Shown: piece after piece, positions 1 through 64,000 of the stretch
Layout: each line of letters begins with the position of its first letter
How positions within the stretch are numbered: position 1 is the stretch's first letter
Assembly: GCA_900315455.1 (NCBI GenBank)
Contig: OMZE01000019.1
Coordinates: 120,479-184,478, forward strand
DNA: 64,000 bases
DNA from: an uncultured Prevotellaceae bacterium
Lineage (GTDB): Bacteria; Bacteroidota; Bacteroidia; Bacteroidales; Bacteroidaceae
Direction: 5' to 3'
Made by a program: the position numbers and the translations under genes
The notes under the pieces: model-generated
Told to the model about the DNA's origin: nothing
Seen by the model: the letters and a program-made list of their open reading frames with translations, nothing else
Databases searched by the model: none

Positions 1-332
1 GCCGTGTTTTTGCCATACACATTGAGAGTCCTGCCATTTGCTGTGTTAGAATTCCAAGTCACGGTGACCTTTTTCACCTTACCACCCGAAGTGGTCGTGA
101 TTACACCCGAATTACTGTTACTGGAGCGTAGTTGGATTGAATTGTTTCCACCAGCACTGTTTCCTGCATACTTAGCATTTGAGATGCTGGTTATATCAGA
201 CCAACTAGCATAATTCGTGCCTGTCACTCCTGTGAGAGCCCGATCCAGTTCGTCGGTCACATTGCCGGCCCACGCCATTGAGACCACTGCGCATAGCAGC
301 GTCAACATTAAAAATCGTAGATTTTGTTTCAT
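1..332 (-). CDS. Secreted protein, N-terminal part (runs off the left edge)
   Basis: The start codon is the ATG whose complement is at 330-332. The reading frame is open from there to base 1, so about 110 residues are visible. It begins with a typical Sec signal peptide (MKQNLRFLMLTLLCAVVSMA, then WA-G cleavage). The mature part is rich in Ser, Asn, Gly and Thr and has a beta-sandwich look (ITTTSGGKVKKVTVTWNS, then TANGRTLNVYGKNT). This leader and first domain resemble the N-terminal part of large Prevotella surface proteins that often carry chitobiase-like or fibronectin-like modules, but the part that would define function lies outside the window. A small ORF on the opposite strand (4-213) is its shadow. 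Confidence 0.75.
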   Translation of the reverse strand, partial: MKQNLRFLMLTLLCAVVSMAWAGNVTDELDRALTGVTGTNYASWSDITSISNAKYAGNSAGGNNSIQLRSSNSNSGVITTTSGGKVKKVTVTWNSNTANGRTLNVYGKNT

Positions 333-403
333 AAATATACAGTTTTGATGATTATTGTTCTTAGGTGTATAGAATGATAGTGCATAACATACCAATTTCG
401 GTG

Positions 404-411
404 CAAAAATA
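404..411 (-). promoter_or_regulatory. Possible -7 element for the partial secreted gene
   Basis: On the minus strand this reads TATTTTTG, matching the Bacteroidota -7 consensus TAnnTTTG, about 72 bases before the start codon at 332. I see no good TTTG -33 element at the expected distance, so the call is weak. The rest of 333-640 is AT-rich and holds only this and the hairpin at 504-535. Confidence 0.35.
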
Positions 412-503
412 CTTTTTTTTTTCATATTTATATAAATATGTGAAAATAAAAATGTGCCTATTCCGTGAAAAGTTCAAAAATTGTATCCAAATGAGTAACA
501 TCA

Positions 504-535
504 GAAAGGCCGTTGCCCTGGGGCAACGGCCTTTC
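504..535. terminator. Perfect 14-bp stem-loop, probable terminator of the sigma/membrane-protein unit
   Basis: GAAAGGCCGTTGCC and GGCAACGGCCTTTC pair perfectly around a four-base loop. It lies about 105 bases after the stop of the leftward gene at 641 and before the next leftward gene. The U-tract on the minus-strand side is poor (TTGGATACAATTTTT after a short gap), so it may be a transcript-end stabiliser and not a classic intrinsic terminator. Confidence 0.6.
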
Positions 536-640
536 CACCATTAGTATGTTATGAAAAATTTGAGAGAATTGAAACTTCACAGTTTCATTTTGTTTTACTA
601 AACATTTGATTTTATAGAGAAAGCATAGAAATATCTATAT

Positions 641-1105
641 CTATTTCAGGATGGGTGCCTCGGAGAGTTTCATCGAGTCCTGGCGCATGGTATCGGCCTT
701 GGCCACCTCCACCCCGTCGGTGGGTTTCTCGTAGAGGTCGTTCTCGGTGATTTGCGGCGTGTCCTTGGGTTGGAACGCCACCTGTGAGGCATTGCCCAGT
801 GTGAGGATAATGGCCACGATGGCTGCTGCCTTGAAGAGTGGCTTCAGCCGCTGCACCATACTGATGGTACGTGCCTTCACCGGCGCGGCCTCTCCTGTCA
901 TCTCGAGCATCATCTTGTCGAACTCGTCGCCAAGTACATTTTCCTCCACATCGCTCTGCTCATAGGTGAACAGGTCTTTGTAGGGGAGAAGACATGCCGG
1001 CACGTTCTCTTGCGAGAAGAACGTGCGGAGGATTTGCTCCTCCTCGAGTGTCGTCTCGCACTGCCAGTAGCGTTCCAGCAATTGTTCAATGTACTTATAG
1101 TCCAT
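641..1105 (-). CDS. Small single-pass membrane protein paired with an ECF sigma factor (possible anti-sigma or partner)
   Basis: 154 residues. The first ~90 are cytoplasmic-looking, acidic and Glu/Gln-rich (MDYKYIEQLLERYWQCETTL), similar in style to the N-terminal zinc-finger-less part of Bacteroidota anti-sigma-like proteins. One hydrophobic segment (LFKAAAIVAIILTLGNA, about residues 89-105) is followed by a ~45-residue polar tail ending in EAPILK. The start codon overlaps the end of the upstream sigma-factor gene by 11 bases, so the two are translationally coupled, which supports a regulatory pair. It has no FecR domain and is shorter than classical FecR-type anti-sigma factors. The function is inferred from pairing and topology only. 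Confidence 0.7.
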   Translation of the reverse strand: MDYKYIEQLLERYWQCETTLEEEQILRTFFSQENVPACLLPYKDLFTYEQSDVEENVLGDEFDKMMLEMTGEAAPVKARTISMVQRLKPLFKAAAIVAIILTLGNASQVAFQPKDTPQITENDLYEKPTDGVEVAKADTMRQDSMKLSEAPILK

Positions 1106-1607
1106 AACCTTCTATTTCCTGGTATTTTTTCTTGATGGCCTGACGGGCCCTGAAGATGTTCACTTTCACCTGGTCCTCGCTGATGCCGAGGATGTCGGCA
1201 ATTTCCTTGTATGGCTTTCCCTCGAAATCGCGTAGTTGGATGCAACTGCGCTGTTTCTCCGGCAGTGCGTTCACCATCCGTCTCACAAGGTCGATGCGGT
1301 CTTTCTGTTGCATCTGCTCATAGGGGTCGTTGCCGTGGTCGGGGGTGCCGAGAGGGATGCTGTCTATCGACTCGTTCTGGTTGTCGCGGAGTTTGAGTTT
1401 GTCGAGTGCCAGGTTTCGGCAGATGGTGAGGCTATAGGCCTCTATCGACGCTATACTGTCCCATTCGTCGCGTTTGTTCCAGACTTTTATCAGTGTATCC
1501 TGCACGATGTCCTGCGCTTCTTCGTGCTTGAGGGTGATGCGCAGCGCAAGCCTGTAGAGCACGTCTTTCAGCGGTAGCACATCATTGCGGAAACTGATAT
1601 TCTTCAT
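1095..1607 (-). CDS. ECF-type RNA polymerase sigma-70 factor
   Basis: 170 residues, the usual size for an extracytoplasmic-function sigma factor. Region 2 is at about residues 10-78, with the region 2.2 signature EEAQDIVQDTLIKVW. Region 4 is at about 110-163, with ALPEKQRSCIQLRDFEGKPY, then KEIADILGISEDQVKVNIFR (helix-turn-helix). It would redirect RNA polymerase to a small regulon. The next gene downstream encodes a membrane protein overlapping by 11 bases, the usual partner arrangement. No PorX/SigP-specific features are visible and the regulon cannot be read from this window. Confidence 0.95.
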   Translation of the reverse strand: MKNISFRNDVLPLKDVLYRLALRITLKHEEAQDIVQDTLIKVWNKRDEWDSIASIEAYSLTICRNLALDKLKLRDNQNESIDSIPLGTPDHGNDPYEQMQQKDRIDLVRRMVNALPEKQRSCIQLRDFEGKPYKEIADILGISEDQVKVNIFRARQAIKKKYQEIEGYGL

Positions 1608-1696
1608 CTCTCTGAATAAATGACGATTGGGGGGATGGGATGTTACAACTAATCGACAGAGGTAAGATGTTTTAACAATTATTAACTAACGACACT

Positions 1697-1732
1697 AAGG
1701 TCTTTAGGGACTTTAAAGACCCTAAGGACCTT
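1697..1732. repeat. Long inverted repeat downstream of argB
   Basis: AAGGTCTTTAGGG at 1697-1709 pairs with CCCTAAGGACCTT at 1720-1732 over 13 positions with a single G.U wobble. The 10-base loop itself holds the palindrome CTTTAAAG. It is followed by more CCTTAGG-type repeats to about 1746. It sits between the leftward argB (ends 1768) and the leftward sigma gene (starts 1607), so it could end the topA-aroK-speA-argB transcript, although no U-tract follows. Confidence 0.7.
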
Positions 1733-1751
1733 AGGAACCTTAGGGGCTAAT

Positions 1752-1787
1752 TTTAAATCTTAAATCTTCAATCTTCAATTTTCAATC
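1752..1787. repeat. Short dispersed repeat made of TTCAATC units (copy 1)
   Basis: AT-rich direct repeat of TTCAATC/TTAAATC units. Related copies lie at 2664-2697, 9561-9590 (reverse) and 47751-47771. This copy overlaps the 3' end of argB and encodes its last residues and stop codon. Confidence 0.7.
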
Positions 1788-2568
1788 GGGCGAAGCCCGT
1801 AACCATGGTGCCTTTGGTGCCGTCGATGGCATCGGCGCGGGTGATGACCACTTTCTTTACGCCTTGGTTGATAGCATCGAGGGCATTTTCTATTTTGGGT
1901 ATCATGCCACCGCTGATGGTGCCGTCGGCCACGAGGGTGCGGAAACTCTCGTGGGTGATAATGGGGATAACCTGTGCCGTTGGACCTGTGCCGTCCATCA
2001 CGCCCGGCTGCTCGAAGGCATAGACGAGTGTCACGTCATAGTAGGGCGCGAGGGCCACGGCAGTGGTCGAGGCGATGGTATCGGCATTGGTATTGAGCAA
2101 CTGTCCGTTGCCGTCGTGGGTCAATGGTGCCATGACGGGAGTGATGCCCATGTCGATGAGTCGGTGCAGTTGCTCGCCGTCAGCACGGTCTACGTCGCCC
2201 ACGAAACCGAAGTCGATGCCGTTGCGCAGCGGGCGGCGGTGAGAGCGGATAACGTCGATGTCGGCCCCTGTCAGTCCGAGGGCATTCACGCCGTGTGCCT
2301 GCAGCAGTGCCACGAGGTTCTTGTTCACCAGTCCGCCATAGACCATGGTCACCACCTCGAGCATCTTGCCGTCGGTGATGCGTCGTCCGCCCACCATTTG
2401 GCTCTCTATGCCCAGTGAGGCGGCAATTTTCGTGGCACGCCGTCCTCCGCCATGCACAAGCACTTTCTTCCCCGCTATGGCAGAGAAGTTTTCCAGGAGT
2501 TGGTGGAGTTGTGCCTCGTCTTCTACCACGGCTCCCCCCACTTTCACGATAATAAGAGGTTGTTTCAT
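1768..2568 (-). CDS. argB: Acetylglutamate kinase
   Basis: 266 residues (family about 255-300). It phosphorylates N-acetyl-L-glutamate with ATP, the second step of arginine synthesis, in the cytoplasm. Amino-acid-kinase fold signatures are present: IVKVGGAVV at residues 7-15, the glycine loop LVHGGGRRATKIA near 37-49, the substrate-binding GLTGADIDVI, LNTNADTIAS in the middle and SGGMIPKIENALDAI near the C-terminus. It lies downstream of speA after a 133-base gap and is probably on the same leftward transcript. The last residues (RLKIED) and the stop are supplied by a dispersed AT-rich repeat, so the C-terminus has been remodelled without disturbing the fold. Confidence 0.97.
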   Translation of the reverse strand: MKQPLIIVKVGGAVVEDEAQLHQLLENFSAIAGKKVLVHGGGRRATKIAASLGIESQMVGGRRITDGKMLEVVTMVYGGLVNKNLVALLQAHGVNALGLTGADIDVIRSHRRPLRNGIDFGFVGDVDRADGEQLHRLIDMGITPVMAPLTHDGNGQLLNTNADTIASTTAVALAPYYDVTLVYAFEQPGVMDGTGPTAQVIPIITHESFRTLVADGTISGGMIPKIENALDAINQGVKKVVITRADAIDGTKGTMVTGFARLKIED

Positions 2569-2605
2569 AGAATATTTAAAGAGGGATTAATGGGACATAG
2601 ACACC

Positions 2606-2626
2606 CGCCCCTTATTTGAAGGGGCG
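2606..2626. other. Small hairpin between speA and argB
   Basis: CGCCCCTT and AAGGGGCG pair perfectly around a five-base loop. It sits 38 bases before the argB start on the leftward transcript. No T-run follows, so it is not a convincing terminator. It could affect relative expression of speA and argB. Confidence 0.5.
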
Positions 2627-2663
2627 AGGAGTGCCATTCGGGTGAGCAATTTCGACCGAAGGC

Positions 2664-2697
2664 CAATTTTCAATCTTCAATCTTCAATTTTCAATCT
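2664..2697. repeat. Short dispersed repeat made of TTCAATC units (copy 2)
   Basis: CAATTTTCAATCTTCAATC followed by TTCAATTTTCAATC, the same units as the copy at the end of argB. It lies immediately after the speA stop codon. Confidence 0.75.
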
Positions 2698-2701
2698 CCC
2701 A

Positions 2702-4594
2702 TCACTCCAGATAGGTATATCCGTAAAGGCCGGAGCGGTAGTTGGAGAGGAACTCCTTGCCTTCTTCGAGTGAGATTTTCCCTTGTTTCACGCTCTTCGT
2801 CACCCAGATTTCCAGTTGGCGCACCAGTTTGCGGGGGTTATACTGCACATAGGCCAGCACCTCCTCCACTGTCTCGCCATCGATGATTTGGTCGATGTGG
2901 TAGGAGCCGTCTTTCACCGAGATATGCACGGCGTTGGTATCGCCGAAGAGGTTGTGCATGTCGCCGAGGATTTCCTGGTATGCCCCCACGAGGAACACGC
3001 CGAGGTAATAGGGCTCGTTGCGCCGCAACGCATGCACGGGCAGGATATGCGATACATGGCGGTTGGTCACGAAGTTGGCTATCTTGCCGTCGCTGTCGCA
3101 GGTGATGTCCTGCAGGGTGGCGCTGCGTGTGGGCCGCTCGTTGAGTCGCTGTATGGGCACGATGGGGAAGAGTTGGTCGATGGCCCAGGAGTCGGGCAGT
3201 GACTGGAAGAGGGAGAAGTTGCAGAAATACTTGTCGGCGAGGAGTTTGTCGAGCCGGCGCAGTTCCTCGGGCACGTGCTTCATGTTTTTCGTGAGACTGT
3301 TGATCTCATGCGTCACACTCCAATACATGCTCTCTACCTCGGCACGCGTCTTCAGGTCGATGATGCCGTGGTTGAAGAGGTCGAGCGCCTCCTCACGTAT
3401 CTGCTCCGCGTCGTGCCAGTCTTCGAGCATCGTGCGCGGGTTGAGGTTGTCCCATATCTCATAGAGGTCTTTCACCAGTTGGTGGGCGTTCTCCGCAGGT
3501 TCGAAATCCTCGCTCATCTCCGGCAGCGAAGCCGTCTCGAGCACGTCGATGACGAGCACGGAGTGGTGTGCCGACAGCGACCGCCCGCTCTCGGTGATGA
3601 GGTTGGGGTGCTGTATGCCGTTCTTGTTCGATGCGTCGACGAAAGTGTAGATACAGTCGTTCACATATTCCTGGATGGAGTAGTTCACCGAACTCTCGCT
3701 GCTGGGCGAGCGTGTGCCGTCATAGTCAACACCCAGTCCGCCGCCACAGTCCACAAAGTCGACGTTGTAGCCCATCTTGTGGAGTTGGATATAGAACTGT
3801 GAGGCCTCGCGCAGGGCAGCCTGTATGCGGCGTATCTTTGTAATTTGCGAGCCGATGTGGAAATGTATGAGTCGCAGGCAGTCGCGCATGCCCTTCTTGT
3901 CGAGCATCTCGAGGGCGTCGAGGAGTTCGCTGCTGGTGAGGCCGAACTTACTGGCGTCGCCACCGCTCTCTTCCCATTTCCCCGAGCCCGACGACGCGAG
4001 TTTGATGCGTATGCCGAGGTTGGGTTTCACGTTGAGTTTCTTTGCGGCGCGCGCGATGGTCTCCAACTCGTTGAGTTTCTCCACGACGATGAAGATGCGC
4101 TTGCCCATCTTCTGTGCGAGGAGGGCGAGTTCGATATAACTCTGGTCCTTGTATCCGTTGCAGATGATGAGTGAGTCGCTCTGGCACTGCACGGCGATGA
4201 CGGCGTGCAGTTCGGGTTTCGACCCTGCCTCAAGGCCGAGGTTGAACTTCTTTCCGTGCGAGATGATTTCCTCCACCACCGGCTGCATCTGGTTCACCTT
4301 GATGGGGTAGATGACAAAGTTCTCGCCCTTGTAGTCGTATTCCTTCGCTGCCTTGGAGAAGCAACTGGCGGTTTTCTCGATACGGTTGTCGAGGATGTCG
4401 GGGAAGCGGAGCAATACGGGTGGCGTGACATCGCGCAGCGCCAGTTCGTCCATCACTTCGCGCAGGTCAATCTGAGTCTCATCCTTGCATGGCGAGACGT
4501 AGACGTTGCCTTTCTCGTTGACACTGAAATAGTTGATTCCCCATCCGTTGATGTTGTACAGTTCCTTGGAATCTTCAATCGTCCATTTTTTCAT
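2702..4594 (-). CDS. speA: Biosynthetic arginine decarboxylase
   Basis: 630 residues from the ATG at 4594, which matches the family length. The frame stays open to 4645, but that extension would overlap aroK and lacks homology-like character, while GGAAAG precedes the chosen start. The enzyme makes agmatine from arginine with PLP, feeding polyamine synthesis. PLP-binding lysine is in YPIKVNQ (about residue 99). Group-IV decarboxylase barrel motifs follow: LGLEAGSKPEL, IHFHIGSQ, and the phosphate-binding CGGGLGVDYDG. The C-terminal domain ends with LSNYRSGLYGYTYLE. The neighbours aroK and argB suggest an amino-acid metabolism operon read from topA. Confidence 0.97.
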   Translation of the reverse strand: MKKWTIEDSKELYNINGWGINYFSVNEKGNVYVSPCKDETQIDLREVMDELALRDVTPPVLLRFPDILDNRIEKTASCFSKAAKEYDYKGENFVIYPIKVNQMQPVVEEIISHGKKFNLGLEAGSKPELHAVIAVQCQSDSLIICNGYKDQSYIELALLAQKMGKRIFIVVEKLNELETIARAAKKLNVKPNLGIRIKLASSGSGKWEESGGDASKFGLTSSELLDALEMLDKKGMRDCLRLIHFHIGSQITKIRRIQAALREASQFYIQLHKMGYNVDFVDCGGGLGVDYDGTRSPSSESSVNYSIQEYVNDCIYTFVDASNKNGIQHPNLITESGRSLSAHHSVLVIDVLETASLPEMSEDFEPAENAHQLVKDLYEIWDNLNPRTMLEDWHDAEQIREEALDLFNHGIIDLKTRAEVESMYWSVTHEINSLTKNMKHVPEELRRLDKLLADKYFCNFSLFQSLPDSWAIDQLFPIVPIQRLNERPTRSATLQDITCDSDGKIANFVTNRHVSHILPVHALRRNEPYYLGVFLVGAYQEILGDMHNLFGDTNAVHISVKDGSYHIDQIIDGETVEEVLAYVQYNPRKLVRQLEIWVTKSVKQGKISLEEGKEFLSNYRSGLYGYTYLE

Positions 4595-4625
4595 GCTTTC
4601 CGGGATTGTTGGGTGTGGAGTTGGT

Positions 4626-5153
4626 TTATAGGTGCAGCGCCTCACGGATGCGCTTCACCGAGACGTTGATTTTCTCATAACTGTCGAGGAGGTTCACGTC
4701 GAGCGTGTGGTGTGCCTTGTTGTAGAAAGGCTCACGGTGCGCCAGTTGTGAGTTGATGAAGTCGAGGGTCTCCTCGGGAGTCTTGTCGCGCAGCAGGGGC
4801 CTCACGGTCTTCCCCATCTGCAGGTGTTTGTAGAGCACCTCGGGCGTGGCTTTCAGGTAGATGGTCTCACCCTGGGCGTTGAGATACTCCATATTGTCGA
4901 AGAAGCAGGGAGTGCCTCCACCGCAACTGATGACGACGTCTTCAAACTCCGCCACCTCGTGGAGCATGTTGCGCTCCACCTGTCGGAAACCCTCCTCTCC
5001 CCTCTCGGCGAAGAGTTGTGCCACCGTCTTCCGCATGCGCCCTTCTATATACCAGTCGAGGTCGTAGAAGGGCAACTTCAGGGTGCGCGCGAGGGCTTTC
5101 CCCACGGTGGTCTTCCCTGCTCCCATATATCCTATGATGATAATCCTCACCAT
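4626..5153 (-). CDS. aroK: Shikimate kinase
   Basis: 175 residues, normal for the family. It phosphorylates shikimate with ATP on the way to chorismate. Walker A is GYMGAGKTTVG at residues 8-18. The shikimate-binding Asp and Arg are in YDLDWYIEGR near 30-39 and FRQVE near 56-60. The glycine-rich CGGGTPCF is near 77-84, and the lid arginine is in VRPLLRDK near 117-124. It begins three bases after the topA stop and is followed by speA 31 bases on, consistent with one transcript. Confidence 0.97.
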   Translation of the reverse strand: MVRIIIIGYMGAGKTTVGKALARTLKLPFYDLDWYIEGRMRKTVAQLFAERGEEGFRQVERNMLHEVAEFEDVVISCGGGTPCFFDNMEYLNAQGETIYLKATPEVLYKHLQMGKTVRPLLRDKTPEETLDFINSQLAHREPFYNKAHHTLDVNLLDSYEKINVSVKRIREALHL

Positions 5154-5156
5154 GGG

Positions 5157-7508
5157 TCACTTCTTCTTTTTCGCGGTGGTGGCGTTGACCACCTTCATGC
5201 ACTCCTCGTAGGTGAGTTGCCCTGCCTTGGCGTGCATGGCTTTCGGCATGCGGTAGTTGGTGCCGTCGTAGCAGATATAGGGGCCATAGCGGCCGTTCAT
5301 CACCTCCATCTTCGGGTCTTCGTCAAACTGCTGCAGGTGTCGTTGTGCCTCCTGCTGGCGTTTCTCGCTGATGAGTTCCACGGCCCGGTCGAGGGTGATG
5401 GTGAGGGGATCTTCTCCCTTGGGCAGCGACACGTATTTCTTGTTGTGCAGGATATACGGTCCGAAGCGCCCGGTGCCTATCGACACGTCGCCGTCTTCAT
5501 ACTTTCCGAGGTTTCTCGGCAACTTGAACAGTTCGAGGGCCTCGTCGAGGGTGATGGTCTCCATGCTCTTGTCGGCGGGCAACTGTGCGAAGAGGGGTTT
5601 GTCCTTGTCGTCGGCGGTGCCCACCTGCACGATAGGACCGTAGCGTCCGATTTTCACGAAGACGGGGCGCCCTGTAGTGGGATGCATGCCCAGTTCGCGC
5701 TCTCCCGCCTTATGTTCGGCGCGGATGTTCATCGTGCGCTCCACCACGGGCTCGAAGTCCTTGTAGAACTTCTTGATCATTGCCGACCACTTGGCCTTTC
5801 CCTCGGCAATTTTGTCGAACTGCTTCTCCACATTGGCGGTGAAGCCATAGTCCATGATGTCGGGGAAATACTTCATCAGGAAGTCGTTCACCACGATGCC
5901 GATGTCGGAGGGCAGCAGTTTGCCCTTCTCGTTGCCCACGAGTTCTTTCTTCGTTGTGGTGCTCACCTTGTTGCCTTTCAGCGTGTCGATGGTATAGTCG
6001 CGGTTGACTCCCTTCTTGTCGCCCTTCTGCACATACTCGCGTTGCTGGATGGTGCTGATGGTGGGGGCGTAGGTGGAAGGACGGCCGATGCCCAGTTCCT
6101 CGAGTTTATGCACGAGGCTGGCCTCGGTGTAGCGGATGGGCCCCACAGTGAACCGCTCGGTGGCGGTGACGGTGCTGCGCTCCAGCGTGTCGCCTTGGTG
6201 AAGTGGGGGCAGGAGGTGCATCTGCTCGTCGTCGCGCGGCTCCTCGTCGTCGGTCGACTCACGGTAGGCTTTCAGGAAACCATCGAAGGTCACCACCTCT
6301 CCGGTGGCAACAAACATCTCATCGTTGTTCACACTGTCTTGTTTGTTGCCAGCGGGATGAATGAGGATGTTGACGGTGGTCTTCTCTATCTGTGCGTCGG
6401 CCATCTGCGAGGCGGCGGTGCGCTTCCATATCAGTTCGTAGAGACGGCGCTCCTGGGCATTGCCGTTGATTTCGGTATTGCTCATATAGGTGGGGCGGAT
6501 GGCCTCGTGGGCCTCCTGCGCACCCTTGGCGTTGGTCTTGTAATTGCGGGGTTTGCTATACTCCTTGCCATAGAGTTTCACTATCTCTTCCTTGCTGTCG
6601 TTGATGCAGAGCGAGGAGAGGTTCACCGAGTCGGTACGCATATAGGTGATGAGTCCGTTCTCGTAGAGGTGCTGTGCCACCATCATCGTCTGCGACACGC
6701 TGAAGCCGAGTTTGCGTGAGGCTTCCTGCTGCAGGGTGGAGGTGGTGAAGGGGGGTGCCGGCGTGCGGCGGAGGGGTTTCTTCGTCACGGCGTCTACGGT
6801 GAAGGTGGCATCCTTGCAGCGCTCGAGGAAGGCGAGGGCCATGTCGTGGCTCTTGAAGCGAGTTGGCAGTTCGGCGCGCACCACGGTCTTCTCGTCGCCA
6901 GGGAGGGTGAAGAGGGCGTTGATGCGGTAGTAAGGCTCACTTTCAAACGCCTGTATCTCGCGCTCGCGCTCCACGATGAGTCTCACGGCAACACTCTGCA
7001 CGCGCCCGGCGGAGAGGGCGGGCTTCACCTTGCGCCACAGCACGGGTGAGAGGCGGAAGCCGACGAGTCGGTCGAGCACGCGTCGTGCCTGCTGGGCGTT
7101 GACGAGGTTCATGTCGAGATGACGTGGATGCTCTATGGCATCGAGGATGGCGGGTTTGGTGATTTCGTGGAACACGATGCGGTTGGTCTTCTCCTCATCG
7201 AGTCCGAGCACCTCGCAGAGATGCCATGAGATGGCTTCTCCCTCGCGGTCTTCATCCGATGCGAGCCATATCTTCTTGGCTTTTCCTGCGTTGGTCTTCA
7301 ATTCGTTCACCAACTTCTCTTTTTCTTCGGGAATCTCATAGTCGGGTTCGAGGGTGTCGAGGTCGATGCTGATTTCTTTCTTCTTCAGGTCGCGGATATG
7401 TCCGTAACTCGACATCACCTTGTAGTCCTTACCAAGGAATTTCTCTATGGTCTTGGCCTTGGCGGGGCTCTCTACAATCACTAAATTGTCTTGCATATTC
7501 TCTGTCAA
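5157..7508 (-). CDS. topA: DNA topoisomerase I (type IA)
   Basis: 783 residues. It relaxes negative supercoils by single-strand passage. The TOPRIM domain at the N-terminus has LVIVESPAKAKTIEKFLG (residues 9-26) and the metal-binding DEDREGEA (about 85-92). The catalytic tyrosine is Y289 in GLITYMRTDSV. In place of the C-terminal four-cysteine zinc fingers of E. coli TopA there are three glycine/aromatic repeats (KIGRYGPIVQVG, GTGRFGPYILHNKKYVSLPK, NGRYGPYICYDG), the topoisomerase C-terminal repeat common in Bacteroidota and chlamydiae. The tail is basic (TTAKKKK). A second in-frame ATG at 7496 is a possible alternative start. An apparent 631-residue ORF on the opposite strand is its shadow. 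Confidence 0.98.
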   Translation of the reverse strand: MTENMQDNLVIVESPAKAKTIEKFLGKDYKVMSSYGHIRDLKKKEISIDLDTLEPDYEIPEEKEKLVNELKTNAGKAKKIWLASDEDREGEAISWHLCEVLGLDEEKTNRIVFHEITKPAILDAIEHPRHLDMNLVNAQQARRVLDRLVGFRLSPVLWRKVKPALSAGRVQSVAVRLIVEREREIQAFESEPYYRINALFTLPGDEKTVVRAELPTRFKSHDMALAFLERCKDATFTVDAVTKKPLRRTPAPPFTTSTLQQEASRKLGFSVSQTMMVAQHLYENGLITYMRTDSVNLSSLCINDSKEEIVKLYGKEYSKPRNYKTNAKGAQEAHEAIRPTYMSNTEINGNAQERRLYELIWKRTAASQMADAQIEKTTVNILIHPAGNKQDSVNNDEMFVATGEVVTFDGFLKAYRESTDDEEPRDDEQMHLLPPLHQGDTLERSTVTATERFTVGPIRYTEASLVHKLEELGIGRPSTYAPTISTIQQREYVQKGDKKGVNRDYTIDTLKGNKVSTTTKKELVGNEKGKLLPSDIGIVVNDFLMKYFPDIMDYGFTANVEKQFDKIAEGKAKWSAMIKKFYKDFEPVVERTMNIRAEHKAGERELGMHPTTGRPVFVKIGRYGPIVQVGTADDKDKPLFAQLPADKSMETITLDEALELFKLPRNLGKYEDGDVSIGTGRFGPYILHNKKYVSLPKGEDPLTITLDRAVELISEKRQQEAQRHLQQFDEDPKMEVMNGRYGPYICYDGTNYRMPKAMHAKAGQLTYEECMKVVNATTAKKKK

Positions 7509-7669
7509 ATTGTTATTTGATTCATGTTTTCACGCTGTCTAATATAGGAGATAAGGGGTTTTGGAGGGTAAATTCTACTGCGATGAAGTGGCTTGTATTT
7601 GTATACTTTTTCTTCTTCAACGCTCTCCCACATACGTCCTAATCTGTGACAGTTGGGTGATTTGAGCCG

Positions 7670-7677
7670 CAAAAGTA
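7670..7677 (-). promoter_or_regulatory. Possible -7 element upstream of topA
   Basis: On the minus strand this reads TACTTTTG, which fits TAnnTTTG. It would give a leader of about 155 bases to the topA start. No matching TTTG lies 19-21 bases further upstream, so it is a weak call. Confidence 0.3.
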
Positions 7678-7813
7678 AGCAAATCTTTAGTGATATACCT
7701 TATTATATTGATTATTTTTTGATTTTTTAAGAAATAGAGATTTAGATGTAACTATTCAGCACCCTCAACATGAATTTACTTAGGAGTGCCCTTTTCGGGG
7801 CAGAAATCATACT

Positions 7814-7843
7814 CATTTCAAATCAAATCATTTCAAATCAAAC
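7814..7843. repeat. Tandem 15-base repeat in the topA upstream gap
   Basis: CATTTCAAATCAAA occurs twice in tandem with a 15-base period, followed to about 7890 by AGATTTGGA/AGATTTGAA repeats. The whole gap 7509-8405 carries no convincing gene. The 60-codon ORF at 7770-7952 lies in low-complexity sequence and is not supported. Confidence 0.6.
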
Positions 7844-7993
7844 TCTCACAAATAAAAAAAGAGATTTGGAAGATTTGGATAGATTTGAAAGATTTCTCGC
7901 CGTAGGCGACTCTTTTTCTGATTCGCTGAAAATATTTACTAGGGGATACTGAGAGATACATTTAGGTTTGAGGTTTGAGGTTTGAACCCTTTG

Positions 7994-8385
7994 GTGTTTT
8001 AGAACGAACACGAATGAACCGAATTCACACGAATAAACAAATAACTATTCGTGTAGATTCGGGGAATTACCTCCCTTCGGTCAGTGGGCCTTCGACAAAT
8101 CTCGTGTTTGTTGTTCCTCCATGCCCTTGATGTGTTTTAGAACGAACACGAATGAACCGAATTCACACGAATGAACAAATAAATATTCGTGGAGATTCGG
8201 GGAATTACCTCCCTTCGGTCAGTGGGTCTTCGACAAATCTCGTGTTCGTTGTTCCTCCTGCCCTGATGTGTTTTTAGAACGAACACGAATGAACCGAATT
8301 CACACGAATGAACAAATATATATTCGTGTAGATTCGGGGTATTCGTGTTCGTTGTTGGTCTTCGACAAATCTCGTGTTCGTTGTT
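7994..8385. repeat. Three tandem ~137-bp repeat units
   Basis: Units start at 7994, 8132 and 8268 with GTGTTTT(T)AGAACGAACAC. Units 1 and 2 are nearly identical over their full length of 138 and 136 bases. Unit 3 lacks the middle part (ATTACCTCCCTTCGGTCAGT). Each unit contains GAACGAACACGAATGAACCG near one end and the reverse-complement-like CTCGTGTTCGTTGTT near the other, so each can fold on itself. No reading frame spans the units. Confidence 0.9.
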
Positions 8386-8405
8386 ATGGGGGTAGGAAAC
8401 TTCAG

Positions 8406-9155
8406 TTAATAGGTGGACGCCGAGAAATTCATGGTGAGTTTACGGTTGGTGCATTTGTATTTCCCAGCATACGTGGCTTGGTTGAAGGTACCTGTGAAAT
8501 AATATCCCGTCGCCACACCGTTCTTGTATTCCGTGAGCCGCATGTTGCCGTTGGCATCCACTGTTCCGGAGAGCCTCACATACACGTTCTCTCCGTTAAA
8601 CACGATATACTGTCCCGAGACTTGGTTGCCCTTTACATGGAGTTCCATGTCGATGTAATAGTTTTGCTTGTGCATGATGGCGCCATTGAGCCGATAAGTG
8701 CCGTTGGCCACCCTGTTTTTCACCACAGGGGGTGGGGGTGCTACGGGGGCGGGGGCTTGCTGCACGGCAGGTGCCGGTGGAGCGGCCTCTGCAACAGGAG
8801 TGGGTGCCGCTGGAGTCTCGGCAGCATCCTCGGCAACGGCTATGGTTGCGGCTTCCACATCTTCGGTAGCAGTACCTGTCGTTGGCGTAACAAGTTCTTG
8901 CTCGGGTTCCTCTTTGCTTCCCAACAACTTGTCGCCCCATAGAAACCATGCCAGCACACCGATAATCAGTGCCAGCAATAGGATGATGATGATCAGGAGC
9001 GTGGTATTGCTGCCGTTATTTTGAGGTTGGGGTTGAGGTTGAGGCTGGGGCTGGGGTTGGGGTGGCATAGGGGCAATGGGGTTGCCACAGTAAGGACAAA
9101 GCCGTGTGTTGTCTGCCACGAAATTACCGCATTTGTTGCATCTGATGGCGTTCAT
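8406..9155 (-). CDS. Zinc-ribbon, single-pass membrane protein with C-terminal beta domain
   Basis: 249 residues. The N-terminus is a cytoplasmic zinc ribbon with Cys6, Cys9, Cys20 and Cys23 (CNKCG and CPYCG). A Pro/Gln-repeat linker (PQPQPQ, about 31-45) is followed by one strong membrane helix at about 51-73. A long Ala/Pro/Val/Thr-rich extracytoplasmic spacer (about 82-148) leads to a ~100-residue beta-rich domain (VANGTYRLNGAIMHKQNYY onward, with GNQVSGQYIV and TGYYFTGTF). That last part looks like a small beta-barrel or lipocalin-like fold and reports no catalytic motif. A perfect promoter match lies just upstream (9182-9212) and the gene stands alone. Function unknown. Confidence 0.85.
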   Translation of the reverse strand: MNAIRCNKCGNFVADNTRLCPYCGNPIAPMPPQPQPQPQPQPQPQNNGSNTTLLIIIILLLALIIGVLAWFLWGDKLLGSKEEPEQELVTPTTGTATEDVEAATIAVAEDAAETPAAPTPVAEAAPPAPAVQQAPAPVAPPPPVVKNRVANGTYRLNGAIMHKQNYYIDMELHVKGNQVSGQYIVFNGENVYVRLSGTVDANGNMRLTEYKNGVATGYYFTGTFNQATYAGKYKCTNRKLTMNFSASTY

Positions 9156-9181
9156 AGTCTTTGAAGTTAAAATGGTTTCTG

Positions 9182-9212
9182 CAAAACTACAGTTTTTCTT
9201 CCATATAGCAAA
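9182..9212 (-). promoter_or_regulatory. Bacteroidota-type promoter of the zinc-ribbon gene
   Basis: Minus strand: -33 TTTG at 9209-9212, 19-base spacer, -7 TAGTTTTG at 9182-9189. The inferred transcription start is about 20 bases before the start codon at 9155. Confidence 0.75.
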
Positions 9213-9404
9213 GGATTGGGGAGAAAAAGGTGATTGTTCAGCGAATCATCATCCAAAGTGCCCTGACGGGCAGAAATGGGTCGCTGAAGGCTACTCAAAA
9301 TGAGGGGAGTGCGCTTTGCGCAGAAATGGTAAGAATGAGGAAAAGGTACGTTGTTATTCTTTATTACATTGTTTTTTATATCTTAGCATCGCGAAAATTT
9401 CGTG

Positions 9405-9431
9405 ACGAGATTTTCGTGACGAAAATCTCGT
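9405..9431. other. Perfect 12-bp stem-loop in a divergent intergenic region
   Basis: ACGAGATTTTCG pairs with CGAAAATCTCGT around TGA. A smaller palindrome CGAAAATTTCG precedes it at 9392-9402. Both neighbouring genes point away, so it terminates neither of them. It could be a leftover terminator or a repeat element. Confidence 0.65.
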
Positions 9432-9560
9432 GATAAAAGACATTTGAATTACTGTTTTATCAAATTACCTTGAATATGGAAAAGAAAAAGGGAATCAGAG
9501 GGAATTGTCCCCCTAATTCCTGGCTGAAACAGTTGATCTAAAGGCTTACGGCCTTCGACC

Positions 9561-9590
9561 AATTGAAAATTGAAGATTGAAATTGAAGAT
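9561..9590. repeat. Short dispersed repeat made of GATTGAA units (reverse copy)
   Basis: AATTGAAAATTGAAGATTGA then AATTGAAGAT, the reverse complement of the TTCAATC repeats near argB and gltD. It abuts the -33 element of the following promoter. Confidence 0.7.
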
Positions 9591-9593
9591 TTT

Positions 9594-9625
9594 TTTGCAT
9601 ATTAGTGATGAAATGCTTATTTTTG
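9594..9625 (+). promoter_or_regulatory. Bacteroidota-type promoter of the SLH/RHS protein gene
   Basis: -33 TTTG at 9594-9597, 20-base spacer, -7 TATTTTTG at 9618-9625. The leader is short, about 22-30 bases to the ATG at 9654 (or 9666). Confidence 0.75.
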
Positions 9626-9653
9626 CAAAATATAGTACCAAAGAAAAACTAAA

Positions 9654-12600
9654 ATGTTTCATGATATGACAAAACACGCATTTCTGTTGTTTTTAATCTG
9701 CTTCATGCTCGTTCCGTTCGGGATGAAGGCAGAAGAAGCATACGCTGTATTCAACGATGGCACACTCACGTTCTATTGTGATAATTTGAAAAACTCACGA
9801 GAAGGACATGTTTACAATGTCGAAGAGAGGTGTCCATGGTATAATAATGAGGATCCTTGGGAAATCACTAAAGTTATTTTTATGAGTTCTTTTTCCAAAG
9901 CAAGACCAACCGACACAAGCTGTTGGTTTGCAGGTATGAGATATGTTGAAACTATTGAAGGTATTGAATACCTCAATACATCTCAAGTAACAGACATGAG
10001 TCGTATGTTCTGCGACTGCCGAGGAATGACAGACCTTGATGTAAGTCATTTTGACACATCCAACGTGACAAATATGTATAGGATGTTTGATTGTTGCTTT
10101 AGCTTAACCTATCTTGACGTATCAAATTTTAATACATCAAAAGTGACGGACATGGGAGAGATGTTTATTGATTGCTATGGATTAACAAGTCTTGATGTGA
10201 CACATTTTGATACATCTAAAGTGACGAATATGATGATGATGTTCTCTAATTGCCATAATCTTACGAGCCTTGATGTGACACATTTCGACACTTCTAATGT
10301 AACAAATATGTGGGACATGTTTCATTTTTGTAGTAAACTTACTAGCCTTGATGTGACACATTTTAACACTTCAAAGGTCGAAAATATGAATTGTATGTTC
10401 CAACATTGTTTAGGACTTACTACCCTTGATTTGTCCCATTTCGACACATCAAATGTAAGGTTTATGACTAGTATATTTGATGAGTGTGCCAATCTTGAAA
10501 CCATTTATTGTAGTGACAGATGGACCGTTGATTATTTGGTTTATGATTTGCCTCTTTTCAATGGTTGTTACAACCTCAAGGGTGAAAAAGGTACGACCTA
10601 CGACTCCAACCATATCGGCAAAGAATACGCCCATATAGACGGAGGGCCAACAAGCCCCGGCTATCTTACCTATAAGCCATATTACGACTGCACTTTCTCT
10701 GATGTCCCAAAGACCAATGCCTATTATGATGCCACATGCTATCTCTATAGTCTCGGTGTACTCAGTGGCACTGACAACAACGGAAAGATGGAGGTAGGAG
10801 CAAATTTGACACGTGCCCACTTGGCGAAAATCGCTTTCCGTGGAGTATATTCTATCAAAGGCCGCGAGGTTCCCGAAGCGGTTCCCTCCGACAATTATCC
10901 CGTTATATATAACGACCTCACCGACAAGACGAAATATTATTATCAGGCAGCCCGCGCGCTGCTTTACTTGGAATATGGTGACGGCGTGACACCCTTCGAC
11001 CGCAACCGCCTGGAGTTTGCCCCCGAAGAGACCATCGCCCGTGTGCATGTGCTCAAAGTGCTGATGGAGACCTTCAACATACAGCCCGACATGGAGGGCA
11101 CCGACAATCCCTTCCCCAATGATGCCAATGTGGCTGCCATCGCCCAAAGAGACCCAAGGATGATGGGATATATCCGCAGGGCTGCCAGCCTCGGCATCAT
11201 TACCACTGCCAACCAGGAGTTCCGACCTTATGCCTATTGTCTGCGCGGTGAGGCCTTCGTCATGCTCTACCGCATCATGAAAGCGGTAGACAACGGAATA
11301 GTCACTGACCCCAACCCCCAGCCAGCCGACTACTTCGAACCCCTCAACACCACGATGAAAACCATCGCATTGGGCGTGGGGATGTCGATGGGCAACTTCC
11401 ATCACTATTCCAAGTCGAGTTTTACGCTCAATGGAACGATGCCGCTCGCTTTCGAGCATTCCTACAACTCCTACAACACTACTCTACCCGAAGTTTTTTA
11501 TGGTGCAGGAAAAGAGAATGGGTCGGAGAATGACACATATCATCCCTTAGGTGAAGGATGGAGTCATACTTATCATACGTTTATAACCATCGTGGGCGAA
11601 TTGACCAAAAACAACGCAAGAGTCATAGTACATTGGGGCGGTGGTAAAATTGATGTATATAAGTCGGATGGCTCCAAATTGGTGCCAGAGTCATATGGAG
11701 TCTATGATGAGATGTCATTAGAAAACAAAGAGGTTGTTATCAGGTCAAAGACACAGAAGGAATACCATTTCTCCGGTTTGGGTGGCTCTGGCGGAACAGG
11801 CCCCACGGCACTATATTTGACTATGGTCAAGGACCGTAATGACAATACGATAACGATAAATTATGAAGTTGGCATAAATGGACATCAGCGAATCAAGTAC
11901 GTCAGCGACGGTAACCGCTCTCTTACTTTTGGCTATCTCGCTAACACCAATCTCCTGGAAAGCGTAAAAGACCCATTAGGGCGCACTGTGTCTTTTAGTT
12001 ATGACTATAATGAAAGAACAAATCTATATATGCTATCTTCCTTTACAGATGCAAAAGGGCAGACCACATCATATTTCTATGGTGATAAATCGAAAATCAG
12101 CACATCCAAACTACTTACAAAAATACTATTACCCAAGGGCAACTATATCGAAAACGAATATGACAACAATCAAAGGTTGAAGAAGACAATAAATGGTATA
12201 AATGGTAATCCTATTACACAAACCCAAATATCTGTCATGTCCAATTTTGAGAACTCTGTCTCCACTTCTTCGAGAGTAGAGGTGGATAGAGATGGGCACT
12301 CTTCTTCGTTCGAATATACTTTCAATGAAAACAATGCCATGACCCATATGTCGGGAGATGGAGGAATATACACAAATTGTTCCTTCGGCGATGTAAAACA
12401 TCCTCAATTACCCACAACTATGGAAACAAACGATTTGGATGTCAGTGGAGTGAGTTATGATGCAAAGGGGAATGTGACGAAAATCACTATTATAGGAGAT
12501 GGTACAAAGAGCACTTCAATGACTTACGATGAGATGAATAATGTGACAAGTGTAACCGACCCTATGGGAAACAAAACCACATATTCATATGACAGTAAAG

Positions 12601-14669
12601 GCAATCTTATTGGAATTTCGGCTCCTGAAGGAGTCTCTTCGAATTTCACCGTTGATTCAAAAGGATTGCCCATAGAGATTACAAATGCTATGGGTATGAG
12701 AGCCCAACTAGAATACGACACTTATGGCAATTTGATAGAAACCACACTCACCGCACTCAACATCTCAAGTTCATTGACCTATGACAAGGCAAGTAGGCTG
12801 ATAGGCGTCACTGATGAATTAAAGCATACAAAATCATTTAGTTATGACCCAAATGACAACTTGATAAGCATTACCAATTCTGCCCACGATAACACGGGTT
12901 TCGACTATGACAGAAATGACAATCTTATCAGTATTACAAATGCTGAAGGTGGAGTAACATCCATGTCGTATGATTTTGCTACTGATTTACTTACATCAAT
13001 TTCGTTTGCAGGACATACCAAAGAGATTGAATACAATTCCGATGGAACGGTAAGCAAATTTACCAAACCTGATGGTACAACGCTTTACTATAGTTATGAT
13101 AGTTTGGGCCACATCACCAATGATGGTGTAAATAGTTTTAGTTACGACAATAATTATAGGTTATCGTCTGTCTCTAGTGGAGGGAAAACACTGTTGTTCT
13201 CTTACGACGGTTTCAACCGCATCACTGGAACTAGATTCAATGGACACAGTAATAGTTATAGTTACGACAAAAATGATAATCTCATTAGTTTCAACAACAC
13301 AACTTATGCTTATGACAAACTCAATCGGATGATTTCGGTGGAGGTAAACGGGAAAGCCATCAACTATTCCTATAGAAAAGACAATCAACTCTCGAAAGTA
13401 ACCTATCCCAATGGAATGACTACAAATTATGACTATGATATCATTGGGCGACTAATAGGAAAAACCACAAAACTAGGCAACGGAACAGTGATTGCCAGTT
13501 ATTCGTTCACTCTTGACAAAGCGGGCAATATCATCGAACAAACTGTCCAAGAGCCATACGATGACATCACATTGGAAAATGAGAATGTAAACTATACATA
13601 TGATTCTGGTAATCGCATAACTCAGGCTGGAAACATTTCATTCTCTTTCAATGAAAATGGAAACACTACAAAAAGAGGCAATGAGTTTTATTCATGGGAT
13701 AAACTTGACCGACTCACAGGGGCGGGCTCAACAACCATTACTTACGATCCTTTTGGAATCATCGCTTCTTATGGTGACATTCAGTTCACAATTGACCCCA
13801 TGGGCATCGGGAATATTATTTCAGACTCCAGAAGCGGAGCACAATATATTTACGGAATAGGGTTGGAGGCTCGTATCATGAACGGTAAAATAAGTTATTA
13901 CGTTACTGATATGAGAGGTTCTGTTATTGCTATCGTCGATGATAATGGCAACATTACACACAAATATCAGTACGACGATTTCGGTAACGTCATTCGTTCA
14001 GAGGAGGCGAATTATAATCCATTCCAATACGTAGGGAAATATGGTGTGATGTTTCTCTCAGATCATCTTTATTACATGAGATCTCGTTACTACGATCCCA
14101 CGATTGGAAGATTTCTCAGTGAAGATCCTATCTGGAGCACTAATCTTTATCCTTATACGGATAACAACCCCATTATGAGAATTGACCCAGAGGGAACAGA
14201 TATCGAAGTTCCAAATGGCATAGAAAAATTCAATGGCAGAAGCAAACTGCAGGATTTGGAATTCGAACTTGGTCGGTTAAAACAGAAAGTCTGTCAGCAG
14301 TTCAATAACAAACCTTTTTTCTGTAAAGATAATAATCCTCCCAAAAAAGATAACAGTTCAATGGTAAAGAAATGGGCTGCAAATGCTATCAAAACGGTTA
14401 TAATACATGAACTCAATGACTTAAAAGAATCTGTTAGTAAATTTCTTTCCAATTCCTCAAAAATGATAGGAAATGCTATTCAAGAGGGCGTCCAAATAAC
14501 TTATGCTTTTTATAATGAATACGAGGAAGAAATATGGCTAACAATAGGTGTCGTAGGAGGCTGCGTTATTATTTATTGTTCTGCTGGAACCCTCGCTCCT
14601 GAGGTGGCTGCGGCACTCGAGGCCTTATGTGCAACATATGGATATACTGCTTTGTTTGTTTTCGCATGA
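9654..14669 (+). CDS. Secreted BspA-like/SLH-like/RHS multidomain protein
   Basis: 1671 residues. A signal peptide (HAFLLFLICFMLVPFGMKA) is followed by seven ~24-residue DUF285/BspA-like leucine-rich repeats at about 103-282 (pattern LDVSHFDTSNVTNMYRMF). About 343-545 holds three SLH-like motifs (YDCTFSDVPKTNAYYDA first; AYCLRGEAFVMLYRIMKA last). From about 600 come the RHS entry domain and many YD repeats (TYSYDSKGNLIGI, FSYDPNDNLISI). The RHS core is at about 1465-1510 (YYMRSRYYDPTIGRFLSEDP). The ~155-residue tail is unlike the rest and ends in hydrophobic helices. RHS shells usually enclose a C-terminal effector, and this tail may be one, but no toxin motif is visible and no immunity gene follows. 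The start could also be the ATG at 9666. Confidence 0.9.
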   Translation: MFHDMTKHAFLLFLICFMLVPFGMKAEEAYAVFNDGTLTFYCDNLKNSREGHVYNVEERCPWYNNEDPWEITKVIFMSSFSKARPTDTSCWFAGMRYVETIEGIEYLNTSQVTDMSRMFCDCRGMTDLDVSHFDTSNVTNMYRMFDCCFSLTYLDVSNFNTSKVTDMGEMFIDCYGLTSLDVTHFDTSKVTNMMMMFSNCHNLTSLDVTHFDTSNVTNMWDMFHFCSKLTSLDVTHFNTSKVENMNCMFQHCLGLTTLDLSHFDTSNVRFMTSIFDECANLETIYCSDRWTVDYLVYDLPLFNGCYNLKGEKGTTYDSNHIGKEYAHIDGGPTSPGYLTYKPYYDCTFSDVPKTNAYYDATCYLYSLGVLSGTDNNGKMEVGANLTRAHLAKIAFRGVYSIKGREVPEAVPSDNYPVIYNDLTDKTKYYYQAARALLYLEYGDGVTPFDRNRLEFAPEETIARVHVLKVLMETFNIQPDMEGTDNPFPNDANVAAIAQRDPRMMGYIRRAASLGIITTANQEFRPYAYCLRGEAFVMLYRIMKAVDNGIVTDPNPQPADYFEPLNTTMKTIALGVGMSMGNFHHYSKSSFTLNGTMPLAFEHSYNSYNTTLPEVFYGAGKENGSENDTYHPLGEGWSHTYHTFITIVGELTKNNARVIVHWGGGKIDVYKSDGSKLVPESYGVYDEMSLENKEVVIRSKTQKEYHFSGLGGSGGTGPTALYLTMVKDRNDNTITINYEVGINGHQRIKYVSDGNRSLTFGYLANTNLLESVKDPLGRTVSFSYDYNERTNLYMLSSFTDAKGQTTSYFYGDKSKISTSKLLTKILLPKGNYIENEYDNNQRLKKTINGINGNPITQTQISVMSNFENSVSTSSRVEVDRDGHSSSFEYTFNENNAMTHMSGDGGIYTNCSFGDVKHPQLPTTMETNDLDVSGVSYDAKGNVTKITIIGDGTKSTSMTYDEMNNVTSVTDPMGNKTTYSYDSKGNLIGISAPEGVSSNFTVDSKGLPIEITNAMGMRAQLEYDTYGNLIETTLTALNISSSLTYDKASRLIGVTDELKHTKSFSYDPNDNLISITNSAHDNTGFDYDRNDNLISITNAEGGVTSMSYDFATDLLTSISFAGHTKEIEYNSDGTVSKFTKPDGTTLYYSYDSLGHITNDGVNSFSYDNNYRLSSVSSGGKTLLFSYDGFNRITGTRFNGHSNSYSYDKNDNLISFNNTTYAYDKLNRMISVEVNGKAINYSYRKDNQLSKVTYPNGMTTNYDYDIIGRLIGKTTKLGNGTVIASYSFTLDKAGNIIEQTVQEPYDDITLENENVNYTYDSGNRITQAGNISFSFNENGNTTKRGNEFYSWDKLDRLTGAGSTTITYDPFGIIASYGDIQFTIDPMGIGNIISDSRSGAQYIYGIGLEARIMNGKISYYVTDMRGSVIAIVDDNGNITHKYQYDDFGNVIRSEEANYNPFQYVGKYGVMFLSDHLYYMRSRYYDPTIGRFLSEDPIWSTNLYPYTDNNPIMRIDPEGTDIEVPNGIEKFNGRSKLQDLEFELGRLKQKVCQQFNNKPFFCKDNNPPKKDNSSMVKKWAANAIKTVIIHELNDLKESVSKFLSNSSKMIGNAIQEGVQITYAFYNEYEEEIWLTIGVVGGCVIIYCSAGTLAPEVAAALEALCATYGYTALFVFA

Positions 14670-14725
14670 ACGGTTCCCGTAGTATTATTTGAGATTATAA
14701 AAGAATCATTTTAACTTAAAAAAAT

Positions 14726-16444
14726 ATGAAGGGTAAAATATTATATATACTGGCTCTCTTGTTTGCTACCTTGCAGACATTTGCCCAGACCTCATACACC
14801 TATGATGACCTCAACCGCCTGACGTCGGTGACTTATAGCAATGGCATTACCGTATCGTACACTTACGATGCCTTGGGCAACCGCACCTCCAAAAAGGTGA
14901 CGGGAGGCTCAGCACCAAAAGAAGTATATGCCTGGTTGTCATCAAACAGCAAAACCCTAACATTCTGCTTTGATGACAAGAGGGCTGAAAGAGCAGGAGA
15001 GACATATCACCTAAACACAGGTTATGACTATCCTGGTTGGAATCCTGACCCATGGTCAACCGTCAGTAATGTGACAACTATTATTTTCAATTCCTCGTTC
15101 GCAAACGTCAAGCCAACATGTATGTATACGTGGTTCTGTAATTTCCAGAATTTAACGAAAATAACAGGACTGGAATATCTCAATACTTCGGAAGTGACGA
15201 ATATGTACAGCATGTTTCGTGATTGCAAGAGCCTAACAAGTCTGGATTTAAGTCATTTTGACACTTCAAATGTAATAGATATGGGGTACATGTTTGCTTA
15301 TTGTGAAGGCTTGACGAATATAAATGTGAGCAAATTTAAAACATCCATTGTTGATAATATGAAGGGCATGTTTATGAATTGCAAGAGCCTGACCAATCTT
15401 GATGTAAGTTCTTTTAATACCTCCAAAGTAAGAGATTTTACTTATACATTTGAAAATTGCTATTCTTTGACGAGTTTAAATGTCAGTAACTTCGACATGT
15501 CCAACGTCAGATACTCATATTCGATGTTCAATGATTGCTCTTCCTTGAGGAGTCTCAGCATTCCTTCAACAATGGGCGATATTAATGATGAGGCTTGTTC
15601 TGGCGTAGGAACCTCGTCCAATCCCTGCACCATCATCGCCCCAGAGGGCTTTGACTTTGGCGTGGATACTTCCGGCAATTATTTTGTATGGAAAGAAGGC
15701 ATCTTCAAGTTGGGCAGCAACAGTGGCTTGCTCGGCGACGTGAACCACGACGGGTTTATCAACATCTCTGATGTGACCAGTGTCATCTCCTATATCCTGA
15801 ACAAGGCTCCCTCACCATTCTTCACCAGCGAGGCAGACGTGAACGGCGATGGATTCATCAACATCTCCGACGTAACGGCAATCATCAACATCATCCTGAA
15901 TACCAATGCGGCACATATTCCAGCCAATGCCCGACATGCCACCATCGACCATCTGTATGTGGGGAAGACCGGCAATGGCTATGACCTCTGCCTCGACAAC
16001 ACCACGGACTATACGGCTTGTGAGATGACACTCCAGTTGCCCGACGGATGCCGACTGACCAAGGCACACCTCACCGAGGAGTGTTCGAAGGAGCACCATG
16101 TGCTTACGAGCCACCTGGGTGACGGACTATACCGTGTGGTGGTTTACTCCGACGACAACAACATGCTGTGCAACGGGGAATCGACCTTGATACACCTGAC
16201 GGTGGAAGGTCCTCTCGGTGATGACATCACGCTCACAAGCATCGTGTTCGTCGATGGACAGAACGAGTGCGTGGTATTCCCCGACGTGACGGGTGTCACC
16301 GCCATCAGTGGTGTGACGACAGACAGCGACGACACGCCCACCTACAACCTGCAGGGTGTCCCCATGCACGACAATGCCCGTGGCGTACACGTGCGCAAGG
16401 GAGGAAAATACGTCAAGAAGATTGCACCGTCGGTTGAGGAATAG
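14726..16444 (+). CDS. Secreted YD-repeat/BspA-like/dockerin protein
   Basis: 572 residues. The signal peptide MKGKILYILALLFATLQTFA is followed directly by two YD repeats (SYTYDDLNRLTSVTYSNG; SYTYDALGNRTSKK), an RHS scrap. Five DUF285/BspA-like repeats follow at about 150-285 (LDLSHFDTSNVIDMGYMF). A dockerin-type pair of calcium-binding loops is at about 333-392 (GDVNHDGFINISDVTSVI and ADVNGDGFINISDVTAII). The C-terminal beta domain ends in YNLQGVPMHD...GVHVRKGGKYVKKI, a tail common on secreted Prevotella proteins. It lies 56 bases after the larger RHS protein and shares its repeat families in a different order, so the two probably arose by module exchange. Likely surface-attached or exported; the ligand is unknown. 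Confidence 0.88.
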   Translation: MKGKILYILALLFATLQTFAQTSYTYDDLNRLTSVTYSNGITVSYTYDALGNRTSKKVTGGSAPKEVYAWLSSNSKTLTFCFDDKRAERAGETYHLNTGYDYPGWNPDPWSTVSNVTTIIFNSSFANVKPTCMYTWFCNFQNLTKITGLEYLNTSEVTNMYSMFRDCKSLTSLDLSHFDTSNVIDMGYMFAYCEGLTNINVSKFKTSIVDNMKGMFMNCKSLTNLDVSSFNTSKVRDFTYTFENCYSLTSLNVSNFDMSNVRYSYSMFNDCSSLRSLSIPSTMGDINDEACSGVGTSSNPCTIIAPEGFDFGVDTSGNYFVWKEGIFKLGSNSGLLGDVNHDGFINISDVTSVISYILNKAPSPFFTSEADVNGDGFINISDVTAIINIILNTNAAHIPANARHATIDHLYVGKTGNGYDLCLDNTTDYTACEMTLQLPDGCRLTKAHLTEECSKEHHVLTSHLGDGLYRVVVYSDDNNMLCNGESTLIHLTVEGPLGDDITLTSIVFVDGQNECVVFPDVTGVTAISGVTTDSDDTPTYNLQGVPMHDNARGVHVRKGGKYVKKIAPSVEE

Positions 16445-16484
16445 AATGGTTCTGACCTCGTGCCTGTAGCGATGATAACTATCG

Positions 16485-16520
16485 AAATAGCCGCCCTCCG
16501 AATTTGGAGAGCGGCTATTT
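16485..16520. terminator. Bidirectional terminator between convergent genes
   Basis: AAATAGCCGC at 16485-16494 pairs with GCGGCTATTT at 16511-16520, with an inner CTCC/GGAG stem. It is followed by TTTTGGTTTT on the plus strand and preceded by A-rich sequence for the other direction. It separates the rightward 16444 stop and the leftward 16559 stop. Confidence 0.85.
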
Positions 16521-16558
16521 TGGTTTTACCCTTCCAGTAATGCTGTGGTCGGGATGCT

Positions 16559-17806
<1,248 letters not shown>

Positions 17807-17878
17807 TTAGTATTTTTGAGTAAAGAATGGGGCAACACACAAAATGAAGCCCCGAATAGCAATATCAACACTGAGGCA

Positions 17879-17915
17879 CAGAGATACAGAGTTTTTATTT
17901 TTCTCTGTGTCTCTG
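17879..17915. repeat. Inverted repeat between GH3 and esterase genes
   Basis: CAGAGATACAGAG at 17879-17891 pairs with CTCTGTGTCTCTG at 17903-17915 with one wobble. The loop is T-rich. Further CTCTGTG copies follow to 17926. It lies in the 162-base gap inside the leftward glycan operon and may reduce readthrough to the last esterase. Confidence 0.7.
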
Positions 17916-17968
17916 AATCTCTGTGTTGTATTTATATATAGCAGTTAAAGAGACGTAGATGCGTCATG

Positions 17969-20302
17969 TTATCTTCGCAAGAGTTGCAGTTTCACGTTGG
18001 GCTGCATCACATTGTGCACCTTCTGTGTCCATGACTTCACGTTGGCAGAGACCTTGGCCTCTACGTGGCTGGCAGAGGAGCAGATGAGGAAATCGTAGCG
18101 GCCGGCGTCGGTCTTCCATGCCGAGGCCTTCTCGTTGAACGAAGCGAGGTCGGATGTCTTCACCTTCATCGTCACCGTCTGACTCTCACCCGGCTGTAGC
18201 AGTCGTGTCTTGGCATAGTTGCGCAACTCTTTCACCGGTTTGTTGAGTTTCTTGCTGTTGGGTGCCGCCACGAAGAGTTCCACGACATTACGGCCGGCAC
18301 GGCTACCGGTATTCGTCACCTTCACCGAGACGGTGTAGGTATCGCCATCTACACTACATGCCGCATCGGCATAGGAGAAGGTGGTATAGGAGAGGCCGAA
18401 GCCGAAGGGATAGGCCACGGGCTTGCCGAAACTGTCGAAATAGCGGTATCCCACATAGATATCCTCTTCGTAGTTGGTGAAGTCGATATCCTTCTGCGGC
18501 TGGCGTTCCTTCGGGGCGGAGTCTTTGTCGTAGCCCCACATGAACATCGCGCCGAGGGTCTTGTCGTCGACATTGGCGGGGAAGTTCTTGTCGGCATAGG
18601 CATCACCGTAGTTGACGGGGAAGGTCATCGGCAACTTGCCCGAGGGGTTCACACTGCCAGAGAGCACGTCGGCGACAGCAAAGCCACTCTCCTGCCCTCC
18701 CTGCCAGGTGCAGACCACGGCATCCACCTGACCTTGCCACGACGCCACGTCGATGGGACTGCAGATGTCGAGCAGCGCCACCACCTTCTTGCCCTTGGCA
18801 TGATAGGCATCGCTGACAGCCTTTATCAACTGTTTTTCGCCTTCCTTGAGGTAGAAGTCTGCCTCACTGCGGTCGGCTGCCTCACCACTCTTTCTGCCAA
18901 GGCTGATGATGGCCACATCGCTGCCCTCTACGGCTGCATGGAGTTCTTCGGCAGTAAACTGCTTCTCGTCGGCACGTGCGGGAGGCGTGATGGAGAATGG
19001 TGGACGGCCGGTGGGGAAGAGGCGTTTTTCCTCTGCAGCGAGATGCTGGGTATACACCCCTATCAGTGGCTTGTAAACCTCGTAGTCGGCAGCTCGCAGG
19101 CCCTCCACCAGCGATACTGTATAATGTCCTACAGACGTACCGCCGAAGCCGGAACCACCAGAAATCCAGTCATACGAGGTGCAGCCGAAAAGCGCCACAC
19201 GCTTGCCGGTGAGCGGCAGAATACCATTGTTGCTGAGCAGCACGATACCCTCGGCACCCACCTCACGAACGGTCTGGGCATGAGCCTTCAAGTCTGGATT
19301 ATTGTCATACTTATAGCCCTTGAAGTTATGGGTCTTGACGACATACTCCAAAATGCGCTTCACATTGGCATCGAGCACCTCTATCGGGAGCGTGCCGTTC
19401 TTTGCTGCCTCGAAGATGGCCTGATATTGCTTGTCCTGACCGGGCTGCAGCATGTCGTTGCCCGCCAGCATGGCAGCCACGGCATCGTCGCCGGCATTCC
19501 AGTCAGACACATACATGCCTTTCCATCCCCACTCATCACGCACGATGGTGGTGAGCAGGTCGCGGTTCTGCAGGGCATACGGACCATTGAGTTTGTTGTA
19601 TGAGGTCATGATGGTCCAAGGGTCGCTCTCCTTCACCATAATCTCGAAAGCCCTCAGGTAAATCTCACGGAGGGCACGCTGCGACACCTGCGAGATATTG
19701 TTGTTGCGGTTGGTCTCCTGGTTATTGGCTACGAAGTGCTTCGGACAGGCTGCCGTTCCCTCGCTCTGCACACCCCGCACATAGCCTGCGGCGATGGTAC
19801 CCGAGAGATAGGGGTCTTCGGAATAGTATTCGTGGTTGCGGCCACACAGCGGATTGCGGATGAGGTTCATCGCCGGCGAGAGAATCCAGTCGAGACCGAA
19901 CTCACGCACCTCGTTGCCGATGCCCTGTCCCACACGGAAAGCCGCCTCACGGTCCCATGTCGAGGCAAGGGTCATCGATGCCACAAAGTCGGTGGGGTAA
20001 TAGTCGTTATGGTCCCAGGCACGTGTGGCACTCATACGCAGACCCTGCTGACTGTCAGCGCAATAGGTGGCGGGTATGCCCAAGCGCGGAATGGCATAGG
20101 TGCTGCCTGCCGTGCCCGGAAACTTCGCGTCGTCGTTGAAATGCATGCCACAGCCGAGGACGAGATGACATTTCTCCTCGAGAGTCATGGCTTTCACCAC
20201 CTCATCGATGTTGTCGGCCCGCAGTTGCTGGGCAGAACACCGAAGGCTGTAGCCGCAGAGTGCGACTACAGCGATAGTGACAATACTAACTCTATATCTC
20301 AT
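17969..20302 (-). CDS. Glycoside hydrolase family 3 enzyme (beta-glucosidase/beta-xylosidase type)
   Basis: 777 residues with a signal peptide (SIVTIAVVALCGYSLRCSA). The GH3 N-terminal barrel has KHFVANNQETNRN near 188-200 and the nucleophile Asp267 in MYVSDWNAGDD. The C-terminal alpha/beta sandwich contains a candidate acid/base region (LGRKSGEAADRSEADF). A fibronectin-III-like domain at the end starts near YPFGFGLSYTTFSY. GH3 enzymes release single sugars from the non-reducing end of oligosaccharides. Its start codon directly follows the stop of the upstream GH3 gene with no gap, so they are coupled. Glucoside versus xyloside preference is not decided by the visible motifs. Confidence 0.93.
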   Translation of the reverse strand: MRYRVSIVTIAVVALCGYSLRCSAQQLRADNIDEVVKAMTLEEKCHLVLGCGMHFNDDAKFPGTAGSTYAIPRLGIPATYCADSQQGLRMSATRAWDHNDYYPTDFVASMTLASTWDREAAFRVGQGIGNEVREFGLDWILSPAMNLIRNPLCGRNHEYYSEDPYLSGTIAAGYVRGVQSEGTAACPKHFVANNQETNRNNNISQVSQRALREIYLRAFEIMVKESDPWTIMTSYNKLNGPYALQNRDLLTTIVRDEWGWKGMYVSDWNAGDDAVAAMLAGNDMLQPGQDKQYQAIFEAAKNGTLPIEVLDANVKRILEYVVKTHNFKGYKYDNNPDLKAHAQTVREVGAEGIVLLSNNGILPLTGKRVALFGCTSYDWISGGSGFGGTSVGHYTVSLVEGLRAADYEVYKPLIGVYTQHLAAEEKRLFPTGRPPFSITPPARADEKQFTAEELHAAVEGSDVAIISLGRKSGEAADRSEADFYLKEGEKQLIKAVSDAYHAKGKKVVALLDICSPIDVASWQGQVDAVVCTWQGGQESGFAVADVLSGSVNPSGKLPMTFPVNYGDAYADKNFPANVDDKTLGAMFMWGYDKDSAPKERQPQKDIDFTNYEEDIYVGYRYFDSFGKPVAYPFGFGLSYTTFSYADAACSVDGDTYTVSVKVTNTGSRAGRNVVELFVAAPNSKKLNKPVKELRNYAKTRLLQPGESQTVTMKVKTSDLASFNEKASAWKTDAGRYDFLICSSASHVEAKVSANVKSWTQKVHNVMQPNVKLQLLRR

Positions 20303-22663
20303 TTACTGACGTTTTAAGAGATTCATCTTCACTTCTGGCTTCAGCACATTGTTGACCTTCTGGGTCTGGGCATTGGCGGCAGCACTGAGCGTGGCCTTGA
20401 TGTCTTGCGAGGAGGCACCCACGAGGAACTGGTAGTCGCCTGCTGCCACCACCCAAGCCGAGGCAGCCTCGTCGAAGGAGGCCAGGTCGGCAGCCTTCAC
20501 CACGAGGGTGACGGTCTCGCTCTCGCCGGGTTTCAGCAGACGGGTCTTGGCGTATGCCTTCAACTCCTTGGCGGGTTTGTTGGCAGCCTTGTTGTCGGGG
20601 GCGGAGACATAGAGTTGCACCACCTCCTTGCCGTCGCGCTCACCAGTGTTCTTCACCACCACACTCACCTCATAACCGTCGCCCTTGGCGGCTACCTTGG
20701 CATCGCTGTATTCGAAGGTAGTGTAACTGAGTCCGAACCCGAAGGGATAACTCACAGGCACCTCGAAGGAGTCGAAATAGCGGTATCCCACATAGATGTC
20801 TTCCTCATATTCGGTGAAGTCGACATTCCTCACATTGCCTTTCTGTCCCTGGTTCATCATATCGATGCGGGGGTCTTCGTCGATGGGGAAGTTCTTCGAC
20901 GAGTAGGCATCGGTAAACTGCACCGGCCAGGTCATAGTGAACTTTCCTGAGGGCGACTGCTTGCCGCTGAGCACGTCGACCACACTGTTGCCTCCCTCCT
21001 GACCTGCCTGCCATGCGCAGAGGATGGCATCGGGCAGTGCCTTCCATGTGGCGGTCTCGATGACGCCGCCGATATTAAGCAACACCACCACCTGCTTGCC
21101 AGCCTTGTGGTAAACCTCGCACACCCGCTCTACGAGGGTGCGCTCAGAGGCGCTGAGGTTGAAGTCGGCGACCTTGCGGTCGAGGAACTCGCCCGAGAGG
21201 CGTCCGAGGGTTATCACTGCCACGTCGGCTTCTGATGCCTGGGCTGTCAACTCATCGGCAGAAAACAGTTTCTCTGCGGGCAGAGGCTGTGGGAGGAAAC
21301 GCTGCAACTGGGCGGCGTTGGGGTCTTTCTTAGCGGCTTCGGCGAGGGCTGCCTCGGCCTTCGCCTTACAGTCGGCGAGATAGGTCTCATAGGTCTTCTT
21401 CAGTTCCTCGTTGACGGTGTAGCCACCGTTCTTCATACCATCGAGGAGAGAGACGACATAGGCGTGGTTGACGTTGCCGGAGCCCGTGCCACCGGCGATG
21501 AAGTCGTAGGAGGTATTGCCGTAGAGCGCCACCTTCTTGATGCTGTCGCCAAAAGGAAGGGCTTTCTCGTTCTTCATCAGCACCATGCCTTCGGCAGCCG
21601 ACTGCCGGGTTACCTGGGCGTGTGCCTTCAGGTCGGGCTTGTTCGAATACTGATAGCCTTGGTAGCGTGGACTCTTCTCCACGAGGCTGAGCACACGCTG
21701 CACGTTGCGGTCGAGGTCGGCTTCGGCAAGTTTGCCGCTCTTCACGCCGGCGACGATGGAGTCGTACTGCTCTGCCTTACCGGGCTGCAGCATGTCGTTG
21801 CCCGCCCACATCTGCTTCGCGCCGTCCTTGCCACCAAACCAGTCGGTCATCACGGTGCCTTCGTAGCCCCATTCCTCGCGGAGAATGGTCTCTACCAACT
21901 CCTTGCTCTCCGAGGTGTAGGTGCCATTGACATAGTTATACGAGGTCATCACCGTCCATGGCTTGCTCTCCTTGATGGCTATTTCGAAGCCCTTGAGGTA
22001 AATCTCACGGAGGGCACGCTGCGAGATACGCGCGTCGGTGTTCATGCGGTTGGTTTCCTGGTTGTTGGCAGCGAAGTGCTTGATGCTCGTGCCCACGTCG
22101 TTCTTCTGCACACCGCGGATATAGGCAGCGGCAGTCTTGCCTGCCACCACCGGGTCTTCGGAATAGTATTCGAAGTTGCGGCCGCAGAGGGGGTTGCGCA
22201 TGATGTTGACGGCAGGAGCCAGCAACACGTCGGCACCATATTCCTTCACCTCATTGCCAATGGCGGTTCCCACCTCTTCGATGAGTTGGGTGTTCCATGT
22301 CGAGGCGAGCAGGGTGCCGATGGGGAAGTGTGTGCAGTAATAGGTGTTTTGGTCACCCTCACGAGTGGCATCGATACGCAGACCGGCAGGGCCGTCGGCG
22401 AGTACGATAGCGGGAATGCCCAGTGAATCGAGGGGATAGGTGGTGCCTGCGGCTCCGGGCACAAGGTTGCGTGTGGCTCCGATGACGGCATCGTCGCCGC
22501 TGAAACCTGCCATTCCTGTGCCGATGACGAAATGGGCTTTCTCTTCAAGAGTCATCTTGCTCATTGTTTCTTCTTGGTTAATAGTGTTCTGCAGTCCTTT
22601 TTCTGAGGTACAGCCGCCAGCGATGATTACCACGGCGATGGCGGAAAGGAGAGTTTTTTTCAT
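20303..22663 (-). CDS. Glycoside hydrolase family 3 lipoprotein
   Basis: 786 residues. The N-terminus is a lipoprotein signal, MKKTLLSAIAVVIIAGGC, with the lipidated cysteine at residue 18, so it is probably anchored in the outer or inner membrane facing the periplasm. GH3 barrel motifs are clear (KHFAANNQETNRMN near 195-208) and the nucleophile is Asp274 in VMTDWFGGKDG. The C-terminal sandwich and FnIII-like domain (YPFGFGLSYTTFEY) follow. It is a paralogue of the next gene but they differ in anchoring and in the +1-site surroundings, suggesting two linkages or two locations. It follows the first esterase by 50 bases. Confidence 0.93.
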   Translation of the reverse strand: MKKTLLSAIAVVIIAGGCTSEKGLQNTINQEETMSKMTLEEKAHFVIGTGMAGFSGDDAVIGATRNLVPGAAGTTYPLDSLGIPAIVLADGPAGLRIDATREGDQNTYYCTHFPIGTLLASTWNTQLIEEVGTAIGNEVKEYGADVLLAPAVNIMRNPLCGRNFEYYSEDPVVAGKTAAAYIRGVQKNDVGTSIKHFAANNQETNRMNTDARISQRALREIYLKGFEIAIKESKPWTVMTSYNYVNGTYTSESKELVETILREEWGYEGTVMTDWFGGKDGAKQMWAGNDMLQPGKAEQYDSIVAGVKSGKLAEADLDRNVQRVLSLVEKSPRYQGYQYSNKPDLKAHAQVTRQSAAEGMVLMKNEKALPFGDSIKKVALYGNTSYDFIAGGTGSGNVNHAYVVSLLDGMKNGGYTVNEELKKTYETYLADCKAKAEAALAEAAKKDPNAAQLQRFLPQPLPAEKLFSADELTAQASEADVAVITLGRLSGEFLDRKVADFNLSASERTLVERVCEVYHKAGKQVVVLLNIGGVIETATWKALPDAILCAWQAGQEGGNSVVDVLSGKQSPSGKFTMTWPVQFTDAYSSKNFPIDEDPRIDMMNQGQKGNVRNVDFTEYEEDIYVGYRYFDSFEVPVSYPFGFGLSYTTFEYSDAKVAAKGDGYEVSVVVKNTGERDGKEVVQLYVSAPDNKAANKPAKELKAYAKTRLLKPGESETVTLVVKAADLASFDEAASAWVVAAGDYQFLVGASSQDIKATLSAAANAQTQKVNNVLKPEVKMNLLKRQ

Positions 22664-22713
22664 TGGTGTTTTTTTAATGGGGTTAAATAGGGAGGTAAAG
22701 AAAACATTTCTTA

Positions 22714-24012
<1,299 letters not shown>

Positions 24013-24030
24013 TCAGGTTTCTCGCCGTTC

Positions 24031-24139
24031 TCTCGCTTAATCGCACCTTTGCCACCTTGTGGCGAAGATACTCCTGCTTTGAAAAACCTATTTTGGCTTT
24101 TCTCTCGCTTAATCGCACCTTTGCCACCTTGTGGCGAAG
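24031..24139. repeat. Two identical 37-bp copies of a dead promoter-like segment
   Basis: Identical 37-base segments lie at 24031-24067 and 24103-24139 (TCTCGCTTAATCGCACCTTT, then GCCACCTTGTGGCGAAG). The first part repeats the functional-looking leuS promoter region at 24267-24289, but with CACCTTTG in place of TACCTTTG. Copy 2 also keeps the upstream TTTTGGCTTTTC with the correct 20-base spacing. GCCACCTTGTGGC is itself a palindrome. Confidence 0.85.
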
Positions 24140-24183
24140 GTAGGCGGCGGTTCGGAAAAGAAAATAAAAACTGCGTTATTTAT

Positions 24184-24214
24184 TTTGCTTTTCGCTCACC
24201 TTGCACTACCTTTG
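24184..24214 (+). promoter_or_regulatory. Additional promoter-like element upstream of leuS
   Basis: TTTG at 24184-24187, 19-base spacer, TACCTTTG at 24207-24214. It fits the Bacteroidota consensus as well as the proximal one and would give a ~105-base leader. GGCTTCGCC and GAAAGTACTTTC palindromes follow directly. Confidence 0.5.
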
Positions 24215-24255
24215 GCTTCGCCGAAAGTACTTTCGCTCTGAAAAGCCAAAAATTT

Positions 24256-24287
24256 TTTGGCTTTTCTCTCGCTTAATCGTACCTTTG
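24256..24287 (+). promoter_or_regulatory. Proximal promoter of the leuS-porZ operon
   Basis: -33 TTTG at 24256-24259, 20-base spacer, -7 TACCTTTG at 24280-24287. The -33 lies within the inverted repeat GAAAAGCCAAAA / TTTTGGCTTTTC (24240-24266). The leader to the ATG at 24327 is about 33 bases. Confidence 0.75.
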
Positions 24288-24326
24288 CAGTCTAAAACAA
24301 AAAAACGCTGATAATTAACAACAACA

Positions 24327-27191
24327 ATGGAATACAATTTCAGAGAAATCGAGAAGAAATGGCAGAAAAAGTGGGTTGAACAGAAGACCTACAAAGTGAC
24401 GGAAGACAACAGCCGCAAGAAATTCTATGTGCTCAACATGTTCCCCTACCCCTCTGGCGCAGGACTGCATGTGGGACACCCCCTCGGCTATATCGCCTCA
24501 GATATCTATGCCCGTTACAAACGCCAACAGGGCTTCAACGTGCTCAACCCCATGGGCTATGATGCCTACGGACTGCCTGCCGAGCAATATGCCATACAGA
24601 CCGGACAGCATCCTGCCATCACCACCGTCAACAATATCAACCGCTACCGTGAGCAACTCGACAAAATCGGGTTCTGCTTCGACTGGGACCGTGAGGTGCG
24701 CACCTGCGACCCCGGATACTACAAATGGACACAGTGGGCATTCCAACTGATGTTCAAGTCGTATTACGACAACCGTGAGAAGAAAGCACTGCCCATCAGC
24801 AAACTCGTGGAGCACTTCACACAACAAGGCAGTGCCGACATCGACGTAGCACAGAGCGAGGAACTCTCGTTCACCGCCGAAGAATGGAACTCATGGGACG
24901 AGAAGCGCCAACAGCAGGTGCTGATGAACTACCGCATCGCCTATCTCGGCGAGACGATGGTGAACTGGTGCGCCGGACTGGGCACAGTACTTGCCAACGA
25001 CGAGGTGGTAGACGGCGTGAGCGTGCGCGGCGGCTACCCCGTGGTGCAGCAGAAAATGCGGCAGTGGTGCCTCCGCGTGTCGGCCTACGCACAGCGTCTG
25101 CTCGACGGCCTCGACACCATAGAGTGGACCGACTCGCTGAAAGAGACCCAGCGCAACTGGATAGGACGGTCGGAAGGTGCCGAGGTGGTGTTCAACGTGA
25201 AAGACAGCGACGTGCAGTTCACCATCTTCACCACACGTGCCGACACGATGTTCGGCGTCACCTTCATGGTTCTCGCCCCTGAGAGCGAATACGTGGCACT
25301 GGTGACCACCGACAGCGAGCGGAAAGCCGTAGAAGACTACGTGGCTGCCACCAAGAAGCGCACCGAGCGCGAGCGTATCGCCGACCGCAAGGTAACGGGT
25401 GTGTTCACCGGCTCGTATGCCATCAACCCCTTTACCGGAGAGGCTATCCCCATCTGGGTGAGCGACTATGTGCTCGCCGGATACGGCACAGGAGCCATCA
25501 TGGCAGTGCCGGCACACGACTCCCGCGACTATGCCTTCGCCCGTCACTTCAACCTGCCCATCATCCCCCTTATCGAGGGTTGCGATGTGAGCGAGGAGAG
25601 TTTCGACGCCAAAGAGGGCATCGTGTGCAATTCCCCACGGAAAGACGTGACACCCTATATCGATTTCTCCCTCAACGGCCTGACCGTGAAAGAGGCCATC
25701 GAAGCCACAAAGAAATACGTGGCAGAACACCATCTCGGACGCGTGAAGGTGAACTACCGCCTGCGCGATGCCATCTTCTCGCGCCAACGCTACTGGGGCG
25801 AGCCATTCCCCGTCTACTACGTCGACGGCATGCCCTATATGATTCCCGCCGACAAGTTGCCCATCGAACTGCCGGAAATCGACAAGTACCAACCCACGGA
25901 GACAGGTGAACCACCTCTCGGACGTGCCGTGAAATGGGCATGGGACACAGAGAAAGAGGAAATCGTAGACAAGGCGCTTATCGACCAGAAGAAGGTGTTC
26001 CCCATCGAACTCAACACCATGCCGGGATTCGCCGGTTCGTCGGCCTACTACCTGCGCTATATGGACCCCAAGAACGACGATGCACTCGTAGACAAGGACG
26101 TAGATGAATACTGGCAGAACGTCGACCTCTACGTTGGCGGCACAGAGCATGCCACCGGACACCTCATCTACTCACGCTTCTGGAACAAGTTCCTGCACGA
26201 CTACGGTTACTCGTGCAAGGAGGAGCCCTTCCAGAAACTCGTCAACCAAGGCATGATACAAGGGCGCAGCAACTTCGTATACCGTGTGAACAGCGACGAC
26301 CACTCGCAGCATCCGGTGTTCGTGAGCCATGGCCTGAAAGACCAATATTCCACCACAGAGATACATGTCGACGTGAATATCGTGAGTGCCGATGTGCTCG
26401 ACCTCGAGGCCTTCAAGGCATGGCGACCCGAATATGCCGACGCAGAGTTCATCCTCGAAGACGGGAAATACATCTGCGGATGGGCCATCGAAAAGATGTC
26501 GAAGTCGATGTTCAACGTCGTCAACCCCGACATGATCGTGGAGCGTTATGGGGCCGATACCCTGCGACTCTATGAGATGTTCCTCGGACCCGTGGAGCAG
26601 AGCAAGCCATGGGACACCAACGGTATCGACGGCTGTCACCGCTTCCTGAAGAAGTTCTGGGCACTCTACTACGGCTCCGGGCGCGACAGCAGCGACCAGT
26701 TGCTCGACCTCGACCAACCTGCCACCCCAGAGATGCTCAAGAGCGTTCACAAACTCATCAAGAAAGTGTCGCAAGACATCGAGGTGTTCTCCTACAACAC
26801 TTCCATCTCGGCATTCATGATCTGCGTGAATGAACTCACCCAGCAACACTGCCGCAACAAAGAGTTGCTCAGCACCCTCGTGGCACTCATCGCTCCCTTC
26901 GCTCCACATATCGCCGAAGAACTGTGGGAAGCACTCGGACAAGAGGGCTCGGTGTGTGATGCCCCATGGCCGGTATACGACGAGAAACACCTCGTGGAGA
27001 GCCAGATGCAACTCACCGTGTCGTTCAACGGCAAGGCGAGATTCCAACTCTCGTTCCCCGCAGATGCCGACAACGCCACCATTGAGCAGACCGTGCTCGC
27101 CGACGAGAAATCGCTCAAGTATATCGGCGACAAGAAGGTGGTGAAGGTCATCATCGTGCCCAAGCGCATCGTCAACGTGGTCATCAAATAA
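24327..27191 (+). CDS. leuS: Leucyl-tRNA synthetase
   Basis: 954 residues, at the upper end for bacterial LeuRS because of a Bacteroidota-style insert before the KMSKS loop. It attaches leucine to tRNA-Leu. The HIGH-type motif is HVGHPLGY at about 51-58. The editing domain (CP1) is around 220-420, with [18 protein letters not shown] and the aspartate-bearing [17 protein letters not shown]. The KMSKS loop EKMSKSMFN is near 722. The C-terminal anticodon-binding part has [15 protein letters not shown]. First gene of a six-gene rightward run; the next gene starts 8 bases after its stop. Confidence 0.99.
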
Positions 27192-27199
27192 ACCCTACT

Positions 27200-28171
27200 A
27201 TGGCGTTACCCATTTCAGGCAAGCATATCTACAGCGAAGCCAAGGATTATGTCTTCATAACCCTTGGCCTCCTGCTTTATACGGTAGGATGGACCTTCTT
27301 CCTGCTGCCCTACGAAATCGTGACGGGTGGCGTGACAGGTATCTCTGCCATCATCTTCTATGCCACCAACGGCAGCGGGCATGGAATACCCATCATGTAT
27401 ACCTACTTCATCATCAACGCCATCCTGCTGGTGCTCGCACTCAAGATTCTCGGATGGAAATTCCTGGTGAAGACCATCTACGCCATCTTCATGCTCTCGC
27501 TGATGCTCGGCGTGGCACAAGACATCGTGACCGACGAAAACGGGAAGATGATACAGTTGCTCGGCGACCAAGACTTCATGTCGCTCATCATCGGCTGCTG
27601 CCTCACCGGCACGGCACTGGCCGTGGTATTCCTCCACAACGGCAGTACGGGCGGCACCGACATCGTGGCTGCCATCGTCAACAAATACCGCAACATGTCG
27701 CTCGGCACCGTGCTCATCTTCGTCGACCTGCTCATCATCGGCAGCAGTTTCCCGACATTCATCTTCGCACGCGACTTCACCGTAACCGAAGCGCTTTACA
27801 AGATCGTGTTCGGCCTCTGCACCATGGTCGTGGAGAATTTCATGCTCGACTACGTGATGAACTCACGACGCGAGTCGGTGCAGTTCTTCATCTTCTCGAA
27901 GAAATACCAGGAGATTGCCAATGCCATCGGCACAGAGATGAACCATGGCGTGACCATACTCGACGGACATGGATGGTATACCGGACAGGATATGAAGGTG
28001 CTCTGCATCCTTGCCCGCAAGCGCGAGAGCGTGAGCATATTCCGACTCATCAAGATGATCGACCCCAATGCCTTCGTCAGCCAGAGCAGTGTCATCGGTG
28101 TCTACGGCGAGGGCTTCGACGAGATGAAGGTGAAAGTGAAAAAGAAACAACAGCCACAAATAGAATCATGA
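27200..28171 (+). CDS. YitT family membrane protein (DUF161/DUF2179)
   Basis: 323 residues. About six membrane segments in the first ~220 residues (for example [20 protein letters not shown]) with the family's conserved glycine-rich turns GGVTGISAI and [15 protein letters not shown]. The C-terminal ~85 residues form a soluble DUF2179 domain ([19 protein letters not shown], then LCILARKRE). The molecular role of this family is unsettled. The stop overlaps the next start as ATGA, so rdgB is translationally coupled. Confidence 0.92.
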
Positions 28172-28785
28172 AGAAAATAGTCTTCGCCACCAACAACGCG
28201 CACAAACTGTCGGAAATCCGACAAATCCTTGGAGAGCGTATCGAAGTGCTCTCGCTCAACGACATCGGATGCCATGCCGACATCCCCGAGACTGCCGACA
28301 CGCTGAAAGGCAACGCCCTGCAGAAGGCGGAATATGTAGCCTCACACTACCACATCGACTGTTTCGCCGACGATACCGGCCTCGAGGTGGATGCCCTCGG
28401 CGGTGCTCCCGGCGTGCATTCCGCCCGCTATGCTGGCGGCGAAGGGCACGACAGCGAGGCCAACATGCGCAAACTTCTTGCCGAATTAGGAGAAAATAAC
28501 AACCGCAAGGCAAGATTTCGCACTGTTATTGCGTTAATAGAGTTAGAAGACGATGAATCGACGGAATTTCCCCTCCATTTCAACAACACCAAGTTTTTCG
28601 AGGGCATCGTCGAAGGACAGATCACACGCGAACGGCATGGCGACGAGGGATTCGGCTACGACCCCATCTTCCAACCCGACGGCTACGAACAGACTTTCGC
28701 CGAACTGGGCATGGAAATCAAAAACCGCATCTCGCACCGTGCCAGAGCCGTGGAAAAACTGGTCCGTTACCTCAGCGAATCCTAA
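28168..28785 (+). CDS. rdgB: XTP/dITP pyrophosphatase (RdgB/HAM1)
   Basis: 205 residues from the ATG at 28168, which overlaps the yitT stop by four bases. The same frame is open far upstream (from 27289), but that part is shadow of yitT. It hydrolyses deaminated purine triphosphates so they are not built into DNA. Signatures: [18 protein letters not shown] at 4-21, [14 protein letters not shown] near 41-54, the metal-binding [20 protein letters not shown] near 67-86, [12 protein letters not shown] near 162-173 and the C-terminal ISHRARA. Confidence 0.97.
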
Positions 28786-28797
28786 CCCCACAGCGAT

Positions 28798-31086
28798 ATG
28801 AGAAGAAAAGCCCTGTTCACCCTATTGCTCACACTCTGCTCGCTCATAGCAAGCGCAGCACCCATCGGCACCTGGACCTCCTACCTGGCCTACGGCAACA
28901 TCACAGAGATTGTGCCCACGGGCAACACCGTCTATGTGCTCAGTTCGGGCGGACTCTTCTCCTACCGTATCTCCGACAACAGCGTACAGACCTACGACAA
29001 CACCAATGTGCTCAGCGACTGCAACATCGCGCACATCGCCTATTGCAAGGCAGCACATCGGCTCATCATCACCTACCAGAACCAGAATATCGACCTTCTT
29101 GACGACAATGGCGACGTAGTCAACGTGTCGGCTCTCTACAACAAGACGACCACCGACGACAAGACCATCAATGAAGTGAGGGTGGTGGGGACATACGCCT
29201 ATATCTCCACCAACTTTGGCATTTTGAAACTTCATGTAGGGAAAGGGGAATTCAGCGACACATACAACCTGGGGCGCAAGGTGATGTCGACACTCGTCCA
29301 CGGCGACGAAATCTATGCCGGATGTGGCAAGGAGGGCATCCTCAAGGCACGACTCTCCGACAACCTGCTCGACAAAGGCAACTGGACCCAGGAGAGCGAC
29401 GTGGTGGCCAACAACCTGTTCTTCTTCGACAACCACCTGCTGGCTGTGGCCGACGGCAGCCTGTGCATGAAAGACGGCGACGAATGGCAGAAGATAGGCT
29501 CCCCGGGATATTCCTTCCACAGCCAGGCCGACGACCGGCTCATCCTCGGCCGTGCCGACCAAATTCTCATCTACACCTCGGTGAGCCAGTACACCGCCAT
29601 CGCCCACCCCCACAAAGCCACGGCATTCGTCTACGACAAGACCAACGACTGCTATTGGAGCAACCAGGCCGACAACAAACTCTACTCGCTCACGCTCGAC
29701 GGACAAACCATAGAGCCCAAGACCGTCGATATACGGCCCGATGGCCCTGACTACAACTACTTCGGATTCCTGAAATTTGCCCACAACACCCTCTACTCCT
29801 GCGGCGGGGGCCTCGACGGGTTCAACGAACTCTACCGCAAAGCCGTGGCGCAGACCTTCAGCAATGACGAATGGACGATCTTTGAAGACAATATCGGCGA
29901 CAGGGTGAGCAGCGTGCTCCAAGACTGGGTATGCCTTGATATCGACCCCAAAGACCTCTCACATGTGATGGTGGGCGGAAGAGCAGGCCTGTATGAATTC
30001 AAGAACACCAAGTTTACCAAATACTACACCCCGAAAAACAGCCTATTGGAGTATGCCACCGACAACGAGAGTCCCAACCATGTGCTCACCCTCGGCGTCA
30101 TCTTCGACAAGTCGGGCAACCTGTGGTGCCTCAACAGCCAAGCCAAGTCGGCCTCCATCCTCGAGATGAAAACCGACGGCACCTGGGTGTCGCACCACCA
30201 GCAGGCGCTGATGGATGACAACGGCAGGAGTCTCGGCGCGATGAAGAACATGATGTTCGACAGCCACAACCACCTGTGGTTCGTCAACAACCACTATGCA
30301 TCGCCGTCGTTCTACTGCTACGACACGACCACTGATGCCCTGAACCACTACACCACCTTCATCAACCAAGACGGCACACAGGTGGCCAACATCGTGGGCA
30401 TACGCTGCATCGCCGAGGATAAAGAAGGGAACATCTGGATAGGTACCAACGTGGGACCCCTCATGCTCGCTGCCGACCAACTGAACAGTGGGTCGGAGGC
30501 CGTACTCACACAGGTGAAGGTGCCCCGCAACGATGGAACCAATTTCGCCGACTATCTGCTTACGGGCGTCGACATCACCTGTATGGCCGTGGATGGGGGA
30601 AACCGGAAATGGTTTGGCACCAACGGCAATGGTGTCTATCTCATCAGTGCCGACAACTACGTACAGGTGCATCACTTCCTGACAACCAACAGCCAGTTGC
30701 TCTCCAACAACATTGAGTCGGTGACCATCAACGACCAAACTGGTGAGGTGTTCTTCGGCACCGATATGGGACTCTGCTCCTATATGAGCGATGCCAGCGC
30801 CACCACCGATGAGATGACCACAGACAATGTATATGCCTATCCCAACCCCGTGAGACCCGACTATACTGGCCTCATCACCGTGACAGGACTCTCGATGGAT
30901 GCCGACGTGAAAATCGTGACAGCGAGTGGCGCCCTCGTGGCACAGGGAAGGAGTAACGGCGGGTCGTTCACCTGGGACGGTTGCGACAGCAGCGGCCATC
31001 GTGTTGCCTCTGGCGTCTACATGGTCATGACGGCCACCAAGGAGGGAAAGAGCGGCACTGTATGCAAGATAGCCATCGTCAACTGA
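28798..31086 (+). CDS. porZ: Type IX secretion attachment protein PorZ
   Basis: 762 residues, close to the ~776 of P. gingivalis PorZ. Signal peptide (RKALFTLLLTLCSLIASA), then a two-propeller body beginning with the family-typical PIGTWTSYLAYGNITEIVPT. Repeated blades include GNLWCLNS, NHLWFVNN, GNIWIGTN and NRKWFGTN. The C-terminus is a type IX sorting-type domain (YAYPNPVRPDYTGLITVTG, ending SGTVCKIAIVN). PorZ belongs to the surface attachment complex that exchanges the sorting domain for an anionic LPS. Its neighbours here are a GT-C-like protein and an acyltransferase, both plausible cell-surface glycan enzymes. Gene naming rests on architecture and the N-terminal signature. Confidence 0.88.
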   Translation: MRRKALFTLLLTLCSLIASAAPIGTWTSYLAYGNITEIVPTGNTVYVLSSGGLFSYRISDNSVQTYDNTNVLSDCNIAHIAYCKAAHRLIITYQNQNIDLLDDNGDVVNVSALYNKTTTDDKTINEVRVVGTYAYISTNFGILKLHVGKGEFSDTYNLGRKVMSTLVHGDEIYAGCGKEGILKARLSDNLLDKGNWTQESDVVANNLFFFDNHLLAVADGSLCMKDGDEWQKIGSPGYSFHSQADDRLILGRADQILIYTSVSQYTAIAHPHKATAFVYDKTNDCYWSNQADNKLYSLTLDGQTIEPKTVDIRPDGPDYNYFGFLKFAHNTLYSCGGGLDGFNELYRKAVAQTFSNDEWTIFEDNIGDRVSSVLQDWVCLDIDPKDLSHVMVGGRAGLYEFKNTKFTKYYTPKNSLLEYATDNESPNHVLTLGVIFDKSGNLWCLNSQAKSASILEMKTDGTWVSHHQQALMDDNGRSLGAMKNMMFDSHNHLWFVNNHYASPSFYCYDTTTDALNHYTTFINQDGTQVANIVGIRCIAEDKEGNIWIGTNVGPLMLAADQLNSGSEAVLTQVKVPRNDGTNFADYLLTGVDITCMAVDGGNRKWFGTNGNGVYLISADNYVQVHHFLTTNSQLLSNNIESVTINDQTGEVFFGTDMGLCSYMSDASATTDEMTTDNVYAYPNPVRPDYTGLITVTGLSMDADVKIVTASGALVAQGRSNGGSFTWDGCDSSGHRVASGVYMVMTATKEGKSGTVCKIAIVN

Positions 31087-31087
31087 C

Positions 31088-32548
31088 ATGATTACCACTG
31101 AAGACCACCGCTGCACGTCAAGAAACATAAAAGCCTCTTTTATGTCGAATGCATTGTGGTGGGTGGTTTGTTGCCAGCCATTGGTAGTATGGGCGGTGGT
31201 CTCCCTTTTACCCACATTCGACGACTGGACATACCTCACCAGTCCACAAACAGCACCTTTCTCTTTCTCACTGCTATTGCCCTGGGACACCTATTGGCGG
31301 CCTTTCGACGGACTGACAGGCTATCTTGTGGGACAAGACATCAGGCTGTTTCCTCTCTTGAACCACCTCCTGGTGCTCTCGGCACATCTCATCAACACCG
31401 TCCTGGTATACTTGATTTCTCGCCGGTTGAAGTTCGACAACGCTGCGACAAATATTGCCGTATTGTTTTTCTACTTCTCGCCCGGCATGCTCGGCACAGT
31501 GCTCGATATCGACTCCATCAACCAGGCTTCCACCCTCATGTGGGGACTGGCACTGGTATATGTCTCTCTTCTCCAACTGCGCCATCGTCGCCTGTTGATG
31601 GCAATTTGTCTATTTGTTGCCATCCTCTGCAAGGAGAACGGACTGACTTTTATCATCATCTCACCGATGCTGACGTATGCCTTCGGCAAGAGGAATAAGC
31701 GCGACATTTCCCTCGACTTCGTGTGGCTGGCAACAGTCGGCATCCTCTACCTCGCCTTGAGGTTCTGCCTCCCACAGGACAATGTGGAAATCGGAAGCGT
31801 GTATTTTGAAGGCGGGGTAGCACAGAAACTGCGCAACATCGGGATGTTCCTGGGTTTCTCATGGGTTCCGGTAGATTTTGTGAGCCTGCTTCATCCACCA
31901 AGCCGCAATCTCCTGCTCGTTGTCCTGACATTAGCACTGGGAATACCTTTCCTGGCGATGCTGTGGACAAGACAGCGGCGACATCTCCTCAGCAAACCCT
32001 TCATCGGTCTGATGCTCTGTGCCCTCGTGGCGGCGTCCATGCACCTCGCCACCATTTTCACGGTCATGCACACCTATGCCGGACTGCCCTTCATCGCATT
32101 GTCGGTGGCCTATCTCTTCCAACAGTCTTCTTCACGCTCTTCCCTGCAATGGGCTTTCCTGATGTGGTTGGCATCGGTGCTAGTGACCGACGTACACCAC
32201 ACCCTCAAGGCCTACGACTCCGGGATGACAGGCAAGAGGATGGCAGAACAGGTGTTGGAACAGACGAAAGCGCCTTGTGGGAGAGTGCAGATACTGGTCG
32301 TGGATGACAACTACCCCAAATATTCCATGTTTTGCGTCATACCTTACCAGGCATTCGGATGGGGCGCAGCAGTAAGGTATGCCACAGGCTACGAATGGCC
32401 ACAGGAAATCGATGAGCGCCTGCTGGCAGATGAAGACACCACACTCGTCCGCGGCATGGCCCAGGAGGCTTTCGGGAAGGGATACGACGGGGTATGGGTC
32501 ATCTGCCATGACAAGGTGAAGGTGCTCACCCCGGAAACAACCAAATGA
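31088..32548 (+). CDS. Polytopic membrane protein, GT-C-like putative glycosyltransferase
   Basis: 486 residues, with about ten hydrophobic segments in the first 380 and a soluble ~100-residue tail (QILVVDDNYPKYSMF onward). Features recalling the PMT/GT-C superfamily: an acidic pair just after the first helix (LLPTFDDWTYL), YWRPFDG in the first loop, and a LCKENG motif in a later loop, as in lipid-linked-sugar transferases. I see no nucleotide-sugar GT-A/GT-B motif. It starts one base after the porZ stop (a second ATG at 31142 is possible) and overlaps the acyltransferase by four bases. A role in surface-polysaccharide or LPS decoration is inferred from topology and context. Confidence 0.75.
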   Translation: MITTEDHRCTSRNIKASFMSNALWWVVCCQPLVVWAVVSLLPTFDDWTYLTSPQTAPFSFSLLLPWDTYWRPFDGLTGYLVGQDIRLFPLLNHLLVLSAHLINTVLVYLISRRLKFDNAATNIAVLFFYFSPGMLGTVLDIDSINQASTLMWGLALVYVSLLQLRHRRLLMAICLFVAILCKENGLTFIIISPMLTYAFGKRNKRDISLDFVWLATVGILYLALRFCLPQDNVEIGSVYFEGGVAQKLRNIGMFLGFSWVPVDFVSLLHPPSRNLLLVVLTLALGIPFLAMLWTRQRRHLLSKPFIGLMLCALVAASMHLATIFTVMHTYAGLPFIALSVAYLFQQSSSRSSLQWAFLMWLASVLVTDVHHTLKAYDSGMTGKRMAEQVLEQTKAPCGRVQILVVDDNYPKYSMFCVIPYQAFGWGAAVRYATGYEWPQEIDERLLADEDTTLVRGMAQEAFGKGYDGVWVICHDKVKVLTPETTK

Positions 32549-33672
32549 GAGAGGATATGCAGAAAGGAAAACGTCTGATATATGTGGATATCGTCAAGGG
32601 AGTGGCCATCACTGCCGTTGTCTTGCTGCATGTAGACTATGCTTTCCACAACAGCACTTTCCTGCCCCTGTGGTCGTTGCTGGGAAATTCATGGCACGTC
32701 TGCGTGTTTTTCATGGTCAGTGGCTTCTTCCTGAAAAACGAGTCGCTACTCCATACCCAGCCATTCCTACAACGGAAAGCCCACCTGCTGTATCTTCCCC
32801 TCATTTGCTATTACCTGGTGTTCTTGCTCCTCCATAATGCATTCATTCACATCGGGTTTTATGAGGTGGGCATGGAATATGGAGGAAAGGTGATGGCGCC
32901 GTTTGGCACAGCCGATTTCCTGCGACACTTCGCTGCCTCATTGGTCTTGGCAGGACGGGAACCTCTGTTGGCCCCACTATGGTTTGTCAGTGTCATGATT
33001 ATCGCCTTCGTGCTGATGTGGGGCGTAAGCAAGGTCCTGAGTCTTTTCCTTGGCAGGTGGCAACATGATGTCAACAGCAAGGCGTTCGAATATACCCGGA
33101 TGTGTGTCATCCTGCTGGCATGCATCATCATGCACCTGCTCAGCAATGTCTTCCACTTCAATATTCCCCGGTTCAACAACAGTTTCACGGCATTATGGCT
33201 CATCCTCTGTGGCTATTTCGTTTTCCAGAAAATGAAGATGAGGTTCGACAGCATGAAGGTCGCGGTGGCATGTGCTGTTGCGGTATATGCCTGCAATATC
33301 GTGTTTGGGGCGAACGTATTGATGACCAACAGTTACCACAACATCGTGTCACTGACCATCTGCACGTTCTCGGCTTTGTATGTCATCTGCTTTGTGGCCA
33401 AGAAGGTGCAAACTACCCTCTTGGGCAGACTGATGGCGTGGGTGGGCAACCACAGTTATGCCATCATGGCACTGCATCTGCTGGCCTTTAAGATAGCCAC
33501 GGTCGGGCTTCGCCTGACCTTGTTTCCCAAGCAGCCACTGAGTCCACTCAATCCTGTGGCAGGAAACTCGTTATGGCTGCTGCTTTATTTTACCATCATT
33601 GGGGTCATTCTGCCCGCGTTACTGGCTTCTATCTACGCATGCCTTTGTAGGCGCTTGTCCGGCAACACCTGA
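32545..33672 (+). CDS. Acyltransferase family 3 membrane protein (OafA/WecH-like)
   Basis: 375 residues, about ten membrane helices. The N-terminal signature is LIYVDIVKGVAITAVVLLHV at about 10-29, with the catalytic-type histidine, then FFMVSGFFLKNESLL near 56-70. The arginine/histidine-containing loops fit O-acyltransferases that acetylate surface sugars. ATGA overlap with the preceding GT-C-like gene indicates coupling. A second ATG (residue 5) is also possible. It is the last gene of the leuS-porZ run, and its stop lies 12 bases from that of the convergent asnB. Confidence 0.88.
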   Translation: MREDMQKGKRLIYVDIVKGVAITAVVLLHVDYAFHNSTFLPLWSLLGNSWHVCVFFMVSGFFLKNESLLHTQPFLQRKAHLLYLPLICYYLVFLLLHNAFIHIGFYEVGMEYGGKVMAPFGTADFLRHFAASLVLAGREPLLAPLWFVSVMIIAFVLMWGVSKVLSLFLGRWQHDVNSKAFEYTRMCVILLACIIMHLLSNVFHFNIPRFNNSFTALWLILCGYFVFQKMKMRFDSMKVAVACAVAVYACNIVFGANVLMTNSYHNIVSLTICTFSALYVICFVAKKVQTTLLGRLMAWVGNHSYAIMALHLLAFKIATVGLRLTLFPKQPLSPLNPVAGNSLWLLLYFTIIGVILPALLASIYACLCRRLSGNT

Positions 33673-33684
33673 CCACTACCACAT

Positions 33685-35349
33685 TCAATACGCCTGTTCG
33701 TGTACCCCCTTGACGGCACGGCCGCTGGGGTCGTTGAGACCACGGAAGGAGGCATCCCATTCCAGTGCTATGGCAGTGCTGCATGCCACACTCTCCTCGC
33801 TGGGCACACTGCGGGCAGCAGAGTCGCTGGGGAAATGCTCGGCGAAGATGCTGCGGTAATAGTATTCTTCCTTGTTCTTCGGCGGGTTGACAGGGAACCG
33901 CTCGGCGGCATGGGCCATCTCCTCGTCGGAAACTGCCGCTGCTGTAACTGCCTTCAGGGTATCAATCCACGAATACCCCACCCCATCGCTGAACTGCTCT
34001 TTCTGTCGCCATGCCACCTCGGCGGGCAACATATCGGCGAAAGCCTCACGCACAATGCGTTTCTCCATGGTCGTGCCAGGACACATCTTCGCCTCGGGGT
34101 TGATACGCATCGCTACATCAAGAAACGACTTATCGAGGAAGGGCACACGGCCTTCCACCCCCCATGCCGACAAACTCTTGTTGGCACGAAGACAGTCGTA
34201 GAGGTGGAGTTTGGAGAGTTTGCGCACGGTTTCCTCGTGGAACGCCCGTGCCGAAGGGGCTTTGTGGAAATAGAGATAACCACCGAAGACCTCATCGGCA
34301 CCTTCACCGGAAAGCACCATCTTGATGCCCATCGATTTGATGACACGGGCCAACAGGTACATCGGCGTAGAGGCACGGACGGTAGTCACGTCATAAGTCT
34401 CGATGAAGTAGATGACATCGCGCAGGGCATCAAGCCCCTCCTGGATAGTATAATTGATTTCATGATGCACGGTGCCAATGTGGTTGGCCACAAGCCGGGC
34501 CTTTGCCAGGTCGGGTGCCCCTTTCAATCCCACGGCAAACGAATGGAGACGGGGCCAGTAGGCCCTTGTGCGGGATTCGTCCTCGATGCGCATCTCACTG
34601 TATTTCTCAGCAATGGCCGAGATGACCGACGAGTCGAGGCCACCGCTGAGCAACACGCCATAGGGCACGTCGGACATCAGTTGCCGTCGCACCGCGTCTT
34701 CGAGTGCATCATGGACATCTGAGACACTCGCCCCATTGTCTTTCACCGCCTCATAGTCGAACCAATCGCGTCTATAATACCGTTTCATGCCCGGTTCACG
34801 ACTCCAGTAGTAATACCCCGGCAAGAACGGCTCGTAGCGCTCGCATTGCCCTTCCAGCGCCTTCAGTTCCGACGCCACATAGACAAGGCCATCGGCATCG
34901 TAGCCGATATAAAGCGGTATCACGCCGATGGGGTCGCGGGCGATGAGATACTCATCGCGCTCCTCATCATAGAGCACGAAGGCGAAGATGCCGTTGAGTT
35001 CTTCCAGGAAGTCGATACCCTTGTCGCGATAGAGCGCCAGGATGACCTCGCAGTCGCTGCCTGTCTGGAAATCATACTGTCCGGCATACCTCCGGCGTAT
35101 GTCCTGATGGTTGTATATCTCACCGTTGACGGCGAGCACCAACTTGCGGTCGGGAGAATACAACGGCTGCCGTCCTGACTCTGGGTCGACAATGCTCAAC
35201 CTTTCATGGGCGAGTATGGCAGAGCCTCCACAATATACCCCGCTCCAGTCGGGTCCGCGATGACGGATTTTCTGACTCATCTTCAATGCTTTCCCACGCA
35301 ACTCCTGCGTCTGCTGCCTGATATTCAATATGGATACGATTCCACACAT
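33685..35349 (-). CDS. asnB: Asparagine synthase (glutamine-hydrolysing), AsnB type
   Basis: 554 residues, exactly the E. coli AsnB length. The start at 35349 is fixed because the catalytic cysteine must follow the initiator Met (MCGIVSI); the open frame upstream to 35424 is not used. The N-terminal class-II glutaminase domain has RHRGPDWSG near 30-38 and LAVNGEIYNH near 71-80. The synthetase domain has the PP-loop GVLLSGGLDSSVIS near 228-241. It turns aspartate, ATP and glutamine into asparagine. Last gene of the leftward amidotransferase run, 13 bases after carB'. Confidence 0.97.
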   Translation of the reverse strand: MCGIVSILNIRQQTQELRGKALKMSQKIRHRGPDWSGVYCGGSAILAHERLSIVDPESGRQPLYSPDRKLVLAVNGEIYNHQDIRRRYAGQYDFQTGSDCEVILALYRDKGIDFLEELNGIFAFVLYDEERDEYLIARDPIGVIPLYIGYDADGLVYVASELKALEGQCERYEPFLPGYYYWSREPGMKRYYRRDWFDYEAVKDNGASVSDVHDALEDAVRRQLMSDVPYGVLLSGGLDSSVISAIAEKYSEMRIEDESRTRAYWPRLHSFAVGLKGAPDLAKARLVANHIGTVHHEINYTIQEGLDALRDVIYFIETYDVTTVRASTPMYLLARVIKSMGIKMVLSGEGADEVFGGYLYFHKAPSARAFHEETVRKLSKLHLYDCLRANKSLSAWGVEGRVPFLDKSFLDVAMRINPEAKMCPGTTMEKRIVREAFADMLPAEVAWRQKEQFSDGVGYSWIDTLKAVTAAAVSDEEMAHAAERFPVNPPKNKEEYYYRSIFAEHFPSDSAARSVPSEESVACSTAIALEWDASFRGLNDPSGRAVKGVHEQAY

Positions 35350-35362
35350 ATTCCTTGATTTT

Positions 35363-37075
35363 TTATAAGTACGACATATAAAGATAATTGGTCTGGGCAG
35401 GATATTCGGCTGCCAGCGTGTCAATCTGGTTGACTGTGGGCACGATGCCCAACTCCTCGCGCCACTGACGGACGAGGAGTCCCGCCTTCTCCATGTTCAT
35501 ATTGGCCTCCAATCCCAGTGCCCGTGCTATCTGGAAATCGGAAAAGCCATAGACCTTGGCGGCACGAAGCAACCCGGAAAACTCAGGTGCTTCAAGGCAT
35601 TCCATCAGTTCGGTGTGCTCCATAAAGGTGGCGAGCACAGAGATGTGGGACTGTTGCCTCAACTGCTGGTCGATGCTGACGATGTGTTTCATCTTCTGGA
35701 GAAACCATCGGTCTATCATCGTAAGATGGTGAATCTGCTCTATGCTGTAGCCTATCCTCAGTGCTTCCGACAATACGAAGACCCGCATGTCGGTGGGTGC
35801 TCGGAGTGCCTCGTTGATGGCATCCGTGCCCGAATGCCTGTCGCTGCCTTGCCGGTTTTCCACAAACCCATGCATCCCCTGGCCTATCATGCGCAAGCCT
35901 TTCTGGAGGGCTTCCTCAAAGGTTCTGCCGATGGCCATCACCTCGCCCACGCTCTTCATCGACGAGCCCAACTGCCGTTTCACGCCATAAAACTTGGTCA
36001 GGTCCCAACGGGGTATCTTGCACACCACATAGTCGAGGGCAGGCTCAAAGAAGGCACTCGTGGTCTTGGTGACGGAGTTATTGAGTTCGAAGAGACCATA
36101 CCCCAGACCGAGTTTGGCAGCCACGAAAGCCAGCGGATAGCCCGTGGCCTTGCTCGCCAAGGCAGACGACCGTGAAAGACGTGCATTGACCTCGATGACC
36201 CGATAGTCTTCCGACTGTGGGTTAAGGGCATACTGCACATTGCACTCGCCCACGATGCCGATATGGCGGATAATCTTGATGGCCAGGGCCCGCAACTTGT
36301 GGTATTCGGCATTAGAGAGGGTTTGCGAGGGTGCCACCACTATCGACTCGCCCGTATGGATGCCCAAAGGGTCGAGATTCTCCATGTTGCATACAGTGAT
36401 ACAGTTGTCGTAACAGTCGCGCACCACTTCATACTCTATCTCCTTCCATCCCTTCAGCGACTTCTCCACAAGCACCTGCGGCGAGAAGGAGAAGGCTTCC
36501 TCTGCCTGAACCAGCAATTCCTCCTCATTGTCGCAAAAGCCTGAACCAAGTCCACCAAGAGCATAGGCTGCCCGCAGGATGACGGGGAATCCGAGATTGG
36601 CCGCTGCCTTTCTCACTTCACTGATGGTGCTGCAAGCCTCACTCTTGATGGTCTTCACCCCTATCTCATCGAGGCGTTGAACGAAGAGGTCGCGGTCTTC
36701 GGTGTCGATGATGGCCTGCACTGGTGTTCCCAACACCTTGACACCATATCTTTCCAACACCCCGTTGCGGTAGAGTTGCACGCCGCAGTTGAGGGCTGTC
36801 TGTCCTCCAAAACTCAACAGGATGCCATCGGGGCGTTCTTTCTCGATGATACGTTCCACGAAATCGGCCTGCACAGGCTGGAAGTACACCTTGTCGGCTA
36901 CTCCCTTGGATGTCTGCACCGTGGCAACATTAGGATTGACGAGCACCGTCTCGATGCCCTCTTCCCTCAGGGCTTTCAGGGCTTGCGAACCGCTATAATC
37001 GAACTCACCCGCCTGGCCTATCTTCAGTGCCCCGCTTCCCAATAGCAATACTTTCTTTATGTTGTCGTAAGTCAT
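35363..37075 (-). CDS. carB: Carbamoyl-phosphate synthase large subunit, N-terminal half only (eukaryote-like)
   Basis: 570 residues against ~1070 for complete CarB. Present are the pre-ATP-grasp start ([20 protein letters not shown]), the first ATP-grasp domain with [20 protein letters not shown] near 294-313, and the oligomerisation domain (about 400-560). The second ATP-grasp and the allosteric domain are missing. The protein stops cleanly at LYMSYL just where the second half would begin, and asnB starts 13 bases later. Wording such as [12 protein letters not shown] and [18 protein letters not shown] is closer to the CAD/CPS1 type than to E. coli CarB. It follows carA by one base. It may act as a homodimer, pair with a separate second half, or be a degenerate copy. 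Confidence 0.9.
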
Positions 37076-37076
37076 A

Positions 37077-38201
37077 TTATTTCACTGTATGAAGCATTTC
37101 CACAAAATCATCAAACAAGAATTCCGTATCTACAGGTCCGCTGCACGCCTCGGGATGAAACTGAGCCGACAGCCATGGCTTTGACCGGTGCCGGATGCCC
37201 TCATTGGAACCGTCGTTCATGTTCACGAACAGTGCTTCCCATTCGGGGGGCAAAGTGGTGTCGTCGACGGCGTAGCCATGGTTCTGCGAAGTGATGAAAC
37301 ATCGGTTGGTGCCTGTCTGTCTCACGGGTTGGTTGTGGCTGCGATGCCCGTATTTCAACTTGTAGGTCTTTGCCCCTGCCGCCCTGGCCAGGAGTTGGTT
37401 GCCCAGGCAAATGCCCATGCAAGGTCTTACGTTAGGATGCTGTAAGAAAACTCTCAGATGTTCCACCGTGATGCCGCACTGTTCTGGATTCCCCGGACCA
37501 TTTGCCAGGAACAATCCGTCGAAATCGAGTGTATTGAAATCATAGTCCCATGGCACCCTGATGACCTCGATGCCTCGTCGGAGCAAGCAACGGATGATAT
37601 TGGCTTTCACGCCACAATCCACCAACACCACTCTCTTCTTCTGGTTCTGGTCCATGTAGCACGAACGCTCTGGCTGGTAGGTCATCACCTCCTTGCAACT
37701 CACCTGCTCCACCCAGTTCACACTGCCGTAGTCGGCAGAAGAGGGAGTCATGGCAGTCTCTGGTTGCTCATCGCCAATGACCACCCTTCCCATCATCACG
37801 CCACGTTCGCGCAAGCGCATCGTCAGGCGGCGCGTGTCTATTCCCGTGATGGCAGGCACCTGTTCACGGCACAGCCATTGCGCCAACGACTCCTTCGCGT
37901 TCCAGTGCGAATAAGCCTCACTGTAGTCGGCCACAATCATTGCCTTTACATGTATGCGGCCGCTCTCCATCCATGTAGGCAGCCCGTTGCTCTCCAATCC
38001 TACCGATGGCACGCCATAATTGCCAATCAAAGGATAGGTGAACACGAGCATCTGGCCGGCATAACTGGGGTCGGTAAGACTCTCCGGATAGCCTGTCATG
38101 GCGGTATTGAACACCACTTCACCCGATACGTTTTTCTCGGCGCCAAACGACCAGCCCAAGAACTCCGTTCCGTCGTCGAGAATCAGTCTTGCTTGTTTCA
38201 T
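37077..38201 (-). CDS. carA: Carbamoyl-phosphate synthase small subunit
   Basis: 374 residues, the normal size. It hydrolyses glutamine to supply ammonia to CarB. The N-terminal CarA domain ([20 protein letters not shown] near 27-46) is followed by a class-I glutaminase with the nucleophile in [16 protein letters not shown] near 261-276 and His/Glu in [11 protein letters not shown] near 348-358. Its start overlaps the purF stop by four bases and its own stop is one base from carB', so it is tightly coupled on both sides. It is intact even though its partner is halved. Confidence 0.97.
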
Positions 38202-39940
38202 CTCACGATTTCCTTTTCCATTCGTTCCATATAATTCACAAAAGCCTGGTTGACCAGGCGCACACCACCTGGCGTGGGATACTGTCCTGTGAAATACCAG
38301 TCGCCGGGATGGTTGGGACAGGCCTCATGCAAGCCCTCTATGCTCTGGAAGACCAATTCTATGGGAGCACACATCCCTTCAGGGCGGAGCAGTTCCACAA
38401 TCTTTCGGTTGATGTCATCCACGGTGAAAGGGGCATAGATATCACAGACATGGTTTCTCGCTAATGGCTGTATCTTACATGCCCTATAGGTATCGCTCAG
38501 CAGCCTTTGCAATCCCCTTTCCTTGATGAGGGCAACAGTGGCCCGAAAAGCACAGAGTTCTTCCAGGCGTGACATGTCGATGCCATAGTAGTCGGGGTAG
38601 CGTATCTGAGGCGAACTCGACACCATGACGATTTTCTTGGGGTGCAGGCGGTCAAGAATCTTGAAGATGCTTTCTTTCAACGTCGTCCCGCGCACAATGG
38701 AGTCGTCGATAACCACCAGATGGTCTTCATGGGGCTGCAACGAGCCATAGGTGATGTCGTAGACATGGGCAGCGAGGTCGTTGCGCTCGGCACCCTCAGT
38801 GATGAAGGTGCGGAGTTTGATATCCTTCCACACCACTTTCTCTATGCGCACCTCATGGTTGAGCCGTCGCACGCCATCGGTCAGGCCATAGAATGCCACC
38901 TCGGCAGTATTGGGGATATAGGAGAATACCGTGTGTGCCACATCGCCACCGATGGCGTGCATGACGGCTGGCGTGAGTTGCTCGCCCAGCCGTTTCCGCT
39001 CCTGGTAAATGCTTTGGTCGGAACCGCGGCTGAAATAGATGCGCTCAAACGAACAGGAATGGCTTTTCCTTGCCGGCAGAATCTGTTCAAGATGCCATTC
39101 CCCATCCTTGTTCACGATGAGCGACTGACCGGGCTGCAACTCATATATATCATCAATATCAAGGTCGAAGGTGGTCTGAATGACCGGGCGTTCACTGGCC
39201 AAGACCACCACCTCGTCGTCTTGATAGTAGAAGGCGGGACGTATGCCCCAAGGGTCGCGCACGGCAAACATCTCCCCTGAACCGGTGAGCCCACACATCA
39301 CGTAACCGCCGTCGAAATGGGGCATGGTGGTCTGGAGCACATTGCCTATCTGTATATTGTCTTCGATATAGCGGGTGATGTAGATGCCCCGGAGGCCTTT
39401 CATATGCGCATCGCCATAGAGGCGTTCCACCTCACGGTCGAGCCGATGCCCCATCAGTTCCAACGTGATATAGGAGTCGCCGTAGATACGGGGCGACTGA
39501 CCTTGCTGGGTGAGGTGTTCGAAGACCTCGTCAATGTTGGTCATGTTGAAGTTGCCACACAGGCAAAGGTTCTTCGCCCGCCAGTTGTTGCGGCGCAGGA
39601 AAGGATGGATATACTGCAGGCCTTTCTTGTCGGTGGTGGAATAACGCAAATGTCCCATGAACAGTTGTCCGTTGTAGGTGTCATCCACACGCTTGAAAAT
39701 CTCCGTAATGGCATCCTTTCCCTCTGCCCTCTCACGAAACATATACTCCTCACCCACCGGTGCGTCAAGATTCACACAAGCCATACCAGCACCTTCCTGA
39801 CCACGGTTGTGCTGTTTCTCCATCATCAGGTAGAGTTTGTCCAGCCCATATTTCCGCGTGCCGTATTTCTGCTCGTAATACTCCAACGGCTTCAGCAGGC
39901 GAATCATCGCCACGCCACACTCATGCTTCAACTGTTCCAT
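38198..39940 (-). CDS. purF: Amidophosphoribosyltransferase, long Bacteroidota type
   Basis: 580 residues from the ATG at 39940, chosen because the nucleophilic cysteine (MEQLKHECGVAM, Cys8 after a short propeptide) must be near the N-terminus. The open frame to 40027 overlaps pyrG. First step of purine synthesis: PRPP plus glutamine gives phosphoribosylamine. The glutaminase half has QHNRGQEGAG, MGHLRYSTT and CGNFNMTN. The PRPP loop is VVIDDSIVRGTTLKES. It is longer than classic PurF (~500), with an insert typical of the Bacteroides/Prevotella protein. The start lies inside the last 20 bases of pyrG. Confidence 0.9.
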   Translation of the reverse strand: MEQLKHECGVAMIRLLKPLEYYEQKYGTRKYGLDKLYLMMEKQHNRGQEGAGMACVNLDAPVGEEYMFRERAEGKDAITEIFKRVDDTYNGQLFMGHLRYSTTDKKGLQYIHPFLRRNNWRAKNLCLCGNFNMTNIDEVFEHLTQQGQSPRIYGDSYITLELMGHRLDREVERLYGDAHMKGLRGIYITRYIEDNIQIGNVLQTTMPHFDGGYVMCGLTGSGEMFAVRDPWGIRPAFYYQDDEVVVLASERPVIQTTFDLDIDDIYELQPGQSLIVNKDGEWHLEQILPARKSHSCSFERIYFSRGSDQSIYQERKRLGEQLTPAVMHAIGGDVAHTVFSYIPNTAEVAFYGLTDGVRRLNHEVRIEKVVWKDIKLRTFITEGAERNDLAAHVYDITYGSLQPHEDHLVVIDDSIVRGTTLKESIFKILDRLHPKKIVMVSSSPQIRYPDYYGIDMSRLEELCAFRATVALIKERGLQRLLSDTYRACKIQPLARNHVCDIYAPFTVDDINRKIVELLRPEGMCAPIELVFQSIEGLHEACPNHPGDWYFTGQYPTPGGVRLVNQAFVNYMERMEKEIVR

Positions 39941-41534
39941 CGACACAGGCTTTGATGAACGACATAAACAACGGATGGGGATGGAGCACCAGCGAACTGT
40001 ACTCGGGATGGAACTGTGTGCCGACATACCATTTCAATGTGGGTATCTCGACAATCTCCACAAGGTTGGTAGCGGGGTTAAAGCCCACACACTTCATCCC
40101 ATGACGCTCGAACTCCTCCAGATAGTGGTTGTTGAACTCATAGCGATGGCGATGGCGCTCCTTGATGAGCGTGTCCTCGCCATAGGCCTTCCACGCACGA
40201 CTGCCTTTCACCAGTTCGCATGCATAGGCGCCCAACCGCATTGTACCACCCATCTGGGTAACGGTCTTCTGCTCCTCCATCAGGTCTATCACATTGTGTG
40301 GTGTGCCGGCATCCATCTCCACGCTGTTCGCATCAGGATACCCCAGCACGTTACGCGCAAACTCCACTACCATCATCTGCATACCCAGACAGATGCCCAT
40401 TGTAGGGATGTCATGTTGGCGGGCATATCCCGCCGCAACAATCTTGCCCTCTATGCCACGCTGGCCGAAACCTGGACAGATGACGATACCTGCCATCCCC
40501 TCGAGGCGCTCTGCTACGTTCTCTGTAGTTATCCCCTCGCTGTTGACAAACACCGGCTTCACCTTCACGTCGTTGTAGGTACCGGCATGGGCAAGACTCT
40601 CGATAATGCTCTTGTAGGCATCTTGCAAGTCATACTTGCCCACAAGAGCGACTTGCAACACCTTCGTCGACTGTTTGCGACGCTTGAGGAAATCGTGCCA
40701 AGGACCCAGGTCGGGAGTGACGCCTGGCTGCAGACCCATCTTCTTCAATATCACGGCATCCAGTCCCTGCCGCTGCATGTTCACGGGCACCTCGTAAATG
40801 CTGGGCAAGTCCTGGCTCTGGATGACCGCCTGCACCTCGACGTTGCAGAAATGTGCCACTTTTGCACGGAGTTCGTCACCCAGAGGATGCTCTGTACGGA
40901 GCACCAAGACCTCTGGCTGGATGCCAAGACCCTGCAACTGCTTCACGCTCATCTGGGTGGGCTTCGTCTTCAACTCACCTGCTGCTGCCAGAAAAGGCAC
41001 GTAGGTAAGGTGTATATTCAGTGCACGCGACGGACCCAACTCCCACCTGAGTTGGCGGATGGCCTCCAGGAAAGGCTGACTCTCAATGTCGCCAATAGTG
41101 CCTCCTATCTCGGTAATGACAAAGTCAAGGGGTTGCTTTGTGGCATTGAGGAGAATGCGCCGCTTGATTTCATCCGTGATGTGAGGCACCACCTGGATGG
41201 TCTTTCCCAAATAGTCGCCGCGCCGCTCCCGCTCGATGACACTCAAATAGATACGCCCTGTTGTCACACTGTTGTCGCAGGTCGTCTCTATGCCGGTAAA
41301 CCGTTCGTAATGTCCCAAGTCGAGATCGGTCTCCATGCCATCGGCCGTCACGTAGCACTCCCCATGCTCATAGGGATTCAGCGTACCCGGGTCGATGTTG
41401 ATATACGGGTCGAATTTCTGAATGGTGATGCGGTATCCTCTCGCCTGCAGCAGTTTTCCCAATGAAGCCGAGATAATGCCCTTGCCCAGCGACGAGGCCA
41501 CACCTCCTGTGATAAAAATGTACTTTGTCTCCAT
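39921..41534 (-). CDS. pyrG: CTP synthase
   Basis: 537 residues from the ATG at 41534, giving the canonical start METKYIFITGGVASSLGKG. The frame open to 41630 overlaps amtB and is not used. It aminates UTP to CTP with glutamine and ATP. The synthetase half has DPYINIDPGTLNPYEHGE near 45-62 and FVITEIGGTIGDIES near 140-154. The class-I glutaminase half has PTMGICLGMQMMV near 376-388 and GTQFHPEYSS near the end. It follows amtB by 13 bases and overlaps purF by 20, unusually long but consistent with coupling. Confidence 0.98.
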   Translation of the reverse strand: METKYIFITGGVASSLGKGIISASLGKLLQARGYRITIQKFDPYINIDPGTLNPYEHGECYVTADGMETDLDLGHYERFTGIETTCDNSVTTGRIYLSVIERERRGDYLGKTIQVVPHITDEIKRRILLNATKQPLDFVITEIGGTIGDIESQPFLEAIRQLRWELGPSRALNIHLTYVPFLAAAGELKTKPTQMSVKQLQGLGIQPEVLVLRTEHPLGDELRAKVAHFCNVEVQAVIQSQDLPSIYEVPVNMQRQGLDAVILKKMGLQPGVTPDLGPWHDFLKRRKQSTKVLQVALVGKYDLQDAYKSIIESLAHAGTYNDVKVKPVFVNSEGITTENVAERLEGMAGIVICPGFGQRGIEGKIVAAGYARQHDIPTMGICLGMQMMVVEFARNVLGYPDANSVEMDAGTPHNVIDLMEEQKTVTQMGGTMRLGAYACELVKGSRAWKAYGEDTLIKERHRHRYEFNNHYLEEFERHGMKCVGFNPATNLVEIVEIPTLKWYVGTQFHPEYSSLVLHPHPLFMSFIKACVDGTVEA

Positions 41535-41547
41535 ATGATGGTCTGCA

Positions 41548-42933
41548 CTATGATTTTTGCTTCTCCTTGATATGCTCCTCATACTCGGCCAACTCGCGTT
41601 CACCGATGTGTGCCAGTCCGTAGTGCTCATCGTGCTGCGACAGGTCGAGACCCACTTTTTCGCTGAAGGCCGAAACGCGCATGGGGATGAGACTGTCGAT
41701 GAGTTTGTATCCCAGCCAACTCATGGTAAAGGTGTAGACAAAAACGATGACGATGGCCAGCAGATGATAGAGGAACACCACGAAACCATCCCATGTGCCG
41801 GCAACCAGGCCTTCGCTGATGAAGATACCCGTCAGCAACGTGCCGACGATACCTCCTGTGCCATGGGTAGGAAACACGTCGAGCGCATCGTCGATACTGC
41901 TGCGTGAGCGCCAATAGACCGCCACGTTGCAGATGAGGGTGGTGACGAAAGCGATAAAAATACTCTCGCCAACGGTGACGTAGCCTGCCGACGGCGTGAT
42001 GGCCACCAGACCCACCACACATCCCACGGCGGCACCCATTGCCGATGGCTTCCGGCCTCGCAGACAGTCGAAGAATATCCATGTCATCATAGCGGTGGCG
42101 GATGCCGTGTTGGTATTCAAGAAAGCCTTCACCGCCTGCCCGTCGGCATGGAGCGACGAACCGGCATTAAACCCAAACCAGCCCAGCCACAGCAAGGCTG
42201 CTCCAAGCAATACGAACGGGATGTTGGCTGGCTCGCTCTTCTCCGTGCTCCTGCGTCCAAGGAAGATGGCTCCCGCCAAAGCCGCCACCCCCGATGAGGC
42301 ATGCACCACGATGCCTCCGGCAAAATCTACTACTCCCCAGCGGCAGAACAATCCCTCGGGATGCCATGTCATGTGGGCCAGCGGACAATATATCACGAAG
42401 AAGAAAAACATCATGAAGAACATATAGGCGGAAAACCTCACCCTTTCGGCAAACGACCCCGTAATGAGCGAGGGGGTGATGATGGCAAATTTCATCTGGA
42501 ACAGCGCGAAAAGCGCCAGTGGGATTGTAGCACCACCCAATATGTTTCCAGCAGGAGTGGTATAAACACCACCACCCACACCTTGAAACATCAGGAACGT
42601 CAGCGGATTGCCTATCACGCCGCCGATGTCGTCGCCGAAGCAAAGCGAGAAACCTACAACCACCCACAAGACCGAAATCAAGCCCATGGCGATAAACGAC
42701 TGGAGCATGGTGGAAATCACATTCTTCGCTCCTACCATGCCACCATAGAAAAACGACAGTCCAGGTGTCATCATCAGCACAAAGATGGTGGCAGTAATCA
42801 ACCAAGCCACATCGGCTGCCGAAACCACCGACCAGTCACACTCAAAGGATGGCTCTCCAACCCATAAACCTGACAAGGCAATCACTGTCATTGCCACCAT
42901 CAGGATTATCCAACGTCTTTTTACCTTCATCAT
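41548..42933 (-). CDS. amtB: Ammonium transporter (Amt/Rh family)
   Basis: 461 residues from the ATG at 42933 (42930 also possible; the frame extends to a GTG at 42948). About 11 helices plus a cleavable-looking leader. Channel signatures: MTPGLSFFYGGMVGAKN after the first periplasmic part, the pore histidines in VVHASSGVAA and FPTHGTGGIVG, and the gate region QMKFAIITPSLITGSFAER. The C-terminal tail carries LIPMRVSAFSEKVGLDLSQH, which normally contacts the PII protein GlnK. No glnK gene is adjacent and no PII domain is fused. First gene of the leftward nitrogen operon. Confidence 0.95.
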   Translation of the reverse strand: MMKVKRRWIILMVAMTVIALSGLWVGEPSFECDWSVVSAADVAWLITATIFVLMMTPGLSFFYGGMVGAKNVISTMLQSFIAMGLISVLWVVVGFSLCFGDDIGGVIGNPLTFLMFQGVGGGVYTTPAGNILGGATIPLALFALFQMKFAIITPSLITGSFAERVRFSAYMFFMMFFFFVIYCPLAHMTWHPEGLFCRWGVVDFAGGIVVHASSGVAALAGAIFLGRRSTEKSEPANIPFVLLGAALLWLGWFGFNAGSSLHADGQAVKAFLNTNTASATAMMTWIFFDCLRGRKPSAMGAAVGCVVGLVAITPSAGYVTVGESIFIAFVTTLICNVAVYWRSRSSIDDALDVFPTHGTGGIVGTLLTGIFISEGLVAGTWDGFVVFLYHLLAIVIVFVYTFTMSWLGYKLIDSLIPMRVSAFSEKVGLDLSQHDEHYGLAHIGERELAEYEEHIKEKQKS

Positions 42934-42965
42934 ATCAACAAATAACACTTTGTTTAAATTCCGTG

Positions 42966-42995
42966 CAAAATTAAGTCTTTTAATAAATCAAACAA
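42966..42995 (-). promoter_or_regulatory. Probable promoter of the amtB-asnB operon
   Basis: Minus strand: -7 TAATTTTG at 42966-42973. A TTG at 42993-42995 gives a 19-base spacer for the -33 element. The inferred leader is about 27 bases. Confidence 0.55.
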
Positions 42996-43160
42996 CCTAT
43001 ATACTTACATTTTGATTCTTGATTTTTATAATAAGTAACAAAATGATATTTTATACATTGATTGTGTTTTACAATTATTACATTTTAACATGAAATTATA
43101 TCAAATCGTAACTTTTTGAAATAATCAACAAAATTTTTAGATTAAAATGTCACAATTTTC

Positions 43161-43191
43161 TTTGTTTTGATGACTTTTTGAAATATCTTTG
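43161..43191 (+). promoter_or_regulatory. Promoter of the gltB-glnA operon
   Basis: -33 TTTG at 43161-43164, 19-base spacer, -7 TATCTTTG at 43184-43191. The gap between the divergent starts is about 300 bases, very AT-rich (43000-43160), and could carry operators for nitrogen control, though none is recognisable to me. Confidence 0.75.
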
Positions 43192-43233
43192 CACCCAGAT
43201 TTCTAACAAAAAGTGCGTTTTAAAAAGGATAAT

Positions 43234-46200
43234 ATGACAAAATGTAAGCAAACTCAACATCAAAAAGGATTATATCAAGAGGTATACGAACATGATGCCT
43301 GTGGTGTAGGGATGGTGGTAAACATCCACGGCAACAAAAGCCATCAACTCGTTGACGACGCTTTGCACGTGCTGGAGAACATGCGGCACCGCGGGGCAGA
43401 GGTCGGCAATGATGGAGACGGGGCCGGTATCATGCTTCAGATTCCGCATGAGTTCATCCTCTTGCAAGGCATCCCCGTACCAGAGAAAGGAAAATATGGT
43501 ACAGGACTGGTGTTCCTGCCCAAGAACGAGAAGGTGCAACAGGAAATCCTCAGCGTGATGATTGAGGAGATAGAGCGCGAAGGACTGCAACTGATGCATC
43601 TGCGAACGGTACCGACAAACCCCGAGTGCCTGGGCAACGCAGCCAGAAACACCGAACCCGATATCAAGCAAGTGTTTGTTACCGGTGTCTCCGATGACAA
43701 GGTGGAGACCTTTCCAAGAACATTATATCTTATACGCAAGAAAATCGAACGGCGCATCACCCACAAAGACTTCTATATCTGCTCACTGAGCAACACGAAC
43801 ATCGTGTATAAGGGTATGCTGTCGTCGATGCAGGTGAGGCAGTATTTCCCCGACCTCACCAATCCCTACCTCACCAGCGGTCTTGCCCTGGTGCATTCGC
43901 GATTCAGTACCAACACATTCCCCACATGGAGTCTGGCACAGCCTTTCCGACTCCTTGCCCACAACGGTGAAATCAATACCATCAGGGGCAACCGTGGGTG
44001 GATGAAGGCAAGGGAGAGCGTGCTGTCGAGCAAGGCACTGGGCGACGCAAAAGCCATTTCACCCATCGTGCAACCGGGAATGTCGGACTCTGCCTCACTC
44101 GACAACGTGCTGGAGTTCTTCGTCATGTCGGGACTGTCGCTGCCCCATGCTATGAGCGTGCTGGTGCCAGAATCGTTCAACGACAAGAACCCCATCTCTG
44201 AAGACTTGAAAGCCTTCTACGAATACCATTCCATACTAATGGAACCATGGGACGGTCCGGCAGCCTTGCTTTTCAGCGACGGACGCTTTGCCGGCGGCAT
44301 GCTCGACAGGAATGGACTGCGCCCTGCACGATACACCATCACGAAGAACGACACCATGGTGGTGGCGTCGGAGGTTGGCGTAATGGATTTCGACCCCACG
44401 GAGATAGCAGAGAAAGGACGTCTGCAACCCGGGAAAATCCTGCTTATCGACACCCAGGAGGGCAGGATCTACTATGACGGTGAAATCAAGAAACAACTGG
44501 CCAGCGAAAATCCCTACAGGCAATGGCTGAGCACCAACCGCATCCAGTTGGAGAAACTGAAGAGCGGTAGACACGTGGCAAACAACGTCGACGATCTGTT
44601 GCAAAAGGAAATCATGTTTGGCTATGGGGCAGAAGACATCAACTCCACCATCATCCCCATGGCCGTGAATGGACAGGAACCTACAGCCTCTATGGGCAAC
44701 GATACGCCACTGGCGGTACTCTCCGACAGACCTCAGGTTTTCTTCAACTATTTCCGTCAGCAGTTTGCCCAGGTCACCAACCCTGCCATCGACTCCATCA
44801 GGGAAGAATTGGTGATGAGCCTCACGGAGTATATAGGCCGCGTGGGAACGGGTATCCTGAATCCCGACGAGACCAACTGCAAGATGGTACGTCTGCCACA
44901 CCCCATACTCAACAACACCCAACTCGACATCCTCTGCAACATCCGCTACAAGGGATTCAACACCATCAAACTGTCCATGCTCTTCGATGGGAAGAGAGGC
45001 AGCGACGCACTGCGTGAAGCCCTCGACGACTTGTGCCATCAGGCAGAGAAGAGTGTCGACGAGGGATACAACTACATTATCCTGAGCGACCGTGAGGTGG
45101 ACAGCCATCACGTGGCCATACCATCACTGCTCGCTGTCTCTGCCGTGCACCATTACCTCATCAGCGTGGGCAAGCGAGTGCAGACGGCACTGATTGTGGA
45201 AAGCGGCGAGATTCGCGAGACGATGCATGCCGCCCTGCTGCTGGGCTATGGCGCCAGTGCCCTCTGTCCATACATGACATTCGCCATCCTCGACGACCTC
45301 GTGAAAAAGGGAAAGATACAGGAGGACTACCCCACTGCCGAAAAGAACTACATCAAGGCGGTAAAGAAAGGACTGTTCAAAATCATGGCGAAGATGGGCA
45401 TTTCCACCATCCGTTCATACCGTGGTGCGAAGATTTTCGAGAGCATCGGACTCAGTGAGAGTCTGCTCAAGACATACTTCGGTACGGAAATGAGTACCAT
45501 CGGGGGCATAGGACTAGAGAAGATAGCAAAAGATGCCATTACCATGCACCAGGCTGCATTCTCCACCACAGCAGATGCCGTGGAAACAGGAAGATTCCTG
45601 CCCAACCTCGGACAGTTTCACTGGAGGAAAGACGGCATCAGACATGCCTGGAACCCAGAAACCATTGCCACACTGCAATTGGCCACCCGCACAGGCAACT
45701 ACAACAAGTTCAAGGAATTCTCCCGACTGGTCGACGAGAAAGAATCGCCTATCTTCATCCGCGACTTCCTCGGCTGGAAAAAGAATCCCATCAGCATCGA
45801 CGACGTGGAACCGGTGGAGAACATCGTGAAACATTTCGTGGCTGGCGCCATGTCGTTCGGTGCACTCTCAAAAGAGGCCCATGAGGCTATCTGTCTTGCC
45901 ATGAACAAACTCGGGGCACGCAGCAACACCGGTGAGGGTGGCGAGGACTCCGAGCGGTTCCATACCGAAACCGACGGCATCAGTCTCTCAAGCAAGACAA
46001 AGCAAGTAGCCAGCGGGCGCTTCGGCGTGACTACGGAATATCTCGTCAATGCCGAAGAAATACAAATCAAAGTGGCACAAGGTGCCAAGCCCGGAGAGGG
46101 CGGACAACTTCCGGGATTCAAGGTGAACGAGGTGATAGCCAAGACACGCCACAGCATCCCCGGTATCTCGCTCATCTCTCCCCCACCCCACCACGACATC

Positions 46201-47727
46201 TACAGCATCGAAGACCTCGCGCAACTCATATTCGACCTGAAGAATGTCAACCCTCATGCCGCTGTCTCAGTGAAACTGGTGGCAGAGAGTGGTGTAGGAA
46301 CAATTGCCGCCGGTGTGGCAAAAGCAAAGGCCGACCTCATCGTCATCAGCGGCGCAGAGGGAGGCACAGGTGCCTCACCGGCATCGAGCATGCGCTTTGC
46401 GGGCATCTCACCGGAGATAGGACTTTCAGAGACACAACAGACACTGGTAAGAAACGGACTCCGTGAGAACGTGCGGCTGCAAGTAGACGGACAGGTGAAG
46501 ACAGGCCGCGACGTGGTGCTGATGGCCTTGCTCGGCGCAGAAGAGTTTGGTTTCGGTACAGCGGCACTCATCGTTCTGGGATGTGTGATGATGCGGAAAT
46601 GCAATCTCAATACCTGTCCGATGGGTGTGGCAACACAAAACCCTGAACTCAGGAAACATTTCCCCGGACATTACGAACACCTCGTCAACTATTTCAAGTT
46701 CCTCGCCCAGGAAGTGCGAGAGTATCTGGCAGAGATGGGATACACACATCTCGACGACATCGTAGGACGCACAGACCTCATCGAAACCAAGCCTACCCTG
46801 CTCGACCTCAGCCGACTACTGAATAAAGAGGAAGGCACATGCCATTTCACCGGCGACGCCAGAAAACCCGCTATACCCCTCGGCATGCAGGGCATGGTAC
46901 TCGACCAACAGATGCTGAAAGCCGCTGCCAAGGCCATAGAACATCAAGAAGAGGTGTCGCTCGACTATGCCATCAAAAACACCGACCGTGCCGTGGGCGC
47001 TATGCTCTCGGGTGAAATAGCGCAACGGTACGGTCTTCAAGGTCTGCCCGAAGGCACCATCAAGGTGAAGTTCAAGGGTTCTGCCGGACAGTCGTTTGGA
47101 ACATTCCTCGAAAAAGGTATCTCTTTCAAGTTGGAAGGCGAGGCCAACGACTATTTCGCCAAGGGACTGTGCGGCGGACATATCGCCATCCTGCCACCTA
47201 CACGCAGCAACTTCAAGGCCGAAGACAACATCATTGCCGGGAATACAGGACTCTACGGAGCCACTTCCGGACAAATCTATATCAACGGCCGTGTAGGGGA
47301 ACGTTTCGGCGTGCGCAACTCGGGAGCCATTGCCGTCATAGAAGGTGCCGGCGACCACTGCTGCGAATACATGACAGGCGGCAGAGTGGTGGTGCTCGGT
47401 GAGACCGGCCGCAACTTCGCCGCCGGAATGTCGGGCGGCGTGGCGTATGTTTGGGACAAGAACCATACTTTCGACTATTTCTGCAATATGGACATGGTGG
47501 AACTGGGACTCGTGGAAGACAGTGTCAGCAGGAAGGAACTGCTCGAACTCATCCGACAGCACTACCTACACACTGGGTCGGCACTGGCAGGCAGGATGCT
47601 CGATAACTGGAATCACTACGTGGATGACTTCATACAGGTCGTTCCCATAGAATACAAACGGGTACTGCAAGAGGAGCAAATGGCACGTCTTCGTGAAAAG
47701 ATAGCCAATATGCAACGGGAATACTAA
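43234..47727 (+). CDS. gltB: Glutamate synthase large subunit
   Basis: 1497 residues from the ATG at 43234, preceded by AAAAAGGAT; a GTG in frame at 43213 is less likely. Cys23 (HDACGVGMV) would become the N-terminal nucleophile after removal of a 22-residue propeptide. The order is class-II glutaminase (LAHNGEINTIRGNRGWM), central domain, FMN-binding synthase domain (SGAEGGTGASPASSMRFAGI), the 3Fe-4S cluster (CVMMRKCNLNTCPMG) and the C-terminal beta-helix (MTGGRVVVLGETGRNFAAGM). It makes glutamate from 2-oxoglutarate and glutamine with GltD. First gene of a five-gene rightward operon ending in glutamine synthetase. Confidence 0.98.
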   Translation: MTKCKQTQHQKGLYQEVYEHDACGVGMVVNIHGNKSHQLVDDALHVLENMRHRGAEVGNDGDGAGIMLQIPHEFILLQGIPVPEKGKYGTGLVFLPKNEKVQQEILSVMIEEIEREGLQLMHLRTVPTNPECLGNAARNTEPDIKQVFVTGVSDDKVETFPRTLYLIRKKIERRITHKDFYICSLSNTNIVYKGMLSSMQVRQYFPDLTNPYLTSGLALVHSRFSTNTFPTWSLAQPFRLLAHNGEINTIRGNRGWMKARESVLSSKALGDAKAISPIVQPGMSDSASLDNVLEFFVMSGLSLPHAMSVLVPESFNDKNPISEDLKAFYEYHSILMEPWDGPAALLFSDGRFAGGMLDRNGLRPARYTITKNDTMVVASEVGVMDFDPTEIAEKGRLQPGKILLIDTQEGRIYYDGEIKKQLASENPYRQWLSTNRIQLEKLKSGRHVANNVDDLLQKEIMFGYGAEDINSTIIPMAVNGQEPTASMGNDTPLAVLSDRPQVFFNYFRQQFAQVTNPAIDSIREELVMSLTEYIGRVGTGILNPDETNCKMVRLPHPILNNTQLDILCNIRYKGFNTIKLSMLFDGKRGSDALREALDDLCHQAEKSVDEGYNYIILSDREVDSHHVAIPSLLAVSAVHHYLISVGKRVQTALIVESGEIRETMHAALLLGYGASALCPYMTFAILDDLVKKGKIQEDYPTAEKNYIKAVKKGLFKIMAKMGISTIRSYRGAKIFESIGLSESLLKTYFGTEMSTIGGIGLEKIAKDAITMHQAAFSTTADAVETGRFLPNLGQFHWRKDGIRHAWNPETIATLQLATRTGNYNKFKEFSRLVDEKESPIFIRDFLGWKKNPISIDDVEPVENIVKHFVAGAMSFGALSKEAHEAICLAMNKLGARSNTGEGGEDSERFHTETDGISLSSKTKQVASGRFGVTTEYLVNAEEIQIKVAQGAKPGEGGQLPGFKVNEVIAKTRHSIPGISLISPPPHHDIYSIEDLAQLIFDLKNVNPHAAVSVKLVAESGVGTIAAGVAKAKADLIVISGAEGGTGASPASSMRFAGISPEIGLSETQQTLVRNGLRENVRLQVDGQVKTGRDVVLMALLGAEEFGFGTAALIVLGCVMMRKCNLNTCPMGVATQNPELRKHFPGHYEHLVNYFKFLAQEVREYLAEMGYTHLDDIVGRTDLIETKPTLLDLSRLLNKEEGTCHFTGDARKPAIPLGMQGMVLDQQMLKAAAKAIEHQEEVSLDYAIKNTDRAVGAMLSGEIAQRYGLQGLPEGTIKVKFKGSAGQSFGTFLEKGISFKLEGEANDYFAKGLCGGHIAILPPTRSNFKAEDNIIAGNTGLYGATSGQIYINGRVGERFGVRNSGAIAVIEGAGDHCCEYMTGGRVVVLGETGRNFAAGMSGGVAYVWDKNHTFDYFCNMDMVELGLVEDSVSRKELLELIRQHYLHTGSALAGRMLDNWNHYVDDFIQVVPIEYKRVLQEEQMARLREKIANMQREY

Positions 47728-47750
47728 GAACATTGTATGCGAAACCACAT

Positions 47751-47771
47751 TTTCAATTTTCAATCTTCAAT
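47751..47771. repeat. Short dispersed repeat made of TTCAATC units (copy between gltB and gltD)
   Basis: TTTCAATTTTCAATCTTCAA, the same units as at the end of argB and after speA. It lies 7 bases before the gltD start codon, in the position of a ribosome-binding region. Confidence 0.65.
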
Positions 47772-47778
47772 ATAAAAA

Positions 47779-49128
47779 ATGGGAAATCCAAAAGCATTTT
47801 TAGAGATACACCGCCAAGAGGCAGGATACCGTCCTCTCCACGATAGGATACATGATTTCGGTGAGGTGGAGCAAACGCTCAACACCCGCGAACGCAAACT
47901 ACAGGCAAGCCGCTGCATGGACTGTGGCGTACCTTTCTGCCATTGGGCTTGTCCGCTGGGCAATAAGGCACCCGAATGGAATGAGGCCCTTTACCTTAGC
48001 GAATGGGAATCGGCCTTCCATCTCCTCTCTGCCACCAACCCCTTTCCAGAGTTCACAGGACGTGTATGTCCGGCCTTGTGCGAGAAAGCATGCGTGCTGA
48101 ACCGCTATAACCATGAGCCTACTACCAACCGCGAGAACGAGTGTGCCATTATCGAGACTGCCTTCCGCGAAGGTTTTATCCAGCCACATACCGATATCAA
48201 GAGAAACGGCAAGCACATTGCCGTCATCGGAGCCGGACCTGCCGGACTGGCCGCCGCCAATGACCTCAACCTGATGGGCTACTCGGTAACAGTATTCGAG
48301 AAGAACGAAACTGCCGGAGGATTGCTCCGCTTTGGCATACCCAATTTCAAACTCAACAAGACCATCATCGACCGACGAATACAACTGCTTGAAGATGAAG
48401 GCATCGTGTTCAGTTATGGCGAGGAAGTGGAATGCAACGAGGACTTTGCCAAGCAATATGATGCCGTGGTCATCGCCACAGGCACCCCTACAGCAAGAAA
48501 CTTGAGTATTCCCGGCCGTGAACTCAAGGGGGTGCACTTCGCACTCGAACTGCTCTCACAACAGAACCGTGTTCTTGCCGGGATGACTTTCACCAACGAC
48601 GAACGCGTGACAGCCCGTGGCAAGGATGTCCTGGTCATTGGAGGTGGCGACACGGGTTCCGACTGTATCGGAACCGCACACCGACAAGGTTGCAAGAGCG
48701 TCACACAGATAGAAATCATGCCACGACCCGTTGAAGGTCCTGACGACCCCGCCAACCCCTGGCCTAACTTCCCCCGCACGCTGAAGACCACGAGCAGCCA
48801 TGAAGAAGGCTGTATACGTCGCTGGAACATCAATACGCTTGAGTTCCTTGGCAAGGATGGTCATCTCACTGGTGTAAAAGTGCAGGAAATCGACTGGAAG
48901 CCCAACCCCAATGGCGGTCGCCCGCTGATGGTGGAGAAAGGCAAGCCCGAGGTCATCAAAGCCGAACTGGTACTCCTTGCCATGGGATTCCTCAAGCCCG
49001 AGCACCCACAATACCCGGAGAATGTCTTCGTCTGTGGCGATGCCGCCAATGGTGCCAGTCTGGTGGTACGCGCCATGGCAAGCGGCAAGCAGACAGCGGT
49101 AAAAATCAACCAATACCTCTCAAGATGA
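47779..49128 (+). CDS. gltD: Glutamate synthase small subunit
   Basis: 449 residues. It passes electrons from NAD(P)H through FAD and two 4Fe-4S clusters to GltB. The N-terminal cysteines are in [17 protein letters not shown] near 47-63 and [10 protein letters not shown] near 95-104. The FAD loop is [16 protein letters not shown] near 147-162, and the nucleotide-binding loop is [15 protein letters not shown] near 282-296. The C-terminus has [19 protein letters not shown]. It starts 51 bases after gltB, across a dispersed AT-rich repeat, and its stop overlaps dapF by four bases. Confidence 0.98.
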
Positions 49129-49931
49129 ACAAGATACCATTCACCAAGATGCATGGGGCAGGAAACGACTACATCTACGTCGACACCATACACCACAACA
49201 TCCCCGACCCGGCGGCAGCAGCCATCGCATGGAGCGACCGCCATAAGGGTATCGGTTCCGATGGTCTCGTACTCATCGGTGCCTCCCCCATCCCAGAGGC
49301 CGACTTCTCCATGAGGATTTTCAATGCCGACGGGAGCGAGGCGATGATGTGTGGCAATGCGTCACGGTGTATTGGCAAATACTTGTATGAACGAGGACTG
49401 ACCAAAAAGAAGGAAATACGCCTTTTGACCCTCTCTGGGGTGAAAACACTATGGCTGAAGGTGAGAGACGATGATGTGGAGAGTGTCACCGTAGACATGT
49501 TGCAACCTCTCTTCGAGGATGACACGCTTTTCAAAGACATGCAGAATCTGGAGGAGGGGACTTTCGTCTCCATGGGCAACCCTCACTATGTCATCTTCAC
49601 CGACAACGTAGACCAGGTGGGCGAGAAGGGGCATTCTCTGGAATGCCACCCTGCTTTCCCCCAACGATGCAACATCGAGTTGGCCCACATCATTGACAAC
49701 GACACCATCCACACCCGTGTATGGGAGCGCGGCAGCGGCATCACCATGGCTTGCGGTACAGGAGCCTGTGCAACAGCCGTAGCGGCTGCCCATACAGGAA
49801 GAACAGGACGGTCGGCACAGGTTGTGATGGACGGAGGCACACTCCACATCGAATGGCATGAGAGCGACAATCATGTCTACATGACTGGTCCCGCAGAATT
49901 TGTATACGACGGAGAAATCAATATCATCTAG
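49125..49931 (+). CDS. dapF: Diaminopimelate epimerase
   Basis: 268 residues. It converts LL- to meso-diaminopimelate for lysine and peptidoglycan. The two catalytic cysteines are in [15 protein letters not shown] (about residue 75) and [14 protein letters not shown] (about 210). N-terminal [15 protein letters not shown] is typical. ATGA overlap with gltD, and dapL follows after three bases. The pairing with dapL is logical because DapL makes its LL-substrate directly. Confidence 0.97.
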
Positions 49932-49934
49932 CAT

Positions 49935-51176
49935 ATGGCATTAGTAAACGAACATTTTCTAAAGTTACCCAACAATTACCTTTTTTCCGACATTGCCAAA
50001 AAGGTGAACGCTTTCAAGGTGATGCATCCCAAGTCGGATGTCATCTCTTTGGGAATCGGCGACGTGACACAACCTCTTTGTCCTGCCGTCACCGAAGCCA
50101 TGCACCGGGCTGTCGACGAGATGGGCACTGCGACAGGTTTCCATGGCTATGGTCCCGAACAAGGCTATGACTTCCTGCGCGAGGCCATCCTGAAGAATGA
50201 CTTCCTACCACGTGGCATACATCTCGACATCGATGAAATATTCATCAACGACGGGGCAAAATCAGACACGGGGAACATACAGGAACTCATCAGGTGGGAC
50301 AACTCCATCGGCGTGACCGACCCCATCTATCCTGTCTATATCGACTCCAACGTGATGATAGGCAGGGCGGGAAGACTTGTCGATGGCAAATGGGACAACG
50401 TCATCTACCTGCCTTGCACGGCAGAAAACAACTTCATCCCGCAGATACCCAAAGAAAGGCACGTGGATGTCATCTATCTCTGCTACCCGAACAATCCCAC
50501 AGGCACCGTCATCTCAAAAGACGAATTGCGCAAATGGGTGAGTTACGCGCTGAAGAATGATACACTGATTTTCTATGATGCTGCCTATCAAGCCTACATC
50601 CAGGACGACAGCATTCCTCATAGCATCTACGAGATACGGGGAGCCCGGAAGTGTGCCATTGAATTCCATTCTTATTCCAAAACGGCCGGCTTCACCGGCG
50701 TACGCTGCGGCTATACCATCGTACCCAAAGACCTGACGGCAGCCACACTCAATGGCGAACGTATCCCCCTGAATCCGCTATGGAACCGCCGACAGTGCAC
50801 GAAATTCAACGGCACGAGTTACATCTCACAACGGGCGGCAGAGGCCATTTATACTCCCGAGGGGAAAGAACAGGTGAAGACAATCATCGACTACTATATG
50901 CAGAACGCGCACCAGATGCTCGACACCCTACAGCATCTCGGCTACAAGGTCTACGGTGGCGAGAATGCCCCTTATATCTGGATGAAGACACCTACCGGCA
51001 CCGGATCGTGGCAGTTTTTCGAACAACTGCTCTATGGTGCCAATGTGGTATGTACCCCTGGCGTAGGCTTCGGTCCCAGCGGTGAGGGCTACGTTCGCTT
51101 CACTGCCTTCGGTAATCATGAGTCTACGGAGGAAGCGTTGGAAAGAATATCAAAATGGACTAAATTATCAATTTAA
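49935..51176 (+). CDS. dapL: LL-diaminopimelate aminotransferase
   Basis: 413 residues, typical for DapL. A PLP enzyme that makes LL-diaminopimelate from tetrahydrodipicolinate with glutamate as amino donor, bypassing the succinylase/acetylase routes. N-terminus MALVNEHFLKLPNNYLFSDI is the family signature. VISLGIGDVTQPL, then YLCYPNNPTGTVISKD. The PLP lysine is in HSYSKTAGFTGVRCGY near 247-262. Its use of glutamate links it to gltBD in the same operon. glnA starts 11 bases downstream. Confidence 0.97.
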   Translation: MALVNEHFLKLPNNYLFSDIAKKVNAFKVMHPKSDVISLGIGDVTQPLCPAVTEAMHRAVDEMGTATGFHGYGPEQGYDFLREAILKNDFLPRGIHLDIDEIFINDGAKSDTGNIQELIRWDNSIGVTDPIYPVYIDSNVMIGRAGRLVDGKWDNVIYLPCTAENNFIPQIPKERHVDVIYLCYPNNPTGTVISKDELRKWVSYALKNDTLIFYDAAYQAYIQDDSIPHSIYEIRGARKCAIEFHSYSKTAGFTGVRCGYTIVPKDLTAATLNGERIPLNPLWNRRQCTKFNGTSYISQRAAEAIYTPEGKEQVKTIIDYYMQNAHQMLDTLQHLGYKVYGGENAPYIWMKTPTGTGSWQFFEQLLYGANVVCTPGVGFGPSGEGYVRFTAFGNHESTEEALERISKWTKLSI

Positions 51177-51187
51177 AAGTATATATT

Positions 51188-53404
51188 ATGGAGACATTAA
51201 GATTTCAAGTAGTAGGCGAAGCATTCAAGAAAAAGCCGCTCAAAGTGAAGACCCCTGTTGAAAGACCTGCCAAATATTTCGGAAGCAAGGTATTCAACAG
51301 AGAGAAGATGTATAGGTATTTGCCTAAAGACATCTTTGAGAAAATGGTCGATGTGATAGACAACGGTGCACAACTCGACCGCAAAGTGGCCGACGTGGTG
51401 GCAGAGGGCATGAAACAATGGGCCACCGAACAGGGTGTGACCCACTACACCCATTGGTTCCAGCCATTGACGGAAGGCACTGCCGAAAAACACGACTCGT
51501 TTATCGAGCACGACGGGAAAGGTGGTATGATGGAGGAGTTCACGGGCAAACTGCTGGTACAGCAGGAGCCCGATGCGAGTTCCTTCCCCAGCGGCGGCAT
51601 ACGGTCTACGTTCGAGGCTCGCGGCTACTCGGCATGGGACCCCACGTCGCCAGTGTTCATCATCGACGACACACTCTGTATCCCCACCGTGTTCATTTCC
51701 TATAGCGGTGAGGCCCTCGACTACAAGACACCGCTGCTCCGCGCCCTCCATGCTGTCAACGTGGCTGCCACTGAGGTGTGCCACTACTTCGACCCGAGCG
51801 TGAAGAAGGTGACATCCAACCTGGGATGGGAACAGGAGTATTTCCTCGTTGACGAAGGACTCTATGCTGCACGGCCCGACCTGCTGCTCACGGGACGCAC
51901 ACTGATGGGACACGACTCAGCGAAAAACCAGCAGATGGACGACCACTATTTCGGAAGCATCCCCGAGCGGGTGGCTGCCTTCATGCGCGAACTCGAGATT
52001 GAGGCTCTCAAACTCGGCATCCCCTGCAAGACACGGCATAACGAGGTGGCACCCAACCAGTTTGAGTTGGCTCCCATCTATGAGGACACCAACTTGGCAG
52101 TAGACCACAACATGCTGCTGATGTCGGTGATGAAACGTGTGGCACGCAAGCACGGATTCCGCGTGTTGCTGCATGAAAAACCCTTTGCCGGCATCAACGG
52201 CAGCGGTAAGCACAACAACTGGTCGCTTAGCACCGACAACGGTATCTTGCTGCACGCACCTGGAAAGACAGCCGAACAGAACCTGCGCTTCGCCACCTTC
52301 ATCGTGGAAACACTGATGGGCGTATATCGCCACAACGGACTGCTAAAGGCAAGCATCATGTCGGCTACCAATGCCCACCGTCTGGGTGCCAACGAGGCTC
52401 CGCCAGCCATCATCTCCAGTTTCCTCGGAAAACAACTCTCCGAACTCCTCGACCACATCGAGAAAGCCGATAAGGACAACCTGTTCTCCATGGACGGCAA
52501 ACAGGGCATGAAGATGGACATCCCTGAGATTCCAGAACTGCTCATCGACAATACTGACCGCAACCGCACGTCGCCTTTCGCATTCACTGGCAACCGCTTT
52601 GAGTTCCGCGCCGTCGGTTCTGAGGCCAACTGCGCCAGTGCGATGATTGCGCTCAACAGTGCCGTAGCAGAGGCGCTCATCAGTTTTAAGAAGAGGGTAG
52701 ACGAACGTATCCCAGCATTTGCCAAGAAATGCGAAGGTACAGGCCATAGCGGGGTCTTCCACGCCATCATCGACGTGCTGCGCGAAGACATCAAGACGTG
52801 TAAGCCTATCCGTTTCGACGGCAACGGCTATTCTGATGAATGGGTAGAAGAGGCCACCCGTCGTGGTCTTGACGTAGAAAAATCGTGTCCGAAAATCTTT
52901 ATGCGCTATCTCGACAAAGAGAGCATAGAGATGTTTGAGAGCCTGGGCGTGATGACGAAGAAAGAACTTGAAGCCCGCAATGAGGTGAAATGGGAAACGT
53001 ATACAAAGAAAATACAGATAGAGGCCCGTGTACTCGGTGACCTCTCGATGAACCACATCATTCCCGTTGCCACTCACTATCAGAGTGAATTGCTGAGGAA
53101 TGTGGAGAACATGGCCGACATCTTCGATAAGGAGAAAGCCATGCGCCTCAGTGCCCGCAACATCAAACTCATCGAGGAAATCGCAGAGCGTACGAGTGCT
53201 ATCGAACGGATGGTTGAGGAACTGGTAGAGGCACGCAAGCAGGCCAATATCATCGAGGGTGAAGCAGAGAAGGCCATTGCCTACCACGACACAGTGGAAC
53301 CGAAACTCGATGATATCCGCTACGAGATTGACAAATTGGAACTCATCGTCGACGACAGCCTCTGGCCATTGCCCAAATACCGCGAACTGCTTTTCATTAG
53401 GTGA
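51188..53404 (+). CDS. glnA: Glutamine synthetase type III
   Basis: 738 residues, the size of GSIII (GlnN) and far longer than GSI (~470). It makes glutamine from glutamate, ammonia and ATP. GSIII features: KYFGSKVFNREKMYRYLPK near the N-terminus, SFPSGGIRSTFEARGYSAWD near 131-150, metal and glutamate sites in GWEQEYFLVDEGLY and RHNEVAPNQFELAPIYED, ATP site GSGKHNNWSLST, and NRTSPFAFTGNRFEFRAVGS near 458-477. The ~250-residue C-terminal extension is present, with a helical segment after 640. Last gene of the gltB operon, followed by a strong terminator. Confidence 0.97.
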   Translation: METLRFQVVGEAFKKKPLKVKTPVERPAKYFGSKVFNREKMYRYLPKDIFEKMVDVIDNGAQLDRKVADVVAEGMKQWATEQGVTHYTHWFQPLTEGTAEKHDSFIEHDGKGGMMEEFTGKLLVQQEPDASSFPSGGIRSTFEARGYSAWDPTSPVFIIDDTLCIPTVFISYSGEALDYKTPLLRALHAVNVAATEVCHYFDPSVKKVTSNLGWEQEYFLVDEGLYAARPDLLLTGRTLMGHDSAKNQQMDDHYFGSIPERVAAFMRELEIEALKLGIPCKTRHNEVAPNQFELAPIYEDTNLAVDHNMLLMSVMKRVARKHGFRVLLHEKPFAGINGSGKHNNWSLSTDNGILLHAPGKTAEQNLRFATFIVETLMGVYRHNGLLKASIMSATNAHRLGANEAPPAIISSFLGKQLSELLDHIEKADKDNLFSMDGKQGMKMDIPEIPELLIDNTDRNRTSPFAFTGNRFEFRAVGSEANCASAMIALNSAVAEALISFKKRVDERIPAFAKKCEGTGHSGVFHAIIDVLREDIKTCKPIRFDGNGYSDEWVEEATRRGLDVEKSCPKIFMRYLDKESIEMFESLGVMTKKELEARNEVKWETYTKKIQIEARVLGDLSMNHIIPVATHYQSELLRNVENMADIFDKEKAMRLSARNIKLIEEIAERTSAIERMVEELVEARKQANIIEGEAEKAIAYHDTVEPKLDDIRYEIDKLELIVDDSLWPLPKYRELLFIR

Positions 53405-53466
53405 AAAAAAAATTGCTACATTTTTGCCGGCAATTATCCTTTTTGATTATTTATAGTTTGCAACCC

Positions 53467-53496
53467 CCCCGGTGCTGTGACAGCACCGGGGTCTTT
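53467..53496 (+). terminator. Intrinsic terminator after glnA
   Basis: CCCCGGTGCTG at 53467-53477 pairs perfectly with CAGCACCGGGG at 53481-53491 around TGA, followed by TCTTTT. It lies 63 bases after the glnA stop. The remainder of 53405-53684 shows nothing else apart from a possible -7 element TAGATTTG at 53651-53658 for the next small gene. Confidence 0.92.
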
Positions 53497-53684
53497 TATG
53501 CATCATGTAACAGGTCATTGCTCCACCTTGTTTTGAAAATCGGAAACTGTCCTCAATATATGGAGAAGTTGGCATTTTATTGACCGTCAAATATATCATA
53601 GTTACAGGGAATTTGATACACATTCTCTTCGTATTATGAATGAAAAATAATAGATTTGCAAAATAAACATGTTATTCTACCAAC

Positions 53685-53906
53685 ATGCGGAACCTGTTAT
53701 ACATAGTAGTCACGACAGTGATACTCACTGCCTGTGTAGGTGGTGGGAAGGAGCGTGCTGTGCTTGATACAGCACAGCGTATTATCAACGACCGCCCCGA
53801 TTCCGCCCTTGCCATGCTCGACTCTCTGGAACCGTCATCCCATGATTTTTCAACAGAAAACCTCCGTCGATGGCAACTCCTGAGGCCTTATGTCCTGTCA
53901 TTTTAA
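53685..53906 (+). pseudogene. Truncated TPR lipoprotein (N-terminal fragment)
   Basis: 73 codons. It starts with a lipoprotein signal MRNLLYIVVTTVILTAC and continues with ERAVLDTAQRIINDRPDSAL, then MLDSLEPSSHDFSTEN. This matches, position by position, the start of the complete 584-residue TPR-HTH protein encoded at 56561-58315 on the other strand (ERALQNVREIINEYPDSALR, then LLDSMEIYSDDFSEST). After about codon 66 the resemblance stops and the frame ends. So this is the 5' stub of a paralogue, cut where the AT-rich island begins. It could also be expressed as a short lipoprotein. Confidence 0.75.
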
Positions 53907-54220
53907 ATCTCTTTCTAAATGGTGGTAAATGAAACCGTCTAAACACTAATTTCCTGGTTGCTTAGCTGTTGGAGCGATTCTGCCAATTGTCGTTTTCATT
54001 CGATTTCACTGTTTCCCATCCATTACGCCAAAATTACGCCAATTTCTTTTGGAACTAAATCATTTGATGTCCCATTTGTGGCATTAAAATTGAAGGATTT
54101 GGCATTTTATGAGCATTTTCCCTTTTGTTCTATGCAAAGTTTTTTCCTAAATAATTCTAACTTCAATAAATTATCCTAACTCCGACACTTAATTTTAAGG
54201 AAGCGAAGTTCATAACATTG
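53907..54220. other. AT-rich gap at the left edge of the accessory island
   Basis: No convincing gene. It contains a direct repeat ATTACGCCAA at 54022-54031 and 54033-54042. On the minus strand a short frame at about 53945-53995 (MKTTIGRIAPTAKQ) is too short to call. It may be debris from the event that cut the TPR gene. Confidence 0.5.
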
Positions 54221-54907
54221 CTATATTTTTCTCAGAACCATCTCTGGTATATATTGGTTCTTCTGCTCCATATCACCAAGTCCCAGTCTTGGGTACACCA
54301 TACCACCTATGCCTGGAATAACTTCACTGCCAATCCGTTCGTCATCGATAGCAAAAGCATAAAAATGAAATTTTCGTTTTATTTCTTCAGGGAATTCGTG
54401 CATCAAATTCGGAACACCATCTTTATACATAACAGGAGCCATGATAGCAATCCGCTCAGGTTTTACTTTTCCTATCAGTCTGGTAAGTTGTGTCTTAATA
54501 ACACAAGATGTACTAATGATAGATTTTACTACCACTAACAGGCTGCAATTGTCAATCTTTTCTTCGTATGCTTTCTCAATAGGAGAGATTTCCACTTTAG
54601 AACCGTCCTCATTGACATGAATTATTTCACGTGAACTCCAATAGATTGATTTCTTCAATTCCCCTTTGCCAAATCCTGATTCCACGCCATCTGCCAACCA
54701 GTCTGCATCTTCCGATGCACACACTAACATTGTCTGGTCTGCATCTGAATCTATATACTCAGAAGCCAGGATTTTTCCAAGTTCTACTCCCAGCAAACGG
54801 AAGGCCTCACGGTATTGTTCGACACTAGTCCCCTTGTCTGCCAATGTCTCAAGAGAAGCCTTGATAAGAGATTCATCACCGTACTGTAGATTTTCAAAAA
54901 TCCTCAT
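54221..54907 (-). CDS. Uracil-phosphoribosyltransferase-like protein with degenerate PRPP loop
   Basis: 228 residues. The C-terminus has a UPRT-style uracil-loop pattern: VIPGIGGMVYPRLGLGD (about 196-212) compared with the YIVPGLGDAGDRLFGT form of true UPRTs. The middle has LLVVVKSIISTSCV (about 123-136) in the place of the PRPP loop (hydrophobic strand, D-D/P-x-x-x-T-G-x-T/S), but the acidic residue is Lys and the glycine is Ser. The strand before IAIMAPVMYKDG fits the fold. So a type-I PRTase fold is likely, while ordinary uracil salvage is doubtful. GGAGGG precedes the start. It follows the nuclease-like gene by 15 bases in the same leftward unit, suggesting a nucleotide-sensing or nucleotide-modifying partner. 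Confidence 0.7.
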   Translation of the reverse strand: MRIFENLQYGDESLIKASLETLADKGTSVEQYREAFRLLGVELGKILASEYIDSDADQTMLVCASEDADWLADGVESGFGKGELKKSIYWSSREIIHVNEDGSKVEISPIEKAYEEKIDNCSLLVVVKSIISTSCVIKTQLTRLIGKVKPERIAIMAPVMYKDGVPNLMHEFPEEIKRKFHFYAFAIDDERIGSEVIPGIGGMVYPRLGLGDMEQKNQYIPEMVLRKI

Positions 54908-54922
54908 AAGCCCTCCTTCTTT

Positions 54923-55765
54923 TTATAATATAGCCACCAATTCACGTCTTGTGGTGGGCTTTTTGTTAATTATTTCCTGCTCTTTGCCCTCAGGCCATGG
55001 GCAACTTCCTTTAAAGTTTCCCATCTGCCAATAGAACATTCTTCCAATGACAGAATAGCTTAACCCTTCAATGCCATCTAAAATCTCTCGGCATGATTCA
55101 CTTAAAGTTTCATCTGAAAAAATGGCCAGATTAAAATGTTTTGTTTCTTCTGCACGAGAAACAATATCAGATAATCTAACCCGATGTTTGCTGCCACAAG
55201 CTTTCCATACCCCAAGGAATACCATCGCATTATTCACCAACTCATCTACTGTCGACTCATTTCCCATAACTGAGATTATCCGAAGAGCATCTTGAAAAGC
55301 ATCGCTGATAATAATAAGTCCATTCAAGTCTTCTAGGTATGGAAAATACTCCACCGTTGTATAAGCTTTTATACTATCTGGAATTTTCTCACCAACTAGA
55401 CTACTTGCGGTGGAATAAATCAATTTCAATTCAAACTGCTCATTACGTTCATGACAGTCCTTTATCTGGTTTTCAAAGTCAGAAGTAATAGTTCTATCTG
55501 ATGATTTGGTATTCCATGTCAGTTTCTGGGTATTCTTCAGTTGATGATAAACATTTTTGTCTGGATGGGCTATAAGCAAATCATCAACGAATGTATCCTC
55601 CAGTTGTGTTTGCAATGCCACACTATCAAGTGTTGCCTTATAATGAGCTATACAAGACACTATCTGGAATACTGCATAGAAATCCTCATACAGCCCTCCT
55701 TTTGCGTTAGCCTCGCCACCTTTATGTTTGTTTGCAAGATACGACTTGTCCTCTTCATTTCTCAT
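54923..55765 (-). CDS. DUF4297/Cap4-like PD-(D/E)xK nuclease-type protein
   Basis: 280 residues. The N-terminus has a glycine-rich lead and helix, KGGEANAKGGLYEDFYAVFQ (about 15-34), then acidic residues in EDTFVDDLLIAH (56-67) and the core VYHQLKN (72-78). An acidic strand followed by Q-x-K is the pattern of the Cap4/DUF4297-type restriction-like nuclease domain used as effector in anti-phage systems. The rest (about 90-280) is unassigned and alpha-rich and may be a sensor or partner-binding part. A strong GGAGGGGG lies before the start, unusual for this genome. Start overlaps the end of the DUF1653-like frame by 11 bases. Confidence 0.65.
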   Translation of the reverse strand: MRNEEDKSYLANKHKGGEANAKGGLYEDFYAVFQIVSCIAHYKATLDSVALQTQLEDTFVDDLLIAHPDKNVYHQLKNTQKLTWNTKSSDRTITSDFENQIKDCHERNEQFELKLIYSTASSLVGEKIPDSIKAYTTVEYFPYLEDLNGLIIISDAFQDALRIISVMGNESTVDELVNNAMVFLGVWKACGSKHRVRLSDIVSRAEETKHFNLAIFSDETLSESCREILDGIEGLSYSVIGRMFYWQMGNFKGSCPWPEGKEQEIINKKPTTRRELVAIL

Positions 55766-55985
55766 ATGCCCCCTCCTTTGTTTTTTCCGTAAATCGTTTT
55801 ATTGTCTGACAATTTCTCTCAACAAAACCATCAAATATATCTTTCGGACGTACCCAAACCTTATGGTCTCCATACAAAGCTTGGAACACTACAACAGGAA
55901 CTAAAAATTCACCCACCTGACCGACAGCTAGAATTTTATACTTCCCGCCATTTAAATGGCGATAATATCATATCGCATCTGTCAT
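55755..55985 (-). pseudogene. DUF1653-like small protein gene with in-frame TGA at codon 6
   Basis: Translation from the ATG at 55985 gives MTDAI, a TGA, then YYRHLNGGKYKILAV, FQALYGDHKVWVRPKDIFDG and on to a stop at 55755 (76 codons). The part after the TGA has the whole DUF1653 signature (YRHxxGGxYxVL...ALYGDxxxWVRPxxMF...RF). A promoter sits 30 bases upstream and the 3' end overlaps the nuclease gene by 11 bases, so this is the first gene of the unit. No ATG, GTG or TTG lies between the TGA and the core of the domain. Either a point nonsense mutation, a sequence error, or a non-standard start. Confidence 0.7.
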
Positions 55986-56014
55986 ATATAACACCGCTAA
56001 TACTTATTCTGATG

Positions 56015-56047
56015 CAAAACTACACTTTTTTTCTCTTTTTTTCGAAA
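56015..56047 (-). promoter_or_regulatory. Promoter of the DUF1653/nuclease/PRTase-like unit
   Basis: Minus strand: -7 TAGTTTTG at 56015-56022. The -33 region is only TTTC at 56044-56047 with a 21-base spacer. The leader to the ATG at 55985 is about 23 bases. Confidence 0.5.
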
Positions 56048-56060
56048 GAAATGTAGTTTT

Positions 56061-56333
56061 TTATAGATAATTGGCAATTCTGAGTGTATTTAAAACTACT
56101 CGGCAACCCATAGGCATAAATAGTTGTCTTATTGTTGTACAACAAGCTATGAAATTTGAATTTCCGTTCTTCATAGCCGTTTCAGCGTTGGAGTATAGTT
56201 TTGCAAAGTCGTCGGAACCTCTGTCGGTTCGAAAACATACGCTGACTTTCTGCTTTATCTTGATATTCCTCACCCCTCGTTCATTGGCATTGTTTTCAAA
56301 AGATACATAATAGAAATTGGTCGCATAGTGCAA
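56061..56333 (-). pseudogene. Transposase C-terminal remnant (IS66-like)
   Basis: About 90 codons with no ATG at the left end (TTG start in the frame). VSFENNANERGVRNIKIKQK, then VSVCFRTDRGSDDFAKLYS, matches the C-terminal signature of IS66-family transposases (NNxAERxxRxxKxKQKxSxxFRS). The last ~35 residues after NGNSNF do not fit and suggest a frameshift. No terminal inverted repeats or other IS genes are visible, so it is an old fragment. Confidence 0.75.
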
Positions 56334-56560
56334 CAGGAAGCCAGACTGACCTCTAATCGATTATGGCTGAAAGAATTAAACGACAATCCCTAGTTAATCC
56401 GCAAACATTTCAAATGGTGATATGTATCACCCTCTCCATGATTTGAAAAAAGACAGGGACAATTCACTTAACGTATCACTTTTCTGAGCAATAACAACGG
56501 TCATCCATTGGTAAGCCACATAATTGTCAGATACAAAATATATAAAATTTATTGTTCTCC
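56334..56560. other. Short gap between the transposase remnant and the TPR-HTH gene
   Basis: Nothing convincing. It is AT-rich, without a clear promoter, terminator or repeat, and contains GGTGATATGTATCACC, a small palindrome around 56417-56432. Confidence 0.45.
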
Positions 56561-58315
56561 CTACATTCTCATAAGGTTCTTCTTCAGAGAGGAGGCTGAT
56601 TTCTGACCGAACAATTTAATGTTGACTTTGGTTTTTGTGTTGGTGACACTTTGGGTTGACTTGCACAACAACACGCTGATCTGACCATTGGAGAAGTTCA
56701 GTCGGCATAACATACAAATCTGTTTCTCAAGATTTGTCAAGTCATCATTCATTAGGATTCTTTCATAGAAGGTAGGGAGGCTCTTGGCATACATCCCCAT
56801 GAAACGTTGCCAATCGCCATCCGTTGGCAATTGAATTTCGCGTTTCCCCGTGGCCTTTTCTTGAAATGAGTGTACGATGTCGCATCCCATAATCGCAGCC
56901 TCTTTATCATGGTCTGGAAGTTCCTCAAACTTTTTCTTGTATCCATCAATCTGTCCGAGGAGTTTGGAAACCTCCTCCTGTTTCCTCTGTATAGCCTGTT
57001 CTTTATTGCTTTCTAACACCCGCAACTCTTGTATTATCTGTTCATATTTGCTCACAGCGGTTAGATAGTCGGTGTTCATCTGACCTAATTCCTTTTCCTT
57101 CGATAATCTCAACCGCTTGTATCTCTGGTAGAATAAAAAGAAGAACAAGACAGCGAGGAATAATATAAAGGAAATGACTAATTTCATCCGCCACTTGGTC
57201 TGCTCGGTCTCCAACGCTTTCAAGTTGGCAATTTTCTCCTGCCGGCTATAATTGTATAGTGAATGGGTTGCTATCATTGCATCCGACTGGTCGTCCATCT
57301 GAATACTATCAAGAGCCAGCTCGCACAAAGTGGAATATTTCATTATCGAGTCAATATTCCTTCTCTCATGATACACAGTGTGAAGACCTTTATAGGCATC
57401 ATAATTCCTGTTGCGGTGGAAACCATAAAGTTTCCTGAAGAAATACTCTGCCGAGTCAACTTCAAGTATTCCCATGAAATACAGGCCCTTACAATAATAG
57501 TATCTTTCCTTCCCTGCTGAGATGTTGCCCTCGTTGTCGAAAAGCCCAGAATTTTCTTCATATTCTTGCATCATTTGATGGGCGCGTTGCCATTGCCCGT
57601 CTTGTAGCAAAAGAATAATTGCTGTAGGATATACGGACGCAGCCTCTTCTGGATACCCATAAACTGTATATAATCGGTGACATTCCTCTGTCAGTCTAAA
57701 GCAATTGGCAGTATCATTTAAGTGGTAATATGAAGGTATCTGCAACTCCTTCCCCTTAATGAACGAAAACGTGTCATGGTCTCTTAGGGCGAAATGGCTA
57801 TAATGCCCCCAACTGTCAATCGCCTCCTCGGGAAGATGTTGGGCATTAAAAATCTTTGCAATCTGTCCATAGACACTACAAAGCGTATAAAAATCACAAT
57901 CTGTTGCCATGGTATCAGCACACTCTACTGCATCTTGATAACATCGGAGAGCCATCGGTGCTTCGCCCATATCATTATAAGCACGGCCTAACAGATAGTA
58001 GGCTGTCATCCGCTCGTTGGATGTGCCATGGTTGTCGAAATAGTCAACAATTAACTTTTGTAAACTATCTGAATGGAATTCAATATAGCATTTGTTTTGA
58101 GCTGACAACTGGAGCATCAACCAATGCATCCTTGTACTTTCGGAGAAATCATCCGAATAAATCTCCATTGAATCCAACAACCTCAAGGCAGAGTCCGGAT
58201 ACTCATTGATTATTTCTCTCACGTTTTGAAGTGCCCGCTCATGGCTGCGCTGGCCAGCACAGGCAAATAGAACAAATAAAACAAAAATGGGAAATAATAA
58301 CCTAACAGCTCTCAT
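56561..58315 (-). CDS. TPR lipoprotein-like membrane sensor with cytoplasmic HTH domain
   Basis: 584 residues. The N-terminus is hydrophobic and ends in a lipobox-like FVLFVLFACAGQ. Helical TPR-like repeats occupy about 25-370 (AYYLLGRAYNDMGEAPMALR; RCYQDAVECADTMA). One membrane helix is near 380-400 (LVISFILFLAVLFFFLFY), then a coiled coil (about 405-470) and a C-terminal helix-turn-helix resembling LuxR/GerE output (LTNLEKQICMLCRLNFSNGQ; VLLCKSTQSVTNTKTKVN). This layout is a known Bacteroidales one-component regulator type. It stands divergent to the small secreted gene and RHS locus at 58.6-64 kb, which it may control. A lipidated cysteine plus a later membrane helix is unusual and the lipobox may be a plain signal anchor. 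Confidence 0.85.
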   Translation of the reverse strand: MRAVRLLFPIFVLFVLFACAGQRSHERALQNVREIINEYPDSALRLLDSMEIYSDDFSESTRMHWLMLQLSAQNKCYIEFHSDSLQKLIVDYFDNHGTSNERMTAYYLLGRAYNDMGEAPMALRCYQDAVECADTMATDCDFYTLCSVYGQIAKIFNAQHLPEEAIDSWGHYSHFALRDHDTFSFIKGKELQIPSYYHLNDTANCFRLTEECHRLYTVYGYPEEAASVYPTAIILLLQDGQWQRAHQMMQEYEENSGLFDNEGNISAGKERYYYCKGLYFMGILEVDSAEYFFRKLYGFHRNRNYDAYKGLHTVYHERRNIDSIMKYSTLCELALDSIQMDDQSDAMIATHSLYNYSRQEKIANLKALETEQTKWRMKLVISFILFLAVLFFFLFYQRYKRLRLSKEKELGQMNTDYLTAVSKYEQIIQELRVLESNKEQAIQRKQEEVSKLLGQIDGYKKKFEELPDHDKEAAIMGCDIVHSFQEKATGKREIQLPTDGDWQRFMGMYAKSLPTFYERILMNDDLTNLEKQICMLCRLNFSNGQISVLLCKSTQSVTNTKTKVNIKLFGQKSASSLKKNLMRM

Positions 58316-58490
58316 ATTGTTATTCTAGTATATTTACTTATTAGGCGAAAATAAAGAAAAGTCCTTTATGTCTTTTAACTCCTTACTAACCTCTTTCCAC
58401 TAACCTCATAATTAACACGATGCAAAATTAATAGAAATATGTGAAACACCCTCATATTTCCAAAGGAAAAAAACAAATATTACACAAAGA

Positions 58491-58547
58491 GGTGTAAACA
58501 TGTACGGAAGTGTACAAAAAGTGGTCATCTTGATGTACAAAGGTGTA
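58491..58547. promoter_or_regulatory. Cluster of TGTAC motifs between divergent genes
   Basis: Within the gene-free stretch 58316-58647, GGTGTA occurs at 58491-58496 and 58542-58547, and TGTAC at 58501, 58511 and 58534 (the last two as palindromic TGTACA). The cluster lies between the leftward TPR-HTH regulator and the rightward secreted-protein locus and could be an operator region. A -7-like TAATTTTG on the minus strand is at 58423-58430. Inference from spacing only. Confidence 0.4.
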
Positions 58548-58647
58548 TTCATTCCTAAAGAATCAGTTGGAGCATAGACAAAATACTTATAACTTAGCAC
58601 CAACTAAAACTATAGCTTTACCATATCTTTCAAATACTAAAGCAATT

Positions 58648-59007
58648 ATGAAATAATTTATTCTTTTTAGCTTCTTGCTAACTATTATTTGCAGCATGGC
58701 TATCGCAAAAAACGAGGAAGTAGAAGTACCTATCATCATGAATGAAAAAGTTATCAATCAAGATGAAAGCCACAACGAGCCACACAGGTCTGATTCTACG
58801 ATTGTCATTTATCAAAACGGCAACACCTTCTATTTCGGAGAGTCTCTCGCTGGCTGTGCCACCACATTATTATTAAACAATGTGGTGGTCTATTCCGACA
58901 ATGTCGGTACTGTTGGCACAGTAATCATACCAGCAAGTTTTACCGGCACATTCGAACTATGTCTCACCATCAACACGCAGGTATTCTCGGCAGATATTGA
59001 ATTGTAG
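58648..59007 (+). pseudogene. DUF3244-like small secreted protein with stop at codon 3
   Basis: From the ATG at 58648 the frame reads Met-Lys-stop-FILFSFLLTIICSMAIAKNE. If the TAA were AAA, this would be a normal signal peptide (MKKFILFSFLLTIICSMA). The mature ~90 residues resemble DUF3244 small beta-sandwich proteins: SDSTIVIYQNGNTFYFG, LLLNNVVVYSDNVG, FTGTFELCLTINTQVFSADI. Starting at the TTG at 58675 would truncate the signal peptide. The rest of the frame is undamaged, so the change looks recent. Confidence 0.7.
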
Positions 59008-59150
59008 TTCATGGTTTCATTGGCGAAACGTACTCTCTTATATTGAAGAAAAACAGACAATAATATGGAAGAAGATACGCTTCACCAAAAAAATGTGAAT
59101 AATAACAGGTGATTACCTACTAATTATTTACTAATCAAGAAAAAGACAAG

Positions 59151-60212
59151 ATGAAAGGCTATTTATTCATTTCCGCCTTGGCGCTGCTGTCCGTTACGAC
59201 CCCAGTCCGTGGTCAGATAAACCTATCCGGAATGGAGCCAGTATCGGCCGACAGCCTGGTAAAAAGCCGAATCCGCTATTTCTCCCCAGGTATGGGAGGA
59301 AGAAACAGGGTGTGGGATTTTTCCCAGAAACTTCGCTCCAAGGGGTCGTCACAGGTTAAGTTCGTGAAGGACAGCACAGGTGTGGTGTCCTTCATCGAAC
59401 CTGGCCGCATCGGTTATTATCTCACTACACCCGACACGCTCGTCCTCCTTGGCAGCGAGTCACCTTTGGAGAAGAGAGAGTATGCCGTGAGCAAGGTTAC
59501 CAGGAAATTCCCCCTTGCTTATGGCGACTCCATCAGCAAGCCGTTCTGGTGTAAGGGAATGTACTGCGGCGACCATCCGTTCCGTGAGGTCGGCACGACG
59601 ACAGTCAAGGTGGATGCCGACGGCGTAATCGTGCTTGCAGAGAACGACACCCTCAGGAATGTGCTCAGGGTGCACACTATCGACTCCTACGCCGTCTGCA
59701 TGGGCCTCGACTCTGTGGCCCTCGACACCGCGAGGCTCACACAGGTCATCGACGAGCACTACGAATGGTATCTTCCCGGAGCCCAGTACCCAATCATTGA
59801 GGATGTGACAAGCACCACGTTTTTCGACATGGATGCCATTGGCACTACCAGATACGCATGCTGCAATCTCCTGGAGGATGAGGCAGCCTGTTACGTTACG
59901 CCCGATGATGAAGACGGGACAGATGTGCAGGACGGCTTTTCCGAGGAAGGCCAGCCCATCCCCGACATCATCCATTACGATATAGAGACGCAGGGGAAAG
60001 TCATCCACATGTCATACGACCTTGACGAGGAAGCCACCATCACCACCATCGTCGCCAACCAAATGGGAATGGTCTACATGAGCAGGCAATGGACGCAGGA
60101 AGCCGGACAGGGATATTCCACACAGGTAGACTGCAACGGCCTTCGTTCTGGAATGTACATCCTATATATCAACGTCAACGGAAAAGTTTACAGCGAGAAA
60201 GTGACATTATGA
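59151..60212 (+). CDS. Secreted protein with type IX-like C-terminal tail
   Basis: 353 residues. Signal peptide MKGYLFISALALLSVTTPVRG. The body (about 22-265) starts with a short beta region containing KSRIRYFSPGMGGRNRVWDF and no catalytic motif I recognise. The last ~80 residues look like a type IX sorting-type domain, ending LRSGMYILYINVNGKVYSEK. PorZ, a type IX component, is encoded in this window. The stop overlaps the next RHS-type gene as ATGA, so the two proteins are made together and this one may be an accessory or carrier for the RHS shell. Confidence 0.75.
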   Translation: MKGYLFISALALLSVTTPVRGQINLSGMEPVSADSLVKSRIRYFSPGMGGRNRVWDFSQKLRSKGSSQVKFVKDSTGVVSFIEPGRIGYYLTTPDTLVLLGSESPLEKREYAVSKVTRKFPLAYGDSISKPFWCKGMYCGDHPFREVGTTTVKVDADGVIVLAENDTLRNVLRVHTIDSYAVCMGLDSVALDTARLTQVIDEHYEWYLPGAQYPIIEDVTSTTFFDMDAIGTTRYACCNLLEDEAACYVTPDDEDGTDVQDGFSEEGQPIPDIIHYDIETQGKVIHMSYDLDEEATITTIVANQMGMVYMSRQWTQEAGQGYSTQVDCNGLRSGMYILYINVNGKVYSEKVTL

Positions 60213-63200
60213 AAAGAACAATATATCCTATCAGGACAACCATGACCCTGACAGCCCTGCTGCTGTCAGGATTTCATGCCTTGGCACAGAATTCCGCTCA
60301 AGGACTTATACCCGATGTCCCGCCAAGTCCCCAAGCCGTTGCGTTCAACCGTCTTGGCGACTATCAGTTGAACAACAACTACGGAGCCCCTGACATCAAC
60401 ATTCCTCTCTTTGAGATAGATTTCCACGGTTACAAGATACCTTTGACGCTGCATTACGAGGCAACACCTCTTAAACCAGGCTACAACTATGACGTTACGG
60501 GACTTGGATGGACATTGTCTGGCAATTCTTGTGTCTCCAGGACCATCAAGGACCGGGCAGATGAAGCCGGACGCTTCAACAATCCCTTTACCTTGGATTC
60601 TTTTAATTTCCCCTCAGGACAGCCGAGGATGTACGTGGATTATGCAAGTCAGATTGACCAGATGAACTTCCAATACGACAGTTACAACATCGTGCTGCCG
60701 TCAGGCAGGAGCATTCCGTTTTTCATGTACAAGAACAACGGTGTCATGAAATACGACTTGATGTCCTCCGACGGCAATGTCAGGGTAGAGTGCAGTTATG
60801 GGACCAATTCGATAGACTCCTTCAAGGTAACTGACGAATACGGCGTGAAATACAGTTTCAGGGTGGCTGACAAAGCGTCCTATGGTTTCGACAACAGCCT
60901 TAATGCTGACAGGAACGTGACTTGGTTGCTGACCCGCATCGACATCCCTGCAAAAGGAACCATAACATACGATTACACTGATTTGCAAGACATCCACACC
61001 TACACTGTCGAGGAGCCTATGCTCAGGGTCAGCCGCCTGATGACCCAAATGCAGGAAGACGCGAACGAAAAGCGCTTCCAGGTCTCAAGTCCTCCCCAGC
61101 CAGAATGCCCGAGGTACAGGATGAGGTTTCTCAGCCGCATCAGTTATGGCCCGACGATAGTGGATTTCAATTACCAGCCCGACGGCAAGCACATGAAGGA
61201 GATTGTCGTTTCCGACTGTGGTGACACGATAAGGACATACACGCTAGCCGTAAACGGCTCGTCAATATACGGTTCATCTCTCAGGTCACTTGTCATTTCA
61301 GGAAAGGGCAACGGGGAAAGGCTTGCGTATGGCTTCCAGTACTGGGACTGCAATCCCGGAGACCGCACAGACTACTGGGGCAACAGGTGTTTCTCCAATT
61401 CGGCGAAAGACCTCGGCAACTTCAACATGTATTTCAACATAGAAGAAGATGACAATATGTATTTGAGCAGGACTGACATCCAGACAGAACTCAGCACGTA
61501 CAATCTCGCGCAACTTCTTGACAATGACGAGGGCGACCCTTACTATTACTACAAGATCAAACTGCAGTCCACGCCATACGGCGACACGCGCCAGCCGACA
61601 TCCCCGGAGGTCCATGGCGTATTGAAGCGCATCACCTATCCCAACGGCGGATACACGGTTTTTTCGTTTGAGAACCATCGGTTCCCCACCGCGACAGCCG
61701 CGGACGGCGGCTTCGTCTTCAACAGGCGCAGACAGCGTATTATTGAAGGCGGCGGTTTCAGGATCAAGTCCATTGTCAATTACACAGCGGGGGATTCCAT
61801 TGCCAGTGAAGACCACTACAGGTATGGATTCACGCTCGGAGACATCATGCACCGGAATTTCCCGCTGCCCTTGCCTGACACCCTTGACACCGGCAACCTT
61901 GCCTTCAATGACACCGTCAACCACCACATCGGATGCGGGGAGGCCGTCGTCGACCCCAACCTGCTTACTTTCATGACTTTCACCTATTACAAAACCGGCG
62001 ATGACACATTCAACAATCCCCGGCAAATGCAGAAGATGGCCTTGGGACAGGACAGCGAGGTAAGGAACATGGTCAACATCCAGGGCTCGGCAACATGGTG
62101 GGACGCGTATTTCTCCGCCAACACATTCCGTGCGCTTCTTGGCGGCAGAAGGCCTGTGGTTTATCCGGAAATCACCGTTTACCACGGCAATCCGGACATT
62201 CCGGCCAGATGCATCAGCAAGACGGTGTACAAGTATGACATCTATGCTGTCCACCATGACCAGTACACCTATTATTTAATGGCCTTCGACCAGACGGCTG
62301 TTTCGGATACCGCGTATTTTGAGCGTACATCCTACGACATGGCTGGTGACGCTCCCGGACTGACGTGCGATGGTCACCAGGCGGCAAAGAGGCATCAACT
62401 TAAATCCAAGGCTGATTACTCTTATGATGCTGCCAACGGGAGATGGGACCTCGTCACTGAGGAAGAGTATGCTTATAATGAGGAGACTTTGTCAAAAACC
62501 GGCGACATATTCAACAGCCACCTCTCAAGGGAGTACCGTTCCAATTACACTTATCCGCTGGGCAACCACCAATGGCTGTATGAATACAGTCTCAGCGACT
62601 TCTACAGACAAGCCACCCAATACTCAGGCCGTTCCACTATCAGCGACAAGTCCACTACAGTCCTGCGCCGTGGCGGTACTCGCTCCAGTTACAATACAAC
62701 GTCCGAGAATTATTCCTATCTGTATCCTGGGGTGCTGGTATCCAGGCAGTATTCCGACCAGTTGAAATGCAGATATTCCTATCCCTATGACAAAATGGAT
62801 TTGTGTACTTACATAGGTGAGTATTATGAAGGCACAAATACTGTTGTCGCAGCAATGAAGTCAAGAAACATGCTGGCATATTTATCATCTTCCGACACAT
62901 ACGGCCTTGAGTTTTCAACACATATTTTTGGAAGCAAGATAGATTATGCAGCCTATGGAAACAATATCCTGCCCTCCAAAATCTATGAGTGGAACGGAGA
63001 TGTCTATGAGGAAAGTGTCAGGGTCTTGTCGTACGATTCATTCGGCAACCCGACGGAGATAGAGGACAGGAAAACGGGAATGCACAGTGTCTTTCTATGG
63101 GACGCATACGGCAGGTACATGACGGCCATGATAAGGAACGCGGCACTGTCACAGGTCCAGGGCCTTCTTTCGCAACTGACAGGGGATTCCCGGTCACGTT

Positions 63201-63421
63201 ATGCCATCCTGAAGTCCTCATTGCTAAACGCCCAGGTCCAGACATGGGATTACAAGCCATTGGTTGGCGTCACTTCCCATACGGACGCCAACGGGCAGAC
63301 CATCCTCTATGAGTACGACGGACTGGGGAGGCTGAAGTCGGAAAAGAGAATGGTAAACGGCATTTCCAGTCCTGAGCCTTTGCGCCAATATGAGTACAAC
63401 TATTTGAACCCATCGTTATAA
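60209..63421 (+). CDS. Secreted RHS-type protein
   Basis: 1070 residues from the ATG at 60209, which overlaps the preceding stop by four bases; the open frame upstream to 60089 is shadow. Signal peptide PIRTTMTLTALLLSGFHALA. The N-terminal domain (FNRLGDYQLNNNYGAPDINI, then PLTLHYEATPLKPGYNYDVT) is the shell-entry type seen in Bacteroidota RHS proteins. Long beta-rich central part. Degenerate YD repeats near the end (SHTDANGQTILYEYDGLGRL). It lacks the RHS core (RYYDP...GRF) and a toxin tail. The core may be in the following gene, so the RHS machine looks split over two or more genes. Exported; target unknown. Confidence 0.85.
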   Translation: MKRTIYPIRTTMTLTALLLSGFHALAQNSAQGLIPDVPPSPQAVAFNRLGDYQLNNNYGAPDINIPLFEIDFHGYKIPLTLHYEATPLKPGYNYDVTGLGWTLSGNSCVSRTIKDRADEAGRFNNPFTLDSFNFPSGQPRMYVDYASQIDQMNFQYDSYNIVLPSGRSIPFFMYKNNGVMKYDLMSSDGNVRVECSYGTNSIDSFKVTDEYGVKYSFRVADKASYGFDNSLNADRNVTWLLTRIDIPAKGTITYDYTDLQDIHTYTVEEPMLRVSRLMTQMQEDANEKRFQVSSPPQPECPRYRMRFLSRISYGPTIVDFNYQPDGKHMKEIVVSDCGDTIRTYTLAVNGSSIYGSSLRSLVISGKGNGERLAYGFQYWDCNPGDRTDYWGNRCFSNSAKDLGNFNMYFNIEEDDNMYLSRTDIQTELSTYNLAQLLDNDEGDPYYYYKIKLQSTPYGDTRQPTSPEVHGVLKRITYPNGGYTVFSFENHRFPTATAADGGFVFNRRRQRIIEGGGFRIKSIVNYTAGDSIASEDHYRYGFTLGDIMHRNFPLPLPDTLDTGNLAFNDTVNHHIGCGEAVVDPNLLTFMTFTYYKTGDDTFNNPRQMQKMALGQDSEVRNMVNIQGSATWWDAYFSANTFRALLGGRRPVVYPEITVYHGNPDIPARCISKTVYKYDIYAVHHDQYTYYLMAFDQTAVSDTAYFERTSYDMAGDAPGLTCDGHQAAKRHQLKSKADYSYDAANGRWDLVTEEEYAYNEETLSKTGDIFNSHLSREYRSNYTYPLGNHQWLYEYSLSDFYRQATQYSGRSTISDKSTTVLRRGGTRSSYNTTSENYSYLYPGVLVSRQYSDQLKCRYSYPYDKMDLCTYIGEYYEGTNTVVAAMKSRNMLAYLSSSDTYGLEFSTHIFGSKIDYAAYGNNILPSKIYEWNGDVYEESVRVLSYDSFGNPTEIEDRKTGMHSVFLWDAYGRYMTAMIRNAALSQVQGLLSQLTGDSRSRYAILKSSLLNAQVQTWDYKPLVGVTSHTDANGQTILYEYDGLGRLKSEKRMVNGISSPEPLRQYEYNYLNPSL

Positions 63422-63455
63422 TAAACCACATGAGCCATCGTTATAATAACATGAG
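63410..63455. repeat. Tandem duplication across the RHS gene junction
   Basis: CCATCGTTATAATAA at 63410-63424 is repeated exactly at 63435-63449, each followed by (ACCA)CATGAG. The first copy carries the stop codon of the 1070-residue RHS gene; the second lies directly before the ATG of the next gene. The duplication offers two ATGs (63430 and 63451); only the second is in the long open frame. Confidence 0.85.
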
Positions 63456-64000
63456 ACTGCGGTATCTTTTCCTATACTTCCTGGCGATGTCATCCATCGC
63501 TCCCACCCTGGCGCAGGACGTGCCCGGGAGCAGCATCGTTTCCAGGACTTTCCTCTCGCCCGACGGCGCAAGGAAGGCCGTGCAGCGCGTCTACGACAAC
63601 GGGCTGGGCGACGTCGTGCAGGAGATACAGTCCTACCAGGGCTCCGCTCTGCCGAACACCGTCGTGAGCCACGAGTATGACCGGTACCGCCGCAGGACGA
63701 GGGACTGGCTGCCCGTCACCACGTCCGACAGCACCTTCGTCGTCGGCAGCACCGTTTCCGGCCTGGCCCAGTCGCAGTATTCCGACACTGCGCCCTTCTC
63801 CCGCACGGAGTACGACGGCTTCCTGACGGTGCAGCCCTCCGCGCAGTACAGGGCGGGCGCGCAGTGGCAGGGCAGCGGCAGGAAGGTGGCCGTCACCTAC
63901 GGCGAATACGTGGGTGCCGGCATGTTCGCCGACCCCGACACGGCAGGGTTCATGTACACGCTGTCTGACGTGAAGTACCTCCGCACCCAGACGGTGGACG
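63451..64000 (+). CDS. RHS/DUF6443-type secreted protein, N-terminal part (runs off the right edge)
   Basis: 183 codons visible without a stop. Signal peptide MRLRYLFLYFLAMSSIAPTL with A-Q cleavage. The mature start (TFLSPDGARKAVQRVYDNGL, then GDVVQEIQSYQG) fits the DUF6443-type domain that begins many Bacteroidota RHS proteins (DGLGRxVQ pattern). It is visibly GC-richer than its neighbours, with many GGC/GCC/CGC codons. It probably carries the RHS core missing from the gene before it. Confidence 0.8.
   Translation, partial: MRLRYLFLYFLAMSSIAPTLAQDVPGSSIVSRTFLSPDGARKAVQRVYDNGLGDVVQEIQSYQGSALPNTVVSHEYDRYRRRTRDWLPVTTSDSTFVVGSTVSGLAQSQYSDTAPFSRTEYDGFLTVQPSAQYRAGAQWQGSGRKVAVTYGEYVGAGMFADPDTAGFMYTLSDVKYLRTQTVD

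Follow-up and report, generated by a model that had tools for sequence, protein, structure and literature searches.

Many bacterial immune systems use a nuclease as effector, and it is in the switch that the systems differ. In uracil phosphoribosyltransferases (UPRTs), loops of the active site contact pyrophosphate, PRPP and uracil.

Nucleases with a Cap4-type domain (DUF4297, PF14130) occur with different partners: HerA is found with DUF4297, and Avs3 contains a cap4 domain (PMC11291478). PRTase-fold proteins are likewise paired with another protein in defence, namely in the type III-A retron and in PRTase-DprA (PMC12548924, PMC9122126). The locus analysed here lies in a 64,000-nucleotide stretch of DNA (the whole stretch is referred to as the window) and couples the gene of a putative Cap4-like nuclease to that of a UPRT relative.

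Gene organization of the locus

The locus had been described in the original prediction as a leftward set of three genes in an AT-rich island. Its AT-richness, its minus-strand orientation and its tight gene spacing were found as described, but the first of the three genes is broken. The island extends over approximately 53.5-59 kb with a GC content of 0.31-0.44, as compared with 0.47-0.59 in the left and 0.46-0.67 in the right flank, and its gene cluster consists of only three frames:

54221-54907, minus strand: gene of the UPRT-like protein (228 aa), hereafter called the partner; profile match to four ordinary UPRTs
54923-55765, minus strand: gene of a putative Cap4-like PD-(D/E)xK nuclease (280 aa), assigned from a shuffle-controlled profile score and a predicted structure
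55755-55985, minus strand: DUF1653 gene, its frame broken by a stop at codon 6; the remainder matches PF07866

The nuclease-like gene and the partner gene are both intact and spaced by 15 bases, while the start of the nuclease gene lies within the end of the DUF1653 frame (11-base overlap). A search for repeats around the island did not reveal clear insertion ends. In a genome of the same genus (L046; 82% for glutamine synthetase) a gene that looks transporter-like by eye is located downstream in place of the island. The spot is thus variable, as judged from this one genome, which did not reveal a clean empty site.

Two further observations concern the surroundings. A short frame at 53685-53906 resembles by eye the N-terminus of the lipoprotein/TPR-type protein encoded at 56561-58315 on the island's other side (run 'ERA......I.....DSAL..LDS'), as a truncated copy would. 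The window's own genome (G000) is marked as 100% complete with 8% contamination and contains two glutamine synthetase matches, so that it may be a mixture.

Distribution and inheritance of the gene pair

The nuclease-PRTase pair named in the original prediction recurred in the neighbourhood search: both genes are present intact and in the same order in nine loci from two phyla (window, L002, L003, L005, L006, L008, L016, L017 and L029). Altogether the partner was detected in 14 loci, with an intact nuclease alongside in nine, a broken one in one and none in four. A 15-base gap separates the two genes in the window and in L002, L003, L005 and L006; in L008, L016, L017 and L029 they overlap by four bases. 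The pair spans Bacteroidales, two cyanobacterial plasmids and one phage-like contig, with identities falling to about 29% for the nuclease and about 39% for the partner.

A scan that used the 228-aa protein as query against genome contigs yielded five loci in Bacteroidales MAGs (L002-L006), in which the partner is 79-82% identical; the labels of all but L004 give a source, these being reindeer, yak omasum, sheep rumen or a RUG number. The order DUF1653, nuclease, partner is the same in all five, and the nuclease of L004 lacks its catalytic half (frame-breaking deletion). All three genes are also present in L008, from another Bacteroidales family (G121), with identities of 32% for the nuclease and 47% for the partner. 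Nuclease and partner genes were further found on the 319-kb plasmid pA of Chroococcidiopsis sp. CCNUC1 (L016), which is typed as conjugative, on a 10-kb plasmid of Geminocystis sp. NIES-3709 (L017), and on a phage-like contig that carries an integrase, a tail protein and a HigBA-type pair (L029). Four contigs resembling the latter (L026, L027, L028 and L030) contain a lone partner gene, before which only a short piece of the nuclease end is left; a tRNA-Tyr precedes the partner in L026 and L027. L027, L028 and L030 share sequence with L029 that is 100% identical, and L029 could be an assembly chimera. A 45-base stretch is located after the partner in L029 (5534-5578) and L027 (5704-5748) and before it, near the end of tRNA-Tyr, in L026 (839-882); it may represent an attachment-site repeat.

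The identities of the two proteins co-vary (Spearman 0.87 over 28 non-independent pairs of eight loci). Between L002 and L003, dN and dS are 0.021 and 0.26 for the partner, and 0.057 and 0.46 for the nuclease, and in both genes synonymous changes exceed amino-acid changes wherever they are unsaturated. The lone partners of L026 and L027 differ by three nucleotides only, all of which change an amino acid; purifying selection is therefore not visible in the solo copies.

The pair is rare. Counting the window's own genome, real copies were present in two of 393 genomes of the order for each of the two proteins, in one of 395 genomes of a phylum sample for the partner, and in one of 375 genomes of a class sample for the nuclease. 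The partner was found in 3/40 genomes of the genus of L003 (three loci already known), and the nuclease in 1/150 of the genus of L004 (the broken copy). Short, partial nuclease matches in G255, G383 and G1013 were left out of these counts, as were UPRT-like matches in G128, G136, G574 and G526, which are ordinary UPRTs with a normal loop. Of the loci of the dropped nuclease matches, L009 and L010 look unrelated upon reading. Scans of viral contigs with the window nuclease and with A4 gave no relative; the L029 nuclease and A6 recovered the contig of L029 only, and A5 recovered only five loci already found. In phage records, each protein gave a single match at chance level (E values of 0.2 and 0.09). 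The gene pair is mobile and has passed between distant bacteria.

The DUF1653 frame and expression signals

The DUF1653 frame of the window starts with ATG at 55985 and is interrupted by TGA at codon 6 (55968-55970). An arginine codon occupies this position in all five close relatives (L002-L006), and the subsequent residues continue in register; the part of the frame after the stop matches PF07866 with an E value of 1.2e-15. Among the loci examined, DUF1653 was seen in Bacteroidales only: in L016 and L017, a single small frame upstream of the pair was compared with PF07866 and gave no match, and inspection of L029 by eye did not reveal a DUF1653 gene upstream of the pair. The view of DUF1653 as a working third part of the system is thus not supported. 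Judged by the sequences, DUF1653 is an optional accessory that is disabled in the window copy, and the window unit consists of the pair plus this broken accessory.

Unusually strong GGAGGG ribosome sites and a promoter just upstream had also been predicted. GGAGG-type sites precede both the nuclease and the partner gene in the window, but only the second is shared with other copies, and with close ones alone: the strong site before the nuclease is confined to the window among nine copies compared, whereas the one before the partner gene is kept in six of six close copies (window and L002-L006) and absent in L008, L016, L017 and L029. As for the promoter, sigma-70-like motifs were not above chance (14, as compared with 10.0 in shuffled sequences, sd 3.5), but an alignment placed a TAnnTTTG box, which we take to be the Bacteroidota -7 consensus, upstream of DUF1653 in 6/6 close copies. 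The two conserved signals are:

54911-54918, minus strand: strong ribosome site (AAGGAGGG) before the partner gene; GGAGG in 6/6 close and 0/4 distant copies
56015-56022, minus strand: TAnnTTTG box, likely a -7 promoter element; same place in 6/6 close copies

Genomic neighbourhoods

Neighbouring proteins were scanned with PADLOC at L005 (six proteins), L004 (four), L006 (five) and on the L016 plasmid (seven). These four loci were chosen because their neighbours looked defence-like by eye, and the window, L002, L003, L008 and L017 were left out; all four neighbourhoods inspected point to defence, in agreement with the proposal of a candidate defence or conflict system. In L005, a KwaA frame starts 27 bases past the pair and is followed by KwaB (E values of 7.3e-65 and 2.5e-104). 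L006 has as neighbours two YhcG nucleases, a WYL protein and a DUF2971 protein, and L004 an N6-methylase and a PDC-S27 protein. In the window, no defence neighbour was recognised by eye. Downstream of the Kiwa genes, L005 encodes a GHKL ATPase, a PDC-M60B-like protein and a PtuB-like HNH protein; with the Kiwa genes included, the stretch covers 5044-11013 and is possibly a further, unlisted defence operon.

In L016 the order of genes is DpdE/DrmD-like helicase, DrmMI-like methylase, DUF2513, Rpn-nuclease, pair, DruE-like helicase, so that the pair is flanked by the helicase and methylase genes on one side and by the DruE-like helicase on the other. This operon matches the gene order of ARMADA type I that is reported for many archaea and cyanobacteria (PMC12458937). 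Calling it ARMADA-like is our own reading, drawn from the DISARM, Dpd and Druantia models that were matched in the PADLOC scan. The DUF2513 gene, the Rpn-family nuclease gene and a small gene beside the pair (L016, 3411-4854) may be further passengers of the operon. Near the end of the pA record, at 16671-18870 of L043, genes for a PD-(D/E)XK nuclease, a ThiF/E1-like protein and a JAB/Mov34 protein occur together; once the circle is closed, they lie near the ARMADA-like operon.

On this basis a defence role of the pair appears likely. As the pair travels between distant bacteria and adjoins defence genes in several of them, it probably is an anti-virus module. A housekeeping or DNA-repair pair without any part in conflict would hardly be expected to show such a patchy distribution and such mobile settings, and is considered very improbable. 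The mobile settings themselves, i.e., the 10-kb plasmid of L017, the 319-kb conjugative-typed plasmid of L016 and the phage-like contig of L029 with its HigBA-type pair, would also suit a toxin-antitoxin module by which a plasmid or phage secures its own inheritance, with any anti-phage effect being secondary. The position inside an ARMADA-like operon and beside Kiwa fits defence better, which makes addiction an unlikely main function, even though the two ideas overlap.

The nuclease-like protein

None of the Pfam and NCBIfam models reached its cut-off for either protein of the pair, and PADLOC 2.0.0 gave no match to the window proteins at E values up to 10. PF14130, the model of the Cap4-type nuclease domain, did not match any of five diverse nuclease members in a Pfam scan (E up to 10), nor was a match to it detected in the window's own genome. 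An alignment of seven members of the nuclease family nevertheless revealed residues that are invariant in all seven, namely N12 K13, G16 G17, K22 G23, Y26 E27 and Q54, as well as F59 V60 D61 D62 L63, Q75, K77, W84, D96 F97 and Q100. The residues of the putative active site are:

55685-55687, minus strand: E27 of the invariant Y26-E27, in the first core helix; 7/7 invariant, model helix 21-41
55580-55585, minus strand: D61-D62 on the acidic strand; 7/7 invariant, aligned with ED/DD of Cap4, model strand 58-66
55535-55543, minus strand: Q75-x-K77; 7/7 invariant, aligned with QxK of Cap4, model strand 71-77

For comparison, proteins were collected with PF14130. Of seven matches, six were aligned (L036 was left out, as no frame passed the filter, and L039 and L040 score below the curated cut-off), and Y-Q, D and Q-x-K are common to all six. 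Profile alignment (hhalign) of the full-length nuclease with these proteins gave a probability of 1.6 (E 0.031) with Y-E, D62 and Q-x-K in register; the N-terminal parts only, cut after the full-length result had been seen, gave 8.9 (E 0.0037) in the same register. Y26, D62, Q75 and K77 are thus both invariant and aligned with the Cap4 motif columns, and the Q of Cap4 is replaced by E27. With the two best PF14130 members alone, a different register was obtained (probability 0.3). The score of the N-terminal parts against the Cap4_nuclease proteins was 23.9 and was reached by none of 100 column shuffles (mean 10.9, maximum 18.6).

The best of five AlphaFold models, calculated from an alignment of six sequences, had a mean pLDDT of 78.3 and a pTM of 0.71; the other four ranged from 47 to 54. 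Its elements (helix 21-41, strands 50-55, 58-66 and 71-77, helix 93-106, strand 111-117) form an alpha-beta-beta-beta-alpha-beta core as in PD-(D/E)xK nucleases, with D61/D62 and QxK on adjacent strands. Confidence is low for residues 1-23 and for residues 55-60, and strand 58-66, which carries D61-D62, adjoins the latter stretch. Towards the C-terminus, the model has strand 195-197, helices 198-207 and 223-230, and strands 235-256, an order of elements that by itself looks winged-helix-like. No solved structure was matched by profiles A1, A2 and A6. A match to PF18735 (HEPN; E 0.11) was discarded as it is below the cut-off and was obtained with one of five members only.

The assignment of the second protein as nuclease-like is thus upheld by a Cap4-type register that scores above all shuffles and by a predicted structure of PD-(D/E)xK-like topology. 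Since the hhalign probabilities are low, it is only the shuffle control and the model that lift the putative relation to Cap4; nuclease activity itself is inferred.

The UPRT-like partner

Alignment of the partner with four ordinary Bacteroidota UPRTs by hhalign gave a probability of 96.2 (E 2.6e-9) over residues 29-204; the score of 64.9 compares with a maximum of 22.7 among 100 column shuffles. The best match to a solved structure was the Sulfolobus UPRT 1vst (E 0.0012). Homology to PF14681 extends over the domain, with scores below the curated Pfam and NCBIfam cut-offs, and the DPM(I/L)ATG and RAG motifs are replaced by other invariant residues. The description of the third protein as a UPRT homologue with an altered active loop is therefore supported. 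The replaced segments are:

54701-54709, minus strand: D67-A-D69 in place of R-A-G of UPRT; hhalign register, invariant columns
54491-54529, minus strand: VKSIISTSCVIKT (residues 127-139) in place of the UPRT PRPP loop DPM(I/L)ATG; hhalign register
54281-54316, minus strand: PGIGGMVYPRLG (residues 198-209) in place of PGLGDAGD of UPRT; alignment and hhalign register

In terms of motifs, R-A-G has become D67-x-D69, DPM(I/L)ATG has become S129-I-I-x-x-x-C135, and PGLGD has become PGxGG. Within loop 127-139, V127, K128, S129, I130, I131, C135, V136, K138 and T139 are invariant in five diverse members. As these members come from two phyla, the replacements indicate that the partner has been re-purposed and has not decayed. 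Judging from the exchanged loops, it has probably lost PRPP chemistry. Nucleotide or PRPP sensing had been suggested for this protein, a reading that the data do not support; as both PRPP-contact loops are replaced, PRPP itself is an unlikely ligand.

The invariant residues could alternatively mark a new working site. E66, D67 and D69, K128 and S129, C135, and K138 and T139 are retained in all five diverse members as would be expected of an enzyme producing or modifying a nucleotide, and with Cap4-type nucleases as relatives of its neighbour, the product might activate the nuclease according to the logic of CBASS. The residues by which UPRT holds PRPP are lost, however (R to D, D to S, G to C), and we regard an active enzyme as unlikely compared with a regulatory subunit.

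A model for control of the nuclease

Our working model is a mobile anti-phage (or anti-element) module in which a Cap4-related nuclease is restrained by a UPRT-derived subunit, and we would give it an even chance of being correct. The nuclease gene comes first and the partner gene second in a tightly coupled arrangement. The partner, which in the Bacteroidales copies would be supplied in excess from its stronger ribosome site, would bind the nuclease and hold it off. Infection would then alter a ligand in the remodelled pocket of the partner, or displace the partner, upon which the nuclease would cut DNA. The partner would act as a regulatory subunit without PRPP chemistry. The computations establish the gene pair and its conservation, the two homologies, the altered loops and the defence neighbours at four loci; from these we infer binding of the two proteins, the direction of control and the trigger.

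The direction of control was deduced from gene losses and ribosome sites. The partner is found without an intact nuclease in five of 14 loci (L004, L026, L027, L028 and L030) and an intact nuclease without the partner in none of nine, counts that are biased, since it was the UPRT-like protein that served as query in finding most of the loci. That the partner outlives the nuclease and an intact nuclease was not seen alone is the pattern of a dangerous enzyme and its restrainer. The asymmetry may reflect perhaps two or three independent events, L026-L030 representing few of them. Against the idea of excess partner stands the lack of the strong ribosome site in the four distant copies. Taken together, restraint of the nuclease by the partner could be right or wrong in about equal measure. 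Where a phage-like element carries the partner alone, the protein would serve in counter-defence.

The roles might also be reversed, with the UPRT-like protein as toxic effector and the nuclease-like protein, with its C-terminal domain, as sensor or antitoxin. Effectors of the PRTase type have been reported together with DprA or retrons (PMC9122126, PMC12548924), and the L029 partner weakly matches the PADLOC model PRTase_III-A (E 0.0043), with no match for the L029 nuclease. The window copy, by comparison, gives no PADLOC match even at E up to 10, the catalytic residues of the nuclease are invariant, and, unlike a toxin gene, the UPRT-like gene persists at loci with a broken or missing nuclease, a pattern biased by the choice of query. 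An exchange of roles is thus improbable, somewhat more so than the active-enzyme and addiction alternatives.

More tentatively than restraint as such, we suggest that a UPRT was converted into a switch of immunity, in which the rebuilt PRPP pocket would sense a new ligand, or a shift in the nucleotide pool brought about by phage, and control the Cap4-like nuclease without a cyclic-nucleotide synthase. If so, there would be a direct link between immunity and the chemistry of pyrimidine salvage, the ligand of the remodelled pocket would become a testable question, and the switch would form a defence class of its own that occurs in Kiwa and ARMADA islands, on plasmids and on phage-like elements of Bacteroidota and Cyanobacteriota. 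The pair is short (about 1.5 kb) and present in two named cyanobacterial strains, and is thus easily tested.

Comparison with known systems

Among the literature matches listed, as far as their excerpts go, no description of a nuclease-UPRT pair was recognised. A figure legend in PMC13092281 names a validated system that includes a PRTase, and overlap with the pair is possible. As an anti-virus module, the pair is probably undescribed.

With Cap4-type nucleases (DUF4297, PF14130), the nuclease of the pair appears to share the register Y-Q/E ... D ... QxK and, in the model, a PD-(D/E)xK-like core. It differs from them in that it is not matched by PF14130, has E instead of Q after Y, has no other domain recognised in its C-terminal half, and is accompanied by a UPRT relative. 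With Upp (PF14681), the partner is co-linear over residues 29-204 and retains PGxG, but it has D-x-D for RAG, S-I-I-x-x-x-C for DPM(I/L)ATG and G for D after PGLG, and scores far below the family cut-offs. As compared with the type III-A retron and PRTase-DprA, the PRTase-fold protein of the pair is of UPRT-type ancestry and has a nuclease as its partner; a reverse transcriptase or DprA gene adjoining the pair was not noticed by eye. ARMADA type I is related to the pair by position: in L016 the pair lies inside the ARMADA-like operon, whereas elsewhere it occurs without ARMADA. Since it stands alone there, the pair is best regarded as a passenger of, or add-on to, ARMADA and not as a part of it.
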